From: Burkholderiales bacterium
GTDB taxonomy: Bacteria; Pseudomonadota; Gammaproteobacteria; Burkholderiales; Burkholderiaceae_B
Length of the DNA stretch: 48,460 bases
Direction of reading: 5' to 3'
NCBI GenBank assembly: GCA_021300475.1
Contig: JAJTDO010000003.1
Span: 1 to 48,460, forward strand
Part shown: positions 1-48,460 of the stretch, in pieces
Layout of the letters: each line of letters begins with the position of its first letter
Numbering within the stretch: the stretch's first letter is position 1
Notes under the pieces: model-generated
Databases searched by the model: none
The model's input: only the letters and a program-made list of their open reading frames with translations
Told to the model about the DNA's origin: nothing
Made by a program: the position numbers and the translations under genes

Positions 1-215
1 GGAATTTGCAAGAAACTGATTGTATTTTACCCGGTTTCTTGCAAATCCTAATTGCCGAAATCGCCGTTAGATCAAGTGCTCATGCGGGTTTTGCGGGTAT
101 TTCCGGATCGACTTTTTAGTTGGTTGGGTGAACTGCGCGGTGGCATATTTTTTGTTCTTTCTTGGCTGGGTTCGGCCTGAAATACTGAACAGTGAAGCTA
201 AAAATACAGACTCTA
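1..215. other. Non-coding stretch at left edge, downstream of gyrB
   Basis: I see no credible gene here; the short open frames have no ribosome binding site and no family resemblance. The only structure is a perfect 13-bp inverted repeat at 4-16 and 34-46 (listed separately). The gyrB terminator begins to the right of it. Confidence 0.6.
4..46. repeat. 13-bp perfect inverted repeat (hairpin)
   Basis: ATTTGCAAGAAAC at 4-16 is exactly complementary to GTTTCTTGCAAAT at 34-46, with a 17-nt spacer. No T-run follows it on the plus strand; on the minus strand the sequence leaves the window after three bases. It may be the terminator of an unseen gene to the left, or a dispersed repeat copy. The structure is certain, the role is not. 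Confidence 0.55.
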
Positions 216-257
216 CAATTAAAAATTGGCCAAGTATTACTGCAACGCTTGGCCAAC
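216..257 (-). terminator. Rho-independent terminator of gyrB
   Basis: TTGGCCAAG at 226-234 pairs perfectly with CTTGGCCAA at 248-256, leaving a 13-nt loop. Read on the minus strand, the hairpin follows the gyrB stop by about 20 nt and is directly followed by TTTTTAATTG (complement of 216-225). This is a standard intrinsic terminator for the dnaA-dnaN-gyrB direction. Confidence 0.85.
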
Positions 258-278
258 CATTTCCAAAAACAACAAATT

Positions 279-2738
<2,460 letters not shown>

Positions 2739-2772
2739 CTAATATGTTTCAACCAAACAAAATATGTTGACT

Positions 2773-3885
2773 TCAAATTCTCATCGGCATCACAACATAT
2801 TTAAAATCTTCGCTGTCTGCTTTCATTATCAGCGCACTGCTATTACCATCCTGCAACAGCAACCTGACTTTCTCTGTTTTCAGATTGTTCAAAACATCCT
2901 GCAGATATGTAACGTTAAAGCCTATGTCAATTGATTCGCCTACATAATCAATTTCAATTTCATCGTGGGCTTCTTCTTGATCTGAATTCGAAGCAACCAC
3001 CGTCATCACACCATTGGAAACCACGCAGCGAACACCCCTGAATTTATCCGAAGTCAGAATCGATGCCCTTTGCAAAGATCGCAACAACAATTCCCGTTCA
3101 ACAGTCACCACGTTTTGATGGTTTTTTGGAATCACGCGGTGATAATCAGGAAACTTCCCTTCCACCAACTTGGAAATCAGCTTGATTTCTGAGAAGGCAA
3201 ACCTGGCTTGATTGCTGGCCAACTCGATACTTACAGGATCGTCGCTCTCATTGAGAAGTCGCAACAATTCCAAAACAGTTTTGCGCGGAACAATCACATT
3301 CTGACTGCTCATACCAGGCTTCACCTCGGTTTGCACTGACGCATAAGCCAGCCTGTGTCCGTCTGTCGCCACTGCCGACACTTGGCCGGCATCAATTACC
3401 AACAACACGCCATTCAAATAATACCGAAGGTCTTGTTGAGCCATGGCTACATACACCATCGACAGCAGGTGCTTTAGCAGCCCTTGAGTCAAACCGACAC
3501 TGACCAACCACTCTGTTGGCTCTTGCACCATCGGAAAATCTTCCGCGGGCAATGTTTGCAATGAAAATCGGCTTTTTCCTGCAGCCACTGAAATCTTCTT
3601 GCCGTCTAATTTCAAACCTACATCAGGTCCGTCTGGCAAAGACTTCAAAATATCCAGCAACTTTCTTGCACCCACGGTCGTTGCGACCACGTCTTCGCCG
3701 ATTCCCATGTCACCTTCTGTTGAAATCTGCATTTCCACATCGGTTGAAATCAGTTCCACAGTCTGTGCATTTTTCCTGATGAGCACGTTGGCCAATACCG
3801 GGAGTGTGTTTCTCCGTTCCACGATATTGCTGACAACCTGCAGCTTGCGCATCAAGGCATCTCGCGAACTGAAGATTAGTTGCAT
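2773..3885 (-). CDS. dnaN: DNA polymerase III beta subunit (sliding clamp)
   Basis: This is the ring-shaped processivity factor that tethers DNA polymerase III to the template. At 370 residues it has the family's usual length, three repeated clamp folds, and the canonical start (MQLIFSSRDALMRKLQ) and end (VVMPMRI). A good ribosome binding site (GAGG on the minus strand) sits about 8 nt before the ATG. It lies between the origin region and gyrB, and probably belongs to a dnaA-dnaN-gyrB transcript, although a dnaN promoter inside the AT-rich origin cannot be excluded. Confidence 0.98.
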   Translation of the reverse strand: MQLIFSSRDALMRKLQVVSNIVERRNTLPVLANVLIRKNAQTVELISTDVEMQISTEGDMGIGEDVVATTVGARKLLDILKSLPDGPDVGLKLDGKKISVAAGKSRFSLQTLPAEDFPMVQEPTEWLVSVGLTQGLLKHLLSMVYVAMAQQDLRYYLNGVLLVIDAGQVSAVATDGHRLAYASVQTEVKPGMSSQNVIVPRKTVLELLRLLNESDDPVSIELASNQARFAFSEIKLISKLVEGKFPDYHRVIPKNHQNVVTVERELLLRSLQRASILTSDKFRGVRCVVSNGVMTVVASNSDQEEAHDEIEIDYVGESIDIGFNVTYLQDVLNNLKTEKVRLLLQDGNSSALIMKADSEDFKYVVMPMRI

Positions 3886-3969
3886 TTATATATATCCTCT
3901 TAAGAATAGTTAATAGAGTGTACCTGAATCTGTGGATAAGTTTTTAAACTCAATAAATTCAGATACTTA

Positions 3970-3995
3970 GGTTCTTTTAAAAGCTGTGGATAACC
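3970..3995 (+). repeat. oriC module copy 1 (T/A tract plus DnaA box)
   Basis: GGTTCTTTTAAAA (3970-3982), then GC, then TGTGGATAACC (3985-3995). It shares its outer blocks with copies at 4044-4068 (direct) and 4095-4119 (inverted). Confidence 0.85.
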
Positions 3996-4043
3996 AATAT
4001 TTTTCAATGTGGATAACTGGGATAACTTTTTCCCGCTTTCTGA

Positions 4044-4068
4044 GGTTCTTTTTTTTCTGTGGATAACC
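4044..4068 (+). repeat. oriC module copy 2 (T tract plus DnaA box)
   Basis: GGTTCTTTT followed by more Ts and C (4044-4057), then TGTGGATAACC (4058-4068). It is in the same orientation as copy 1, 74 bp away start to start, or about seven helical turns. The AAAA of copy 1 is TTTT here. Confidence 0.85.
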
Positions 4069-4094
4069 TAGACACTTGTTCTTGGGTTATCTTG

Positions 4095-4119
4095 GGTTAT
4101 CCACAATTTTAAAAGAACC
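4095..4119 (-). repeat. oriC module copy 3 (inverted)
   Basis: GGTTATCCACA (4095-4105), one A, then TTTTAAAAGAACC (4107-4119). The reverse complement matches copy 1 except that one base replaces the GC linker. With copy 1 it forms a long inverted repeat that brackets most of the origin. A tandem 10-bp repeat CTTGGGTTAT (4081-4090, 4091-4100) overlaps its left end. Confidence 0.85.
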
Positions 4120-4131
4120 CCAAACGGCTGC

Positions 4132-5532
4132 CTAGCCCTTCAATGTTTGCTCCAAAACATGCAGTGCATGGTTGAGTTCAGCAATTTGGCTGCGCTGTTC
4201 ATTGATTTTTCCGACTGCATGCAAAACTGTCGTGTGGTCCCTGCCACCAAACAGTTCTCCGATTTCGACATAACTTTTTTCCGTCATTTCTTTTGCCAGA
4301 TACATCGCAACCTGTCTGGGCAAAACGATGTTGGCAGGGCGACGTTTCGAATACATATCTGCAACCTTGATCTTGTAATAATCAGCCACGGTCTTCTGGA
4401 TGGCCTCTACAGACACCTGCCCGTGGTGAATTGAAATCATGTCTCTGAGCGCGTCGCGTGCCAGGTCAAGGGTAATCGTGCGATTGTGAAAGGAAGCGAA
4501 GGCACAGATCCGTCGCAGCGCCCCTTCCAGTTCCCGAATATTTGAACGCATGTGTTTGGCAACAAAAAAGGCGACGTCTTCTGTCAATCCTATGTTCTGC
4601 TGTTCTGCTTTTTTCATCAGAATGGCCACACGCATTTCCAGCTCTGGGGGTTCAATGGCAACCGTCAAACCGCTGTTGAACCGTGATATCAACCGGTCAT
4701 CCATTCCTTGGATGTCTTTAGGGTAGGTGTCACTGGTGATGATGATTTGTTTGCGACCAGCAATCAGTTGCTCAAAGGCGTAGAAAAACTCTTCCTGTGT
4801 CCGGTTTTTGCCTGCAAAAAATTGAATATCATCAATCAACAACAAATCAAGCGAGTAGTAATACCGCTTGAATTCGTCAAATGCTTTTTTCTGGTAGGCC
4901 TTCACAACATCGCTGACATATTGTTCAGCATGGATGTAGCGAATCAGGGCGTTGGGTTTGCGTAGAGACAAGTGATTGCCTATGGCGTGGATCAAGTGTG
5001 TTTTACCCAAGCCCACTCCGCCGTACAAAAACAACGGGTTATAAGACTGGCCCGGGTTTGCTGCCACCTGTTCGGCAGCGGCGCGCGCCAGTTGGTTGGC
5101 CTTGCCTGAAACAAAGTTGTCAAAGGACAATTCCGTGTTTAACCGCGATTTGTCATGTTGAACTTCGATTATTGCCGGAGCATTCACTTTTTCCGGCGCG
5201 TCGGAACTTCTGCGGCCCTGGTCAGGGCTTTCAGCCGTTCTGGCCTGCTCAGCCGGCTTTGCAGGCTCATCTTTCTGGTTATTCCTGGAAATGATTTCCC
5301 ATTTAACAGTCGTACCTGAATTTATCTGCTCGGACACAATTTCAGCGATCCGTTTCGCATAATTGCTGACAACCCAGTCCAGCTTAAAGCGGTTTTGCGC
5401 ACCGATGCGCATCACTTTTTTTTCGTCGTCAATGGCGATCGCTTGTAAAGGCTTGATCCATAAGGTAAATAATTTTTCTGGAAGCTCTTTTGAAAGCACC
5501 TCGGTACATTGGGACCAGTATTGTTCAATCAC
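4132..5532 (-). CDS. dnaA: Chromosomal replication initiator protein DnaA
   Basis: DnaA binds the 9-bp boxes at the origin and melts the adjacent DNA. The 466-residue protein has domain I at the N-terminus, a low-complexity linker around 85-125, the AAA+ domain with Walker A GGVGLGKT (171-178) and Walker B LLIDD (231-235), and the DNA-binding domain IV with the DnaA signature around [12 protein letters not shown] near residue 430. Translation starts at a GTG (5530-5532 on the minus strand), where the family's usual start falls. A TACAAT element (complement of 5589-5594) is a possible -10 box. The five DnaA boxes lie directly downstream of the gene, so they would act on initiation rather than as a classical upstream autoregulator. 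Confidence 0.98.
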
Positions 5533-5659
5533 GGCGGGCTTGGCTCATTAAAGGGGGAAAAGCGGAGGGTGGGACACAAATAAGCATCATTGTAACCAAT
5601 CGGTTCATTCTACACTGCGCTCGGTGGGTCAGACCTACGAATTTTTTACGCCCTAACGC

Positions 5660-5688
5660 TGGTCACAATCGTTATTTAATCGTATAAT
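5660..5688 (+). promoter_or_regulatory. Sigma70-type promoter for rpmH-rnpA-yidD-yidC
   Basis: A perfect TATAAT at 5683-5688 lies 17 nt after TGGTCA (5660-5665, four of six matches to TTGACA). It is about 50 nt upstream of the rpmH start codon. No box-like operator is seen. Confidence 0.65.
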
Positions 5689-5736
5689 CTAAGGTTCCCC
5701 CGCATTTATTTAAGTGAAAGTAAAAGAGAGGCCATC

Positions 5737-5871
5737 ATGAAGCGCACCTATCAGCCTTCCAAAGTACGTCGTCAACGAACCCACGGATTCCTCGTTCGCA
5801 TGAAAACCCGTGGTGGGCGTTCAGTCATTCGCGCCAGACGCGCCAAGGGCCGCGTTCGTTTAGCAGTCTGA
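5737..5871 (+). CDS. rpmH: 50S ribosomal protein L34
   Basis: This short gene encodes the 44-residue large-subunit ribosomal protein L34. The translation begins [18 protein letters not shown] and ends RVRLAV, matching the family over its whole length and exceptionally rich in Arg and Lys. The ATG at 5737 follows an AGAGAGG ribosome binding site at about 5725. It is divergent from dnaA and starts the conserved rpmH-rnpA-yidD-yidC-mnmE series, 17 bp before rnpA. Confidence 0.98.
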
Positions 5872-5888
5872 GTTTTTTAGCAAATCAT

Positions 5889-6221
5889 TTGACCCGAATC
5901 CCCCGAACTGAGTCTTTCACCAAGCTTCTTGCAACCCGGCCACTCAACAGAACCCGCCGTCTTCAACGCTTTGTGGTTCCAAATCAAGGGCTGGGAAGTC
6001 GTTTAGCTGTTCTCATACCAAAAAGGTATGCCAAAAGAGCAGTCGATCGTCATCTCCTGAAGCGCTTGGCTCGGGTCGCCCACTCAAAATGGGCAGGTCA
6101 AGCCAACGAAGATACCTTGGTGAGGTTGGTTTTTCCCGTCAAACACGTCGGTGAAAAAGACAGATTGCAATGGTGGACAGAACTTCAGGCACTTTTCAAC
6201 CCGCCTTCAAAAAAACTGTGA
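5889..6221 (+). CDS. rnpA: Ribonuclease P protein component
   Basis: RnpA is the protein subunit of RNase P, which trims the 5' leader of precursor tRNAs together with the RNA subunit. The 110-residue basic protein aligns with the family, and the helix carrying the RNR signature is visible as [13 protein letters not shown] (positions 53-65). The usual Asn of the RNR motif (R-N) is His here. No ATG fits: the best start is a TTG at 5889 with a poor ribosome binding site, so expression probably relies on coupling to rpmH 17 bp upstream. The stop codon overlaps the GTG start of yidD. Confidence 0.93.
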
Positions 6222-6436
6222 AGGCCCTTATCCGAGCCTATCAGTTGGGTATCAGTCCGCTGATGCTTCCGCACTGCCGTTTTTTGCCGACTTGTTCGGA
6301 TTTTTCGCTCACAGCGATTGAAAAACACGGTGTTTTCAAAGGTGGTCTTTTGTCAGTGGGACGCATTTGCCGGTGTCACCCCTGGGGTGGCAGTGGTTAC
6401 GACCCTGTTCCCGAAATCCTATCAAACCGCTCTTAG
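6218..6436 (+). CDS. yidD: Membrane protein insertion efficiency factor YidD
   Basis: YidD is a small membrane-associated protein that assists YidC-dependent insertion of inner-membrane proteins. The core [20 protein letters not shown] and the following CHPWGG motif are diagnostic. I chose the GTG at 6218, which overlaps the rnpA TGA and yields [15 protein letters not shown], the usual family N-terminus (72 residues). An in-frame ATG at 6170 would add 16 residues lying wholly inside rnpA and is less likely. Neither start has a strong ribosome binding site, which fits translational coupling. yidC follows after 13 bp. Confidence 0.92.
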
Positions 6437-6449
6437 TTAAGGAAAACCG

Positions 6450-8117
6450 ATGGAAACGCGTCGGATGATTTTGTGGATGATCTTTTCGGTCTCCTTGTTC
6501 ATGCTTTGGGACAATTACCAACGGTCAATCGGTAACCCGACACTGTTTGGCATGACCACCGGCAGTTCTCAAGATGCTTCCGCTCAAAAGAAAGCGTCAG
6601 CCCCAGGCAACGAATTGCCAAGTGCTGCTTCGCCTGCATCGACGTTGCCAGGCGCTGAGTCTTCACAACCTCTTCCTGTTGAACTTGCAACCAAACGGTT
6701 TGAAGTCACAACAGATGTCATGCGGGTCCAAATTGACACTTTGGGCGGCCAAATTACACAAGTAGAGTTGTTGAATCATCCAGCGGTGGAAAAAGCCAGC
6801 GAGCCCATCAAGCTTCTCGAGTCAGGTAAAGCCCGTACTTATGTAGCCCAGTCGGGTCTGGTCGGAGTACCTGGTGCGCCCAACCACAAAACCCCTTACC
6901 GTCTGGTTTCAGAACAAAACACCTTGAAGGATGGTGAAAGCCAGCTTCAAATTGTGCTTGAGTCAGAAGCCGGCGGTGTAAGAAATCAGCTGAAATACAC
7001 GTTTAAGCGCGCTCATTACGACATTGAAATCAGCCACAAGGTTGCCAATGCCGCCGAGGTCCCGGTCAGCCCGTCTATTTATGTACAACTGACGCGCGAC
7101 GACACTGCGCCTGAAGGTGAATCGAAGTTTTACAGCACCTTTACCGGCCCCGCCGTATATTCCGAAGAAGGAAAATATCAAAAAATTGATTTCCCTTCGA
7201 TCGCTAAAAACTCTGCAACTTTCGTAAAAAATGCCGATAACGGCTGGCTAGCGATGGTTCAGCATTACTTTGTGTCGGCCATCATTCCGCCTGCCAATGT
7301 CACGCGCGAAAATTATGTTCGCAAGCTTGACGGAAACCTATATTCAATCGGTTACGTAAGCAGCTTGGGTGTGGTTGCTCCCGGTGCATCGGCTCAACAG
7401 AGCGCCATTCTTTACTTGGGGCCTCAAAGTCAGCGGGTTCTTGAAAACATGGCTCCCGGCCTTGAACTTGTCAGAGACTATGGCTGGCTCACCATCATTG
7501 CCAAGCCACTTTTCTGGTTGTTGGAGAATCTTTTCGCCTTGGTGAAAAACTGGGGTTGGGCGATTGTTCTGCTCACTGTCATTGTAAAACTCTTGTTCTT
7601 TCCGCTGTCCGCTGCAAGTTACAAGTCCATGGCAAAAATGCGCACGCTGACCCCCAGGCTGACCCGTTTGCGAGAGCAATATGGCGATGACAGGGCACGG
7701 TTAAACCAAGCCATGATGGAGCTGTACAAAACCGAAAAAATTAATCCCATCGGCGGATGCCTGCCAGTCGTTATTCAAATCCCGGTTTTTCTGGCCTTGT
7801 ATTGGGTATTGCTGGCCAGCGTTGAAATGCGTAATGCGCCTTGGCTGGGGTGGATTCAAGATCTGGCAACGCCTGATCCCTATTTTATTTTGCCAGTCAT
7901 TATGGCGGTGTCCATGTTTGTGCAAACCAAACTGAACCCTACGCCTCCTGACCCCGTGCAGGCAAAAGTCATGTTGTTCATGCCCATTATTTTTTCGGTC
8001 ATGTTCTTGTTCTTCCCTTCGGGCCTTGTGCTTTACTGGGTTGTAAATAATATTCTTTCCATTACGCAACAGTGGTACATCACTCGCGCGTTTGATACGT
8101 CCGGCAATAAAGCCTGA
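6450..8117 (+). CDS. yidC: Membrane protein insertase YidC
   Basis: YidC inserts and folds inner-membrane proteins, alone or with SecYEG; F1Fo subunit c is a known client in other bacteria. The 555-residue protein has the proteobacterial layout: one N-terminal membrane segment (about 6-24), a low-complexity Ala/Ser/Pro linker, a large periplasmic beta domain (about 80-340), and the conserved five-helix insertase core (about 350-545) including YKSMAKMRTLTPRL and NPIGGCLPVVIQIPVF. The ATG at 6450 is preceded by TAAGGA. It lies within the conserved rnpA-yidD-yidC-mnmE block. Confidence 0.98.
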   Translation: METRRMILWMIFSVSLFMLWDNYQRSIGNPTLFGMTTGSSQDASAQKKASAPGNELPSAASPASTLPGAESSQPLPVELATKRFEVTTDVMRVQIDTLGGQITQVELLNHPAVEKASEPIKLLESGKARTYVAQSGLVGVPGAPNHKTPYRLVSEQNTLKDGESQLQIVLESEAGGVRNQLKYTFKRAHYDIEISHKVANAAEVPVSPSIYVQLTRDDTAPEGESKFYSTFTGPAVYSEEGKYQKIDFPSIAKNSATFVKNADNGWLAMVQHYFVSAIIPPANVTRENYVRKLDGNLYSIGYVSSLGVVAPGASAQQSAILYLGPQSQRVLENMAPGLELVRDYGWLTIIAKPLFWLLENLFALVKNWGWAIVLLTVIVKLLFFPLSAASYKSMAKMRTLTPRLTRLREQYGDDRARLNQAMMELYKTEKINPIGGCLPVVIQIPVFLALYWVLLASVEMRNAPWLGWIQDLATPDPYFILPVIMAVSMFVQTKLNPTPPDPVQAKVMLFMPIIFSVMFLFFPSGLVLYWVVNNILSITQQWYITRAFDTSGNKA

Positions 8118-8138
8118 CATTTGGCAGAAGGTGGCAAC

Positions 8139-9521
8139 ATGATCGTAGACCCGATAGTTGCCATCGCCACTGCGCCTGGGCGCGGTGGCGTAGGTGTGAT
8201 TCGCATCAGCCTCCCCGATGCGTCTTTAAAACAAGCTGAGCAACTGTCTGATTTCCTGTTCGCCCTCTTCAATAAAATCCCGGCGCCGCGCATAGCCAGC
8301 GTCGCTGGTCTGCGAAATTCAAAGCATGAAATCATTGACGAAGGTCTGCTGCTTTACTTTAATGCGCCAAAATCTTATACCGGCGAACATGTCATTGAAT
8401 TCCAAGGCCACGGCGGACCGGCGGTTTTAAAAGCCTGTCTCGATGAAATATTAAAGGCCGGGGCGCCTTTGAATCTGCGTCATGCGCAACCTGGTGAATT
8501 TACCCAACGTGCATTTTTAAACGATAAGCTCGATCTAGCCCAGGCAGAAGCGGTGGCTGACTTGATCGACGCAGGAACAGTGAAGGCGGCCAAGGCTGCG
8601 ATGGCGTCGTTGAAAGGTGTGTTTTCACGGTTGGTCAATCAACTCGCTGATGAATTGGTACACCTGCGATTGCTCGTGGAAGCCACACTTGATTTTCCAG
8701 AAGAAGAAATTGATTTTCTCGAAAAAGCAGGTGCCAGACAGGCCCTGCAACAATGCCTTGTCACCACAAAAAAGTTGTTGCAAGAAGGGCGCGATTCACT
8801 AAAGCTGTCTCAGGGTCTGACCGTCGTTCTTGCAGGTAAGCCCAACGTTGGGAAATCAAGTTTACTAAATGCATTGGCTGGTGAAGAGCGAGTCATTGTG
8901 ACGCCCATCGCTGGAACAACACGCGACAGTATTCACCACAATCTGGTTTTTGATGGCATCCCTTTACATTTGGTGGATACCGCCGGCCTGAGAGAGACCT
9001 CAGACATTGTCGAGCAAATCGGTATTCAGCGAACCCGGTATGAAATTGAGCATGCAGACATCGTATTGCATCTGCTCGATGATTTGCATGACCTCCAATC
9101 GGCGGCGCTGCCGCTTGATATTCATTGCGATGCCCCAGTGGTCAAGGTGCTCAATAAAATAGATTTGCCTGAAAATCAGGGGGCGATGCCGTCAGTCCAT
9201 TCAGACCTTCCTGTTGTACGCATCTCCGCACTGAAGGGGCTCGGGCTTGCAAGTCTCAAGAGCGCAGTGCTTGATTTGAGTGGGCTTAACCCTAACCACG
9301 ACTTCTCATTTCTCGCCAGAGAAAGGCACCTTGTGGCATTGTCTGCGTGTATGTCACATCTTGAGTTGGCTGCGCTGCATGCCGCTCAAACGGACAAAGT
9401 ACTCGATTTATTTGCAGAAGAGCTGCGCTTGGCGCATGATGCTTTGGGCGAAATCACCGGCCGTGTTTTGCCTGATGATTTGCTGGGTTTGATATTTTCA
9501 AGGTTCTGTATCGGAAAATAA
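8139..9521 (+). CDS. mnmE: tRNA uridine-5-carboxymethylaminomethyl(34) synthesis GTPase
   Basis: MnmE works with MnmG (encoded at 14233-16164) to modify the wobble uridine of certain tRNAs. The N-terminal folate-binding domain begins DPIVAIATAPGRGGVGVIR. The central G domain has the P-loop AGKPNVGKSSLLNALAG, the DTAGLRET switch region and NKIDLP. The protein ends in FCIGK, carrying the conserved catalytic Cys of the CIGK motif. I chose the ATG at 8139 (460 residues), preceded by AGAAGGTGG; a TTG at 8121 is open in frame but has no signal. The stop overlaps the next gene in a TAATG. Confidence 0.97.
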   Translation: MIVDPIVAIATAPGRGGVGVIRISLPDASLKQAEQLSDFLFALFNKIPAPRIASVAGLRNSKHEIIDEGLLLYFNAPKSYTGEHVIEFQGHGGPAVLKACLDEILKAGAPLNLRHAQPGEFTQRAFLNDKLDLAQAEAVADLIDAGTVKAAKAAMASLKGVFSRLVNQLADELVHLRLLVEATLDFPEEEIDFLEKAGARQALQQCLVTTKKLLQEGRDSLKLSQGLTVVLAGKPNVGKSSLLNALAGEERVIVTPIAGTTRDSIHHNLVFDGIPLHLVDTAGLRETSDIVEQIGIQRTRYEIEHADIVLHLLDDLHDLQSAALPLDIHCDAPVVKVLNKIDLPENQGAMPSVHSDLPVVRISALKGLGLASLKSAVLDLSGLNPNHDFSFLARERHLVALSACMSHLELAALHAAQTDKVLDLFAEELRLAHDALGEITGRVLPDDLLGLIFSRFCIGK

Positions 9522-10516
9522 TGTTTCGCTCGGACAACACTTCCTTGTCACCGTTTTCTCTGACTGAAGTATCAGCGCTGCAATGGTTGCGCTGGTTGGA
9601 AGCCTTGTCATCTGCCGATCCAGAACTGGCAAGAGCCTTGCGATTTCTTGAGGCCATTGTTCAGCAAACCCAAACCGAGGGCTTGAAGAAAAGCGTTCAA
9701 GCCTACATTGGCGCCAACAAATGCCCGTCTGCAGCAGGCTGCCAACGCTTGCATTTCAGAACAACCCTGATCAGCGCGCTAACCACCGACTCCGCACTTC
9801 AAGAATCCCTGAGAATTTGGTTGTCGGTATACGCTTTGGAAAAACTGTTACCCGCCTGTGACGGCGCTGAAGACAGAACAGGTGCATTGCGAACCTCTGT
9901 TCGAGATTTGGTGCAGAAGGTTTTGCAATTTTTGCACACAGTCGATTGGCCGGTTGAGCAGCGTGTTGAATTGATTTTCAGCTTGAGTCTTGTGGATCAA
10001 TGCACACTGGTTGAGCCCGTTTGGTGGTGGAATGCCTTGCTGCGTCTTGACCGTGAACATGCGATCCTTCTGGCGTCCCACGAAGTTGAAAGCCTGAGTG
10101 TTGTGGAGCCTGGGCACGGGCGGACCTGGAAAACCTTGGGCGGCAGATGGATGCGCCTACGATTGAAAAGCTTTCTTGAGCACGCAGGTGAAAACAAGGT
10201 GTTGGCCGCACTGCTGTCCAAATCGGCCTTGGATGACTTCGAAGCCGCTCAAGCCGTGAGCCTTCTGCAGTTGGTAGGCCGTGGCCGCGAGGCCTTGCAG
10301 CTGGCCGAACGTTGGCATCGAATGGTGCCAGCCAGCCCTGTTCTGGCAGAGGTACTGGTTGAACTTTATTTGCGGGATGGTTGGGAAAAAGAAGCCCTTG
10401 AATTGTTGAAGGATCAGTACCGCCGCGATCCCCTCGAAAAATGGGTGACCCTGTTAAAAAAGGCTGCGGGCAAAGACTGGGATATTGTGGCGAAAACGCT
10501 TAATATCCCCAGTTAA
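9521..10516 (+). CDS. Unrecognised protein translationally coupled to mnmE
   Basis: I do not recognise this 331-residue protein. It is predicted soluble, with no signal peptide or membrane segment. It is rich in Leu, Ala, Trp and Glu and looks mostly alpha-helical. The C-terminal third (about 225-310) has short helix pairs with spacing like tetratricopeptide or similar repeats (for example ALQLAERWHRMVPASPVLAE and ALELLKDQYRRDPLEKW). The ATG overlaps the mnmE stop as TAATG, so the two are almost certainly co-translated. It meets the MOSC gene tail to tail, 2 bp apart. A helical-repeat scaffold is plausible but is inference only. Confidence 0.8.
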   Translation: MFRSDNTSLSPFSLTEVSALQWLRWLEALSSADPELARALRFLEAIVQQTQTEGLKKSVQAYIGANKCPSAAGCQRLHFRTTLISALTTDSALQESLRIWLSVYALEKLLPACDGAEDRTGALRTSVRDLVQKVLQFLHTVDWPVEQRVELIFSLSLVDQCTLVEPVWWWNALLRLDREHAILLASHEVESLSVVEPGHGRTWKTLGGRWMRLRLKSFLEHAGENKVLAALLSKSALDDFEAAQAVSLLQLVGRGREALQLAERWHRMVPASPVLAEVLVELYLRDGWEKEALELLKDQYRRDPLEKWVTLLKKAAGKDWDIVAKTLNIPS

Positions 10517-10518
10517 AT

Positions 10519-11136
10519 TCAGAACAAAGAATCTTGTTGTCTGGAAGTCAGTCTTGAAAATTCCGCTCGCACGCTGATTCTTCTCGGTCCTTCAAAAACC
10601 TCAATCGACATGCCAGCTTTAATTTTTCCCACGGTCAGCACTTTTAAGTACCATCCGCAATTGCCTTGTTGAACCATGTGCTTAGAGGCGAATTTATAGC
10701 CCATTCGAGCGTTGAATTTAAAGCAGGGTTCGCGGGGTTGGGTGACGGACAACAAAACATCGCCGATTCGTATTTTGTCACCGATAAAAATTTCGTTTTC
10801 CAGCAAGCCGCTGCAGGTCAGGTTTTCTCCTAAGCCACCGAATTCAAGTGCTGGTGTTTCGATGTTTTCCTTGCTGCGTTGCTGCCGCCAAAAATCATAA
10901 TGCTCTTGGGGCATCATGTAAATCGCTTTGTCGATGCCGCCATGCACAGTGGGGTCGGCAACCTCGTCTCCTATCAATCCAAGCGTTCCAGTCTCAACCC
11001 AGTTTGGTTCGTTCAGATCACTGATGGCGCTTTTTTTGATGGCCGATACAATTCGACCGACGTTACCGGTGGTTTGTTTCACAAACAAGGGGGCCACTTT
11101 GCCCACACTGATGGCGATGAGCTTTAATTCGTTCAT
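10519..11136 (-). CDS. MOSC domain-containing protein (YiiM-like)
   Basis: MOSC domains bind molybdenum cofactor through a conserved Cys and act in molybdo-sulfur chemistry; YiiM-type members are linked to detoxification of N-hydroxylated compounds. The 205-residue protein shows DPTVHGGIDKAIYMMPQEHY (61-80), GGLGENLT (100-107), and the QPREPCFKFNARMG stretch with the expected Cys at 138. A single-domain, cytosolic form is inferred because no other domain or signal is present. It is transcribed against its left neighbour and divergently from pckG. The substrate is unknown. Confidence 0.88.
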   Translation of the reverse strand: MNELKLIAISVGKVAPLFVKQTTGNVGRIVSAIKKSAISDLNEPNWVETGTLGLIGDEVADPTVHGGIDKAIYMMPQEHYDFWRQQRSKENIETPALEFGGLGENLTCSGLLENEIFIGDKIRIGDVLLSVTQPREPCFKFNARMGYKFASKHMVQQGNCGWYLKVLTVGKIKAGMSIEVFEGPRRISVRAEFSRLTSRQQDSLF

Positions 11137-11222
11137 TTCAGGCTTTACAAACGTTTATATTTCAGTAACTTGGTGCACTTTTAGCGTACGAACCGACGTG
11201 TTTATACGCCAATGTAACCGGC

Positions 11223-11250
11223 TTGTCATGTTACTATATTGGTCTATATT
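11223..11250 (+). promoter_or_regulatory. Likely pckG promoter
   Basis: TTGTCA at 11223-11228 is followed after 16 nt by TATATT at 11245-11250. A second TATATT at 11235-11240 is an alternative -10. The leader to the pckG ATG would be about 118 nt. Confidence 0.5.
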
Positions 11251-11374
11251 AAAAATGGCTTAGACCATCATTGGCCCACGAGACGGGTATGTCTGGCAGT
11301 CTTGCTTTCTCAAGGCAACTTCTACCCGTTCTGGCGATGCTTTGCAGAATTCTATTGTCCCGGAGGTAACCCTC

Positions 11375-13213
11375 ATGAACGCTGTGCTTTCCAACACAAG
11401 CCAGTCAATCCCATCTTTCGTTAAACACCCTGCGTTAATTGCATGGGTTCAGGAAGTGGCCGCTTTAACTCAGCCAGACCAGATTTTTTGGTGTGACGGC
11501 ACTCAGGAAGAATACGATCTTCTTTGTGCTGCAATGGTGAAGTCTGGAACCTTGCGCCGTTTAAATGACGCCAAGCGACCAAACTCTTATCTGGCGTGGT
11601 CTGATCCGTCTGACGTGGCCCGCGTGGAAGACAGAACCTACATTTGCTCTGAAACGCCGGAATTAGCAGGTCCGACAAACAATTGGATTGCGCCGGCCGA
11701 AATGCGTGGCACGCTCAATGGCTTGTTTACCGGTTGCATGAAAGGCCGCACCTTGTACGTCGTGCCGTTTTCAATGGGCCCCTTGGGCAGCCCGATTGCG
11801 CACATCGGCGTTGAGTTGAGCGATTCTCCGTACGTGGCTGTGAACATGCGCTTGATGACGCGCATGGGTAAAGCGGTTTATGACGTGTTGGGAACAGATG
11901 GTGAATATGTTCCTTGCGTTCACACAGTTGGTAAGCCGCTGGCAGCCGGTGAAAAAGACGTATCTTGGCCGTGCAACCCCACAAAATACATTGTTCATTT
12001 TCCTGAAACCAGAGAGATCTGGTCATACGGCTCCGGTTACGGCGGCAACGCATTGTTGGGCAAAAAATGCTTTGCCCTGCGTATTGCATCAACTATGGGA
12101 CGCGATCAAGGTTGGCTGGCCGAACACATGCTGATCCTCGGCGTTACATCCCCTGAGGGCAAGAAACACCACATTGCCGCAGCATTTCCGTCTGCCTGCG
12201 GGAAAACTAATTTTGCAATGTTAATTCCTCCAAAGTCTTTTGCGGGTTGGAAAGTCACCACAATTGGTGACGACATAGCCTGGATCAAACCCGGAGCAGA
12301 TGGCCGCCTTTACGCCATTAACCCGGAAGCGGGATATTTTGGCGTTGCCCCGGGCACCAATGACAAAACCAACTCAAACTGCATGGCCTCGCTCAAAGAG
12401 AATGTGCTGTTTACAAACGTTGCACTGACAGACGACGGTGATGTTTGGTGGGAAGGAATGACCAAGGAAGCGCCCGCTCACCTCATCGACTGGACGGGTC
12501 AGGACTGGACGCCTGATTGCGGTCGGAAGGCAGCACATCCAAATGCACGCTTCACAGTCGCAGCCGCTCAGAACCCGGTCATTGACGAAAATTGGGACAA
12601 TCCCGAAGGTGTGGCAATTGACGCTTTCATTTTTGGCGGTCGTAGGTCCACAACCGTGCCCTTGGTAACACAAGCCAGAGACTGGGTTGAGGGCGTGTAC
12701 ATGGCCGCAACCATGGGCTCTGAAACCACTGCTGCCGCCGCTGGCCAGCAAGGCATTGTCAGGCGCGATCCGTTCGCAATGTTGCCGTTTTGTGGTTACA
12801 ACATGTCAGACTATTTCAATCATTGGCTGGAATTGGGCAAGAAGTTGTCTGCTTCGTCGGCCAAGTTGCCAGGTATTTTCTGTGTGAATTGGTTCAGAAC
12901 AGACGAAAACGGCAAGTTTGTGTGGCCTGGTTTCGGGGAAAACATGCGCGTCTTGAAGTGGATGCTGGAGCGTATTGAAGGCAAGGCCAGCGGTGTTGAT
13001 CATGTGTTTGGGACCTCTCCTTCTTACGCTGATTTGTCTTGGGATGGGCTTGAGTTTACCCAAGCTCAATTTGATATGATCACATCCATCGACAAATCGG
13101 CTTGGATTACAGAGTTCGGTCTGCATGAAGAACTGTTTCAGAAGCTGAGCCACCACCTGCCGGTGCAGTTGAAGGAAACCAAAGCCAAGCTTGAGGGTCG
13201 CCTCGCAGCTTGA
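11375..13213 (+). CDS. pckG: Phosphoenolpyruvate carboxykinase (GTP)
   Basis: This enzyme converts oxaloacetate and GTP to phosphoenolpyruvate, GDP and CO2, the entry step of gluconeogenesis from organic acids. The 612-residue length and motifs are those of the GTP-dependent family: the P-loop [26 protein letters not shown], the [11 protein letters not shown] stretch, and [13 protein letters not shown] chose the ATG at 11375, which follows a CGGAGG ribosome binding site; an in-frame ATG 11 codons upstream lacks one. The gene stands alone with its own promoter and a strong terminator. It suits an organism growing on acetate, fatty or other organic acids, consistent with the storage-lipid genes on the right. 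Confidence 0.97.
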
Positions 13214-13236
13214 CCTTGATTTCGTGTTTTAAGAAT

Positions 13237-13261
13237 GGGGCGCTTAGGCGCCCTTTTTTTT
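13237..13261 (+). terminator. Rho-independent terminator of pckG
   Basis: GGGCGC (13238-13243), TTAG loop, GCGCCC (13248-13253), then eight Ts. It starts 24 nt after the pckG stop. Confidence 0.92.
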
Positions 13262-13300
13262 GCCTTTAAATTCGCTTGACCACAAAGAATGGAAGTTCCT

Positions 13301-14098
13301 ATGGAATTTGACTTTACTGCGTATTTGGTACTGTTTGCTGGTGCCTTCTTTGCAGGCCTTGTAGATTCCATGGCAGGTGGCGGCGGCCTGATACAAATTC
13401 CCTCTTTACTTCATGTGTTGGGCGCAAGTTCTTATCCTTTGGTGTTTGGAACCAACAAGCTGTCGTCGATTGTGGGTACAGTCGGTGCCGCGGTTCGCTA
13501 TGCTAAAGGCTTGAAACTGCCGCTTAATGCCATCGTGCCGGCAAGCTTGGGTGCGCTGGTATTTGCATATCTTGGCTCGCTTGCGGTGACTTATGTCTCT
13601 GCGGCCATTCTGACATTGCTTGTTCCGGTATTACTGAGTGGGGTTGCGATATACACTTACCGCAATAAGCGCTTGGGCTTTACACATCAGCCTAAACTGT
13701 TTGGCCTCAAGGAACGTGCTTACGCTTTCGGGATGGGAGCGGTTGTGGGTTTTTATGATGGTTTTTTTGGTCCTGGTACAGGGAGTTTTCTGATGCTGGG
13801 TTTTGTAACGCTCTTTGGGTTTGATTTTTTGGTCGCGACTGCGAGCGCGAAAATTGTGAATGTCGTCTGTAATGCGGCTTCCTTGGCCTTGTTCTACCCG
13901 GCAGGCTTCGTCTTGGTAGGCTTGGGTTTGGGCATGAGCGTCTTCAATCTGTTGGGCTCGACGGTGGGTTCAAGCCTTGCGCTTACACATGGTGCTCCCT
14001 TGGTTCGCAGGGTTTTGTTGGTTGTAGTCAGCGCGCTGATCGTTAAGACGGGTATTTCTGCGTACGGTCCTTTTCTTCATGGCTGGTTAATCCGTTAA
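13301..14098 (+). CDS. Sulfite exporter TauE/SafE family (TSUP) membrane protein
   Basis: TSUP proteins are integral membrane transporters, several of which move sulfite, sulfonates or other small organosulfur or carboxylate anions. The 265-residue protein has about eight hydrophobic segments and two related halves. The first half carries the family signature AGLVDSMAGGGGLIQIPSL and GTNKLSSI; the second repeats it as GFYDGFFGPGTGSFLMLGF and ATASAKIVN. I chose the ATG at 13301, which has GGAAG five nt upstream; an ATG at 13289 adds four residues without a ribosome binding site. The substrate cannot be told from the sequence. It is monocistronic, between the pckG terminator and the mnmG promoter. 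Confidence 0.88.
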   Translation: MEFDFTAYLVLFAGAFFAGLVDSMAGGGGLIQIPSLLHVLGASSYPLVFGTNKLSSIVGTVGAAVRYAKGLKLPLNAIVPASLGALVFAYLGSLAVTYVSAAILTLLVPVLLSGVAIYTYRNKRLGFTHQPKLFGLKERAYAFGMGAVVGFYDGFFGPGTGSFLMLGFVTLFGFDFLVATASAKIVNVVCNAASLALFYPAGFVLVGLGLGMSVFNLLGSTVGSSLALTHGAPLVRRVLLVVVSALIVKTGISAYGPFLHGWLIR

Positions 14099-14130
14099 AC
14101 TCAAAATCGGCTGTTTATATTTTCAAGCGA

Positions 14131-14146
14131 TGTTTCACGTGAAACA
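14131..14146. promoter_or_regulatory. parS: parS site 1 (ParB-binding palindrome)
   Basis: TGTTTCACGTGAAACA is a perfect 16-bp palindrome identical to the parS sequence bound by ParB in many bacteria. It lies in the gap before mnmG, 2.7 kb from parA. Confidence 0.95.
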
Positions 14147-14168
14147 TTGGATTCTGAGGAAATATTCC

Positions 14169-14197
14169 TTCACCCCCATCCTCCAAACGCCTATAAT
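14169..14197 (+). promoter_or_regulatory. Promoter of mnmG-rsmG-parA-parB
   Basis: A perfect TATAAT at 14192-14197 lies 17 nt after TTCACC (14169-14174, four of six matches to TTGACA). It starts 23 bp after parS site 1, so spreading of ParB from that site could influence it. Confidence 0.7.
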
Positions 14198-14232
14198 CGC
14201 CGCTCTGAGTAAATCTGTTGTTTGGTGAAAAA

Positions 14233-16164
14233 ATGCTGTTTCCTGATCGTTTTGATGTCATTGTAGTGGGTGGTGGGCATGCTGGTACGGAGGCCGCACT
14301 CGTCAGTGCAAGAATGGGAAGAAAAACACTCTTGCTAACGCATAACATCGAAACGCTGGGTCAGATGTCTTGCAACCCTTCGATAGGTGGTATCGGCAAG
14401 GGCCACTTGGTCAAGGAAGTTGATGCCCTTGGTGGTGCCATGGCATTGGCAACAGATGAGTCTGGTATACAGTTTCGCATCCTCAATAGTTCGAAGGGGC
14501 CAGCTGTCAGGGCCACGCGGGCCCAAGCGGACCGTGTGTTGTATCGCCAAGCCATTCGCAAACAGTTGGAAAATCAAGAGAATCTCTGGTTGTTTCAGCA
14601 ACCGGTGGACGATCTCATGGTTAGAAATGACCGTATCTGTGGCGCTGTCACCCAGATAGGTCTTAAGTTTGAGGCCGACGCAGTTGTTCTCACGGCCGGT
14701 ACTTTTTTGAATGGCCTGATTCATGTGGGGCTTCAAAATTACGCTGCCGGCAGGGCTGGAGACCCTCCAGCCATTTCATTGGGGCAGCGGCTTAAAGAAT
14801 TGAGTCTTCCTCAGGGTCGCTTAAAAACCGGGACGCCTCCTCGCATCGACGGCAGATCAATCGATTTTTCTGTAATGCAAGAGCAGCCTGGAGACTTGGA
14901 TCCGGTTCCGGTTTTTTCGTACCGCGGTTCAGTCGACATGCATCCTCAGCAACTGCCCTGCTGGATCACCCATACAAATCTAAGAACGCATGACATCATT
15001 CGTGGTGGTCTGGACAGAAGCCCTATGTACACCGGTGTTATTGAAGGTGTGGGCCCTCGATATTGCCCTTCTATTGAAGACAAAATTCACCGCTTTGCGG
15101 ACAAAGATTCCCATCAAATTTTTTTGGAGCCCGAGGGCTTAAGCACGCATGAGTTTTACCCCAATGGAGTCTCAACCAGCCTTCCCTTTGATATCCAGCT
15201 GGATTTGATTCATTCCATACGTGGACTTGAGAACGCTCACATTTTGCGCCCTGGCTATGCCATTGAATACGATTATTTTGATCCTCGTGGCCTGAAGAGT
15301 TCCTTTGAATCCAAGTCCATTGAGGGGCTGTTTTTTGCTGGACAAATCAACGGAACCACAGGCTATGAAGAGGCCGCAGCGCAGGGTCTCTTTGCGGGCA
15401 TTAATGCAGCCTTGTTTTCACAAGGCAAGCCTGCTTGGTTACCTCGTCGCGACGAAGCCTATTTGGGCGTGTTGATTGATGACCTGGTCACGATGGGTGT
15501 TACTGAGCCCTATCGTATGTTTACCAGTCGTGCAGAGTATCGTCTCAGCCTGCGTGAAGACAATGCCGATGCCCGTCTGACAGAGTTCGGACGCGAGTTG
15601 GGTTGTGTGGGCGATGCACAGTGGGCTTTGTTCTCTGAGAAAAGAGAATCGGTTGAGCGCGAGACCCAGCGTTTGCGATCAACTTGGGTGAATCCAAGAA
15701 TGTTTGAGCCAGCCGAGATGTCGCGGGTTTTTGGGCAAGCGCTCGAGCGTGAATACCCATTGTCTGACCTGTTGAAGCGTCCCGACGTCACCTATCATTC
15801 GCTTATGAGCCTTCAGAAATCAGACGGTTCGTCTGTGTCTGAAACTTCCTTGGATGGTGTACCAGCGTCTCAGGTTGAGATTGAGGTTAAATACGAAGGT
15901 TATGTTGCCAGACAGCGTCAGGAAATTGCCAAGCAGTTGAATCATGAAACAACCCGAATTCCTGATGCCTTGGTATTTGCTGAGGTCAGGGGGCTTAGTA
16001 AGGAGGTTATGCAAAAGCTTGATGCAAACCGCCCCGAAACCTTGGGTCAGGCATCCAGAATTTCCGGGGTAACACCTGCTGCAGTTTCTTTGTTGATCGT
16101 GCACATTAAAAAACTGAATATGTTGGCAGGTACAAAGGTACAGGCCAAAGAGTCCGCGGCCTAA
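14233..16164 (+). CDS. mnmG: tRNA uridine-5-carboxymethylaminomethyl(34) synthesis enzyme MnmG
   Basis: MnmG is the FAD-binding partner of MnmE in wobble-uridine modification of tRNA. The 643-residue protein opens with the dinucleotide-binding motif [20 protein letters not shown]. Further family signatures are [33 protein letters not shown], and [21 protein letters not shown]. The ATG at 14233 gives the standard N-terminus; an upstream TTG at 14218 is less likely. rsmG overlaps the stop codon. The mnmE and mnmG genes flank the origin region on the same replichore, separated by 4.7 kb. Confidence 0.98.
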
Positions 16165-16841
16165 TGATGAGTGCATCACAATTGGATGATGTTTCACGTG
16201 AAACATGTAGGGTATCGTTGTTTAGGGGGGCTGAGTCCCTAGGGGTTGCGCTTTCTGCTGAGAATTGCAACCGACTGTTAAACTATTTGGATCTGCTGCT
16301 CAAGTGGAATCGCGTTTATAACCTTACCTCTATTCGCAATATACCGGATATGGTCAGCCTTCATTTGTTGGACTCTATGTCTGTATTGCCCGCCCTGGAT
16401 GTGCTGTCAAAAGACGCTCCAGTACGGTTGCTGGATATCGGTGCTGGCGCGGGCCTTCCGGGTTTGGTGTTGGCTTCTTTGCGACCTGATTGGTCTGTAA
16501 CGCTGATTGATGCGGTACAAAAAAAAGCCGCTTTCATGACGCAGGCCATTGGTGAACTGGGGCTTAAAAATTGCCGTGCCGTACATGGCAGAGTTGAACA
16601 GCACACCAATACTCAAAAATACAATCTTATTGTTTCCCGGGCATTTTCTGATATTTCTCTTTTTGCGAGATTGGCTTCTGATCAACTGGAAGCTGATGGT
16701 TTTTTGTGCGCTATGCGGGGAAAAATCGATGCGAATTTGACCATGCCTACGGGCTGGGAAGAACATTTGTTTTCCAAGTTGGTAATTCCAGATGTCAGTG
16801 CTGAACGACATCTGATTGTTTTGAGATCTTTGAAAGGTTAG
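16164..16841 (+). CDS. rsmG: 16S rRNA (guanine(527)-N(7))-methyltransferase
   Basis: RsmG methylates N7 of G527 in 16S rRNA using S-adenosylmethionine. The 225-residue protein has the SAM-binding motif LLDIGAGAGLPGLVLASLRP (about 88-107), the following acidic LIDAVQKKAAFM segment, and VSRAF in the active-site region. The start overlaps the mnmG stop (TAATGATG): either ATG at 16164 or 16167 fits. Codons 9-14 (Asp-Val-Ser-Arg-Glu-Thr) are made by a parS palindrome, so the N-terminal sequence is constrained by chromosome segregation. parA starts 7 bp after the stop. Confidence 0.97.
   Translation: MMSASQLDDVSRETCRVSLFRGAESLGVALSAENCNRLLNYLDLLLKWNRVYNLTSIRNIPDMVSLHLLDSMSVLPALDVLSKDAPVRLLDIGAGAGLPGLVLASLRPDWSVTLIDAVQKKAAFMTQAIGELGLKNCRAVHGRVEQHTNTQKYNLIVSRAFSDISLFARLASDQLEADGFLCAMRGKIDANLTMPTGWEEHLFSKLVIPDVSAERHLIVLRSLKG
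16190..16205. promoter_or_regulatory. parS: parS site 2, inside rsmG
   Basis: A second perfect TGTTTCACGTGAAACA, within the first 14 codons of rsmG, encodes Val-Ser-Arg-Glu-Thr there. It is 2,059 bp from site 1 and about 640 bp before parA. Confidence 0.95.
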
Positions 16842-16848
16842 CCTGCGC

Positions 16849-17613
16849 ATGGCCAAGATATTTTGTGTCGCAAATCAAAAAGGGGGCGTGGGTAAAACTA
16901 CAACCACCGTCAATCTGGCCGCAGGTTTGGCAGATAAGGGGCAGCGGGTTTTGTTGGTCGACCTTGATCCGCAAGGCAATGCCACCATGGGTTCGGGGGT
17001 GGACAAGAGAGATCTTGAGATGTCCGTGTATGAAGTCCTGATTGATCAAGCACCGGTTTCAGAGGTCATTTGCAGGGGCGTGGGTGTTTCCTACGACGTG
17101 CTTCCAACGAATCGTGACTTGGCCGGTGCAGAGATTGAACTCGTTGATTCCGAGGGACGTGAAACGCGTCTTTCAAAGGCGTTGGCCCCAGTGTTGGATC
17201 AATACGATTTTATTTTGATCGATTGCCCGCCCTCTTTATCGCTGCTGACGCTGAATGGTTTGTGCTGTGCCCACGGCGTGATTATTCCCATGCAGTGTGA
17301 ATATTACGCATTGGAAGGCCTCAGTGATCTGGTCAATAGCATCAAGCAGGTCTGCGCGAATTTGAACGCAAACTTGTCCATTATCGGTTTGCTGCGGGTG
17401 ATGTTTGACCCCCGTATAACGCTTTCCAATCAGGTATCTGCCCAGTTGGAGGCTCATTTCGGCAGCAAGGTGTTTAAAACGGTTATACCGCGCAATGTAA
17501 GGCTCGCAGAGGCGCCCAGCTACGGTTTGCCCGGAGTTGTCTTTGATCGTTCCAGCAAGGGCGCCCAGGCGTACATATCCTTTGCAGAAGAGATGATTGC
17601 TCGCGTCAAGTGA
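16849..17613 (+). CDS. parA: Chromosome partitioning ATPase ParA (Soj)
   Basis: ParA is the Walker-type ATPase that moves ParB-parS complexes and so segregates newly replicated origins. The 254-residue protein has the deviant Walker A motif QKGGVGKTTTTVNLAAGLAD near the N-terminus, the LVDLDPQGNAT motif, and FILIDCPPSLSLL. Its short length, without an N-terminal DNA-binding extension, is that of chromosomal rather than plasmid ParA. It sits in the conserved mnmG-rsmG-parA-parB order, 33 bp before parB, with two parS sites nearby. Confidence 0.97.
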   Translation: MAKIFCVANQKGGVGKTTTTVNLAAGLADKGQRVLLVDLDPQGNATMGSGVDKRDLEMSVYEVLIDQAPVSEVICRGVGVSYDVLPTNRDLAGAEIELVDSEGRETRLSKALAPVLDQYDFILIDCPPSLSLLTLNGLCCAHGVIIPMQCEYYALEGLSDLVNSIKQVCANLNANLSIIGLLRVMFDPRITLSNQVSAQLEAHFGSKVFKTVIPRNVRLAEAPSYGLPGVVFDRSSKGAQAYISFAEEMIARVK

Positions 17614-17646
17614 TGTGCCGCGGCCAAAAAATACAAGGAGGGCATA

Positions 17647-18531
17647 ATGAGTGCCATAAAAAAAAGTAAGGGTTTAGGCAGGGGGCTTGAGGCTTTGCTG
17701 GGTCCAACTGTAAAAGATGAGCCCGCCGAGGGTGGCGAAATGGTCCAGCAAATGCCGGTAAAGCTGGTGCAGGCTGGGAAATACCAGCCTAGAAGCCGTA
17801 TGGATGAATCTGCATTGGCTGAGTTGGCGGACTCAATTCGCAGCCAGGGGGTGATGCAGCCCATACTCGTTCGCTCCATTGCTGCGAATAAGTATGAAAT
17901 TATTGCCGGTGAGCGCCGTTTTCGTGCTTCCCAACTTGCGGGTCTGACCGAGGTTCCCGTCATTGTCAGGAAGGTGGCCGATGAAGCCGCACTGGTCATG
18001 GCGTTGATTGAAAACATACAGCGCGAAGATTTGAATCCGCTTGAAGAAGCGCAAGGCCTGTCCCGTTTGATCAAGGAGTTTGGCCTGACACATGAACAGG
18101 CTGCCTCTGCGGTTGGTAAGTCGCGCAGTGCGACTTCCAATTTACTGCGACTTTTGGCGCTTGCTCCGCCGGTCCAAACAATGCTTCTCGCCGGTGACCT
18201 CGAAATGGGTCATGCGCGTGCATTGCTTGCGTTGGTTGCTGGTGATCAGGTGGGTGCCGCCCACGAGGTCATTAACCGACGCTTGAGCGTAAGGGACACG
18301 GAGCGTCTTGTGGCACTTCGCTTGACCCAGGCAGAAAAAACAAGGCCCAGAGCGCAGGTAACCTCTGTTGATATTACTCGCTTGCAAGACCGTCTGGCAG
18401 ACTGGATGGCCGCTGCGGTGCATTTAAAAAGCAACTCAAAAGGTGCGGGTCAGATCACCGTGAAATTTGGCTCTCTTGATGAGTTGGACGGCATCCTGGC
18501 CAAATGGCGATTTTCCGACGAAGAAGAGTAA
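17647..18531 (+). CDS. parB: Chromosome partitioning protein ParB (Spo0J)
   Basis: ParB binds parS, spreads along DNA as a CTP-dependent clamp, and nucleates the partition complex. The 294-residue protein starts with the basic ParA-interacting region SAIKKSKGLGRGLEALLG. It then has the N-terminal domain with the GERRFRASQLAGL motif (C-motif of the CTP-binding fold), an HTH around AASAVGKSRSATSNLLRLL, and a C-terminal dimerisation domain. A strong AAGGAGG precedes the ATG. Both palindromes that it should recognise are present (14131 and 16190). Confidence 0.97.
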   Translation: MSAIKKSKGLGRGLEALLGPTVKDEPAEGGEMVQQMPVKLVQAGKYQPRSRMDESALAELADSIRSQGVMQPILVRSIAANKYEIIAGERRFRASQLAGLTEVPVIVRKVADEAALVMALIENIQREDLNPLEEAQGLSRLIKEFGLTHEQAASAVGKSRSATSNLLRLLALAPPVQTMLLAGDLEMGHARALLALVAGDQVGAAHEVINRRLSVRDTERLVALRLTQAEKTRPRAQVTSVDITRLQDRLADWMAAAVHLKSNSKGAGQITVKFGSLDELDGILAKWRFSDEEE

Positions 18532-18845
18532 GCGCTTTTTGTAGATGCTTTCCTCTGATTCATGTTGTGAGTTAGTTTGACGAAAAAGGGCTAAAACGCT
18601 ACAATCGTCGGGTTTGCCAGAAATGAACTTTGCGCGCATTCCCACAAATAGGGAGTTTTTAAGAGTTGCAGAGATCCTTATCAAGCTCAATATTTTTAGG
18701 TTCGAGTTTTTAACTTCGGGCTTTTAAAAAAGACAGTTGAAGTAAATGTTTCAATGTTGTGAGCTAATAAAAAAATAGGTGCTTTTAAAAAGGGTCTGCA
18801 AAAAATTCGCAATCGAGTTAAGTTTGCGATTTGATTCTCTGATAT
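18532..18845. other. parB-atpI gap: atp promoter and long leader
   Basis: This 314-bp AT-rich stretch has no credible gene. It contains the atp promoter at 18577-18605 and then about 230 nt of leader. The leader includes several TTTTAA and GCTTTTAAAA-like tracts (near 18720 and 18781) and a 6-bp hairpin TCGCAA/TTGCGA (18807-18812/18824-18829) ending 16 nt before the atpI ATG. No terminator for parB is seen, so some read-through from parAB into atp is possible. Confidence 0.6.
18577..18605 (+). promoter_or_regulatory. Promoter of the atp operon
   Basis: TTGACG (18577-18582), a 17-nt spacer, and TACAAT (18600-18605): five of six matches in each hexamer. Transcription would begin near 18612. 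Confidence 0.8.
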
Positions 18846-19178
18846 ATGTGGAAAATAGTTGCTTTTCAGTGGTTGGTCGGTTCGGTTGTTAGCATTGGTT
18901 TGATGTGGGTTTCACCTGCTCATGCACTGTCTGCGTTGTGCGGTGTTTTATCGGTGGCCCTTCCCAGTTCAATGTTCGCCCTACGATTGTCGCTAGGTAA
19001 TGCAACCCCGATTGCCGGGGTGGGTACATTTCTGGTTGGTGAATTCTTGAAGATTGTTGCAACACTTGCATTGCTCGCCTTTTGTGCGAAGATCTATCCG
19101 GGGCTCGTCTGGTGGTCGATGTTGATTGCCGTGATTGCAACAATTAAGAGCTACTTTTTAACATTCCTTCTGAAATAG
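18846..19178 (+). CDS. atpI: ATP synthase subunit I
   Basis: AtpI is a small membrane protein thought to help assemble the c-ring; it is the usual, poorly conserved first gene of proteobacterial atp operons. The 110-residue protein has four hydrophobic segments and little else. The ATG at 18846 has no good ribosome binding site, which fits the low AtpI expression known in other bacteria. Identity rests on size, topology and position directly before atpB, 3 bp away. Confidence 0.88.
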   Translation: MWKIVAFQWLVGSVVSIGLMWVSPAHALSALCGVLSVALPSSMFALRLSLGNATPIAGVGTFLVGEFLKIVATLALLAFCAKIYPGLVWWSMLIAVIATIKSYFLTFLLK

Positions 19179-19181
19179 CAC

Positions 19182-20045
19182 ATGTCTACAGCCGCAGAAC
19201 AAACGAGTGGCCCAACGCCCTCAAGCTACATTCAGCACCACCTGACTCATTTTCAATCTGAGCATCAGCACAGCATCGTCGATTTTTCAATTATCAATTA
19301 CGACACGGTGTTCTATTCGCTGCTCGCAGGTATTGCTGCCGTTATGTTTTTAAGGTTTGCCGCCGTTCGCGCCACATCCGGAGTGCCTGGTCGTTTCCAG
19401 TCGCTAGTTGAGATGTTGGTTGAAATGGTTGAGGAGCAGTCAAAAGCAATCGTCCATGGCGACCGCTCTTTTATCGCTCCCTTGGCGCTCACGGTGTTTA
19501 TGTGGGTCGCGTTCATGAATGCGCTCGATTTACTGCCCCTTGACCTGGTTCCCAGTATCTGGGAGCGAATTGCCCCCATGGTTGGTGTCGATCCATCTCA
19601 TGCTTACATGCGGATTGTTCCTTCGGCCGACTTGAACGGTACCATGGGCATTGCCTTGGGTGTTCTTATTCTTATGTTGTACTACAACCTGAAGATCAAA
19701 GGTCTGGGCGGTTTTGTACATGAGTTGTTTTGTGCGCCCTTCGGTTCTAACCCGTTGCTTTGGGCTCCTAACTTTATTTTGAACTTGATTGAGTTTGCAG
19801 CGAAAACAGTTTCTTTGGGCATGCGACTTTTCGGCAACATGTACGCTGGCGAGTTGGTGTTCATGCTGATCGCTCTGCTGGGTTCTGCCGCTGCGCTGAC
19901 CGGTGGGGGTGCTCTGGCGTTCGTGGGGCATGTTCTGGCTGGTTCTGTGTGGGCAATATTCCACATTCTGATTGTTTTGCTTCAGGCCTTCATTTTCATG
20001 ATGCTCACTTTGATCTACATTGGTCAGGCGCACCAGGGTCACTGA
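19182..20045 (+). CDS. atpB: F1Fo ATP synthase subunit a
   Basis: Subunit a forms the two half-channels for protons in Fo. The 287-residue protein has a long N-terminal hydrophilic extension, then membrane helices. The conserved [14 protein letters not shown] carries the essential Arg that faces the c-ring carboxylate, and the last helix is [21 protein letters not shown]. The ATG lies 3 bp after atpI, pointing to coupling. No features of sodium-translocating enzymes are seen. Confidence 0.97.
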
Positions 20046-20099
20046 TTGCTCACAGCTTTTCGGGGGTGGGCTGCCCTCTAAACGGCCCTAACTCAACAG

Positions 20100-20399
<300 letters not shown>

Positions 20400-20470
20400 T
20401 TCGTCAAATTATTCCTTCGTTTGACTCACGCGCAGCCAGTTCAAGTTGCGCGTTTTAAAGGGAAAACACC

Positions 20471-20941
20471 GTGAATCTGAACGCAACGCTGTTCGCACAG
20501 CTCGTGGTGTTCTTCATTCTGGCGCTGTTCACAATGAAATTTGTGTGGCCGCCCATGATGAAAGCACTGGACGATCGTGCAAAGAAAATTGCCGATGGTT
20601 TGGCCGCCGCAGAGCGGGGTAAGCAATCACTTGCAGAGGCGAATTCTCGCGTCGAGCAAGAGCTGGCAAAAACCCGTTCTGAAACTCAGCAACGCATCAC
20701 AGATGCTGAGAAACGTGCAGCTCAAATTGTTGAAGAAGCAAAGCAACAAGCCGAAGCAGAGCGCAAGCGTATTCTTGTGCAAGCTGAAGCTGAAGCCGCG
20801 CAGGAAGCGCAGCGTGCCCGTGAGCAATTGCGTGGTCAGTTGGCGGGTCTGGTTGTTGCAGGCGCCGAGCAAATCCTCAAAAAGGAAATTAATGCTCAGG
20901 CACACGCAGACCTGCTCGGTCAATTGAAAGCGCAGTTGTAA
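20471..20941 (+). CDS. atpF: F1Fo ATP synthase subunit b
   Basis: Subunit b is the peripheral stalk that links Fo to F1 delta. The 156-residue protein has one N-terminal membrane helix (about 6-24, starting [20 protein letters not shown]) with [13 protein letters not shown] following. A long charged, Ala/Glu/Gln-rich helix then forms the dimeric coiled coil. The start codon is GTG/ATG-ambiguous only in appearance: the frame opens at GTG 20471. Length equals E. coli b. Confidence 0.97.
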
Positions 20942-20967
20942 TTGGCTGACGCAAAAAGGACATCAAC

Positions 20968-21501
20968 ATGGTCGAACTAGCCACAACCGCCCGCCCCTAC
21001 GCAGACGCAGCATTTGATGTTGCATTGAAGCAGGGTTTGGACCAGTGGACGCAATGGTTGAGAAGTTGGGCAACGATTGCAGGCCATCCTGACATCACTT
21101 TGCTGGTAAACGATCCAAAGCTTTCCGATGCCACGGTATTGGATGTCTTTGTGCAACTCACAAGCACTCCTGAAGTGTCTGAGGCGCGCAATTTCCTCAA
21201 AGCATTGGTCGAAAATGGTCGTCTTCTGGCTTTGCCGGAAATCGAACGCCAGTTTCTTGAGTTGAAGAACGTTCATGACGGCGTCGCAGATGCCTTGATT
21301 GAAACAGCCTTCGCTATGGATGATTCTGCTGTTGCCGAGCTGCTTCCCATCCTTGAAAAACGATTTAACCGCCGGTTGAAAGCCGTCGTTCGCATCAACA
21401 GCGATCTTATCGGTGGCGTTCGCGTCACAGTCGGAGATCAATGTTTCGATACGTCTGTCCGCGGTCGTCTTGAAGCGATGAAAGCAGCCATTGTTGCCTG
21501 A
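20968..21501 (+). CDS. atpH: F1Fo ATP synthase subunit delta
   Basis: Delta caps the F1 head and binds the subunit b dimer. The 177-residue protein has the family's N-terminal helical domain (ATTARPYADAAFDVALKQG) and the C-terminal DLIGGVRVTVGDQCFDTSVRGRL region, with length typical for proteobacteria. It lies 26 bp after atpF and 34 bp before atpA, all in one transcript. Confidence 0.97.
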   Translation: MVELATTARPYADAAFDVALKQGLDQWTQWLRSWATIAGHPDITLLVNDPKLSDATVLDVFVQLTSTPEVSEARNFLKALVENGRLLALPEIERQFLELKNVHDGVADALIETAFAMDDSAVAELLPILEKRFNRRLKAVVRINSDLIGGVRVTVGDQCFDTSVRGRLEAMKAAIVA

Positions 21502-21535
21502 TCTTCGGGCCTGAATTAAATTTGGAGAAATCATT

Positions 21536-23077
21536 ATGCAGATTAATCCCTCTGAGATCAGTGAACTGATCAAGAGTCGGATCGAAGGCCTGGGATCATC
21601 AGCCAACGTCCGTACACAAGGAACGGTAATTTCCGTGAGCGACGGTATTTGTCGCGTTCACGGGCTTTCCGATGTTATGCAAGGTGAGATGCTGGAGTTC
21701 CCCGGCAACACCTTCGGTCTCGCTTTGAACCTTGAGCGCGATTCTGTTGGTTCCGTGATTTTGGGTGAGTACGAGCACATCTCTGAAGGTGATGTGGTCA
21801 AGTGTACCGGCCGAATTCTGGAAGTACCTATTGGCCCCGAGTTGATCGGCCGTGTGGTAAACGCATTGGGCGAGCCTATCGACGGCAAGGGCCCGATCGG
21901 ACACAAGCAAACCGACGTGATTGAAAAAGTTGCGCCGGGCGTTATTTGGCGCAAGTCAGTGTCTCAGCCAGTGCAAACCGGCTTGAAGGCGATTGACGCC
22001 ATGGTGCCAGTGGGCCGTGGGCAGCGAGAGCTGATCATCGGTGACCGTCAGACTGGTAAAACAGCCGTGGCAGTCGATGCGATCATTAATCAGAAGGGCA
22101 AAGACCTCTTTTGTATTTATGTCGCTATCGGTCAAAAAGCATCTTCCATTCAAAACGTGGTTCGCAAGCTTGAAGAAACTGGCGCAATGGCCTACACCAT
22201 CGTGGTGGCGGCTTCTGCCTCTGAATCAGCGGCCATGCAATACTTGGCGCCGTATTCCGGTTGCACCATGGGTGAGTACTTCCGCGACCGTGGTCAAGAT
22301 GCACTGATTATTTATGACGACTTGACCAAGCAGGCTTGGGCTTACCGTCAGATCTCTTTGTTGCTGCGCCGTCCTCCGGGCCGTGAAGCGTATCCAGGTG
22401 ATGTGTTCTATTTGCACAGCCGTCTGTTGGAGCGTGCTGCTCGCGTCAGCGAAGAGTACGTCGAGAAATTCACCAACGGTGAAGTCAAAGGCAAGACTGG
22501 TTCATTGACCGCCCTGCCTGTGATTGAAACGCAAGCCGGTGACGTGACAGCGTTCGTTCCTACCAACGTGATCTCGATTACCGACGGTCAGATTTTCCTT
22601 GAAACCGACTTGTTCAACGCCGGTATTCGTCCAGCGATCAACGCGGGTATCTCCGTGTCTCGCGTAGGTGGTGCAGCGCAAACCAAGGTTATCAAGAAGC
22701 TGTCCGGTGGTATTCGTACCGACTTGGCGCAGTACCGTGAATTGGCCGCTTTCGCGCAGTTCGCCTCTGACCTCGACGAAGCAACACGCCGTCAATTGGA
22801 GCGCGGTCGCCGCGTGGTTGAGTTGCTGAAGCAACCGCAGTACCGTCCCCTGCAGGTCTGGGAATTGGCAGTTGCGCTGTTTTCAGTGAACAACGGCTAT
22901 CTCGACGATGTGGAAGTTAAGGACGTGTTGCCATTTGAACTGGCGCTGCGCAGTTTCTTGCAAACCAGCCACAAGGGCTTGCTCGACAACATTGAAGCGA
23001 CCAAAGACTTGAGCAAAGACGACGAAGGCAAGCTGCACGATGCCCTCAAGGCTTTCAAGAAAACCGGCGCATATTGA
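21536..23077 (+). CDS. atpA: F1Fo ATP synthase subunit alpha
   Basis: Alpha carries the non-catalytic nucleotide sites of F1 and forms the hexamer with beta. The 513-residue protein has the P-loop [15 protein letters not shown], the [15 protein letters not shown] region, and the family signature around [17 protein letters not shown] with the arginine finger (SRVG). A GGAGAAA ribosome binding site precedes the ATG. It is complete and unremarkable in sequence. Confidence 0.98.
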
Positions 23078-23150
23078 TTCCTCACGGGGCGATAGTCAAT
23101 AACTAACGGCAGAGGGTTCATCCCCTCTTCCGATGTCAGGAGGACATGCG

Positions 23151-24020
23151 ATGCCGGGAATGAAGGAAATCCGGAACAAGATCAAGAGCGTACAAAATAC
23201 GCGAAAGATCACGAAGGCCATGGAAATGGTGGCTGCATCCAAGATGCGCAAAGCTCAGGAACGTATGAGAGCAGCGCGTCCTTATTCCGAAAAGATCCGG
23301 AATATTTGCGCCAACCTTGCCAAGGCTAATCCAGAATACAAGCACGAGTATATGGTGGCTCGCCCTGTGATTAAAAATGCAGGCGTGATTGTTGTCACCA
23401 CAGACAAGGGTTTGTGCGGTGGTTTGAATACCAACATCCTGCGCGCGGTCACGAACAAGTTCAAAGACCTCGAAGGTGCAGGTACCAAAGTTTCAGCAGT
23501 TGCACTCGGTAGTAAGGGCTTGGGCTTTTTGAATCGCATGGGGGCGAAGGTTGTTTCCCACGTCATTCAAATGGGCGATGCACCGCAGTTGGAGCGTTTG
23601 ATTGGCGCCATTAAGGTGCAACTCGATGCTTATTCAGCGGGCGAAGTCGATGCTGTCTATTTAAGCTATACGCGTTTCATCAACACGATGAAACAAGAGC
23701 CGGTAATAGAGCAGTTGCTGCCATTGTCTTCAGAGCGCCTTGAGGCGGACCCACAGGAACATTCTTGGGACTACCTCTACGAGCCTGATGCAAAGGCCGT
23801 CATTGACGACCTGCTGTTGCGATATGTAGAAGCCTTGGTTTACCAGGCTGTTGCGGAAAACATGGCCTCCGAGCAATCCGCTCGAATGGTGGCGATGAAA
23901 GCCGCATCTGACAATGCTAAGACCGTGATCAACGATTTACAGTTGACCTACAACAAAGCACGTCAGGCAGCCATCACCAAGGAACTGGCCGAGATCGTGG
24001 GCGGCGCTTCCGCTGTTTAA
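23151..24020 (+). CDS. atpG: F1Fo ATP synthase subunit gamma
   Basis: Gamma is the central rotor shaft of F1. The protein starts [20 protein letters not shown] and ends in the conserved [19 protein letters not shown], giving 289 residues. I chose the ATG at 23151 because the strong AGGAGGA (23138-23144) lies six nt upstream; an earlier in-frame ATG at 23133 overlaps that site and adds six residues. The [14 protein letters not shown] motif near residue 80 is typical. Confidence 0.97.
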
Positions 24021-24053
24021 GCGAAGCCCCCTACGACTGCAGAATGATTTTGA

Positions 24054-25460
<1,407 letters not shown>

Positions 25461-25523
25461 TTGTCCGATTGGTGGAGACAGGTGTTGGTAACGTCTGTCT
25501 CCTGAACGAGGAAGGAAGAAACT

Positions 25524-25943
25524 ATGTCCACCATACAGGTTGACGTTGTCAGTGCTGAAGAGTTGATTTTCGAGGGTCTTGCGGAATTCGTGGCTTTGCC
25601 AGGTGAGTCCGGAGAACTGGGTATTTATCCTCGGCATACGCCGTTGATTACCCGCATTCGTCCTGGCTCGGTCAGGGTGAAGCTTGAAGGTCAGGCAACA
25701 GAAGAACTGATTTTTGTAAATGGCGGCGTTCTTGAGGTTCAACCAAACCGGGTGACCGTGTTGGCTGATGCTGCGGTTCGTGGCAAAGACCTCGATGAAG
25801 CCAAGGCGGCTGAGGCGAAACGTCTGGCTGAACAGGCCATGGTGAACCGTGCGGGTAGTCTGGACTACGCCCGTGCGCAAGCCGAGTTGGCCGAAGCCGT
25901 TGCTCAACTGGCTGCAATCCAGCGCTTGCGCAAGATTCGGTGA
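25524..25943 (+). CDS. atpC: F1Fo ATP synthase subunit epsilon
   Basis: Epsilon binds gamma and regulates ATP hydrolysis. The 139-residue protein has the N-terminal beta barrel ([23 protein letters not shown]) and a C-terminal helical hairpin rich in Ala and Glu, the part that can inhibit the enzyme by extending into the head. A GAGGAAGGAAG ribosome binding region precedes the ATG. It is the last gene of the operon and is followed by a terminator. Confidence 0.97.
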
Positions 25944-25982
25944 GATTGAGCGGCGTTTCAAGCGCTGTATTGCATTAAAATG

Positions 25983-26014
25983 AAAGGCCATCCGCAAGGG
26001 TGGCTTTTCTTTTT
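25983..26014 (+). terminator. Rho-independent terminator of the atp operon
   Basis: GCCATCC (with one G-T pair) and GGGTGGC flank a GCAA loop, extended by AAAG/CTTT, followed by TTTTCTTTTT. It lies about 40 nt after the atpC stop. Confidence 0.9.
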
Positions 26015-26046
26015 GGATGTCGGCAAAGCCCCACAGGAGGTGTGTG

Positions 26047-26829
26047 TTGAAAGTCGCCGTATTTTCAGATCTGCACTTGGAGACGTTCAAGCGGTATCCG
26101 GCACTCGCCAGCATCCCGAAACCTCAGCGTCCTTATGACCTGGTTGTTCTGGCCGGTGACATACATTCGGGCACGCAGGGGCTGGACGCGCTGTCTGCGT
26201 TGGGCACCGGTCATGTTTATGTGGCTGGGAACCATGAATACTACAAGCACGATGTTGAGTTGCTGAATCAGGCGCTCGAGGAAAGGGCGACCCAGTTGCA
26301 GTTGCACTTTTTGCAGTGCAAGTCTGTGGTGATTCAGGGCGTTCGATTTCTTGGGGCCACTCTGTGGACTGACTACGAAGTTCAGCCCGGTTTGCGGTTT
26401 GCCTCTGAGCTGATTGCCAAAGCATTTTTGCCGGATTTTCGTCTGATCCGCTACCGCGGTCGGCGGTTTTCGCCCAAGGACGCCATAGAATTGCACCATC
26501 AGGCCCGCAATTGGCTTGCCGCTGAGCTGGACAAGCCTTTTTCCGGAAAAACCGTGGTGGTGACACACCATGCACCGCACTTGAATTCAATACATCCCCG
26601 TTTCGGCATGAGCCCCATTAACGCTGCCTTTGTGTCTGACCTGTCTGAACTGGTGGAGCGTGCGGATGTCTGGATACACGGGCACATGCACGACAGTTTC
26701 GATTACCGTGTTGGAGAAGGTTCTCGAGTGGTGGTGAACCCCAGAGGTTATATTCGGAAATCAAACGCTCAAGGCCCCCAGCAATTTGAAAATAGGGGTT
26801 TCATGCCAAATTTCGTCATTGAAATATGA
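26047..26829 (+). CDS. Metallophosphoesterase (calcineurin-like)
   Basis: This predicted soluble metal-dependent phosphoesterase has all the dimetal motifs in order: FSDLHLE, LAGDIH, GNHEYY, VVTHHAPH and GHMHDS. The substrate cannot be predicted; members hydrolyse phosphomonoesters, nucleotides or cyclic nucleotides. A strong AGGAGG at 26035-26040 places the start at TTG 26047 (spacing 6, 260 residues); GTG 26044 is possible but very close to it. An ATG at 26017 lies just past the atp terminator T-run and upstream of that ribosome binding site, so I reject it. A CoA-binding gene follows 32 bp later. Confidence 0.9.
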   Translation: MKVAVFSDLHLETFKRYPALASIPKPQRPYDLVVLAGDIHSGTQGLDALSALGTGHVYVAGNHEYYKHDVELLNQALEERATQLQLHFLQCKSVVIQGVRFLGATLWTDYEVQPGLRFASELIAKAFLPDFRLIRYRGRRFSPKDAIELHHQARNWLAAELDKPFSGKTVVVTHHAPHLNSIHPRFGMSPINAAFVSDLSELVERADVWIHGHMHDSFDYRVGEGSRVVVNPRGYIRKSNAQGPQQFENRGFMPNFVIEI

Positions 26830-26861
26830 TTTTCGCCAAGTGAACTGATCAGGATGCAACC

Positions 26862-27302
26862 ATGATTGAAAAACAAATGACCGATGAGCAGCTCACCCTG
26901 CTTTTGAAGCGAAGTAAAAACATTGCAGTGGTTGGATTTTCTCTGCAAACACAAAAACCGAGCTTTTATGTTTCTTTGTACATGCACAAGGCAGGTTACC
27001 GGGTGTTGCCGGTGAACCCGACAGCAGCAGGGCAGCCCAGTGGTATTGGCGATGAGCCGGTTTATGCCAGCGTGGCACAAGCGAAAGCGGCCTGCGGCGG
27101 CGCTATTGACATTGTGAACGTCTTTAGACGGGCTGACCAGATCGGCCCCGCAGTGACGGAGGCGATTGAGGCTGGATCGGCTTGTGTCTGGATGCAGCAA
27201 GGGATTGAAAACGACGAGGAAGCCGCCAGAGCTCAGGCAAACGGACTGGTGGTGGTCATGGACAAATGCATCAAGTTGGAGCACATGCGTCTGGTGCTTT
27301 GA
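26862..27302 (+). CDS. CoA-binding domain protein (YccU-like)
   Basis: This is a single Rossmann-type CoA-binding domain of the YccU kind, resembling the N-terminal part of succinyl-CoA synthetase alpha and acyl-CoA ligases. The 146-residue protein shows KNIAVVGFSLQTQKPSFYVS, YRVLPVNPTAAG, DIVNVFRRADQIGP and VWMQQGIENDEAA-like blocks, all characteristic. There is no catalytic domain. The role of these proteins is unknown; ligand binding in regulation is a common guess. It may be co-transcribed with the phosphoesterase upstream. Confidence 0.87.
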   Translation: MIEKQMTDEQLTLLLKRSKNIAVVGFSLQTQKPSFYVSLYMHKAGYRVLPVNPTAAGQPSGIGDEPVYASVAQAKAACGGAIDIVNVFRRADQIGPAVTEAIEAGSACVWMQQGIENDEEAARAQANGLVVVMDKCIKLEHMRLVL

Positions 27303-27454
27303 GCATGGCTGGCCTGCGTTGCGCTGTCTCTTTGTTCAAGGCCAGCTTAAATTGACTACAATACGGCCAAGGTGATTGAGTGTTTTCCACCTTGCGCCAT
27401 CCTAATCGCCGTTCCGCTGTTTATTCGCGGTGTTTCCTGTTTAAACCGAGATCA

Positions 27455-28558
27455 ATGATGTCCCGTTTCGCTCCTTTGCAAAATGATGTTTTTCTTCGCG
27501 CTTTGCAGCGTGAAAGCACCCCTTACACGCCCATCTGGCTAATGAGGCAGGCAGGACGCTATCTGCCTGAATACAATGCGACCCGCAAACGGGCCGGCAG
27601 CTTTCTGAACCTGTGCAAAAATCCTGAGTTGGCTTGTGAAGTGACTTTGCAGCCTCTGGAACGTTTTCCGCTGGACGCTGCCATTTTGTTCTCGGACATT
27701 CTGACCGTACCGGATGCGATGGGGCTGGGTTTGTATTTTGCAGAGGGTGAAGGCCCGAAATTTGAACGCCCGGTTCGAGATGAGGCGGCAGTGCGGCAAT
27801 TGGCTGTGCCTGACATTGGCACAGATTTGCGCTACGTAACGGATGCAGTTACCACCATACGTGAAGCTCTAGGGGGGCGAGTTCCCTTGATCGGCTTCTC
27901 CGGCAGCCCGTGGACCTTGGCGTGCTACATGGTTGAGGGTGGCGGCAGCGATGATTTCCGTACCGTAAAAACCATGCTTTATAAGCGCCCTGATTTGATG
28001 CATGCCATTCTGGATGTAACCACAAAAGCGGTGACGCAGTACTTGAATGCCCAAATTGAAGCGGGCGCCCAAACCGTCATGATCTTTGACAGCTGGGGGG
28101 GTGCGCTGGCCGATGGTGCTTTCCAAAAGTTTTCTCTGGCTTATACCAAGCGCGTGCTTGCAGGTCTTAAACTGGAAGCAGAGCACAGGCCGGGTGAAAG
28201 GGTTCGTGTTCCTTCAATCGTGTTTACCAAGGGTGGCGGTTTGTGGCTGGAAGAAATTTCGGGTGCAGGTTGTGATGCAGTGGGTGTTGATTGGACGGTG
28301 AACCTCGCGAATGCCCGCGCCCGGGTCGGTGAGCGTGTTGCGCTTCAGGGAAACCTCGATCCGAACGCTCTGTTTGCAGAGCCGGCACAAATTCAAGGCG
28401 AAGTTGCAAAAATCCTGGAGTCTTTTGGCTTGCCTGAAAATGGCGTTGGCCATGTATTTAACCTGGGCCATGGTATTTCTCAATACACGCCGCCAGACAG
28501 TGTTTCCGTGTTGGTTGAAGCGGTTCATGAGTACAGCCGCAGACAGCGCAAGGCTTGA
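27455..28558 (+). CDS. hemE: Uroporphyrinogen decarboxylase
   Basis: HemE removes four carboxyl groups from uroporphyrinogen III to make coproporphyrinogen III in haem synthesis. The protein has the diagnostic [15 protein letters not shown] motif near residue 28, [31 protein letters not shown], and FNLGHGI near the end. I chose the ATG at 27455 (367 residues; another ATG directly follows it) because the sequence [17 protein letters not shown] is the usual family start; the frame is open further upstream without family resemblance. A TACAAT at 27357-27362 could be its -10 element. Confidence 0.97.
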
Positions 28559-28874
28559 AAAAACCAAGATATAAAATTGTTTTCCAGACTTATTCACAGT
28601 TTTAACATCCAAATTCCGTGCGTTTCCACACAGAATTTGGGTGCCTTCAAAAGGCGCATGAGTTCGCGCAGTTTGTTGTTTTTAAATGCTTTAATTTTTT
28701 AATTGGACTTATTGTTGCTTTTTTAACTGCGCTGTGATTCCGGATTGATTGCGTTCTAACTGCAGCTTTTCCCCAAAGTTATCCACAGCCCCGAGTGGCT
28801 TAGAAAAATACTTCTAGACCAAAAGGTTTGCTTCGTTATCTTCGAGTGTTTCTTTAAGTCTGCTCAATCCATCC
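28559..28874. other. hemE-priA gap with DnaA box and hairpin
   Basis: This 316-bp gap holds no gene I can support. It contains a perfect DnaA box TTATCCACA at 28779-28787 and a one-mismatch box TTATTCACA at 28590-28598. It also has an inverted repeat CCAAATTC (28609-28616) with GAATTTGG (28633-28640), extended by three inner pairs. The hairpin has no T-run, so it is not a classical terminator. The perfect box lies 88 bp before the priA ATG, where a promoter would be expected. Confidence 0.6.
28779..28787 (-). promoter_or_regulatory. Lone DnaA box upstream of priA
   Basis: TTATCCACA matches the consensus DnaA box perfectly. It is far from the origin cluster (24.7 kb) and just upstream of the primosome gene priA, so DnaA control of priA is possible. 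A chance occurrence is not excluded. Confidence 0.5.
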
Positions 28875-30959
28875 ATGACAAACCCTTTAGTTTTAGACAA
28901 TTCTGATGCTGTGACCTTTGTCGGTGTTGCCGTGGACATTCCTTTGCCCGGGTTGTTTGACTATGTGTGGTCCATGGAAGAGGTACCCATGCCGGGTGAC
29001 TCAGTTTTGGTGCCATGGGGGCGAAAAATGGTCTGGGGATGGGTTTGGGAGGTCAGAAAAACCTTGCCTGAAGGCGTGCAGCGAGACAAAGTAAAGGCGG
29101 TTGCCGCGCGTATCGTTGAGGTACCCCGGTTGTCTGAGCGCTGGATGTCCCTGATCGGGTTTGCCAGTCGGTATTACCACCATCCGATCGGCGCTTGCAT
29201 TGCCGATACCCTGCCCAAGTCTTTAAAGACTGTCGGCAAAACCTCCTCTGTTTTACCGCCACTGAAAAAATGGGCCAAACAAAACGCGTCCGAATCGGGT
29301 GATGTGGTGCCCTCGGTGGTCATGGATCTCCAGTCCAGAGCATTGACGCAAGAGCAAGCTGCGGCGTTGAGTGATATTGGTGCAATGTCAGCATTTGGTG
29401 TTTTTTTGTTGCATGGCATCACGGGAAGCGGCAAAACGGAAGTCTATTTACAGGCGATATTGTCCAAGGTGCAGCAGGGTCGACAATGTTTGTTGCTGTT
29501 GCCTGAAATTAACCTGACCCCTGCTGTCGAGCAGTTTTTTGCCAAACGGCTGCAAGGTTTGCGGGTGGGCACGCTGCACAGTGGCTTGACCGACACACAA
29601 CGCCTTAAAAATTGGCTGGCGGCTTCTACGCACCGGCTTGATTTGATTATTTCAACCCGTTTGGGTGTGTTCACGCCCTTACCTGCGTTGGGACTGGTGA
29701 TTGTGGATGAAGAGCATGACCCGTCTTACAAGCAGATGGAGGGTTTGAAGTATTCCGCGCGTGACATTGCAATTATGGCGGGTCGTTTGAACGACTGCCC
29801 TGTGGTGCTGGGATCGGCCACGCCCTCGCTGGAAACCTGGCACAAGACCCAGTCAGGTCAATACCGTCACTTGACGCTGAAACAGCGGGCTGTCGCAGGC
29901 GCTGTGCTGCCTCAGGTTGAGTTGGTGGATACGAGGCACCATCCGTCTCAGGCGGGCTTGTCCAAGCCGGTTGTAGAGGCCTTGAAGCGGGCATTGGAAG
30001 CCGGTGAGCAGTCGATTGTATTTTTGAACCGTCGCGGCTATGCGCCAACCCTGATGTGCGAATCCTGTGGTTGGGTGGCCGATTGTCACCAGTGTTCAGC
30101 CCATGTGGTCTGGCACCGCAAGGACGGGCTGTTGCGTTGTCACCACTGTGGTGCGAGCAAGCGTGTGCCTGCCGCCTGCCCGACCTGTGGAAACCAGGAC
30201 TTGACGCCGTTTGGATGTGGCACTCAGCGGTTGGAGGAGGCTTTGCAGGCCGTATTGCCCAGCGCCAGGATCTTGCGGATAGATGCAGACTCGACCAGAG
30301 GCAAGGGAGCGGCTGAAGCGGCGTTTGAAACGGCCCACCATGGTGAGGTGGATGTGCTTGTGGGCACGCAAATGGTGGCCAAGGGCCATGATTTTCAGCG
30401 GGTCAGGCTGGTGGTGGCGGTGAATGTGGATGCTGCCTTGTTTTCTCATCAACCCAAAAGCGCCGAGCGCCTGTTTTCTCAATTGATGCAAGTGGCGGGG
30501 CGTGCGGGTCGTGCTGGCGGTGTGGGACGTTTCATGGTGCAGACAAATTATCCGCACCATCCGTTGTTCGTCAGTTTGCTCAAGCAAGACTACGAAGGCT
30601 TTGCTGCTTTTGAGCTTGACGCCCGGCGGGCGGCAGGTTTTGCCCCTTTTGTGTTTCAAGTGCTGGTGCGGGCAGACCACAAACGGCTGGACCACGCCAT
30701 GGGATTTTTAAGTGTCGCCAAGGACTTGGCGCAGACTTTGCTGGCTGAGATGGGCTGGGACGAGAGCGACACAATACGCCTGTGCGACCCGGTGCCTCTG
30801 ACGGTGGTTCGGGTGGCGGGTGTGGAGCGCGGACAACTCTTGGTAGAATCAGCCTCCCGCTCCGCTTTGCATGCCTTTTTGAATCGTTGGTTGCCTGTGT
30901 TGTGGCAAGAAAAAGGTTCTGTTCGTTGGTTTATTGATGTTGATCCTGTAGAAATCTGA
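28875..30959 (+). CDS. priA: Primosomal protein N' (replication restart helicase PriA)
   Basis: PriA recognises stalled or broken replication forks and reloads the replisome. The 694-residue protein has the N-terminal 3'-end-binding domain (VGVAVDIPLPGLFDYVW). The helicase domain follows, with Walker A HGITGSGKTEVYLQAIL and DEEH box VDEEHDPSYKQMEGLKYSARD, and VLGSATPSLETW. A zinc-binding insert holds eight cysteines in CxxC pairs (CESCGWVADCHQC and CHHCGASKRVPAACPTC). It lies seven bp before rep, so the two fork-processing genes probably share a transcript. Confidence 0.97.
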   Translation: MTNPLVLDNSDAVTFVGVAVDIPLPGLFDYVWSMEEVPMPGDSVLVPWGRKMVWGWVWEVRKTLPEGVQRDKVKAVAARIVEVPRLSERWMSLIGFASRYYHHPIGACIADTLPKSLKTVGKTSSVLPPLKKWAKQNASESGDVVPSVVMDLQSRALTQEQAAALSDIGAMSAFGVFLLHGITGSGKTEVYLQAILSKVQQGRQCLLLLPEINLTPAVEQFFAKRLQGLRVGTLHSGLTDTQRLKNWLAASTHRLDLIISTRLGVFTPLPALGLVIVDEEHDPSYKQMEGLKYSARDIAIMAGRLNDCPVVLGSATPSLETWHKTQSGQYRHLTLKQRAVAGAVLPQVELVDTRHHPSQAGLSKPVVEALKRALEAGEQSIVFLNRRGYAPTLMCESCGWVADCHQCSAHVVWHRKDGLLRCHHCGASKRVPAACPTCGNQDLTPFGCGTQRLEEALQAVLPSARILRIDADSTRGKGAAEAAFETAHHGEVDVLVGTQMVAKGHDFQRVRLVVAVNVDAALFSHQPKSAERLFSQLMQVAGRAGRAGGVGRFMVQTNYPHHPLFVSLLKQDYEGFAAFELDARRAAGFAPFVFQVLVRADHKRLDHAMGFLSVAKDLAQTLLAEMGWDESDTIRLCDPVPLTVVRVAGVERGQLLVESASRSALHAFLNRWLPVLWQEKGSVRWFIDVDPVEI

Positions 30960-30966
30960 GTTATTC

Positions 30967-33039
30967 ATGTCCCACCCCTCTCCTGTTGATGCCGTCATGA
31001 GCATGAACCCTGCCCAACGTGAAGGCGTGCGATACCTGGACGGGCCATGCCTTGTGCTGGCTGGTGCCGGATCGGGAAAAACGCGCGTGATCACGCAGAA
31101 AATCGCACACCTGATCAACCACGCTGGCATGCAGGCCCGCAATATTGCAGCGGTGACCTTCACCAACAAAGCGGCCAAGGAAATGGCTGAGCGGGTGTCT
31201 TCATTGTTGCAACCTGCGCAAGGCAAGGGTTTGACGGTTTGTACATTCCATTCGTTGGGCATGCGCTTGCTACGCGAGGAGCATGCGGCGGCTGGTTTGA
31301 AGGCACGGTTTTCAATTCTGGACTCCGCTGACAGTGGCGGCATTGTTCAACAGTTACTGGTCACCACAGACAAGCAATTAATTAGAAAGGCACAAAGCCA
31401 GATTTCCTTGTGGAAGAACGGTTTGATAACACCACCTGAGGCTTTGGCGCAGGCTGAGTCTGAGGATGTGGCGCAGTTGGCAAGGGCGTTTGCCAGTTAT
31501 GAGGCGACCTTGGCGGCGTATCAAGCGGTGGATTTTGACGATCTGATTTTAAAGCCGACGCGTTTGTTGCAAGAGGTACCTGAAGTTCGTGAAAAGTGGC
31601 AGAACCGCTTGCGTTATTTTCTGGTGGATGAAGTGCAGGACACCAACGCCTGCCAGTACGCCTTGTTGAAGTTGATTGCCGGACCGCGCGCCATGTTCAC
31701 AGCCGTGGGGGACGATGACCAGGCCATTTACGCGTGGCGCGGCGCCACTCTGGAAAATTTGCGGCAACTGACCCTGGATTTTCCGCAGTTGAAGGTGATC
31801 AAGCTTGAACAGAATTACCGGTCTACGGCGCGCATTCTGAATGCGGCGAACCGTTTGATTGAGAATAACCCGAAACTGTTTCCGAAAACCTTGTGGTCTG
31901 AACATGGCATGGGTGACCCGATTGCCATTACGCCCATGAAGGAAGAGGACCACGAGGCTGAGTCTGTGGCCATTTTGTTGTCGGCGCACCGGTTTGAGCG
32001 CAGGGCAAAATTTAGCGACTACGCAATTTTGTACCGCAGCAACCACCAGGCGAGAATTTTGGAGCAGGCGCTGCGCAAGCAAAAAATTCCTTATGTGGTG
32101 ACGGGCGGGCAGTCGTTTTTTGAGCGTTCGGAAATCAAGGATGTGTTGGCCTACTTGCGCCTGCTGGCCAACAATGACGATGATCCGGCCTTTATTCGCG
32201 CCATCACAACGCCGCGGCGTGGCATAGGCCAGCAAAGCCTTGAGGCATTGGGGCGTTACGCAGGCCAGCGCGGTGTGTCCTTGTTTGAGGCGGTTTATGA
32301 GAGCGGACTGGAACAGCATTTGGCCGAGCGAATGATTGAGCCGATGAAAACCTTTGCCGAGTTTATTGTCCGCTTGGAAGAGCGTGCCCACAAAGACCCC
32401 GCCGGCGATGTTTTGCGTGACCTGATTGCAGCCATTAACTATGAAGAGTGGCTTTATGAACAGCATGATGAACGCGGTGCGCAGTCACGTTGGCAAAATG
32501 TGCTGGACTTCATTTCCTGGATCACAGAAAAAAGTGGTGTTGAAACCGCGGAGAAAGCGGTGGATGCCACCGGCGAAACCATTTTGGCGGAACCCACGGA
32601 GGGGTTGATAGCGCTGACGCAGAAAATTGCGCTGATCACCATGCTGGACCGCCGGGAAGAAGACGGTAAACCGGATGCCGTGCAACTCACCACGCTGCAC
32701 GCTGCCAAGGGTCTGGAGTTTCCGCATGTTTTCATGATCGGCTGCGAGGAAGGCCTGCTTCCCAACTACAACGACGAAGCCGAGCGTTTTCTGGACGACG
32801 AGAAGCTGGAGGAGGAGCGGCGGCTGATGTATGTAGGGGTGACCCGTGCACAACGCAGTTTAACCATCACGTATTGCAAGCACCGTAAAAAGGGGCGTGA
32901 GATGGTGCGTTGCGAGCCCTCCCGTTTTATTAAGGAACTCGCACTGGACGAAGAAAACCCCGGTGTTGAAGATGCAACACCGGCGCTTTCTCCGAAAGAC
33001 CGGTTGAGCGCGCTGAAGAACCTGCTCAACAAAACATGA
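30967..33039 (+). CDS. rep: ATP-dependent DNA helicase Rep
   Basis: Rep is a superfamily 1 3'-5' helicase that helps replication forks pass obstacles and works with PriA-dependent restart. The 690-residue protein begins with MNPAQREGVRYLDGPCLVLA after a short leader, then the P-loop GAGSGKTRVITQKIAHL, VTFTNKAAKEMAERV, LVDEVQDTN (motif II; DEYQDTN is more usual), VGDDDQAIYAWRGA, LEQNYRST, LTTLHAAKGLEFPHVFMIG and YVGVTRAQ. Similarity runs through E. coli Rep more closely than UvrD, including DYAILYRSNHQAR and EWLYE. It ends 1 bp from the convergent dehydrogenase; its terminator lies inside that gene. Confidence 0.95.
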   Translation: MSHPSPVDAVMSMNPAQREGVRYLDGPCLVLAGAGSGKTRVITQKIAHLINHAGMQARNIAAVTFTNKAAKEMAERVSSLLQPAQGKGLTVCTFHSLGMRLLREEHAAAGLKARFSILDSADSGGIVQQLLVTTDKQLIRKAQSQISLWKNGLITPPEALAQAESEDVAQLARAFASYEATLAAYQAVDFDDLILKPTRLLQEVPEVREKWQNRLRYFLVDEVQDTNACQYALLKLIAGPRAMFTAVGDDDQAIYAWRGATLENLRQLTLDFPQLKVIKLEQNYRSTARILNAANRLIENNPKLFPKTLWSEHGMGDPIAITPMKEEDHEAESVAILLSAHRFERRAKFSDYAILYRSNHQARILEQALRKQKIPYVVTGGQSFFERSEIKDVLAYLRLLANNDDDPAFIRAITTPRRGIGQQSLEALGRYAGQRGVSLFEAVYESGLEQHLAERMIEPMKTFAEFIVRLEERAHKDPAGDVLRDLIAAINYEEWLYEQHDERGAQSRWQNVLDFISWITEKSGVETAEKAVDATGETILAEPTEGLIALTQKIALITMLDRREEDGKPDAVQLTTLHAAKGLEFPHVFMIGCEEGLLPNYNDEAERFLDDEKLEEERRLMYVGVTRAQRSLTITYCKHRKKGREMVRCEPSRFIKELALDEENPGVEDATPALSPKDRLSALKNLLNKT

Positions 33040-33942
33040 TTATGCTGCTTTGACTGCAGCGTTTTTTGTCTTGATCTTTTTCTTGCCCAGTTTCGACATC
33101 AATTGCATTTGCTTCACAACAACGGTTTGATAGGTCTCAGGCAGGCTGCGAACCATCAGGTCAATGGCAATGGCATCGGGGCCGACCAGAACCCTGCGTT
33201 TGTCTTGGCGAACCGCAGTCAGAATTATTTTTGCGGCTTTTTCTGGCGTGGTGATGAACATCTTTTCAAACGTACGCTTGCCTTCGTCTTCGCTCTGGCC
33301 CAACAAGGCTTCCACGCTGTTGGTGTAGCGGGCGGTGCGGGCGATGTTGGTTTTGATGCCACCTGGATGCACTGATGTGGCTGACACGCCGCAGTTCAAC
33401 AAATCCAATTCCTGACGCAGACTTTCCGTGAAGCCGCGAACGGCGAATTTGCTGGCGTTGTAGGCACATTGCGTTGGTTGTGAGAACAAACCGAAAATGC
33501 TGGACACGTTAATAATGTGACCTTCGCCAGCGGCTTTCAGGTGTGGCAGGAATGCTTTTGTGCCGTAGACCACGCCCCAGAAGTTGATGTTCATGATCCA
33601 GTCAAAATCATCGTACTCGATGCCTTCGACGGTGGCACCCAAGGCCACGCCTGCATTGTTGAAAATCAGGTTGACCTTGCCGTGTTCTTCCACGGTTTTG
33701 TTGGCCCAGGCATACACGCCTTCACGGTTTGATACGTCCAGGCGTGTTCCTGTCACCAGTACATGTTTGCCGGCTTTCTCTGCCGCAGCTTGCGCCAGTT
33801 CAATGGTGCGCTGCAGTTCGTCTGTGTTTACATCCGACAGTGAAAGGTTGCAGCCTTCTTGCGCCAGTTGAACGGCCAGGCAGCGGCCCATACCGGATGC
33901 GGCACCTGTAATGGCGGCGACTTTTGCGTTAAATGATTTCAT
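33040..33942 (-). CDS. Short-chain dehydrogenase/reductase
   Basis: This 300-residue NAD(P)-dependent oxidoreductase of the classical SDR type has TGAASGMGR (12-20), NNAGVA, the catalytic VSSIFG and YNASKFAVRG segment, and the VHPGGIKTNIA substrate-side loop. The C-terminus carries an extra basic tail of Lys, Thr and Ala (last ~18 residues). The gene follows the flavin monooxygenase by 27 bp on the same strand. Pairing of a Baeyer-Villiger-type enzyme with an SDR suggests that it makes or consumes the ketone or alcohol partner of that reaction. The substrate is unknown. Confidence 0.9.
   Translation of the reverse strand: MKSFNAKVAAITGAASGMGRCLAVQLAQEGCNLSLSDVNTDELQRTIELAQAAAEKAGKHVLVTGTRLDVSNREGVYAWANKTVEEHGKVNLIFNNAGVALGATVEGIEYDDFDWIMNINFWGVVYGTKAFLPHLKAAGEGHIINVSSIFGLFSQPTQCAYNASKFAVRGFTESLRQELDLLNCGVSATSVHPGGIKTNIARTARYTNSVEALLGQSEDEGKRTFEKMFITTPEKAAKIILTAVRQDKRRVLVGPDAIAIDLMVRSLPETYQTVVVKQMQLMSKLGKKKIKTKNAAVKAA
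33044..33067 (+). terminator. Intrinsic terminator of rep, inside the dehydrogenase 3' end
   Basis: On the plus strand GCTGC (33044-33048) and GCAGC (33056-33060) flank TTTGACT and are followed by GTTTTTT. It lies five nt past the rep stop, so it fits as the rep terminator, but it also encodes the last residues of the convergent SDR. Confidence 0.8.
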
Positions 33943-33969
33943 TAAATGTCTCTCTCTGTTTTTAATGGG

Positions 33970-35559
33970 TCAGACAGCTTTGACTGTCGCTTTTTTTCGT
34001 GTACTTTTTGATTTTGGTTTCGCAGGCGCGGTGTTGTCATTGGCCGCCGGGCTGACGTTGATGCTCTTGTCCATGGATTCACAGACATAGTCGCTTGAGT
34101 CGAACTTGCGGGTCTCAAGGCGGAACGCCCAGGTGAACCCTGGCCACAGCGTGGTGTTGCGCCCTTGCTCGTCGAGATACCAGCTGCTGCAACCGCCTTG
34201 TGTCCAGACGGCACCCTTGATTTTTTCCTGCAACTTTTCGTTGTAGCGTGTCATGACGTCGGAACGAACATCCATGCTTTTGAGTTTGTCTTTTTTCATG
34301 TCGCGAAGGGCGCCGATGATGTAGCTGACCTGTGATTCGATCATGAAAATAATGGAGCTGTGACCCAGTCCGGTGTTGGGTCCGATAATGAAGAACATAT
34401 TGGGGAACCCGCTGACGGCAGCGCCTTTGTAAGCTTGCATACCACCTTCCTGCCAGACGTCGAGCAGGTCTTTGCCGCCGCTGCCGAAAATGCAGCCTTC
34501 TTCCACGGGCTTGGTGGCCATGAAGCCTGTGCCCAAAATAATGCAGTCCGCTTCGCGAAATACACCATCTTTGCCTAGAACGCCGTTTTCACGGACTTCG
34601 GTGATGCCTTCTGTCAGTACATTGACATTGGTTCTGGTGAGCGCTGGCAGGTAATTGTTGGTATAGAGAACCCGCTTGCAACCGATGGTGTAGTTGGGTG
34701 TGACCTTTGCGCGCAGAACTGGATCGGGAATCTGCTTTTCAAAGTGTCTGCGTGAAATGAATTCCAGACCCTTCATCAGTTTCGGATTCACCACGAAGCC
34801 CAGCACCTGAGTTTCCATCAACCAGTAAATGGCGGCGCGCAAGCCTTTTTGCACAAACGGAATGTGCTTGAACATGAATTGTTCCGTCGGCAGGAATGCC
34901 CGGTCAAGTTTTGGCATGACCCATGGAGGGGTGCGCTGGTACAAGTCTAATTTGCCGGCGGCCTCAGCCACATGCGGAACAAACTGGATGGCGCTGGCGC
35001 CGGTGCCGATGACGGCAACCCGTTTGCCTTTGAGGTCGTAGTCGTGGTTCCAGTTTTGTGAATGGAACACTTCGCCCTTGAAGTTCTTCAAGCCCTTGAT
35101 GTTGGGGTAGGCAGGGCGTGCCAGCGGGCCTCTTGCATTGATCAGCACACGGGTTGTGAGGATGCGACCGTCTGTCAGGGTCAGCGTCCACAGACCGGTC
35201 AGGTCGCTGTAGCGGGAGGTGACCACTTCACTGTTGTAGCGCATGTGCGGCATGACATCGAAGTCGCGTGCGCATTTGCGGAGGTATTCCCAGATTTCCG
35301 GCTGGGGCGAGTAGGCCTTGGACCAGCTCGGATTTTGAGCAAATGAGTAGCTGTACAGGTGCGAGGGTACGTCGCAGGCACAGCCAGGGTAGTGATTATC
35401 ACGCCAGGTGCCCCCAAGATCGTCTGCCTTTTCAAGCACGATAAAGTTGGTGAAGCCCTGACGTTTCATTTCGATGGCCATGCCCAGACCGGCAAAGCCA
35501 GCGCCCACAATAACCACATCCGTTTGTTCGGCGTTGAGGTTTTCGGCGCGTGCATTCAT
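33970..35559 (-). CDS. Flavin-containing (Baeyer-Villiger-type) monooxygenase
   Basis: This is an FAD- and NADPH-dependent monooxygenase of 529 residues. It has an FAD-binding GAGFAG (19-24) with LEKADDLGGTWRDNHYPGC, and a second dinucleotide fold with VIGTGASAIQ (183-192). Between them is FKGEVFHSQNWN (160-171), which matches the Baeyer-Villiger fingerprint FxGxxxHxxxW but ends in Asn where Pro or Asp is usual. Such enzymes turn ketones into esters. I chose the ATG at 35559, preceded by GGAG. The C-terminus has a Lys/Ala/Pro-rich tail like the next gene's. It is read from a promoter shared with the divergent TetR gene. Confidence 0.92.
   Translation of the reverse strand: MNARAENLNAEQTDVVIVGAGFAGLGMAIEMKRQGFTNFIVLEKADDLGGTWRDNHYPGCACDVPSHLYSYSFAQNPSWSKAYSPQPEIWEYLRKCARDFDVMPHMRYNSEVVTSRYSDLTGLWTLTLTDGRILTTRVLINARGPLARPAYPNIKGLKNFKGEVFHSQNWNHDYDLKGKRVAVIGTGASAIQFVPHVAEAAGKLDLYQRTPPWVMPKLDRAFLPTEQFMFKHIPFVQKGLRAAIYWLMETQVLGFVVNPKLMKGLEFISRRHFEKQIPDPVLRAKVTPNYTIGCKRVLYTNNYLPALTRTNVNVLTEGITEVRENGVLGKDGVFREADCIILGTGFMATKPVEEGCIFGSGGKDLLDVWQEGGMQAYKGAAVSGFPNMFFIIGPNTGLGHSSIIFMIESQVSYIIGALRDMKKDKLKSMDVRSDVMTRYNEKLQEKIKGAVWTQGGCSSWYLDEQGRNTTLWPGFTWAFRLETRKFDSSDYVCESMDKSINVSPAANDNTAPAKPKSKSTRKKATVKAV
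33973..33997 (+). terminator. Terminator-like hairpin antisense in the monooxygenase 3' end
   Basis: On the plus strand GACAG (33973-33977) and CTGTC (33984-33988) flank CTTTGA, followed by GC and seven Ts. It looks like an intrinsic terminator for plus-strand transcription, yet no plus-strand gene ends here. It shares the core GCTTTGACTG with the rep terminator 930 bp away. Confidence 0.55.
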
Positions 35560-35573
35560 ACATATTCTCCAAT

Positions 35574-35593
35574 TTGACAATTCGCGTTGTCAA
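35574..35593. promoter_or_regulatory. Palindromic operator between TetR and monooxygenase genes
   Basis: TTGACAATTCGCGTTGTCAA has perfect 7-bp half sites around a 6-bp centre, the size and symmetry of TetR-family operators. It covers the expected start of monooxygenase transcription and the -35 region of the regulator gene. Confidence 0.75.
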
Positions 35594-35615
35594 TTTAAAT
35601 ATAACATTGCATAAT
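35587..35615 (+). promoter_or_regulatory. Promoter of the TetR-family gene
   Basis: TTGTCA (35587-35592), a 17-nt spacer, and CATAAT (35610-35615). The -35 box is the right half of the palindrome, so the regulator should repress itself. Confidence 0.6.
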
Positions 35616-35620
35616 GTCAA
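35592..35620 (-). promoter_or_regulatory. Promoter of the monooxygenase-dehydrogenase operon
   Basis: On the minus strand a perfect TTGACA (complement of 35615-35620) is followed after 17 nt by TAAATT (complement of 35592-35597). Transcription would begin near 35585, in the centre of the palindrome. Confidence 0.65.
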
Positions 35621-35644
35621 ACAAATTCGATTTTGCAGAGCACA

Positions 35645-36322
35645 ATGAACGCTGAAATCTCACCGGCAACACCCGTTACAGGTCGCAAATACCGCGGCGT
35701 CAGCAATGAAACCAGGGTCGCTGAAAGGCGCTTGAAATTAATAGAGGCCGGTATTGAACTGTTTGGCCAGCAAGGCTTTCACCAAACCACCGTGCGGGCT
35801 TTGTGTTCAAAAGCCGGCCTGACTGAGCGCTACTTTTACGAATCCTTTGAGAACACAGAGGCGTTGTTCAAAGCGGTCTACCTGAATTTGGTGGATGACA
35901 TCAGAAACCGAATTTTGCTGGCAATTCAGGATGTTTCAGCCGAAAATTCCGCGCAGTTCGCCCGTGCCGCTCTGACCGCATTTTTTAGTTATATTCAAAA
36001 CCGTCCAACAAGCGCCTTTGTTTTGGTAAACGAAGCCTTGGGTGTCAGCCGCGAGATGTCGGGTTTGTCTTTGCAGACATTGAATTCGTTTGTGGATTTG
36101 TTGCTGGTGCTGGGCAGCCCGCTGTTGCAGCGAAAACCGGAGAATGTTTCTTCATTTTCTTTCGACCCGACGCTGATCTCTGCAGCTTTGGTGGGGGGCA
36201 CCTTGAACATGGCGGGCCGCTGGGCCGCGGACGGTTTTCAACACCCCTTGGAGTATGTGGTGGAAAACGCGAGCGCAATGTTTATGGCGGTACTAAAGCA
36301 AAACGCCACACGTAAACAATGA
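35645..36322 (+). CDS. TetR-family transcriptional regulator
   Basis: This 225-residue protein has the TetR N-terminal helix-turn-helix (AGIELFGQQGFHQTTVRAL, then SKAGLTERYFYESFENTEAL) and a divergent ligand-binding C-terminal domain. It probably represses the divergent monooxygenase-dehydrogenase operon and itself through the palindrome at 35574. The inducer is likely a substrate or product of those enzymes (inference). I chose the ATG at 35645; a TTG at 35633 is open in frame. The stop codon sits inside its own terminator hairpin. Confidence 0.92.
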   Translation: MNAEISPATPVTGRKYRGVSNETRVAERRLKLIEAGIELFGQQGFHQTTVRALCSKAGLTERYFYESFENTEALFKAVYLNLVDDIRNRILLAIQDVSAENSAQFARAALTAFFSYIQNRPTSAFVLVNEALGVSREMSGLSLQTLNSFVDLLLVLGSPLLQRKPENVSSFSFDPTLISAALVGGTLNMAGRWAADGFQHPLEYVVENASAMFMAVLKQNATRKQ

Positions 36323-36337
36323 CGTGTGGCGTTTTGC
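36298..36337. terminator. Bidirectional terminator overlapping the end of the TetR gene
   Basis: GCAAAACGCCACACGT (36298-36313) pairs perfectly with ACGTGTGGCGTTTTGC (36322-36337) over 16 bp, with an 8-nt loop. The A- and T-rich ends of the stem allow termination in both directions, serving the TetR gene and the convergent cytochrome gene. Confidence 0.82.
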
Positions 36338-36340
36338 TGT

Positions 36341-36386
36341 GTTGCTAACCAACCTGTTCAGCGGTGCTGCCGGTGCGGTTAGCAAC
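36341..36386. repeat. 10-bp inverted repeat between TetR and cytochrome genes
   Basis: GTTGCTAACC (36341-36350) is exactly complementary to GGTTAGCAAC (36377-36386), with a 26-nt spacer. It lies between the terminator hairpin and the cytochrome stop. No T-run follows. It may stabilise the 3' end of the cytochrome mRNA; the role is unknown. Confidence 0.5.
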
Positions 36387-36409
36387 CTTGGGAGCTGATT
36401 GGTATCAGA

Positions 36410-36940
36410 TTATTTGGCTTCGGCTGGGGCAGCAGGTGCGGCCGGAGCAGCGGGTTCCTTGAAGCTGGCACCGGCTGAATTGCCCATGACCGCAACCGCG
36501 CGAGCCACTTCGATGTCGTCAAGGTCAGGGTTGCCGCCTTTGGCCGGCATGCCGCGAATGCCCTTGATGGCGTGCGTCACCAGCGTATCGTAGCCTTGCC
36601 CCAGACGCTTTGACCAGTCGGCCTTGTCGCCATTTTTTGGTGCACCTGCGGCGCCTACGTTGTGGCAACCGGCGCAAACACTGTTGTAGACGTCTTGACC
36701 GCTTTTCAGCACTTTAGGCGCATTGACATCCTTGAACTCAACGCGCGCCACTGGCTTGATGCGGGCGGTGACTGCTTCAGGTGTCATGGAGGAACTGCCT
36801 GCGCCTGTTTTGCCCTCGCTGCCGACATACTTCACCAGCAGAACAATGGTGAAAATGGGAATGAGAAAAGAAGCCACGATGACAGCGATCAGCTGCTTCG
36901 GGGTTTGAATGGGTGATTCGTGTTCGTGTGAACTGCTCAT
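36410..36940 (-). CDS. Membrane-anchored class I cytochrome c (c5-like)
   Basis: This is a periplasmic electron carrier held by an uncleaved N-terminal helix (about 17-37). The 176-residue protein has the haem-binding CAGCH (89-93) and a likely axial Met131 in GIRGMPAKGG, with order and spacing like cytochrome c5/c555 proteins. The C-terminal tail is a run of Ala, Pro and Glu. I chose the ATG at 36940, preceded by AAGGTG; an upstream start adds 12 residues without a signal. It is divergent from cytochrome b561, with about 180 bp between them. Confidence 0.92.
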   Translation of the reverse strand: MSSSHEHESPIQTPKQLIAVIVASFLIPIFTIVLLVKYVGSEGKTGAGSSSMTPEAVTARIKPVARVEFKDVNAPKVLKSGQDVYNSVCAGCHNVGAAGAPKNGDKADWSKRLGQGYDTLVTHAIKGIRGMPAKGGNPDLDDIEVARAVAVMGNSAGASFKEPAAPAAPAAPAEAK

Positions 36941-37123
36941 GCTGCACCTTGGGAATGGAAAATCGTTTAGCCACATCTAGGCAGGTTCGCCATTTTACTA
37001 TTGACTTTGCCTGAAACCCAAATAAAGCGGACCGGAACATGATTTTAATCGCAGCGCTGTTGGTTCTCGGTAGATTTAACTGCAAATTTTGTTGATTTTT
37101 TGATCGCTTGATAGACTGATCCA

Positions 37124-37687
37124 ATGAAAACGACACTTGAACCCTCTAAAACGTATCACCCGATGTCTTTACTGCTGCATTGGCTGATGGTTTTTGGTCT
37201 GGCCTGCGCTACTGTCATGGCCTTGATCATGGTGGACATGCCCGGCATTACACCGACCAAACTGCGATTGTTTAATTATCACAAATGGTTGGGCGTTGCC
37301 TTGTGGTGTTTTGTGCTTTTACGCCTCGTCTGGCGCTTGCTTGTGCCGCCTCCGCCACTGCCGGCGCACATGAAGCGTTGGGAAGTTTCAGCAGCTTGGT
37401 TGATGCACGCCGCGCTGTATCTCCTGATGTTTGCTGTGCCTGTGGCGGGTTACTGCTACAGTCTGGTGGCTGGTTACCCTGTGGCGTGGTTCGGTGTCTG
37501 GGAACTGCCGGTGTTGATGGCACCAGACCCTGAGCTCAAGCCGGTTTTCAAGTTGATTCACAAGATGCTTGGGCAGGCCATGTGGTGTCTGGTGGGTTTG
37601 CATGTGCTGGCCGGCTTGAAGCATTGGCTCATTCACAAAGATGGTGTGATGCAGCGAATGTTGCCCTTTGTAAGGCAGAAGCACTGA
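37124..37687 (+). CDS. Cytochrome b561 family protein
   Basis: This is a four-helix membrane di-haem b protein that passes electrons between membrane quinones and periplasmic partners. The 187-residue protein has the expected paired histidines in LLHWLMVFG, FNYHKWLG, HAALYLLMFA and GLHVLAGLKHWLIHKDG. It is the first gene of a rightward series with two yceI genes, a combination common in proteobacteria. Electron donor and acceptor are not known from sequence. Confidence 0.9.
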   Translation: MKTTLEPSKTYHPMSLLLHWLMVFGLACATVMALIMVDMPGITPTKLRLFNYHKWLGVALWCFVLLRLVWRLLVPPPPLPAHMKRWEVSAAWLMHAALYLLMFAVPVAGYCYSLVAGYPVAWFGVWELPVLMAPDPELKPVFKLIHKMLGQAMWCLVGLHVLAGLKHWLIHKDGVMQRMLPFVRQKH

Positions 37688-37716
37688 AACAGCATTACTT
37701 AAGGTGAGGCACGGAC

Positions 37717-38286
37717 ATGGTGATGGGGCGTATTTTTTCAGGATTGGTGGTTTCTTTTTGCTGTTCTGTGCCACAGGCTCAGCCCATTGATTCGAGTGCA
37801 AGCAAGGTGTCGGCAACCTTCAGGCAGTTGGGCGTGCCGGTTCAAGGTGCGTTCAAACATATCAAAGGCGATGTCGACTTTGATCCGAAGCGGCCTGCTC
37901 AAGCAAAAGCGTCTTTGGAAATTGATGTGGCAGGTTTTGACTTGGGCGACAAGGAGTACAACGCCGAGGTAGCGAAAAAAGAGTGGTTTGACGCAAAGAG
38001 CCACCCGAAAGCCAGTTTTATTCTGGGTTCTGTGACACCTGTGAATGCCACACAATACAAGGCTTCCGGCAGTCTCAGTATCAAAGGGAAAACAGCAAAT
38101 CTGCAATTTCCGGTGGACATTAAAATGGACTCTGGAAAATCTGTGTTTGAAGGCAAGGTTGCGGTGAACCGCTTGTTTTTCAACATAGGCGAAGGCGAGT
38201 GGAAAGACACTTCGCTGGTGGCCGATGAAGTTTTGATTCAATTCAGGTTGGTGGGTGTGACGCCCTCGCTTGGTGTAAAAAAATAG
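37717..38286 (+). CDS. YceI family periplasmic protein (copy 1)
   Basis: YceI proteins are lipocalin-like barrels that bind long isoprenoid lipids such as polyprenyl pyrophosphate or quinone precursors. The 189-residue protein has a short N-terminal signal peptide ending near PQAQP, then the barrel with the family's FDAKSHPKASF motif and GSLSIKGKTANLQFPV. It is preceded by AAGGTGAGG. It is clearly paralogous to the next gene but only distantly related, so the duplication is old. The pair with b561 suggests a role in quinone handling (inference). Confidence 0.88.
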   Translation: MVMGRIFSGLVVSFCCSVPQAQPIDSSASKVSATFRQLGVPVQGAFKHIKGDVDFDPKRPAQAKASLEIDVAGFDLGDKEYNAEVAKKEWFDAKSHPKASFILGSVTPVNATQYKASGSLSIKGKTANLQFPVDIKMDSGKSVFEGKVAVNRLFFNIGEGEWKDTSLVADEVLIQFRLVGVTPSLGVKK

Positions 38287-38295
38287 GGAGTTTTC

Positions 38296-38880
38296 ATGTT
38301 GAAGCAAGTGTCCGGTTGTTTGTTGGCGGTTTTGGTGGCGACTGCTTCAGCGCAAGCGCAAACAACTTTCATGATAGACCCAAGTCATACCTTCCCCAGT
38401 TTCGAGGCGGATCACATGGGCTTGTCACTCTGGCGTGGCCGGTTCAATAAAACTTCAGGTTACATTGTATTGGACCGGCAGAAGCAGACCGGCACCATGG
38501 AAGTGGTCATGCAAACCAGCAGCATAGATTTTGGCTGGCCAAAAATGACAGAACATGCAAAGGCGGCCGACATGTTCAACGCAGAGAAGTTTCCAACCAT
38601 CACGTATGTGGGTAAGTCCATGAAGTTTGTGGATGGCAAACCGGTCAGTGTCGAAGGCGAACTGACTTTGCTGGGCATTACCCGCCCCGTAACATTAAAA
38701 ATCAATATGTTCAATTGTGTCGATCCGCATCCGTTCAGTAAAACAGAGGTGTGCGGCGCAGATGCTGTCGCGGAATTCAAGCGCACCGATTTCGGTCTGG
38801 ACTACGCAATCGCCCGAGGTTTTAAACCGGAAGTTAAAGTTCTGATCTCTGTAGAAGCGGTCAAGCAGAGCCAGCCTTAA
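38296..38880 (+). CDS. YceI family periplasmic protein (copy 2)
   Basis: This is a second lipocalin-like YceI protein of 194 residues. A clear signal peptide (about 1-22, ending ASAQAQ) precedes a barrel with IDPSHTFPSFEADHMGLS, FNAEKFPTITYVG and GELTLLGITRPVTL, the classical YceI signature. Two cysteines in NCVDPHPFSKTEVCGADA may form a disulfide in the periplasm. GGGAG lies before the ATG and the gap to copy 1 is only 9 bp. Confidence 0.92.
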   Translation: MLKQVSGCLLAVLVATASAQAQTTFMIDPSHTFPSFEADHMGLSLWRGRFNKTSGYIVLDRQKQTGTMEVVMQTSSIDFGWPKMTEHAKAADMFNAEKFPTITYVGKSMKFVDGKPVSVEGELTLLGITRPVTLKINMFNCVDPHPFSKTEVCGADAVAEFKRTDFGLDYAIARGFKPEVKVLISVEAVKQSQP

Positions 38881-38904
38881 TTCGTCGGCGCAAAGGAGAC
38901 CGTC

Positions 38905-41160
38905 ATGTCCTTGGGCAATCTGGGTAAAAGTGCGGTTGCTGCCGGGGCGCTGGCCATCTCCTTTGCCCCGGTCGACATAGGCTACGGTCTGATTGTGTTT
39001 CAAATGCTGGGTCACGGCTATGAAGGCTTGGGCGTGGCATCGGGTTGGCTGGGGGTGTTGGTCAGCACTGCTTTTGTCGCTTTGCGCTTGAATTCCGGGC
39101 ATATTTTTACGTCCGTTCGTCCCGCCCAGACCTTGAGTCTGGCTGCGCTGCTGGGGTTGCTGTTGCACGGCCAGACGTTTGGCTCTGAGGCTGAAAAAGT
39201 CGCTTTGGGTTTGTTGGCCGTGATGGTTTGCACCGCTTTGTCCGGGCTGATTCAGATGTTGATGGGTTATGCCCATGTGGGGCGACTGGTCAGTTTTATA
39301 CCCCGGGCTGTTTTGTCTGGCGTGGCCTCTGCTGCAGCCATCGGTTTGGCGCTCAATGCCAGCAAAACCCTGTTTCGCCTGTTCAGCGCAGGCTTTGTCC
39401 TGCCACCAGAGGCGACGCTTTGGCAAGCGCCCGGGCTCGCCGCCCAAGCCTTGCTTTGGCTGGCTTTCATTGTTGTTGTCCTGGCCTTGATGAACTGGGC
39501 TGCCAGACATCTGGTGTCCTTGAATTGGTCTTTGGTGGGTTTGTGTTCCGGTGTGGTGGCGTATTGGGGCATCAACAGCCTGTTGCCCAATGAGACTTCC
39601 CTGCCTTTGTTGGGCGCAACGCTGCCTGCCATTTCCGTTCCTTCGCAGGCACCTTTTTTTATGTCCGCATGGGTTTTGGCCGGACATCCTGACACCCTGC
39701 CGCAACTGGTACTGCTTGCGCTGCCTTACGCTTTGGTCATTGCCATCATCAATTCACTGGAGGCCTTGGTTTACAACGCTCGTTTTGAACGCAGTACGGA
39801 AATTGTGCATGACCCCCGCAACCTGTTGATTGCCTTGGGGCAAGGTAACTTTTTGGGTGGGGTGCTGGGTGGTTTGCCAGTGTCTTGTTCAAGTACGAAG
39901 ATGGCGCTGGCTTACCAATCCGGTGTCAGGGATTTAAAGGGTGTGGGCTTTCACTCTTTGATGTTGGTGGGTTTGATTCTGGCCACGCCGCTGTATGTGC
40001 ACTTCATTCCGAAGCTGGCAGTCTCGCTCGTGATGTTGTATTTGTCCTGGGTGATGCTGGATGCCTGGTCACGTTTGCAACTGTTTGGTTGGCTGCGACC
40101 TTCTTCTTTGATGGGACGCATCAGGGACCCTCACTCTACCCCGATTATTTTTTTGGTGGTCCTTGCCTCTGCCCTGTTGAGCAACTTGGCCTGGGGTGTG
40201 GCTGTGGGTTTGTTGTGCGCTGTTTTTGTGTTTGTGCAGCGTCAGAGCCAGAGCGTGGTTCGTCGTTGCGGATCCATTTTTTTCCGCCGTTCCGTGGTGA
40301 CGCGCAACGCTGCGCAAAATGAGTGCCTGAAGCTGTTCAGCAACCGGGTTCTGTTTTTTGAGTTGCAGGGCGCCTTGTTCTTTGGCACTTCGGAGCAACT
40401 GCTCAAAGAGATCAGAGGGCTGATGGATGCCGACACTGAGATGGTCATTCTGGATGCCAGAAAGGTGCTGGAAATTGATGATTCCGGCTGTGAGACCATT
40501 GAGCGTTTGCAAGGTGACATGCTCAAACGCGGTGGTGCGCTGGTGTTGTCGGGTTGGAACGAAAATGTACAACGTGTAAGCCGCCTGGAGGTGACACAGC
40601 TCAAACAGGCCATCAAGCAGCCGAGTTTCCGCAGTCTGGACGAAGCCATTGAGTTTGCTGAAGATTTCCTGATCAAACGCCATGGCTCTGAAGAGGCGAA
40701 AACGGAAATATGCGTATTTGATCCGGAAGGCAAGCAGTTGCGCTTGATACAGGCGGTGCCGCAGGCCTTGCGTGCGCGCTTGTTGTTAAACCTTGAGCAC
40801 TGTGAGTTTGCGGATGGGCAGCATATTTTTCACCGTGGCGACCCAAGCAGGCACATGTACATTGTGGTTTGCGGGCGCGTGGACATTTGGCTCAACCATG
40901 CGCGGGAAGATGCTGTCCGTCTGGCGTCTTTCCGGCACGGTGTCAGCTTTGGTGAAATGGGTCTTCTTAGAAACGAGGCCCGAACCGCCGATGCGGTTGC
41001 TGTGGGCGAGGTTCAGGCCTTGTCCCTGTCTCGGGAGAGCCTGGATTTGATGCGCCGTGAGTCGCCCAATCTGCTGGCCCATGTGCTGGAGACCATCAAT
41101 GAAGATCTGGCGTACCGGTTAGGGCAAACCAACGGTGCGCTGCGGCTTGCCCTGGAGTAG
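38905..41160 (+). CDS. SulP anion transporter fused to STAS and cyclic-nucleotide-binding domains
   Basis: This 751-residue membrane protein joins three domains. Residues 1-445 form a SulP/SLC26-type anion transporter with about 12 helices. Residues 478-590 form a STAS domain with the loop EIDDSGCETIE (523-533), whose Ser527 matches the phosphorylatable Ser of anti-sigma antagonists. Residues 615-730 form a cyclic-nucleotide-binding domain with the phosphate-binding cassette FGEMGLLRNEARTA (682-695). Anion uptake gated by cAMP or cGMP is a reasonable inference; the anion (sulfate, bicarbonate, other) is unknown. It is the last gene of the b561 series and ends in a weak hairpin. Confidence 0.9.
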   Translation: MSLGNLGKSAVAAGALAISFAPVDIGYGLIVFQMLGHGYEGLGVASGWLGVLVSTAFVALRLNSGHIFTSVRPAQTLSLAALLGLLLHGQTFGSEAEKVALGLLAVMVCTALSGLIQMLMGYAHVGRLVSFIPRAVLSGVASAAAIGLALNASKTLFRLFSAGFVLPPEATLWQAPGLAAQALLWLAFIVVVLALMNWAARHLVSLNWSLVGLCSGVVAYWGINSLLPNETSLPLLGATLPAISVPSQAPFFMSAWVLAGHPDTLPQLVLLALPYALVIAIINSLEALVYNARFERSTEIVHDPRNLLIALGQGNFLGGVLGGLPVSCSSTKMALAYQSGVRDLKGVGFHSLMLVGLILATPLYVHFIPKLAVSLVMLYLSWVMLDAWSRLQLFGWLRPSSLMGRIRDPHSTPIIFLVVLASALLSNLAWGVAVGLLCAVFVFVQRQSQSVVRRCGSIFFRRSVVTRNAAQNECLKLFSNRVLFFELQGALFFGTSEQLLKEIRGLMDADTEMVILDARKVLEIDDSGCETIERLQGDMLKRGGALVLSGWNENVQRVSRLEVTQLKQAIKQPSFRSLDEAIEFAEDFLIKRHGSEEAKTEICVFDPEGKQLRLIQAVPQALRARLLLNLEHCEFADGQHIFHRGDPSRHMYIVVCGRVDIWLNHAREDAVRLASFRHGVSFGEMGLLRNEARTADAVAVGEVQALSLSRESLDLMRRESPNLLAHVLETINEDLAYRLGQTNGALRLALE

Positions 41161-41169
41161 GTTTGGTCC

Positions 41170-41186
41170 AACCGTTGCAAACGGTT
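41170..41186. terminator. Weak bidirectional hairpin between SulP and CBS genes
   Basis: AACCGTT (41170-41176) and AACGGTT (41180-41186) flank a GCA loop between convergent genes. There is only a diffuse T-rich stretch on either side, so it is a weak candidate. Confidence 0.4.
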
Positions 41187-41197
41187 TGAGCAGATTT

Positions 41198-41797
41198 TCA
41201 GGCCTGAGAGATCGCCGCTTCAATTTGTGAGAACGTGTAGGCCTTTAAGGGATCCACTACGGCAATGCCCATCTGGCGTGCAATTTGTGTGGATGAATAC
41301 AGGCCAATGACGGTGAAGTCGCCACCTTCTTTGCTGGTGGTGACCAAAGCGTGTTGGCGTCCCCTGCTTTTCAGGGTGGAAATGATGTGTCCCAACTCGG
41401 CCTTCACAACCTTTCCGTAGTCCAGAAATTCCAGATCACAGGCCTTTGTCATTAAATCGTCCACGGTAAGCTCTGGGACCCGTCTGGCAGAGCCTGTGGC
41501 CGTTTTAATCGATTTTTCCCCGGCCAGGTCTGTCGCTGTGATCAACCCCGACAATTCTCCGCGCGCCCCTTTTACGAAAAGCAGTTTCACGCCGCAAACA
41601 ATCATGGTTGTGCGGGCCTGTTCAAGCGTGGCGTCGCCCGTGATGCTGATGGGGTGTATTTTGCGCAGATCCGTCATGGCTTCAACGGCGGGTGAGTCTT
41701 GGGTCAAGACATTGGGTAGGGTGGGGTCTGCCAGATCAAGCGTTGCTGAGCCGTGAAGTGTGCTGTGGGAAAGCGCTGCGTAGAATTGCCGAATCAT
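41198..41797 (-). CDS. CBS-pair domain protein
   Basis: CBS pairs bind adenosyl nucleotides and act as cellular energy or redox sensors. The 199-residue protein has two CBS motifs, about 45-100 (HPISITGDATLEQARTTMIV, GLITATDLAG) and 110-190 (VDDLMTKACD, VIGLYSSTQIARQMG). No catalytic or transport domain is attached. The first 45 residues are unrelated to the family. It is separated from the upstream decarboxylase operon by a strong terminator, so it is a separate transcript. Partner unknown. Confidence 0.85.
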   Translation of the reverse strand: MIRQFYAALSHSTLHGSATLDLADPTLPNVLTQDSPAVEAMTDLRKIHPISITGDATLEQARTTMIVCGVKLLFVKGARGELSGLITATDLAGEKSIKTATGSARRVPELTVDDLMTKACDLEFLDYGKVVKAELGHIISTLKSRGRQHALVTTSKEGGDFTVIGLYSSTQIARQMGIAVVDPLKAYTFSQIEAAISQA

Positions 41798-41860
41798 TTC
41801 TGAAGCCCCGAAGAATCCATTGACACTTAACTGTCCATCTTTTGCATGAAAGTGGCAAGC

Positions 41861-41900
41861 GAAAAAAAAGCCCCGGAAATTTTGTAATCTCCGGGGCTTT
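41861..41900 (-). terminator. Terminator of the hydroxybutyrate/decarboxylase operon
   Basis: AAAGCCCCGGA (41867-41877) pairs with TCCGGGGCTTT (41890-41900) over 11 bp. On the minus strand it is followed by a run of eight Ts. It starts 24 nt after the stop of the second decarboxylase. Confidence 0.93.
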
Positions 41901-41924
41901 CTCTAACACGCTGTTTTACTGAAA

Positions 41925-42671
41925 TTATTTTGCCAAATAGTCGTGCAAAACCCGACCGTAGGGCAATGTCATATCAGTGACAAATTGTTTCCCGCCAATA
42001 ATTTTACGAATTGGCAAGTCAGCAAAAGGTGCATTCACAGAAGGAATCAGTTCCAGACGGGCTGGACCTGTCCAAGCGCCTTTAACAGTGATGTTCGTGA
42101 AATTAACGCCAACCAGTTGTGCAATCGCAGGTTTTCCGTCGATGTCAGGAATGATTTTCAAGGTCACTTGCGTGCGCTTGAGCATTTCTTCTGCGCGAGC
42201 GATGTTGCCTGCATCAAAAGCGTCGTGCTTATACACCATGGTGCCCGTGGCCACGCGCTGTCCTGCGTAAACCAGATTGCCTGTCAGGGTGTCGCCTGTC
42301 ACTTTCAAAACTGGCTGACCGTGCTTCATCGGGTAGCCCCAGATCTCGCGGCCACCGGCCAAAGGTGGGCAGTTGTCTACCACCATCTGGCTGATGAAAA
42401 CGCAAGACTCGCCCTTGAACTTGCAGGGAATGGTCTGGGCTGCGGCAGCGTAGGCACCAAAGCCTTCGCCATCGGGCAAGTCCAGCCACTGGAATGAAAC
42501 CACGTTGCCATCGGGTTCTAGCGGTTCGGGCAGCAAGGCACGAATTGCATCAGCGTCGGTTTCGTAGCTGACGATCATGTATTGCCGATCGAAAAACTTG
42601 TAAGGCCCTCTTGGGAAGGTGGGACTTTGCAAGGGCATGGAAGGTAGTGCGCGGACGTCGGCCTTGTTCAT
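41925..42671 (-). CDS. Acetoacetate decarboxylase paralogue lacking key catalytic residues
   Basis: This 248-residue protein is clearly of the acetoacetate decarboxylase fold and aligns with its upstream neighbour end to end (for example PSMP, GPYKFFDRQYMIVSYETDA, PEPLEP, GGREIWGYP, DTLTG, GGKQF). The residue equal to the Schiff-base Lys (YPKK) is Met115 in GYPMKHG. The two catalytic glutamates are replaced by Gln61 and Ala76, while Arg29 is kept. It probably does not decarboxylate acetoacetate by the known mechanism. It could be a non-catalytic partner of the intact copy, a different enzyme, or a regulator. Its ATG overlaps the stop of that copy (ATGA), implying coupled synthesis. Confidence 0.9.
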   Translation of the reverse strand: MNKADVRALPSMPLQSPTFPRGPYKFFDRQYMIVSYETDADAIRALLPEPLEPDGNVVSFQWLDLPDGEGFGAYAAAAQTIPCKFKGESCVFISQMVVDNCPPLAGGREIWGYPMKHGQPVLKVTGDTLTGNLVYAGQRVATGTMVYKHDAFDAGNIARAEEMLKRTQVTLKIIPDIDGKPAIAQLVGVNFTNITVKGAWTGPARLELIPSVNAPFADLPIRKIIGGKQFVTDMTLPYGRVLHDYLAK

Positions 42672-43423
42672 GCGTCTTGATCCTTCAGGTAGTCATACAG
42701 CACACGGCCGTGGGGCAGTGTCAGGTCGCCGATGAAGTGCTTGCCACCCACAATCTTCTTGATGGGAAGATCTGCAGCCGGAGCGTTTACGTGAGGAATC
42801 AAGTGCAGGCGTGCGGGTGACAACCAGCTGCCCTTGATGGTGACATCAATCAGATTGTAGGCAACGAGCTGGCAGATTTTTGGTTTGCCATCAACGTCGG
42901 GAATAATCTTCAGGTTGCACTGTGTTTTGGTCATCGCCTTGGCCATGGCTTCGACACCACCGGGTGACTCTTGGTGTTTGTAGGCCATGGTACCCATTGC
43001 CACCATCTGACCGGCGTAATGCAGGGTGCCTGTCAGGGTGTCGGATGCAACTTCCAGCTTTGGATGCGCATACTTCTTCGGGAAACCCCAAATTTCACGA
43101 CCAGCAGAAATGGGAGGCTCGTCGTCCAGGTACATTTGCGCTGTGAAGTTGATTGGCTCACCCTTGTACAGACAAGGAATGACCACGCCACTTTCAGTGT
43201 AGTCGCCAAAGCCTGAGCTGTCGGGCATGCGGATCCACTCGTACAGCACGTGGCCGTCAGGGTTGGGTTCCAAAGGCTCAGGTACCGCTGCACGCAGCAG
43301 GTCTTTGTCGGTTTCATAAGTCACGATCATGTATTCGCGATTTACAAAACGGTAAGGACCCATTGGATAGCTTGGGCTGGCTGCCGGCATTGACGGCAGC
43401 TTGAGGATGTCTTCAACTTTCAT
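42668..43423 (-). CDS. adc: Acetoacetate decarboxylase
   Basis: The enzyme converts acetoacetate to acetone and CO2 through a Schiff base on Lys. The 251-residue protein keeps all known key residues at the expected places: Arg29, Glu62, Glu77, and Lys116-Lys117 in GREIWGFPKKYAHP. It lies directly after the patatin-like gene in an operon led by 3-hydroxybutyrate dehydrogenase, which produces acetoacetate. The last four bases overlap the start of an altered second copy. Activity on acetoacetate is inferred from residues and context. Confidence 0.92.
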   Translation of the reverse strand: MKVEDILKLPSMPAASPSYPMGPYRFVNREYMIVTYETDKDLLRAAVPEPLEPNPDGHVLYEWIRMPDSSGFGDYTESGVVIPCLYKGEPINFTAQMYLDDEPPISAGREIWGFPKKYAHPKLEVASDTLTGTLHYAGQMVAMGTMAYKHQESPGGVEAMAKAMTKTQCNLKIIPDVDGKPKICQLVAYNLIDVTIKGSWLSPARLHLIPHVNAPAADLPIKKIVGGKHFIGDLTLPHGRVLYDYLKDQDA

Positions 43424-43434
43424 TCATTTTCCTT

Positions 43435-44484
43435 TCAAAGGAACTCTTTGGCCAGGTCGACAGACGAGCGCACGCCAATGTGTTCGAAATTGTTTTTCAG
43501 CCATTCGCTTGCCACTGCGCGACCACGGTCACGCAACATGGTCAGGAAGTCCCAGTCATTGAGGAACTTGCTGGAAACGGACAGATCAGACAAGGCCTGA
43601 TCAGCGCGCATGGAGTGCATCAAGACAGGTTTGAGCTTGCCTGCGTGTTCATCCTTGATCCATCCATCAGCGATCAGCTTTTGAACAAAGTGAATTGCAC
43701 GCAATTCCTTGATCAACGCGCAGTTGAATGTGATTTCATTCATGCGGTTGAAAATGTCTTGTGAAGACATCGGAGGTGCGGGACGCTCAATCGGATTGAT
43801 GTGAACAATCAGTGTGTCCTGGGTGTCAGTGCTGTAGAACAGCGGATACAACACCGGGTTGCCCATGAAGCCGCCGTCCCAGAAGTACTCGCCGTCAATT
43901 TCAACGGCTTGAAACAGGTAAGGCAGGCAGGCTGAGGCCAACACTGCGTCTGCGGTCACTTCTTCCGTTCCAAAAACCCTGGCTTTGCCGGTGCGCACGT
44001 TGGTGGCTGACAAAAACAGTTTGGTCTTGGAGTTTTTTTCCAGGTCTTCGAAGTCCACCACGGATTCCAGCACTTCCTTCAACGGATTGAAGTTGGTGGG
44101 GTTCAGTTGGTAGGGTGAAAACGAGTGGGTGATCATTTTGAACATCTCGGATGCAATCGAGTTGTCCAAGCTGTGACCAAACAGCATCTTTTCCAGAGGT
44201 GAGCGCTTGATGGGGCTGTATTTCTCGCCGGCATCGGAAATCGCTTTCCAGAATTGATGAAGTTTTTCACGGGCAGCGTCCGGGCCCTTGATGGCGCCGT
44301 AGGCATACACAACAGCATTCATTGAGCCTGCGCTGGTGCCTGACACGCCTTCGATTTCTATGCGACCATCTTCGAGCAAGCGATCGATCACGCCCCAGGC
44401 GAAAGCGCCGTGAGCGCCGCCACCTTGCAATGCGAGATTGATTTTTTTAATCTCGTTTGCGGGCGTTTTTTTGGTTGTTGCCAT
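43435..44484 (-). CDS. Patatin-like phospholipase
   Basis: This is a predicted acyl hydrolase with the patatin Ser-Asp dyad: oxyanion-hole LALQGGGAHGAFAWGV near the N-terminus, nucleophile GVSGTSAGSMNA, and Asp in the DGGFMGNP motif. The protein has 349 residues and no signal peptide, so it should act in the cytoplasm. It sits between 3-hydroxybutyrate dehydrogenase and acetoacetate decarboxylase, an arrangement known in other Burkholderiales. A role in releasing storage lipid or polyhydroxybutyrate-associated material is likely but unproven. Confidence 0.92.
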   Translation of the reverse strand: MATTKKTPANEIKKINLALQGGGAHGAFAWGVIDRLLEDGRIEIEGVSGTSAGSMNAVVYAYGAIKGPDAAREKLHQFWKAISDAGEKYSPIKRSPLEKMLFGHSLDNSIASEMFKMITHSFSPYQLNPTNFNPLKEVLESVVDFEDLEKNSKTKLFLSATNVRTGKARVFGTEEVTADAVLASACLPYLFQAVEIDGEYFWDGGFMGNPVLYPLFYSTDTQDTLIVHINPIERPAPPMSSQDIFNRMNEITFNCALIKELRAIHFVQKLIADGWIKDEHAGKLKPVLMHSMRADQALSDLSVSSKFLNDWDFLTMLRDRGRAVASEWLKNNFEHIGVRSSVDLAKEFL

Positions 44485-44506
44485 TTTATTGTTCCTGTCG
44501 CTTCAG

Positions 44507-45289
44507 TTATTGGGCGGTCCAGCCGCCTTCAACTGCAATGTGTGTGCCGGTGATCGAAGCGGCTGAGTCTGAGCACAGGAACAAGGATGTACCTGCGATT
44601 TCTTCAACTGTTACGAAACGCTTGGTAGGCTGTGCAGCCAACAAAACATTTTTGATCACTTCTTCTTCTGAAATGCCGCGGGCTTTTGCAGTATCGGGAA
44701 TCTGCTTTTGCACCAACGGTGTCAAAACATAGCCTGGGCAGATGCTGTTGGCAGTGATGCCGTTTTCAGCCAATTCCAGAGCAATGGTTGTTGTGAAACC
44801 CAGGATGCCGTGTTTGGCGGCAACATAGGCTGTCTTGAACTTGGAAGCCACCAAACCGTGGGCAGACGCCACGTTGATGATTCGGCCCCAGCCCTTGGAT
44901 TTCATGTAAGGCACGGCACAGCGTGTGGTGTGGAAGGCAGAGGTCAGGTTGATGGCCAGAATTGCATCCCACTTTGCCGTTGGAAATTCTTCCACGGGGC
45001 AAACGTGCTGAATACCAGCGTTGTTGATCAGAATGTCCACACCGCCAAAGGTGTCGGCTGCACGCTTCATCATGGCTTCAATCTGGTCAGGCTTGCTCAT
45101 GTCGGCGCCGTCATACAGAACTTTCACGCCAAATTTGCTTTCCAGGCCGGCACGGATACCCTCGATTTCGGCTGCATCGCCAAAACCATTGATCACCATG
45201 TTGATGCCTGCGGCTGCGAAACCTTCAGCAATACCAAGACCGATACCGCTGGTTGAACCTGTAATGACTGCGCACTTGCCTTTTAACAT
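44507..45289 (-). CDS. 3-hydroxybutyrate dehydrogenase
   Basis: The enzyme interconverts D-3-hydroxybutyrate and acetoacetate with NAD+, the entry to use of polyhydroxybutyrate. The 260-residue SDR has TGSTSGIGLGIAEGFAAAG, NNAGIQHVCPVEEFP (His in the motif typical of this enzyme), SAHGLVAS and YVAAKHGILGF. It ends GTHIAVEGGWTAQ, as in bacterial BdhA/HbdH. I chose the ATG at 45289, preceded by GAGGAGAG; the frame stays open upstream for 46 codons without any family match. It begins the operon. Confidence 0.95.
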   Translation of the reverse strand: MLKGKCAVITGSTSGIGLGIAEGFAAAGINMVINGFGDAAEIEGIRAGLESKFGVKVLYDGADMSKPDQIEAMMKRAADTFGGVDILINNAGIQHVCPVEEFPTAKWDAILAINLTSAFHTTRCAVPYMKSKGWGRIINVASAHGLVASKFKTAYVAAKHGILGFTTTIALELAENGITANSICPGYVLTPLVQKQIPDTAKARGISEEEVIKNVLLAAQPTKRFVTVEEIAGTSLFLCSDSAASITGTHIAVEGGWTAQ

Positions 45290-45397
45290 TGAGAACTCTC
45301 CTCTGAGCTGTTTTTTTGGGAATTGGGAAACTGCGATGGCAAAGCGCCCCCGGACTTTATTGCTGAAAGTCTTTTTGGCGCATTTAACGAAACAGTA

Positions 45398-45427
45398 TGT
45401 ATACAAAATATACGAACTCGCCTGCAA
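45398..45427 (-). promoter_or_regulatory. Promoter of the hydroxybutyrate operon
   Basis: On the minus strand TTGCAG (complement of 45422-45427), an 18-nt spacer, then TATACA (complement of 45398-45403). The leader to the dehydrogenase ATG would be about 100 nt. Confidence 0.55.
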
Positions 45428-45562
45428 ACAGATGAACTTTAAGATTTCTTTTTCTTAAAGTGAAAATCTTTGTGTAATGTTTGGAGGGGCTTTTCACTTG
45501 GATGTGCGGCAAATGGATTTGAGGATATGCTCGAAAATAATTCATTTGAAGAACTTTACTTT

Positions 45563-45582
45563 TAGTGCACAAGTGTTCACTA
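45563..45582. promoter_or_regulatory. Imperfect palindrome at the hydrolase promoter
   Basis: TAGTGCACAAGTGTTCACTA has outer 5-bp arms TAGTG/CACTA and inner ACA/TGT pairs. It lies between a TTTACT (45555-45560) and ACTATA (45579-45584), a possible -35/-10 pair. This is the size and location of a repressor site, but no regulator gene is in the neighbourhood. Confidence 0.45.
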
Positions 45583-45640
45583 TACGATCAAACGCCGACG
45601 ATTTGAGTGAGCGTTTTTTACGAACTCAAGGAGTGATGAA

Positions 45641-46930
45641 ATGACCTCAGACAAATTAAATGATTCGAATCAGAACACTGCTGCCAATAACGGCTTGCCC
45701 ACACCCGTTCTGTCTCTTAGCGACAATGTTTCGGCGGAAAGCCAGTTGCGCATGAAAAAAACCGCGGCGGCAGTGGATGTGGCCGGCGTGATTTTCGACC
45801 AGGCCACTACACGTGTACACGAGTTTCACCGCGCCATCAGCGACAAACCGCTTGCCGTGGTGAATGCTGGTCTGGGCCAGTTGGCCAAACCGGTGACTGC
45901 CCTGCACAACGGAATTACTGACCTTGTGTATGGATCTGTAAGGGTGCTTGGCAAGGGCTTGTTCACGGCTGGAGCCGCGACCTTGAAGGCCGCCTCGCCG
46001 TTTGTTAATTTTTCGCCCGCCACACCAGCGTACGACAAGAATTTAAATGCAGTGGCCAGCGCCGTCAGCGGTATCGTGGGTGACCAGCTTGCCGCTGGCA
46101 AAAGCGCGCTTGCTCCTGAACTCGGTTTCTACCATGCCCAACAAAAGCTGGCCTTGAACACTGCAGCGTTGGCCCAGGCCTACCCTGAGGCTTCTGAACA
46201 CTTGGTGGTTTTTGTGCACGGACTTTGCTGCAACGAAGACAGCTGGTGGATGTTTTCAAATCCGGCAAGCCCATCGGCACAAAAGGGATCGTACGGCGAT
46301 CACCTGGAGTCGCTGGGCGGGCGTTCTGCGTTGTATGTGCGCTACAACACAGGGCTCACAGTCAAGACCAACGGTCGCCGCCTGAAGCGTGAACTCGAAG
46401 CTTTGGTCGCGCAGTGGCCGGTGCCGGTGAAACGTGTGACCTTGGTTGGTCACAGCATGGGCGGTTTGGTGTCGCGGGTGGTGTTGGACCAAGCCATTGG
46501 TACCAAGTCCCCTTTGGTGGCCTTGCTTCAAGATGTGGTGTGCATTGGTTCTCCTCATGAAGGTTCACCGCTGGCGAGAGTTTCCGCCAAAGGCGAGACC
46601 TTGTTCGACATTTTTGACCTCTCCAGACCGGTTTCAAAGGTGTTGGGTGTCCGGTCCAAGGGTGTTCGCAATTTGGAGCAGGGGTTGGGTACTACGCCGG
46701 TGACGCAATACCTCGGTGTGAAGTTCCATTTGCTCGGCTCCACCATCGGCACCTTCGAACAACCCAAGCTGGCAGACACCATTGGCGACGGTTTGGTGCG
46801 GATCACCAGCTCTTTGTCGGCTGACGGTCGTCCTGAGTCCTTGGTGGCTTACGAGCGTACGAACCATATGCAACTGCTCAACGATGCTAAGATTCGCGCC
46901 AAGTTAGAGGAATTAACGGGCATCGCATGA
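45641..46930 (+). CDS. Alpha/beta hydrolase (lipase-like)
   Basis: This 429-residue protein has a C-terminal alpha/beta-hydrolase domain (about 185-425) with the oxyanion region FVHGLCCNEDSWW, the nucleophile elbow GHSMGG (270-275, Ser272) and a late His in YERTNHMQLL. The first 180 residues have no recognised domain: Ala/Val-rich helices, possibly amphipathic, that could attach it to a lipid surface. There is no signal peptide. The ATG follows AAGGAG. It overlaps the MFS gene by four bases and is divergent from the hydroxybutyrate operon, so a storage-lipid or polyester substrate is plausible. Confidence 0.88.
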   Translation: MTSDKLNDSNQNTAANNGLPTPVLSLSDNVSAESQLRMKKTAAAVDVAGVIFDQATTRVHEFHRAISDKPLAVVNAGLGQLAKPVTALHNGITDLVYGSVRVLGKGLFTAGAATLKAASPFVNFSPATPAYDKNLNAVASAVSGIVGDQLAAGKSALAPELGFYHAQQKLALNTAALAQAYPEASEHLVVFVHGLCCNEDSWWMFSNPASPSAQKGSYGDHLESLGGRSALYVRYNTGLTVKTNGRRLKRELEALVAQWPVPVKRVTLVGHSMGGLVSRVVLDQAIGTKSPLVALLQDVVCIGSPHEGSPLARVSAKGETLFDIFDLSRPVSKVLGVRSKGVRNLEQGLGTTPVTQYLGVKFHLLGSTIGTFEQPKLADTIGDGLVRITSSLSADGRPESLVAYERTNHMQLLNDAKIRAKLEELTGIA

Positions 46931-48132
46931 CCCCAAGTCGCCGGCAGGCAGGAACAACGCACTACCGGCGTATCAACGGGTCTATGTTTCTGGGCGGTTT
47001 TTCTGCGTTTTCCCTTTTGTACATGGCGCAACCGCTGATGCCGCAGTTTGTTTTGGAATACGGCATCACACCTGCCCAAGCCAGCTACGGGCTGTCTGCC
47101 AGCACGGCGGGCTTGGCGCTCAGCTTGATACCGGCAGCCCTGTGGGCAGACCGGGTCGGGCGCAAAGTTTTTATGGTGCTGGGCTTGCTGCTTTGCACCC
47201 TTATCAGCATCGCATGCGCATTCACCCAGGATTTCTCCCAATTTGTTGTGCTGCGATTTTTTTTCGGCTGCTTTCTCGCCGCCTGGCCCGCCACGGCGCT
47301 GGCCTATCTGGCGGAGGAAATCGACCCCGCCGATTTGGGGCGAGCGGTGGGTTTGTACATTGCCGGCAACGCCATGGGCGGCATGAGCGGCCGCTTGCTG
47401 GGCCTGACGCTTTCACAATGGGTGCACTGGCGCTGGAGCTTCGCGCTCTTGGGTACGGTGTGCTTGATATTGACCCTCCTGTTTGCTAGAACACTTCCTC
47501 AGTCGAATCATTTCAAGATACATGCCCAGCGCGGTGGATGGTTGAAGGACCTGAAGTCGCACATGACCGATCCGGGTTTGCTGGGCTTGTTCATGGTGGC
47601 GTTTTTATTGTCTGGCAGCGTGGTCAGCGTGTACAACTACATCAGCTTCCGGCTTGGCGCGGCGCCCTACCATTTGACTGCCGTCATGTTGTGCGGCATT
47701 TACTCGCTCTACCTTCTGGGCATGTTCGGTTCGTCGCGATTTGGCAGTCTGGCCGACAGGAAAGGCCGAAAGAATGTGTTGTGGTGGACGCCAGTGCTCA
47801 TGCTTGCCGGTTTGGTGATGACCTTAAGCGGGGCTTTACCGTTCATCATCATCGGCATGGGTGTGCTGACTTTCGGTTTCTTTTCCGGGCACAGCGTGGC
47901 CAGCGGCTGGGTGGGTGCCCGTGCGGCGGGTGCAAAGGCACTGGCATCAAGCCTGTACCTGACGATGTACTACTTGGGGGCGAGTGTGGTGGGCTCTGTG
48001 GCCGGTTGGGCCTGGAGCGGTTGGGCATGGACAGGCGTTGCCTCGCTGACAGGCACAGCATTGCTGCTGTGCCTGCTGGTGGCACTTAAGCTGCGCGATC
48101 TTCCTTCGGCTCGGCAGCACCTTCCGATTTAG
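46927..48132 (+). CDS. Major facilitator superfamily transporter
   Basis: This 401-residue, 12-helix membrane protein has the MFS loop motifs DRVGRKVFMVLG (loop 2-3) and GSLADRKGRKN (loop 8-9). It resembles the AraJ/YnfM type of drug or metabolite exporters. The ATG overlaps the hydrolase stop (ATGA), so the two are co-translated. Its last 47 bp overlap the convergent acyltransferase gene. The substrate is unknown; export of the hydrolase product is one possibility. Confidence 0.9.
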   Translation: MTPSRRQAGTTHYRRINGSMFLGGFSAFSLLYMAQPLMPQFVLEYGITPAQASYGLSASTAGLALSLIPAALWADRVGRKVFMVLGLLLCTLISIACAFTQDFSQFVVLRFFFGCFLAAWPATALAYLAEEIDPADLGRAVGLYIAGNAMGGMSGRLLGLTLSQWVHWRWSFALLGTVCLILTLLFARTLPQSNHFKIHAQRGGWLKDLKSHMTDPGLLGLFMVAFLLSGSVVSVYNYISFRLGAAPYHLTAVMLCGIYSLYLLGMFGSSRFGSLADRKGRKNVLWWTPVLMLAGLVMTLSGALPFIIIGMGVLTFGFFSGHSVASGWVGARAAGAKALASSLYLTMYYLGASVVGSVAGWAWSGWAWTGVASLTGTALLLCLLVALKLRDLPSARQHLPI

Positions 48133-48460
48133 AGGGCTTCTTTTTCCTTGCCGGCGACTCGGCTTCGATTTCAGCCAAGGTGTCTTCAAGGAAATCCAGC
48201 ATGCGCTGCACCTTCGGTGCAGATTCGCGGCAGGCAATAATTCCGAAATCCATGTTGCCGTTGTAACTCTGAACAGTAATGTTCATGGCATAGCCGTGCC
48301 AGATCAGTGAGACCGGGTAAATCGCCATCAGCTCAGCACCATTCAGATACAGGGCCTCCTGGGGGCCGGGCACGTTGGAGACAACCACGTTGAACAACAC
48401 CGGAACCCGTCCATCAAGACCGCTGACCTGGCCTGCCAGCAGCGGCAGATTGCTCAAAAT
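48086..48460 (-). CDS. Wax-ester synthase/diacylglycerol acyltransferase, C-terminal part (runs off right edge)
   Basis: Only the C-terminal 120-odd residues are in the window; the frame is open to the last base. The FNVVVSNVPGPQEALYLNGA stretch, YPVSLIWHGYAMNITVQSYN and FGIIACRE are the hallmark of the bacterial WS/DGAT family, which makes wax esters or triacylglycerol from acyl-CoA. The N-terminal HHxxxDG active site lies beyond the edge. The C-terminus is a Lys/Ala/Pro/Glu-rich tail. Its last 47 bases overlap the convergent MFS gene. Confidence 0.9.
   Translation of the reverse strand: MLSNLPLLAGQVSGLDGRVPVLFNVVVSNVPGPQEALYLNGAELMAIYPVSLIWHGYAMNITVQSYNGNMDFGIIACRESAPKVQRMLDFLEDTLAEIEAESPARKKKPSKSEGAAEPKEDRAA

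Follow-up and report, generated by a model that had tools for sequence, protein, structure and literature searches.

Known systems related to the gene pair

Acetoacetate decarboxylase is a model for the perturbation of the pKa of a lysine by an enzyme, and is used for acetone production in engineered bacteria. Members of its family form large homo-oligomers; we take the Schiff-base lysine to be Lys115 of the Clostridium enzyme and the two active-site glutamates to be Glu61 and Glu76. Here we describe a pair formed by an intact decarboxylase (UP) and a paralogue encoded downstream of it (DN). The solved acetoacetate decarboxylases (3bgt, 3bh2 and 3c8w) resemble DN in full-length match, fold, Arg29 and second lysine, but differ from it at the Schiff-base lysine and at both active-site glutamates, which are absent from all 44 DN sequences compared. 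MppR (4jm3-4jme), a Streptomyces aldolase-dehydratase (4zbo/6eej) and Swit_4259 (5upb) share the fold of DN (Z 24-25), at only 16-26% identity to it, and 4zbo and 6eej keep a Pro-Lys-Lys motif, unlike DN. In the extracts consulted, MppR is described as an active-site-lysine cyclase (PMC10367076).

Dead paralogues retained beside an intact enzyme are described for trypanosomatids, where extracts of two papers present such prozymes for S-adenosylmethionine decarboxylase and deoxyhypusine synthase (PMC5201418, PMC3663545). DN resembles them in this retention, and one of the two enzymes is a decarboxylase; nevertheless, these prozymes are eukaryotic and belong to other families, and complex formation and activation were measured there, according to the same extracts, whereas we infer them for DN. 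In Legionella pneumophila, a mutant of the bdhA-patD operon was impaired in polyhydroxybutyrate breakdown, as stated in the extracts of PMC4549902. A 3-hydroxybutyrate dehydrogenase gene and a patatin-like gene stand together in that operon, as they do near our pair; the term "acetoacetate decarboxylase" does not occur in the text of that paper, which is silent on a decarboxylase pair. Among the matches listed from the open-access literature, neither titles nor the beginnings of abstracts describe an inactive or paired acetoacetate decarboxylase, and no description of the gene neighbourhood of such a pair appears in open-access titles and abstract beginnings. Dead paralogues that control their enzyme are already known; what would be new is one in the acetoacetate decarboxylase family.

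The gene pair and its active-site residues

The window, that is, the whole stretch of 48,460 nucleotides analysed, encodes the two genes listed in Table 1, whose products are 57% identical over 248 columns. Both match Pfam ADC (PF06314) over its full length (E 2.8e-76 for UP and 7.4e-69 for DN) and NCBIfam NF002614 (353.7 and 303.1 bits, respectively; cut-off 150), and no other member passes this cut-off in the host genome (2.73 Mb). A third, weak match stays below it, at G000:C81:7700-7963 (L003).

Table 1. Features of the window and of the related loci, with their coordinates.
Feature	Position	Strand	Basis
UP: acetoacetate decarboxylase, intact, 251 aa	42668..43423	-	ORF, PF06314, NF002614, residues
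DN: paralogue without catalytic Lys/Glu, 248 aa, full-length ADC fold	41925..42671	-	ORF, PF06314, NF002614, residues, model
ATGA: 4 bases shared by the UP stop and the DN start	42668..42671	-	ORF coordinates and letters
Patatin-like protein (PF01734), upstream, same direction	43435..44484	-	Pfam
3-hydroxybutyrate dehydrogenase (bdhA), upstream, same direction	44507..45427	-	TIGR01963, 371.4 bits, cut-off 307.05
UP without DN	L182:3990-4730, L183:4040-4780		
Glu-type paralogues	L176:1035-1781, L189:1474-2241, L190:1399-2238, L188:1462-2244		

An earlier note on this DNA had assigned a complete set of catalytic residues to UP and their concerted loss to DN. We read Arg29, Glu62, Glu77, Lys116 and Lys117 in UP, and Arg29, Gln61, Ala76, Met115 and Lys116 in DN, in agreement with that assignment; the coordinates and the ATGA junction given there are also correct, and this overlap may couple the translation of the two genes. 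When DN was aligned with the three solved decarboxylases, the active-site stretches were free of gaps and offered no alternative Lys or Glu; a misalignment that conceals one was thereby rejected.

The predicted structure of DN, folded as a single chain, has the acetoacetate decarboxylase fold (pLDDT 81.4, pTM 0.81; weak at residues 1-19 and 105-108, the latter near an active-site stretch), and superimposes on 3bgt with a Z of 30.2 and an rmsd of 1.9 (229 aligned residues) and on 3c8w with a Z of 30.6 and an rmsd of 3.1 (233 aligned residues). The model of the UP chain was poor (pLDDT 66.9) and was left out.

Conservation of the pair across genomes

A scan of named bacterial genomes identified 43 further loci that encode DN. 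Together with that of the window, the 44 DN sequences, which include near-copies (e.g. L034/L036 and L014/L015/L046), all read R-Q-A-M-K at the five positions: Met replaces the Schiff-base lysine in 44/44 (UP has Lys in 43/44) and Gln and Ala replace the two glutamates in 44/44, so that the loss first noticed in the window is identical throughout and is not a matter of chance. UP reads R-E-E-K-K in 42 of the 43 loci, the exception being L004:5249-6001, where Asn takes the place of the Schiff-base lysine; because a second odd change, to Val, stands two codons before it and the sequence comes from a metagenome assembly, this may be an error or a real loss.

The linkage of DN to an intact copy proposed in the earlier note extends to the relatives. 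At a threshold of E<=1e-15, each of the 43 genomes contains one UP, one DN and no third ADC match, and UP lies directly upstream of DN on the same strand in 42 of the 43 loci, with a gap of -4 to 36 bp in 39 of these 42 and of 40, 86 and 91 bp in the other three. Co-translation is not universal, because in L042 UP is placed tail to tail with DN, about 130 bases away. Sandarakinorhabdus limnophila DSM 17366 and Sphingomonas ursincola KR-99 are named strains with the pair. The labels of L010, L012, L032 and L035 (Bordetella parapertussis, Rhodoplanes, Klebsiella and Thermoflexus) are unlikely and not to be trusted; in the tree, UP and DN of these metagenome records fall among sequences from other Beta- and Alphaproteobacteria.

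The patterns used for the 43-locus scan include the Met-containing stretch, which biases this sample towards Met; profile searches served as a check free of that pattern, with a profile itself built from Met-bearing rows and on genomes that overlap partly with the 43-locus set. DN was found in the window genome only among 369 genomes of the class, and, as R-Q-A-M-K beside UP, in five of 296 genomes from the order to which S. ursincola belongs, where seven genomes had a single copy. With an E cut-off of 1e-60, beyond which further Lys-less copies may exist, two of 398 genomes of the phylum and five of 300 genomes of the order of L018 had DN, again as R-Q-A-M-K beside UP, and two of the latter 300 had UP alone. 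Within the family of the window (268 genomes), directly adjacent strong matches occur only in the window genome and in one genome of the same genus, whose residues were taken from L004, apparently the same assembly; most other genomes with a match have one. Two strong matches share a contig in G129 (2.0 kb apart) and in G102 (9.4 kb apart), with residues read only from the first G102 copy. In this family scan and in the 398-genome search, sequences were taken from the best-scoring matches only.

Carriage of DN on plasmids was considered and rejected: 79 plasmid records match, all below 60% identity, and the best of them (Methylobacterium bullatum), the only record of the 79 that was read, matches in one place and has Arg29, both glutamates and Lys-Lys. 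A DN-UP gene fusion was likewise rejected, as the 498-aa frame of L019 is a stop-free upstream extension and UP is there in another frame.

Selection on DN and its invariant pocket

DN evolves faster than UP, with a mean protein distance of 0.29 versus 0.18 over 44 genomes, and is nonetheless under strong constraint: its dN/dS lies between 0.010 and 0.127 (finite in 19 of 22 genome pairs), and that of UP between 0.000 and 0.087 (finite in 20 of 22). Neither relaxed selection nor an internal stop was found in DN from the 43 genomes and the window. The earlier note had argued against decay and had named a pseudogene in relatives, or a better alignment with Lys and Glu in the active site, as what would speak against its reading; neither appeared. 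In this respect DN resembles prozymes: it lacks the catalytic residues of an intact enzyme that its own genome encodes as well, and purifying selection acts on it.

Gln61, Gly68, Ala76, Tyr113 and Met115 of the DN pocket are invariant, and Arg29 and Lys116 are retained, in 44/44. In a comparison that left out the distant or odd single copies L092 and L097-L100, fourteen positions are fixed (>=95%) differently in UP and DN; ten of them fall within 62-77 or 101-119 and include the three catalytic positions and F114Y. This pocket is more frozen than a merely structural subunit would seem to require, which would fit binding or catalysis by DN itself and suggests that DN still binds something.

Inheritance of the pair and neighbouring genes

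UP sequences form one clade (SH-aLRT 87) and DN sequences another (SH-aLRT 99) in a tree from which six pairs and 13 singles, judged redundant by eye, were left out; both clades lie near unpaired single copies, and a long branch leads to DN. The fragments L096 and L101 were dropped before counts. Sphingomonadales stand amid betaproteobacterial sequences in both clades, at different places, and the trees suggest that pairs were passed together between the two groups.

No genome among the 43 has DN without UP. The reverse occurs in two near relatives: G1398 and G1518 have UP (87-88%) and no DN, at loci collinear with L030-L032 in which the next gene follows close behind UP, and no DN remnant was found in them at E up to 1. 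DN was evidently lost from these genomes by clean deletion. Residue 247 of their UP is Ala, common in DN, and is the sole consistent difference from the sister UPs, which would fit a deletion by recombination between UP and DN. Since close relatives of UP are also found as single copies, these two genomes are not alone in indicating that UP is not strictly dependent on DN.

Among the neighbours, the patatin-like gene is near the pair in at least 37 of the 43 related loci (>=45% identity over 60% of length) and bdhA in at least 33, contigs ending within some neighbourhoods. They occur in several orders and orientations, and the adjacency of UP and DN survives. The TTG start listed for BdhA is probably too early, and the TIGR01963 match begins at residue 51. 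Over 34 genomes, the correlation of protein distances (Pearson) is 0.86 for UP-DN, 0.75 for UP-patatin, 0.63 for UP-BdhA and 0.88 for patatin-BdhA, with cross values between the units of 0.58-0.76; UP-DN and patatin-BdhA are two co-inherited units, the correlation being one of co-inheritance and not of contact. A comparison of 20 neighbour proteins with Pfam revealed no additional function in common. The host genome has two matches to the polymer synthase family PhaC_N and a pair of CoA-transferase subunits, which could also use acetoacetate.

On the other side of the pair, a small CBS-domain-like protein, with a match below the family cut-off, is encoded just downstream of DN (41198-41797), and such a gene adjoins DN in L004 too; the stretch 38905-41160 encodes a fusion of a SulP-type transporter with STAS and a cyclic-nucleotide-binding domain.

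A second origin of an emptied active site

Another tandem was met in G1603 during the search of the L018 order. In the family of this genome, 18 of 23 genomes had a match, and the 23 members found comprise 19 with R-E-E-K-K and four with Glu in place of the Schiff-base lysine. These Glu-type paralogues have Gln or Arg at position 62, Leu, Ser or Thr at 77 and Glu at 116. In three cases the paralogue immediately follows an intact copy and precedes a dehydrogenase gene. The fourth sits on a contig of 3.3 kb, and its assembly (0.9 Mb) yielded no intact copy. Their dN/dS is 0.12-0.13 in the three of six pairs with unsaturated synonymous sites, the copies being diverged.

In trees that used 14 of the 44 pairs, the Glu-type paralogues group together inside their own lineage (SH-aLRT 99), at a long distance from DN. 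A common origin with DN was rejected with the three catalytic columns removed (log-likelihood difference 140.8, p-AU 1.5e-5), in a test on quick trees whose groups were defined once a first tree was known. At 73 positions conserved in UP and in intact relatives, the Glu-type sequences have lost exactly 62, 77 and 116 (4/4), and DN has lost seven, these three included (44/44; hypergeometric p 5.6e-4); L092, L093 and L097-L100 were left out of these counts and of the trees. L097-L100 keep Lys-Lys, with Arg29 and Glu61 variable, and L159, outside the fixed-position, tree and conserved-position sets, reads G-E-E-K-R. The trees indicate that bacteria have at least twice evolved a paralogue with an emptied active site next to an intact copy, the second lineage comprising four sequences. 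Both origins share the emptied site, the kept fold, Arg29, the second lysine and the intact neighbour, and differ in the replacement of the Schiff-base lysine.

A lone member of the family, L186:4846-5586 (= L092), has Ile29 and Arg-Arg for the Lys pair and keeps both glutamates (I-E-E-R-R); its genome measures 1.1 Mb, and a neighbouring gene matches the family of the Legionella major outer membrane protein.

Possible roles of DN

The earlier note had raised two functions, a non-catalytic subunit in a mixed complex and a new lysine-independent reaction. On balance we favour the former: DN would serve UP as a non-catalytic paralogous partner, most likely by entering a mixed oligomer with it and modulating the activity, stability or ligand response of UP. 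Since pairs arose at least twice in bacteria, DN probably works together with the enzyme and is not just a broken gene. The different replacement of the lysine in the second origin (Glu) argues for a non-catalytic partner rather than a single new chemistry, and so does the one-way dependence of DN on UP in the 43 genomes. Co-assembly is plausible, because the family forms large homo-oligomers and the paralogue is 57% identical to the enzyme. In such an arrangement, a decarboxylase copy that lost its Schiff-base lysine and both active-site glutamates would have been retained as the next gene after the intact one, in most cases at a very short gap that would favour joint production, and would act on UP in a prozyme-like manner, with the ligand for this tuning held in its vestigial pocket. 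BdhA would make acetoacetate from 3-hydroxybutyrate and UP would turn it into acetone and CO2, so that the pair may act in the use of polyhydroxybutyrate and acetoacetate; this pathway is suggested by the BdhA neighbour, by the Legionella bdhA-patD mutant and by the two PhaC_N matches. The loss of decarboxylase activity in DN, the complex, the direction of regulation and the flow of substrate are all things that we infer from sequence.

Co-inheritance of UP and DN also fits two enzymes of one pathway, and DN could be a separate enzyme, one that takes acetoacetate, acetone or another related keto acid as substrate in a reaction that needs no Schiff-base lysine or that uses Lys116. We consider this unlikely, but not to be set aside lightly. 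Ten of the fourteen fixed differences from UP are concentrated in the catalytic stretches, the pocket is frozen with Arg29 and Lys116 kept throughout, and other superfamily members carry out other reactions, e.g. the MppR cyclase, in the extracts of PMC10367076. Nevertheless, the distant members 4zbo and 6eej still show the Lys pair, DN occurs without UP in none of the 43 genomes, and the second lineage has Glu, not Met, at the lysine and Leu, Ser or Thr at the second glutamate; because these replacements differ, there is no new active site common to both lineages.

The retained Arg29 and a pocket frozen without catalytic groups would also suit a sensor or buffer that binds acetoacetate or acetone and is not physically joined to UP. 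This appears improbable in view of the one-gene adjacency in 42/43 loci and of an inheritance that follows UP more closely than it follows the patatin gene or bdhA; Pfam also found no attached output domain. Little credence is given to DN as an inhibitory (dominant-negative) subunit that lowers or thresholds the loss of acetone from polyhydroxybutyrate use: DN is dispensable, having been cleanly lost in two genomes that keep UP, and the genetic evidence is otherwise that of the partner reading, but the same sequence data fit activation equally. That DN is a decaying duplicate is a negligible prospect, since its faster evolution is outweighed by the lack of internal stops, a dN/dS of at most 0.127, a pocket invariant across Beta- and Alphaproteobacteria, the fact that no remnant was found in the two DN-less genomes, and a synonymous divergence that in most compared pairs disfavours recent mutual copying of the loci.

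Returning to DN as a non-catalytic partner, a broader proposal can be made, although tentatively and with less confidence than the partnership itself: two-subunit acetoacetate decarboxylases may have evolved at least twice, each joining, in a mixed oligomer, an intact subunit and a subunit whose active site was emptied at the same three positions, in which the latter would sense or gate the flow of acetoacetate from polyhydroxybutyrate to acetone.

Significance for the family

The presence of the pair in named strains makes these proposals directly testable. In some Sphingomonadales and Betaproteobacteria, part of the matches to the family models are proteins for which decarboxylation by the known mechanism is very unlikely. 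A dead paralogue that has persisted over long divergence, and was reached twice through loss of the same three catalytic residues, offers a natural experiment on why a non-catalytic partner is kept. If two-subunit decarboxylases of the proposed kind exist, they would represent a prozyme system in bacteria, for an enzyme that has long been regarded as a homo-oligomer.
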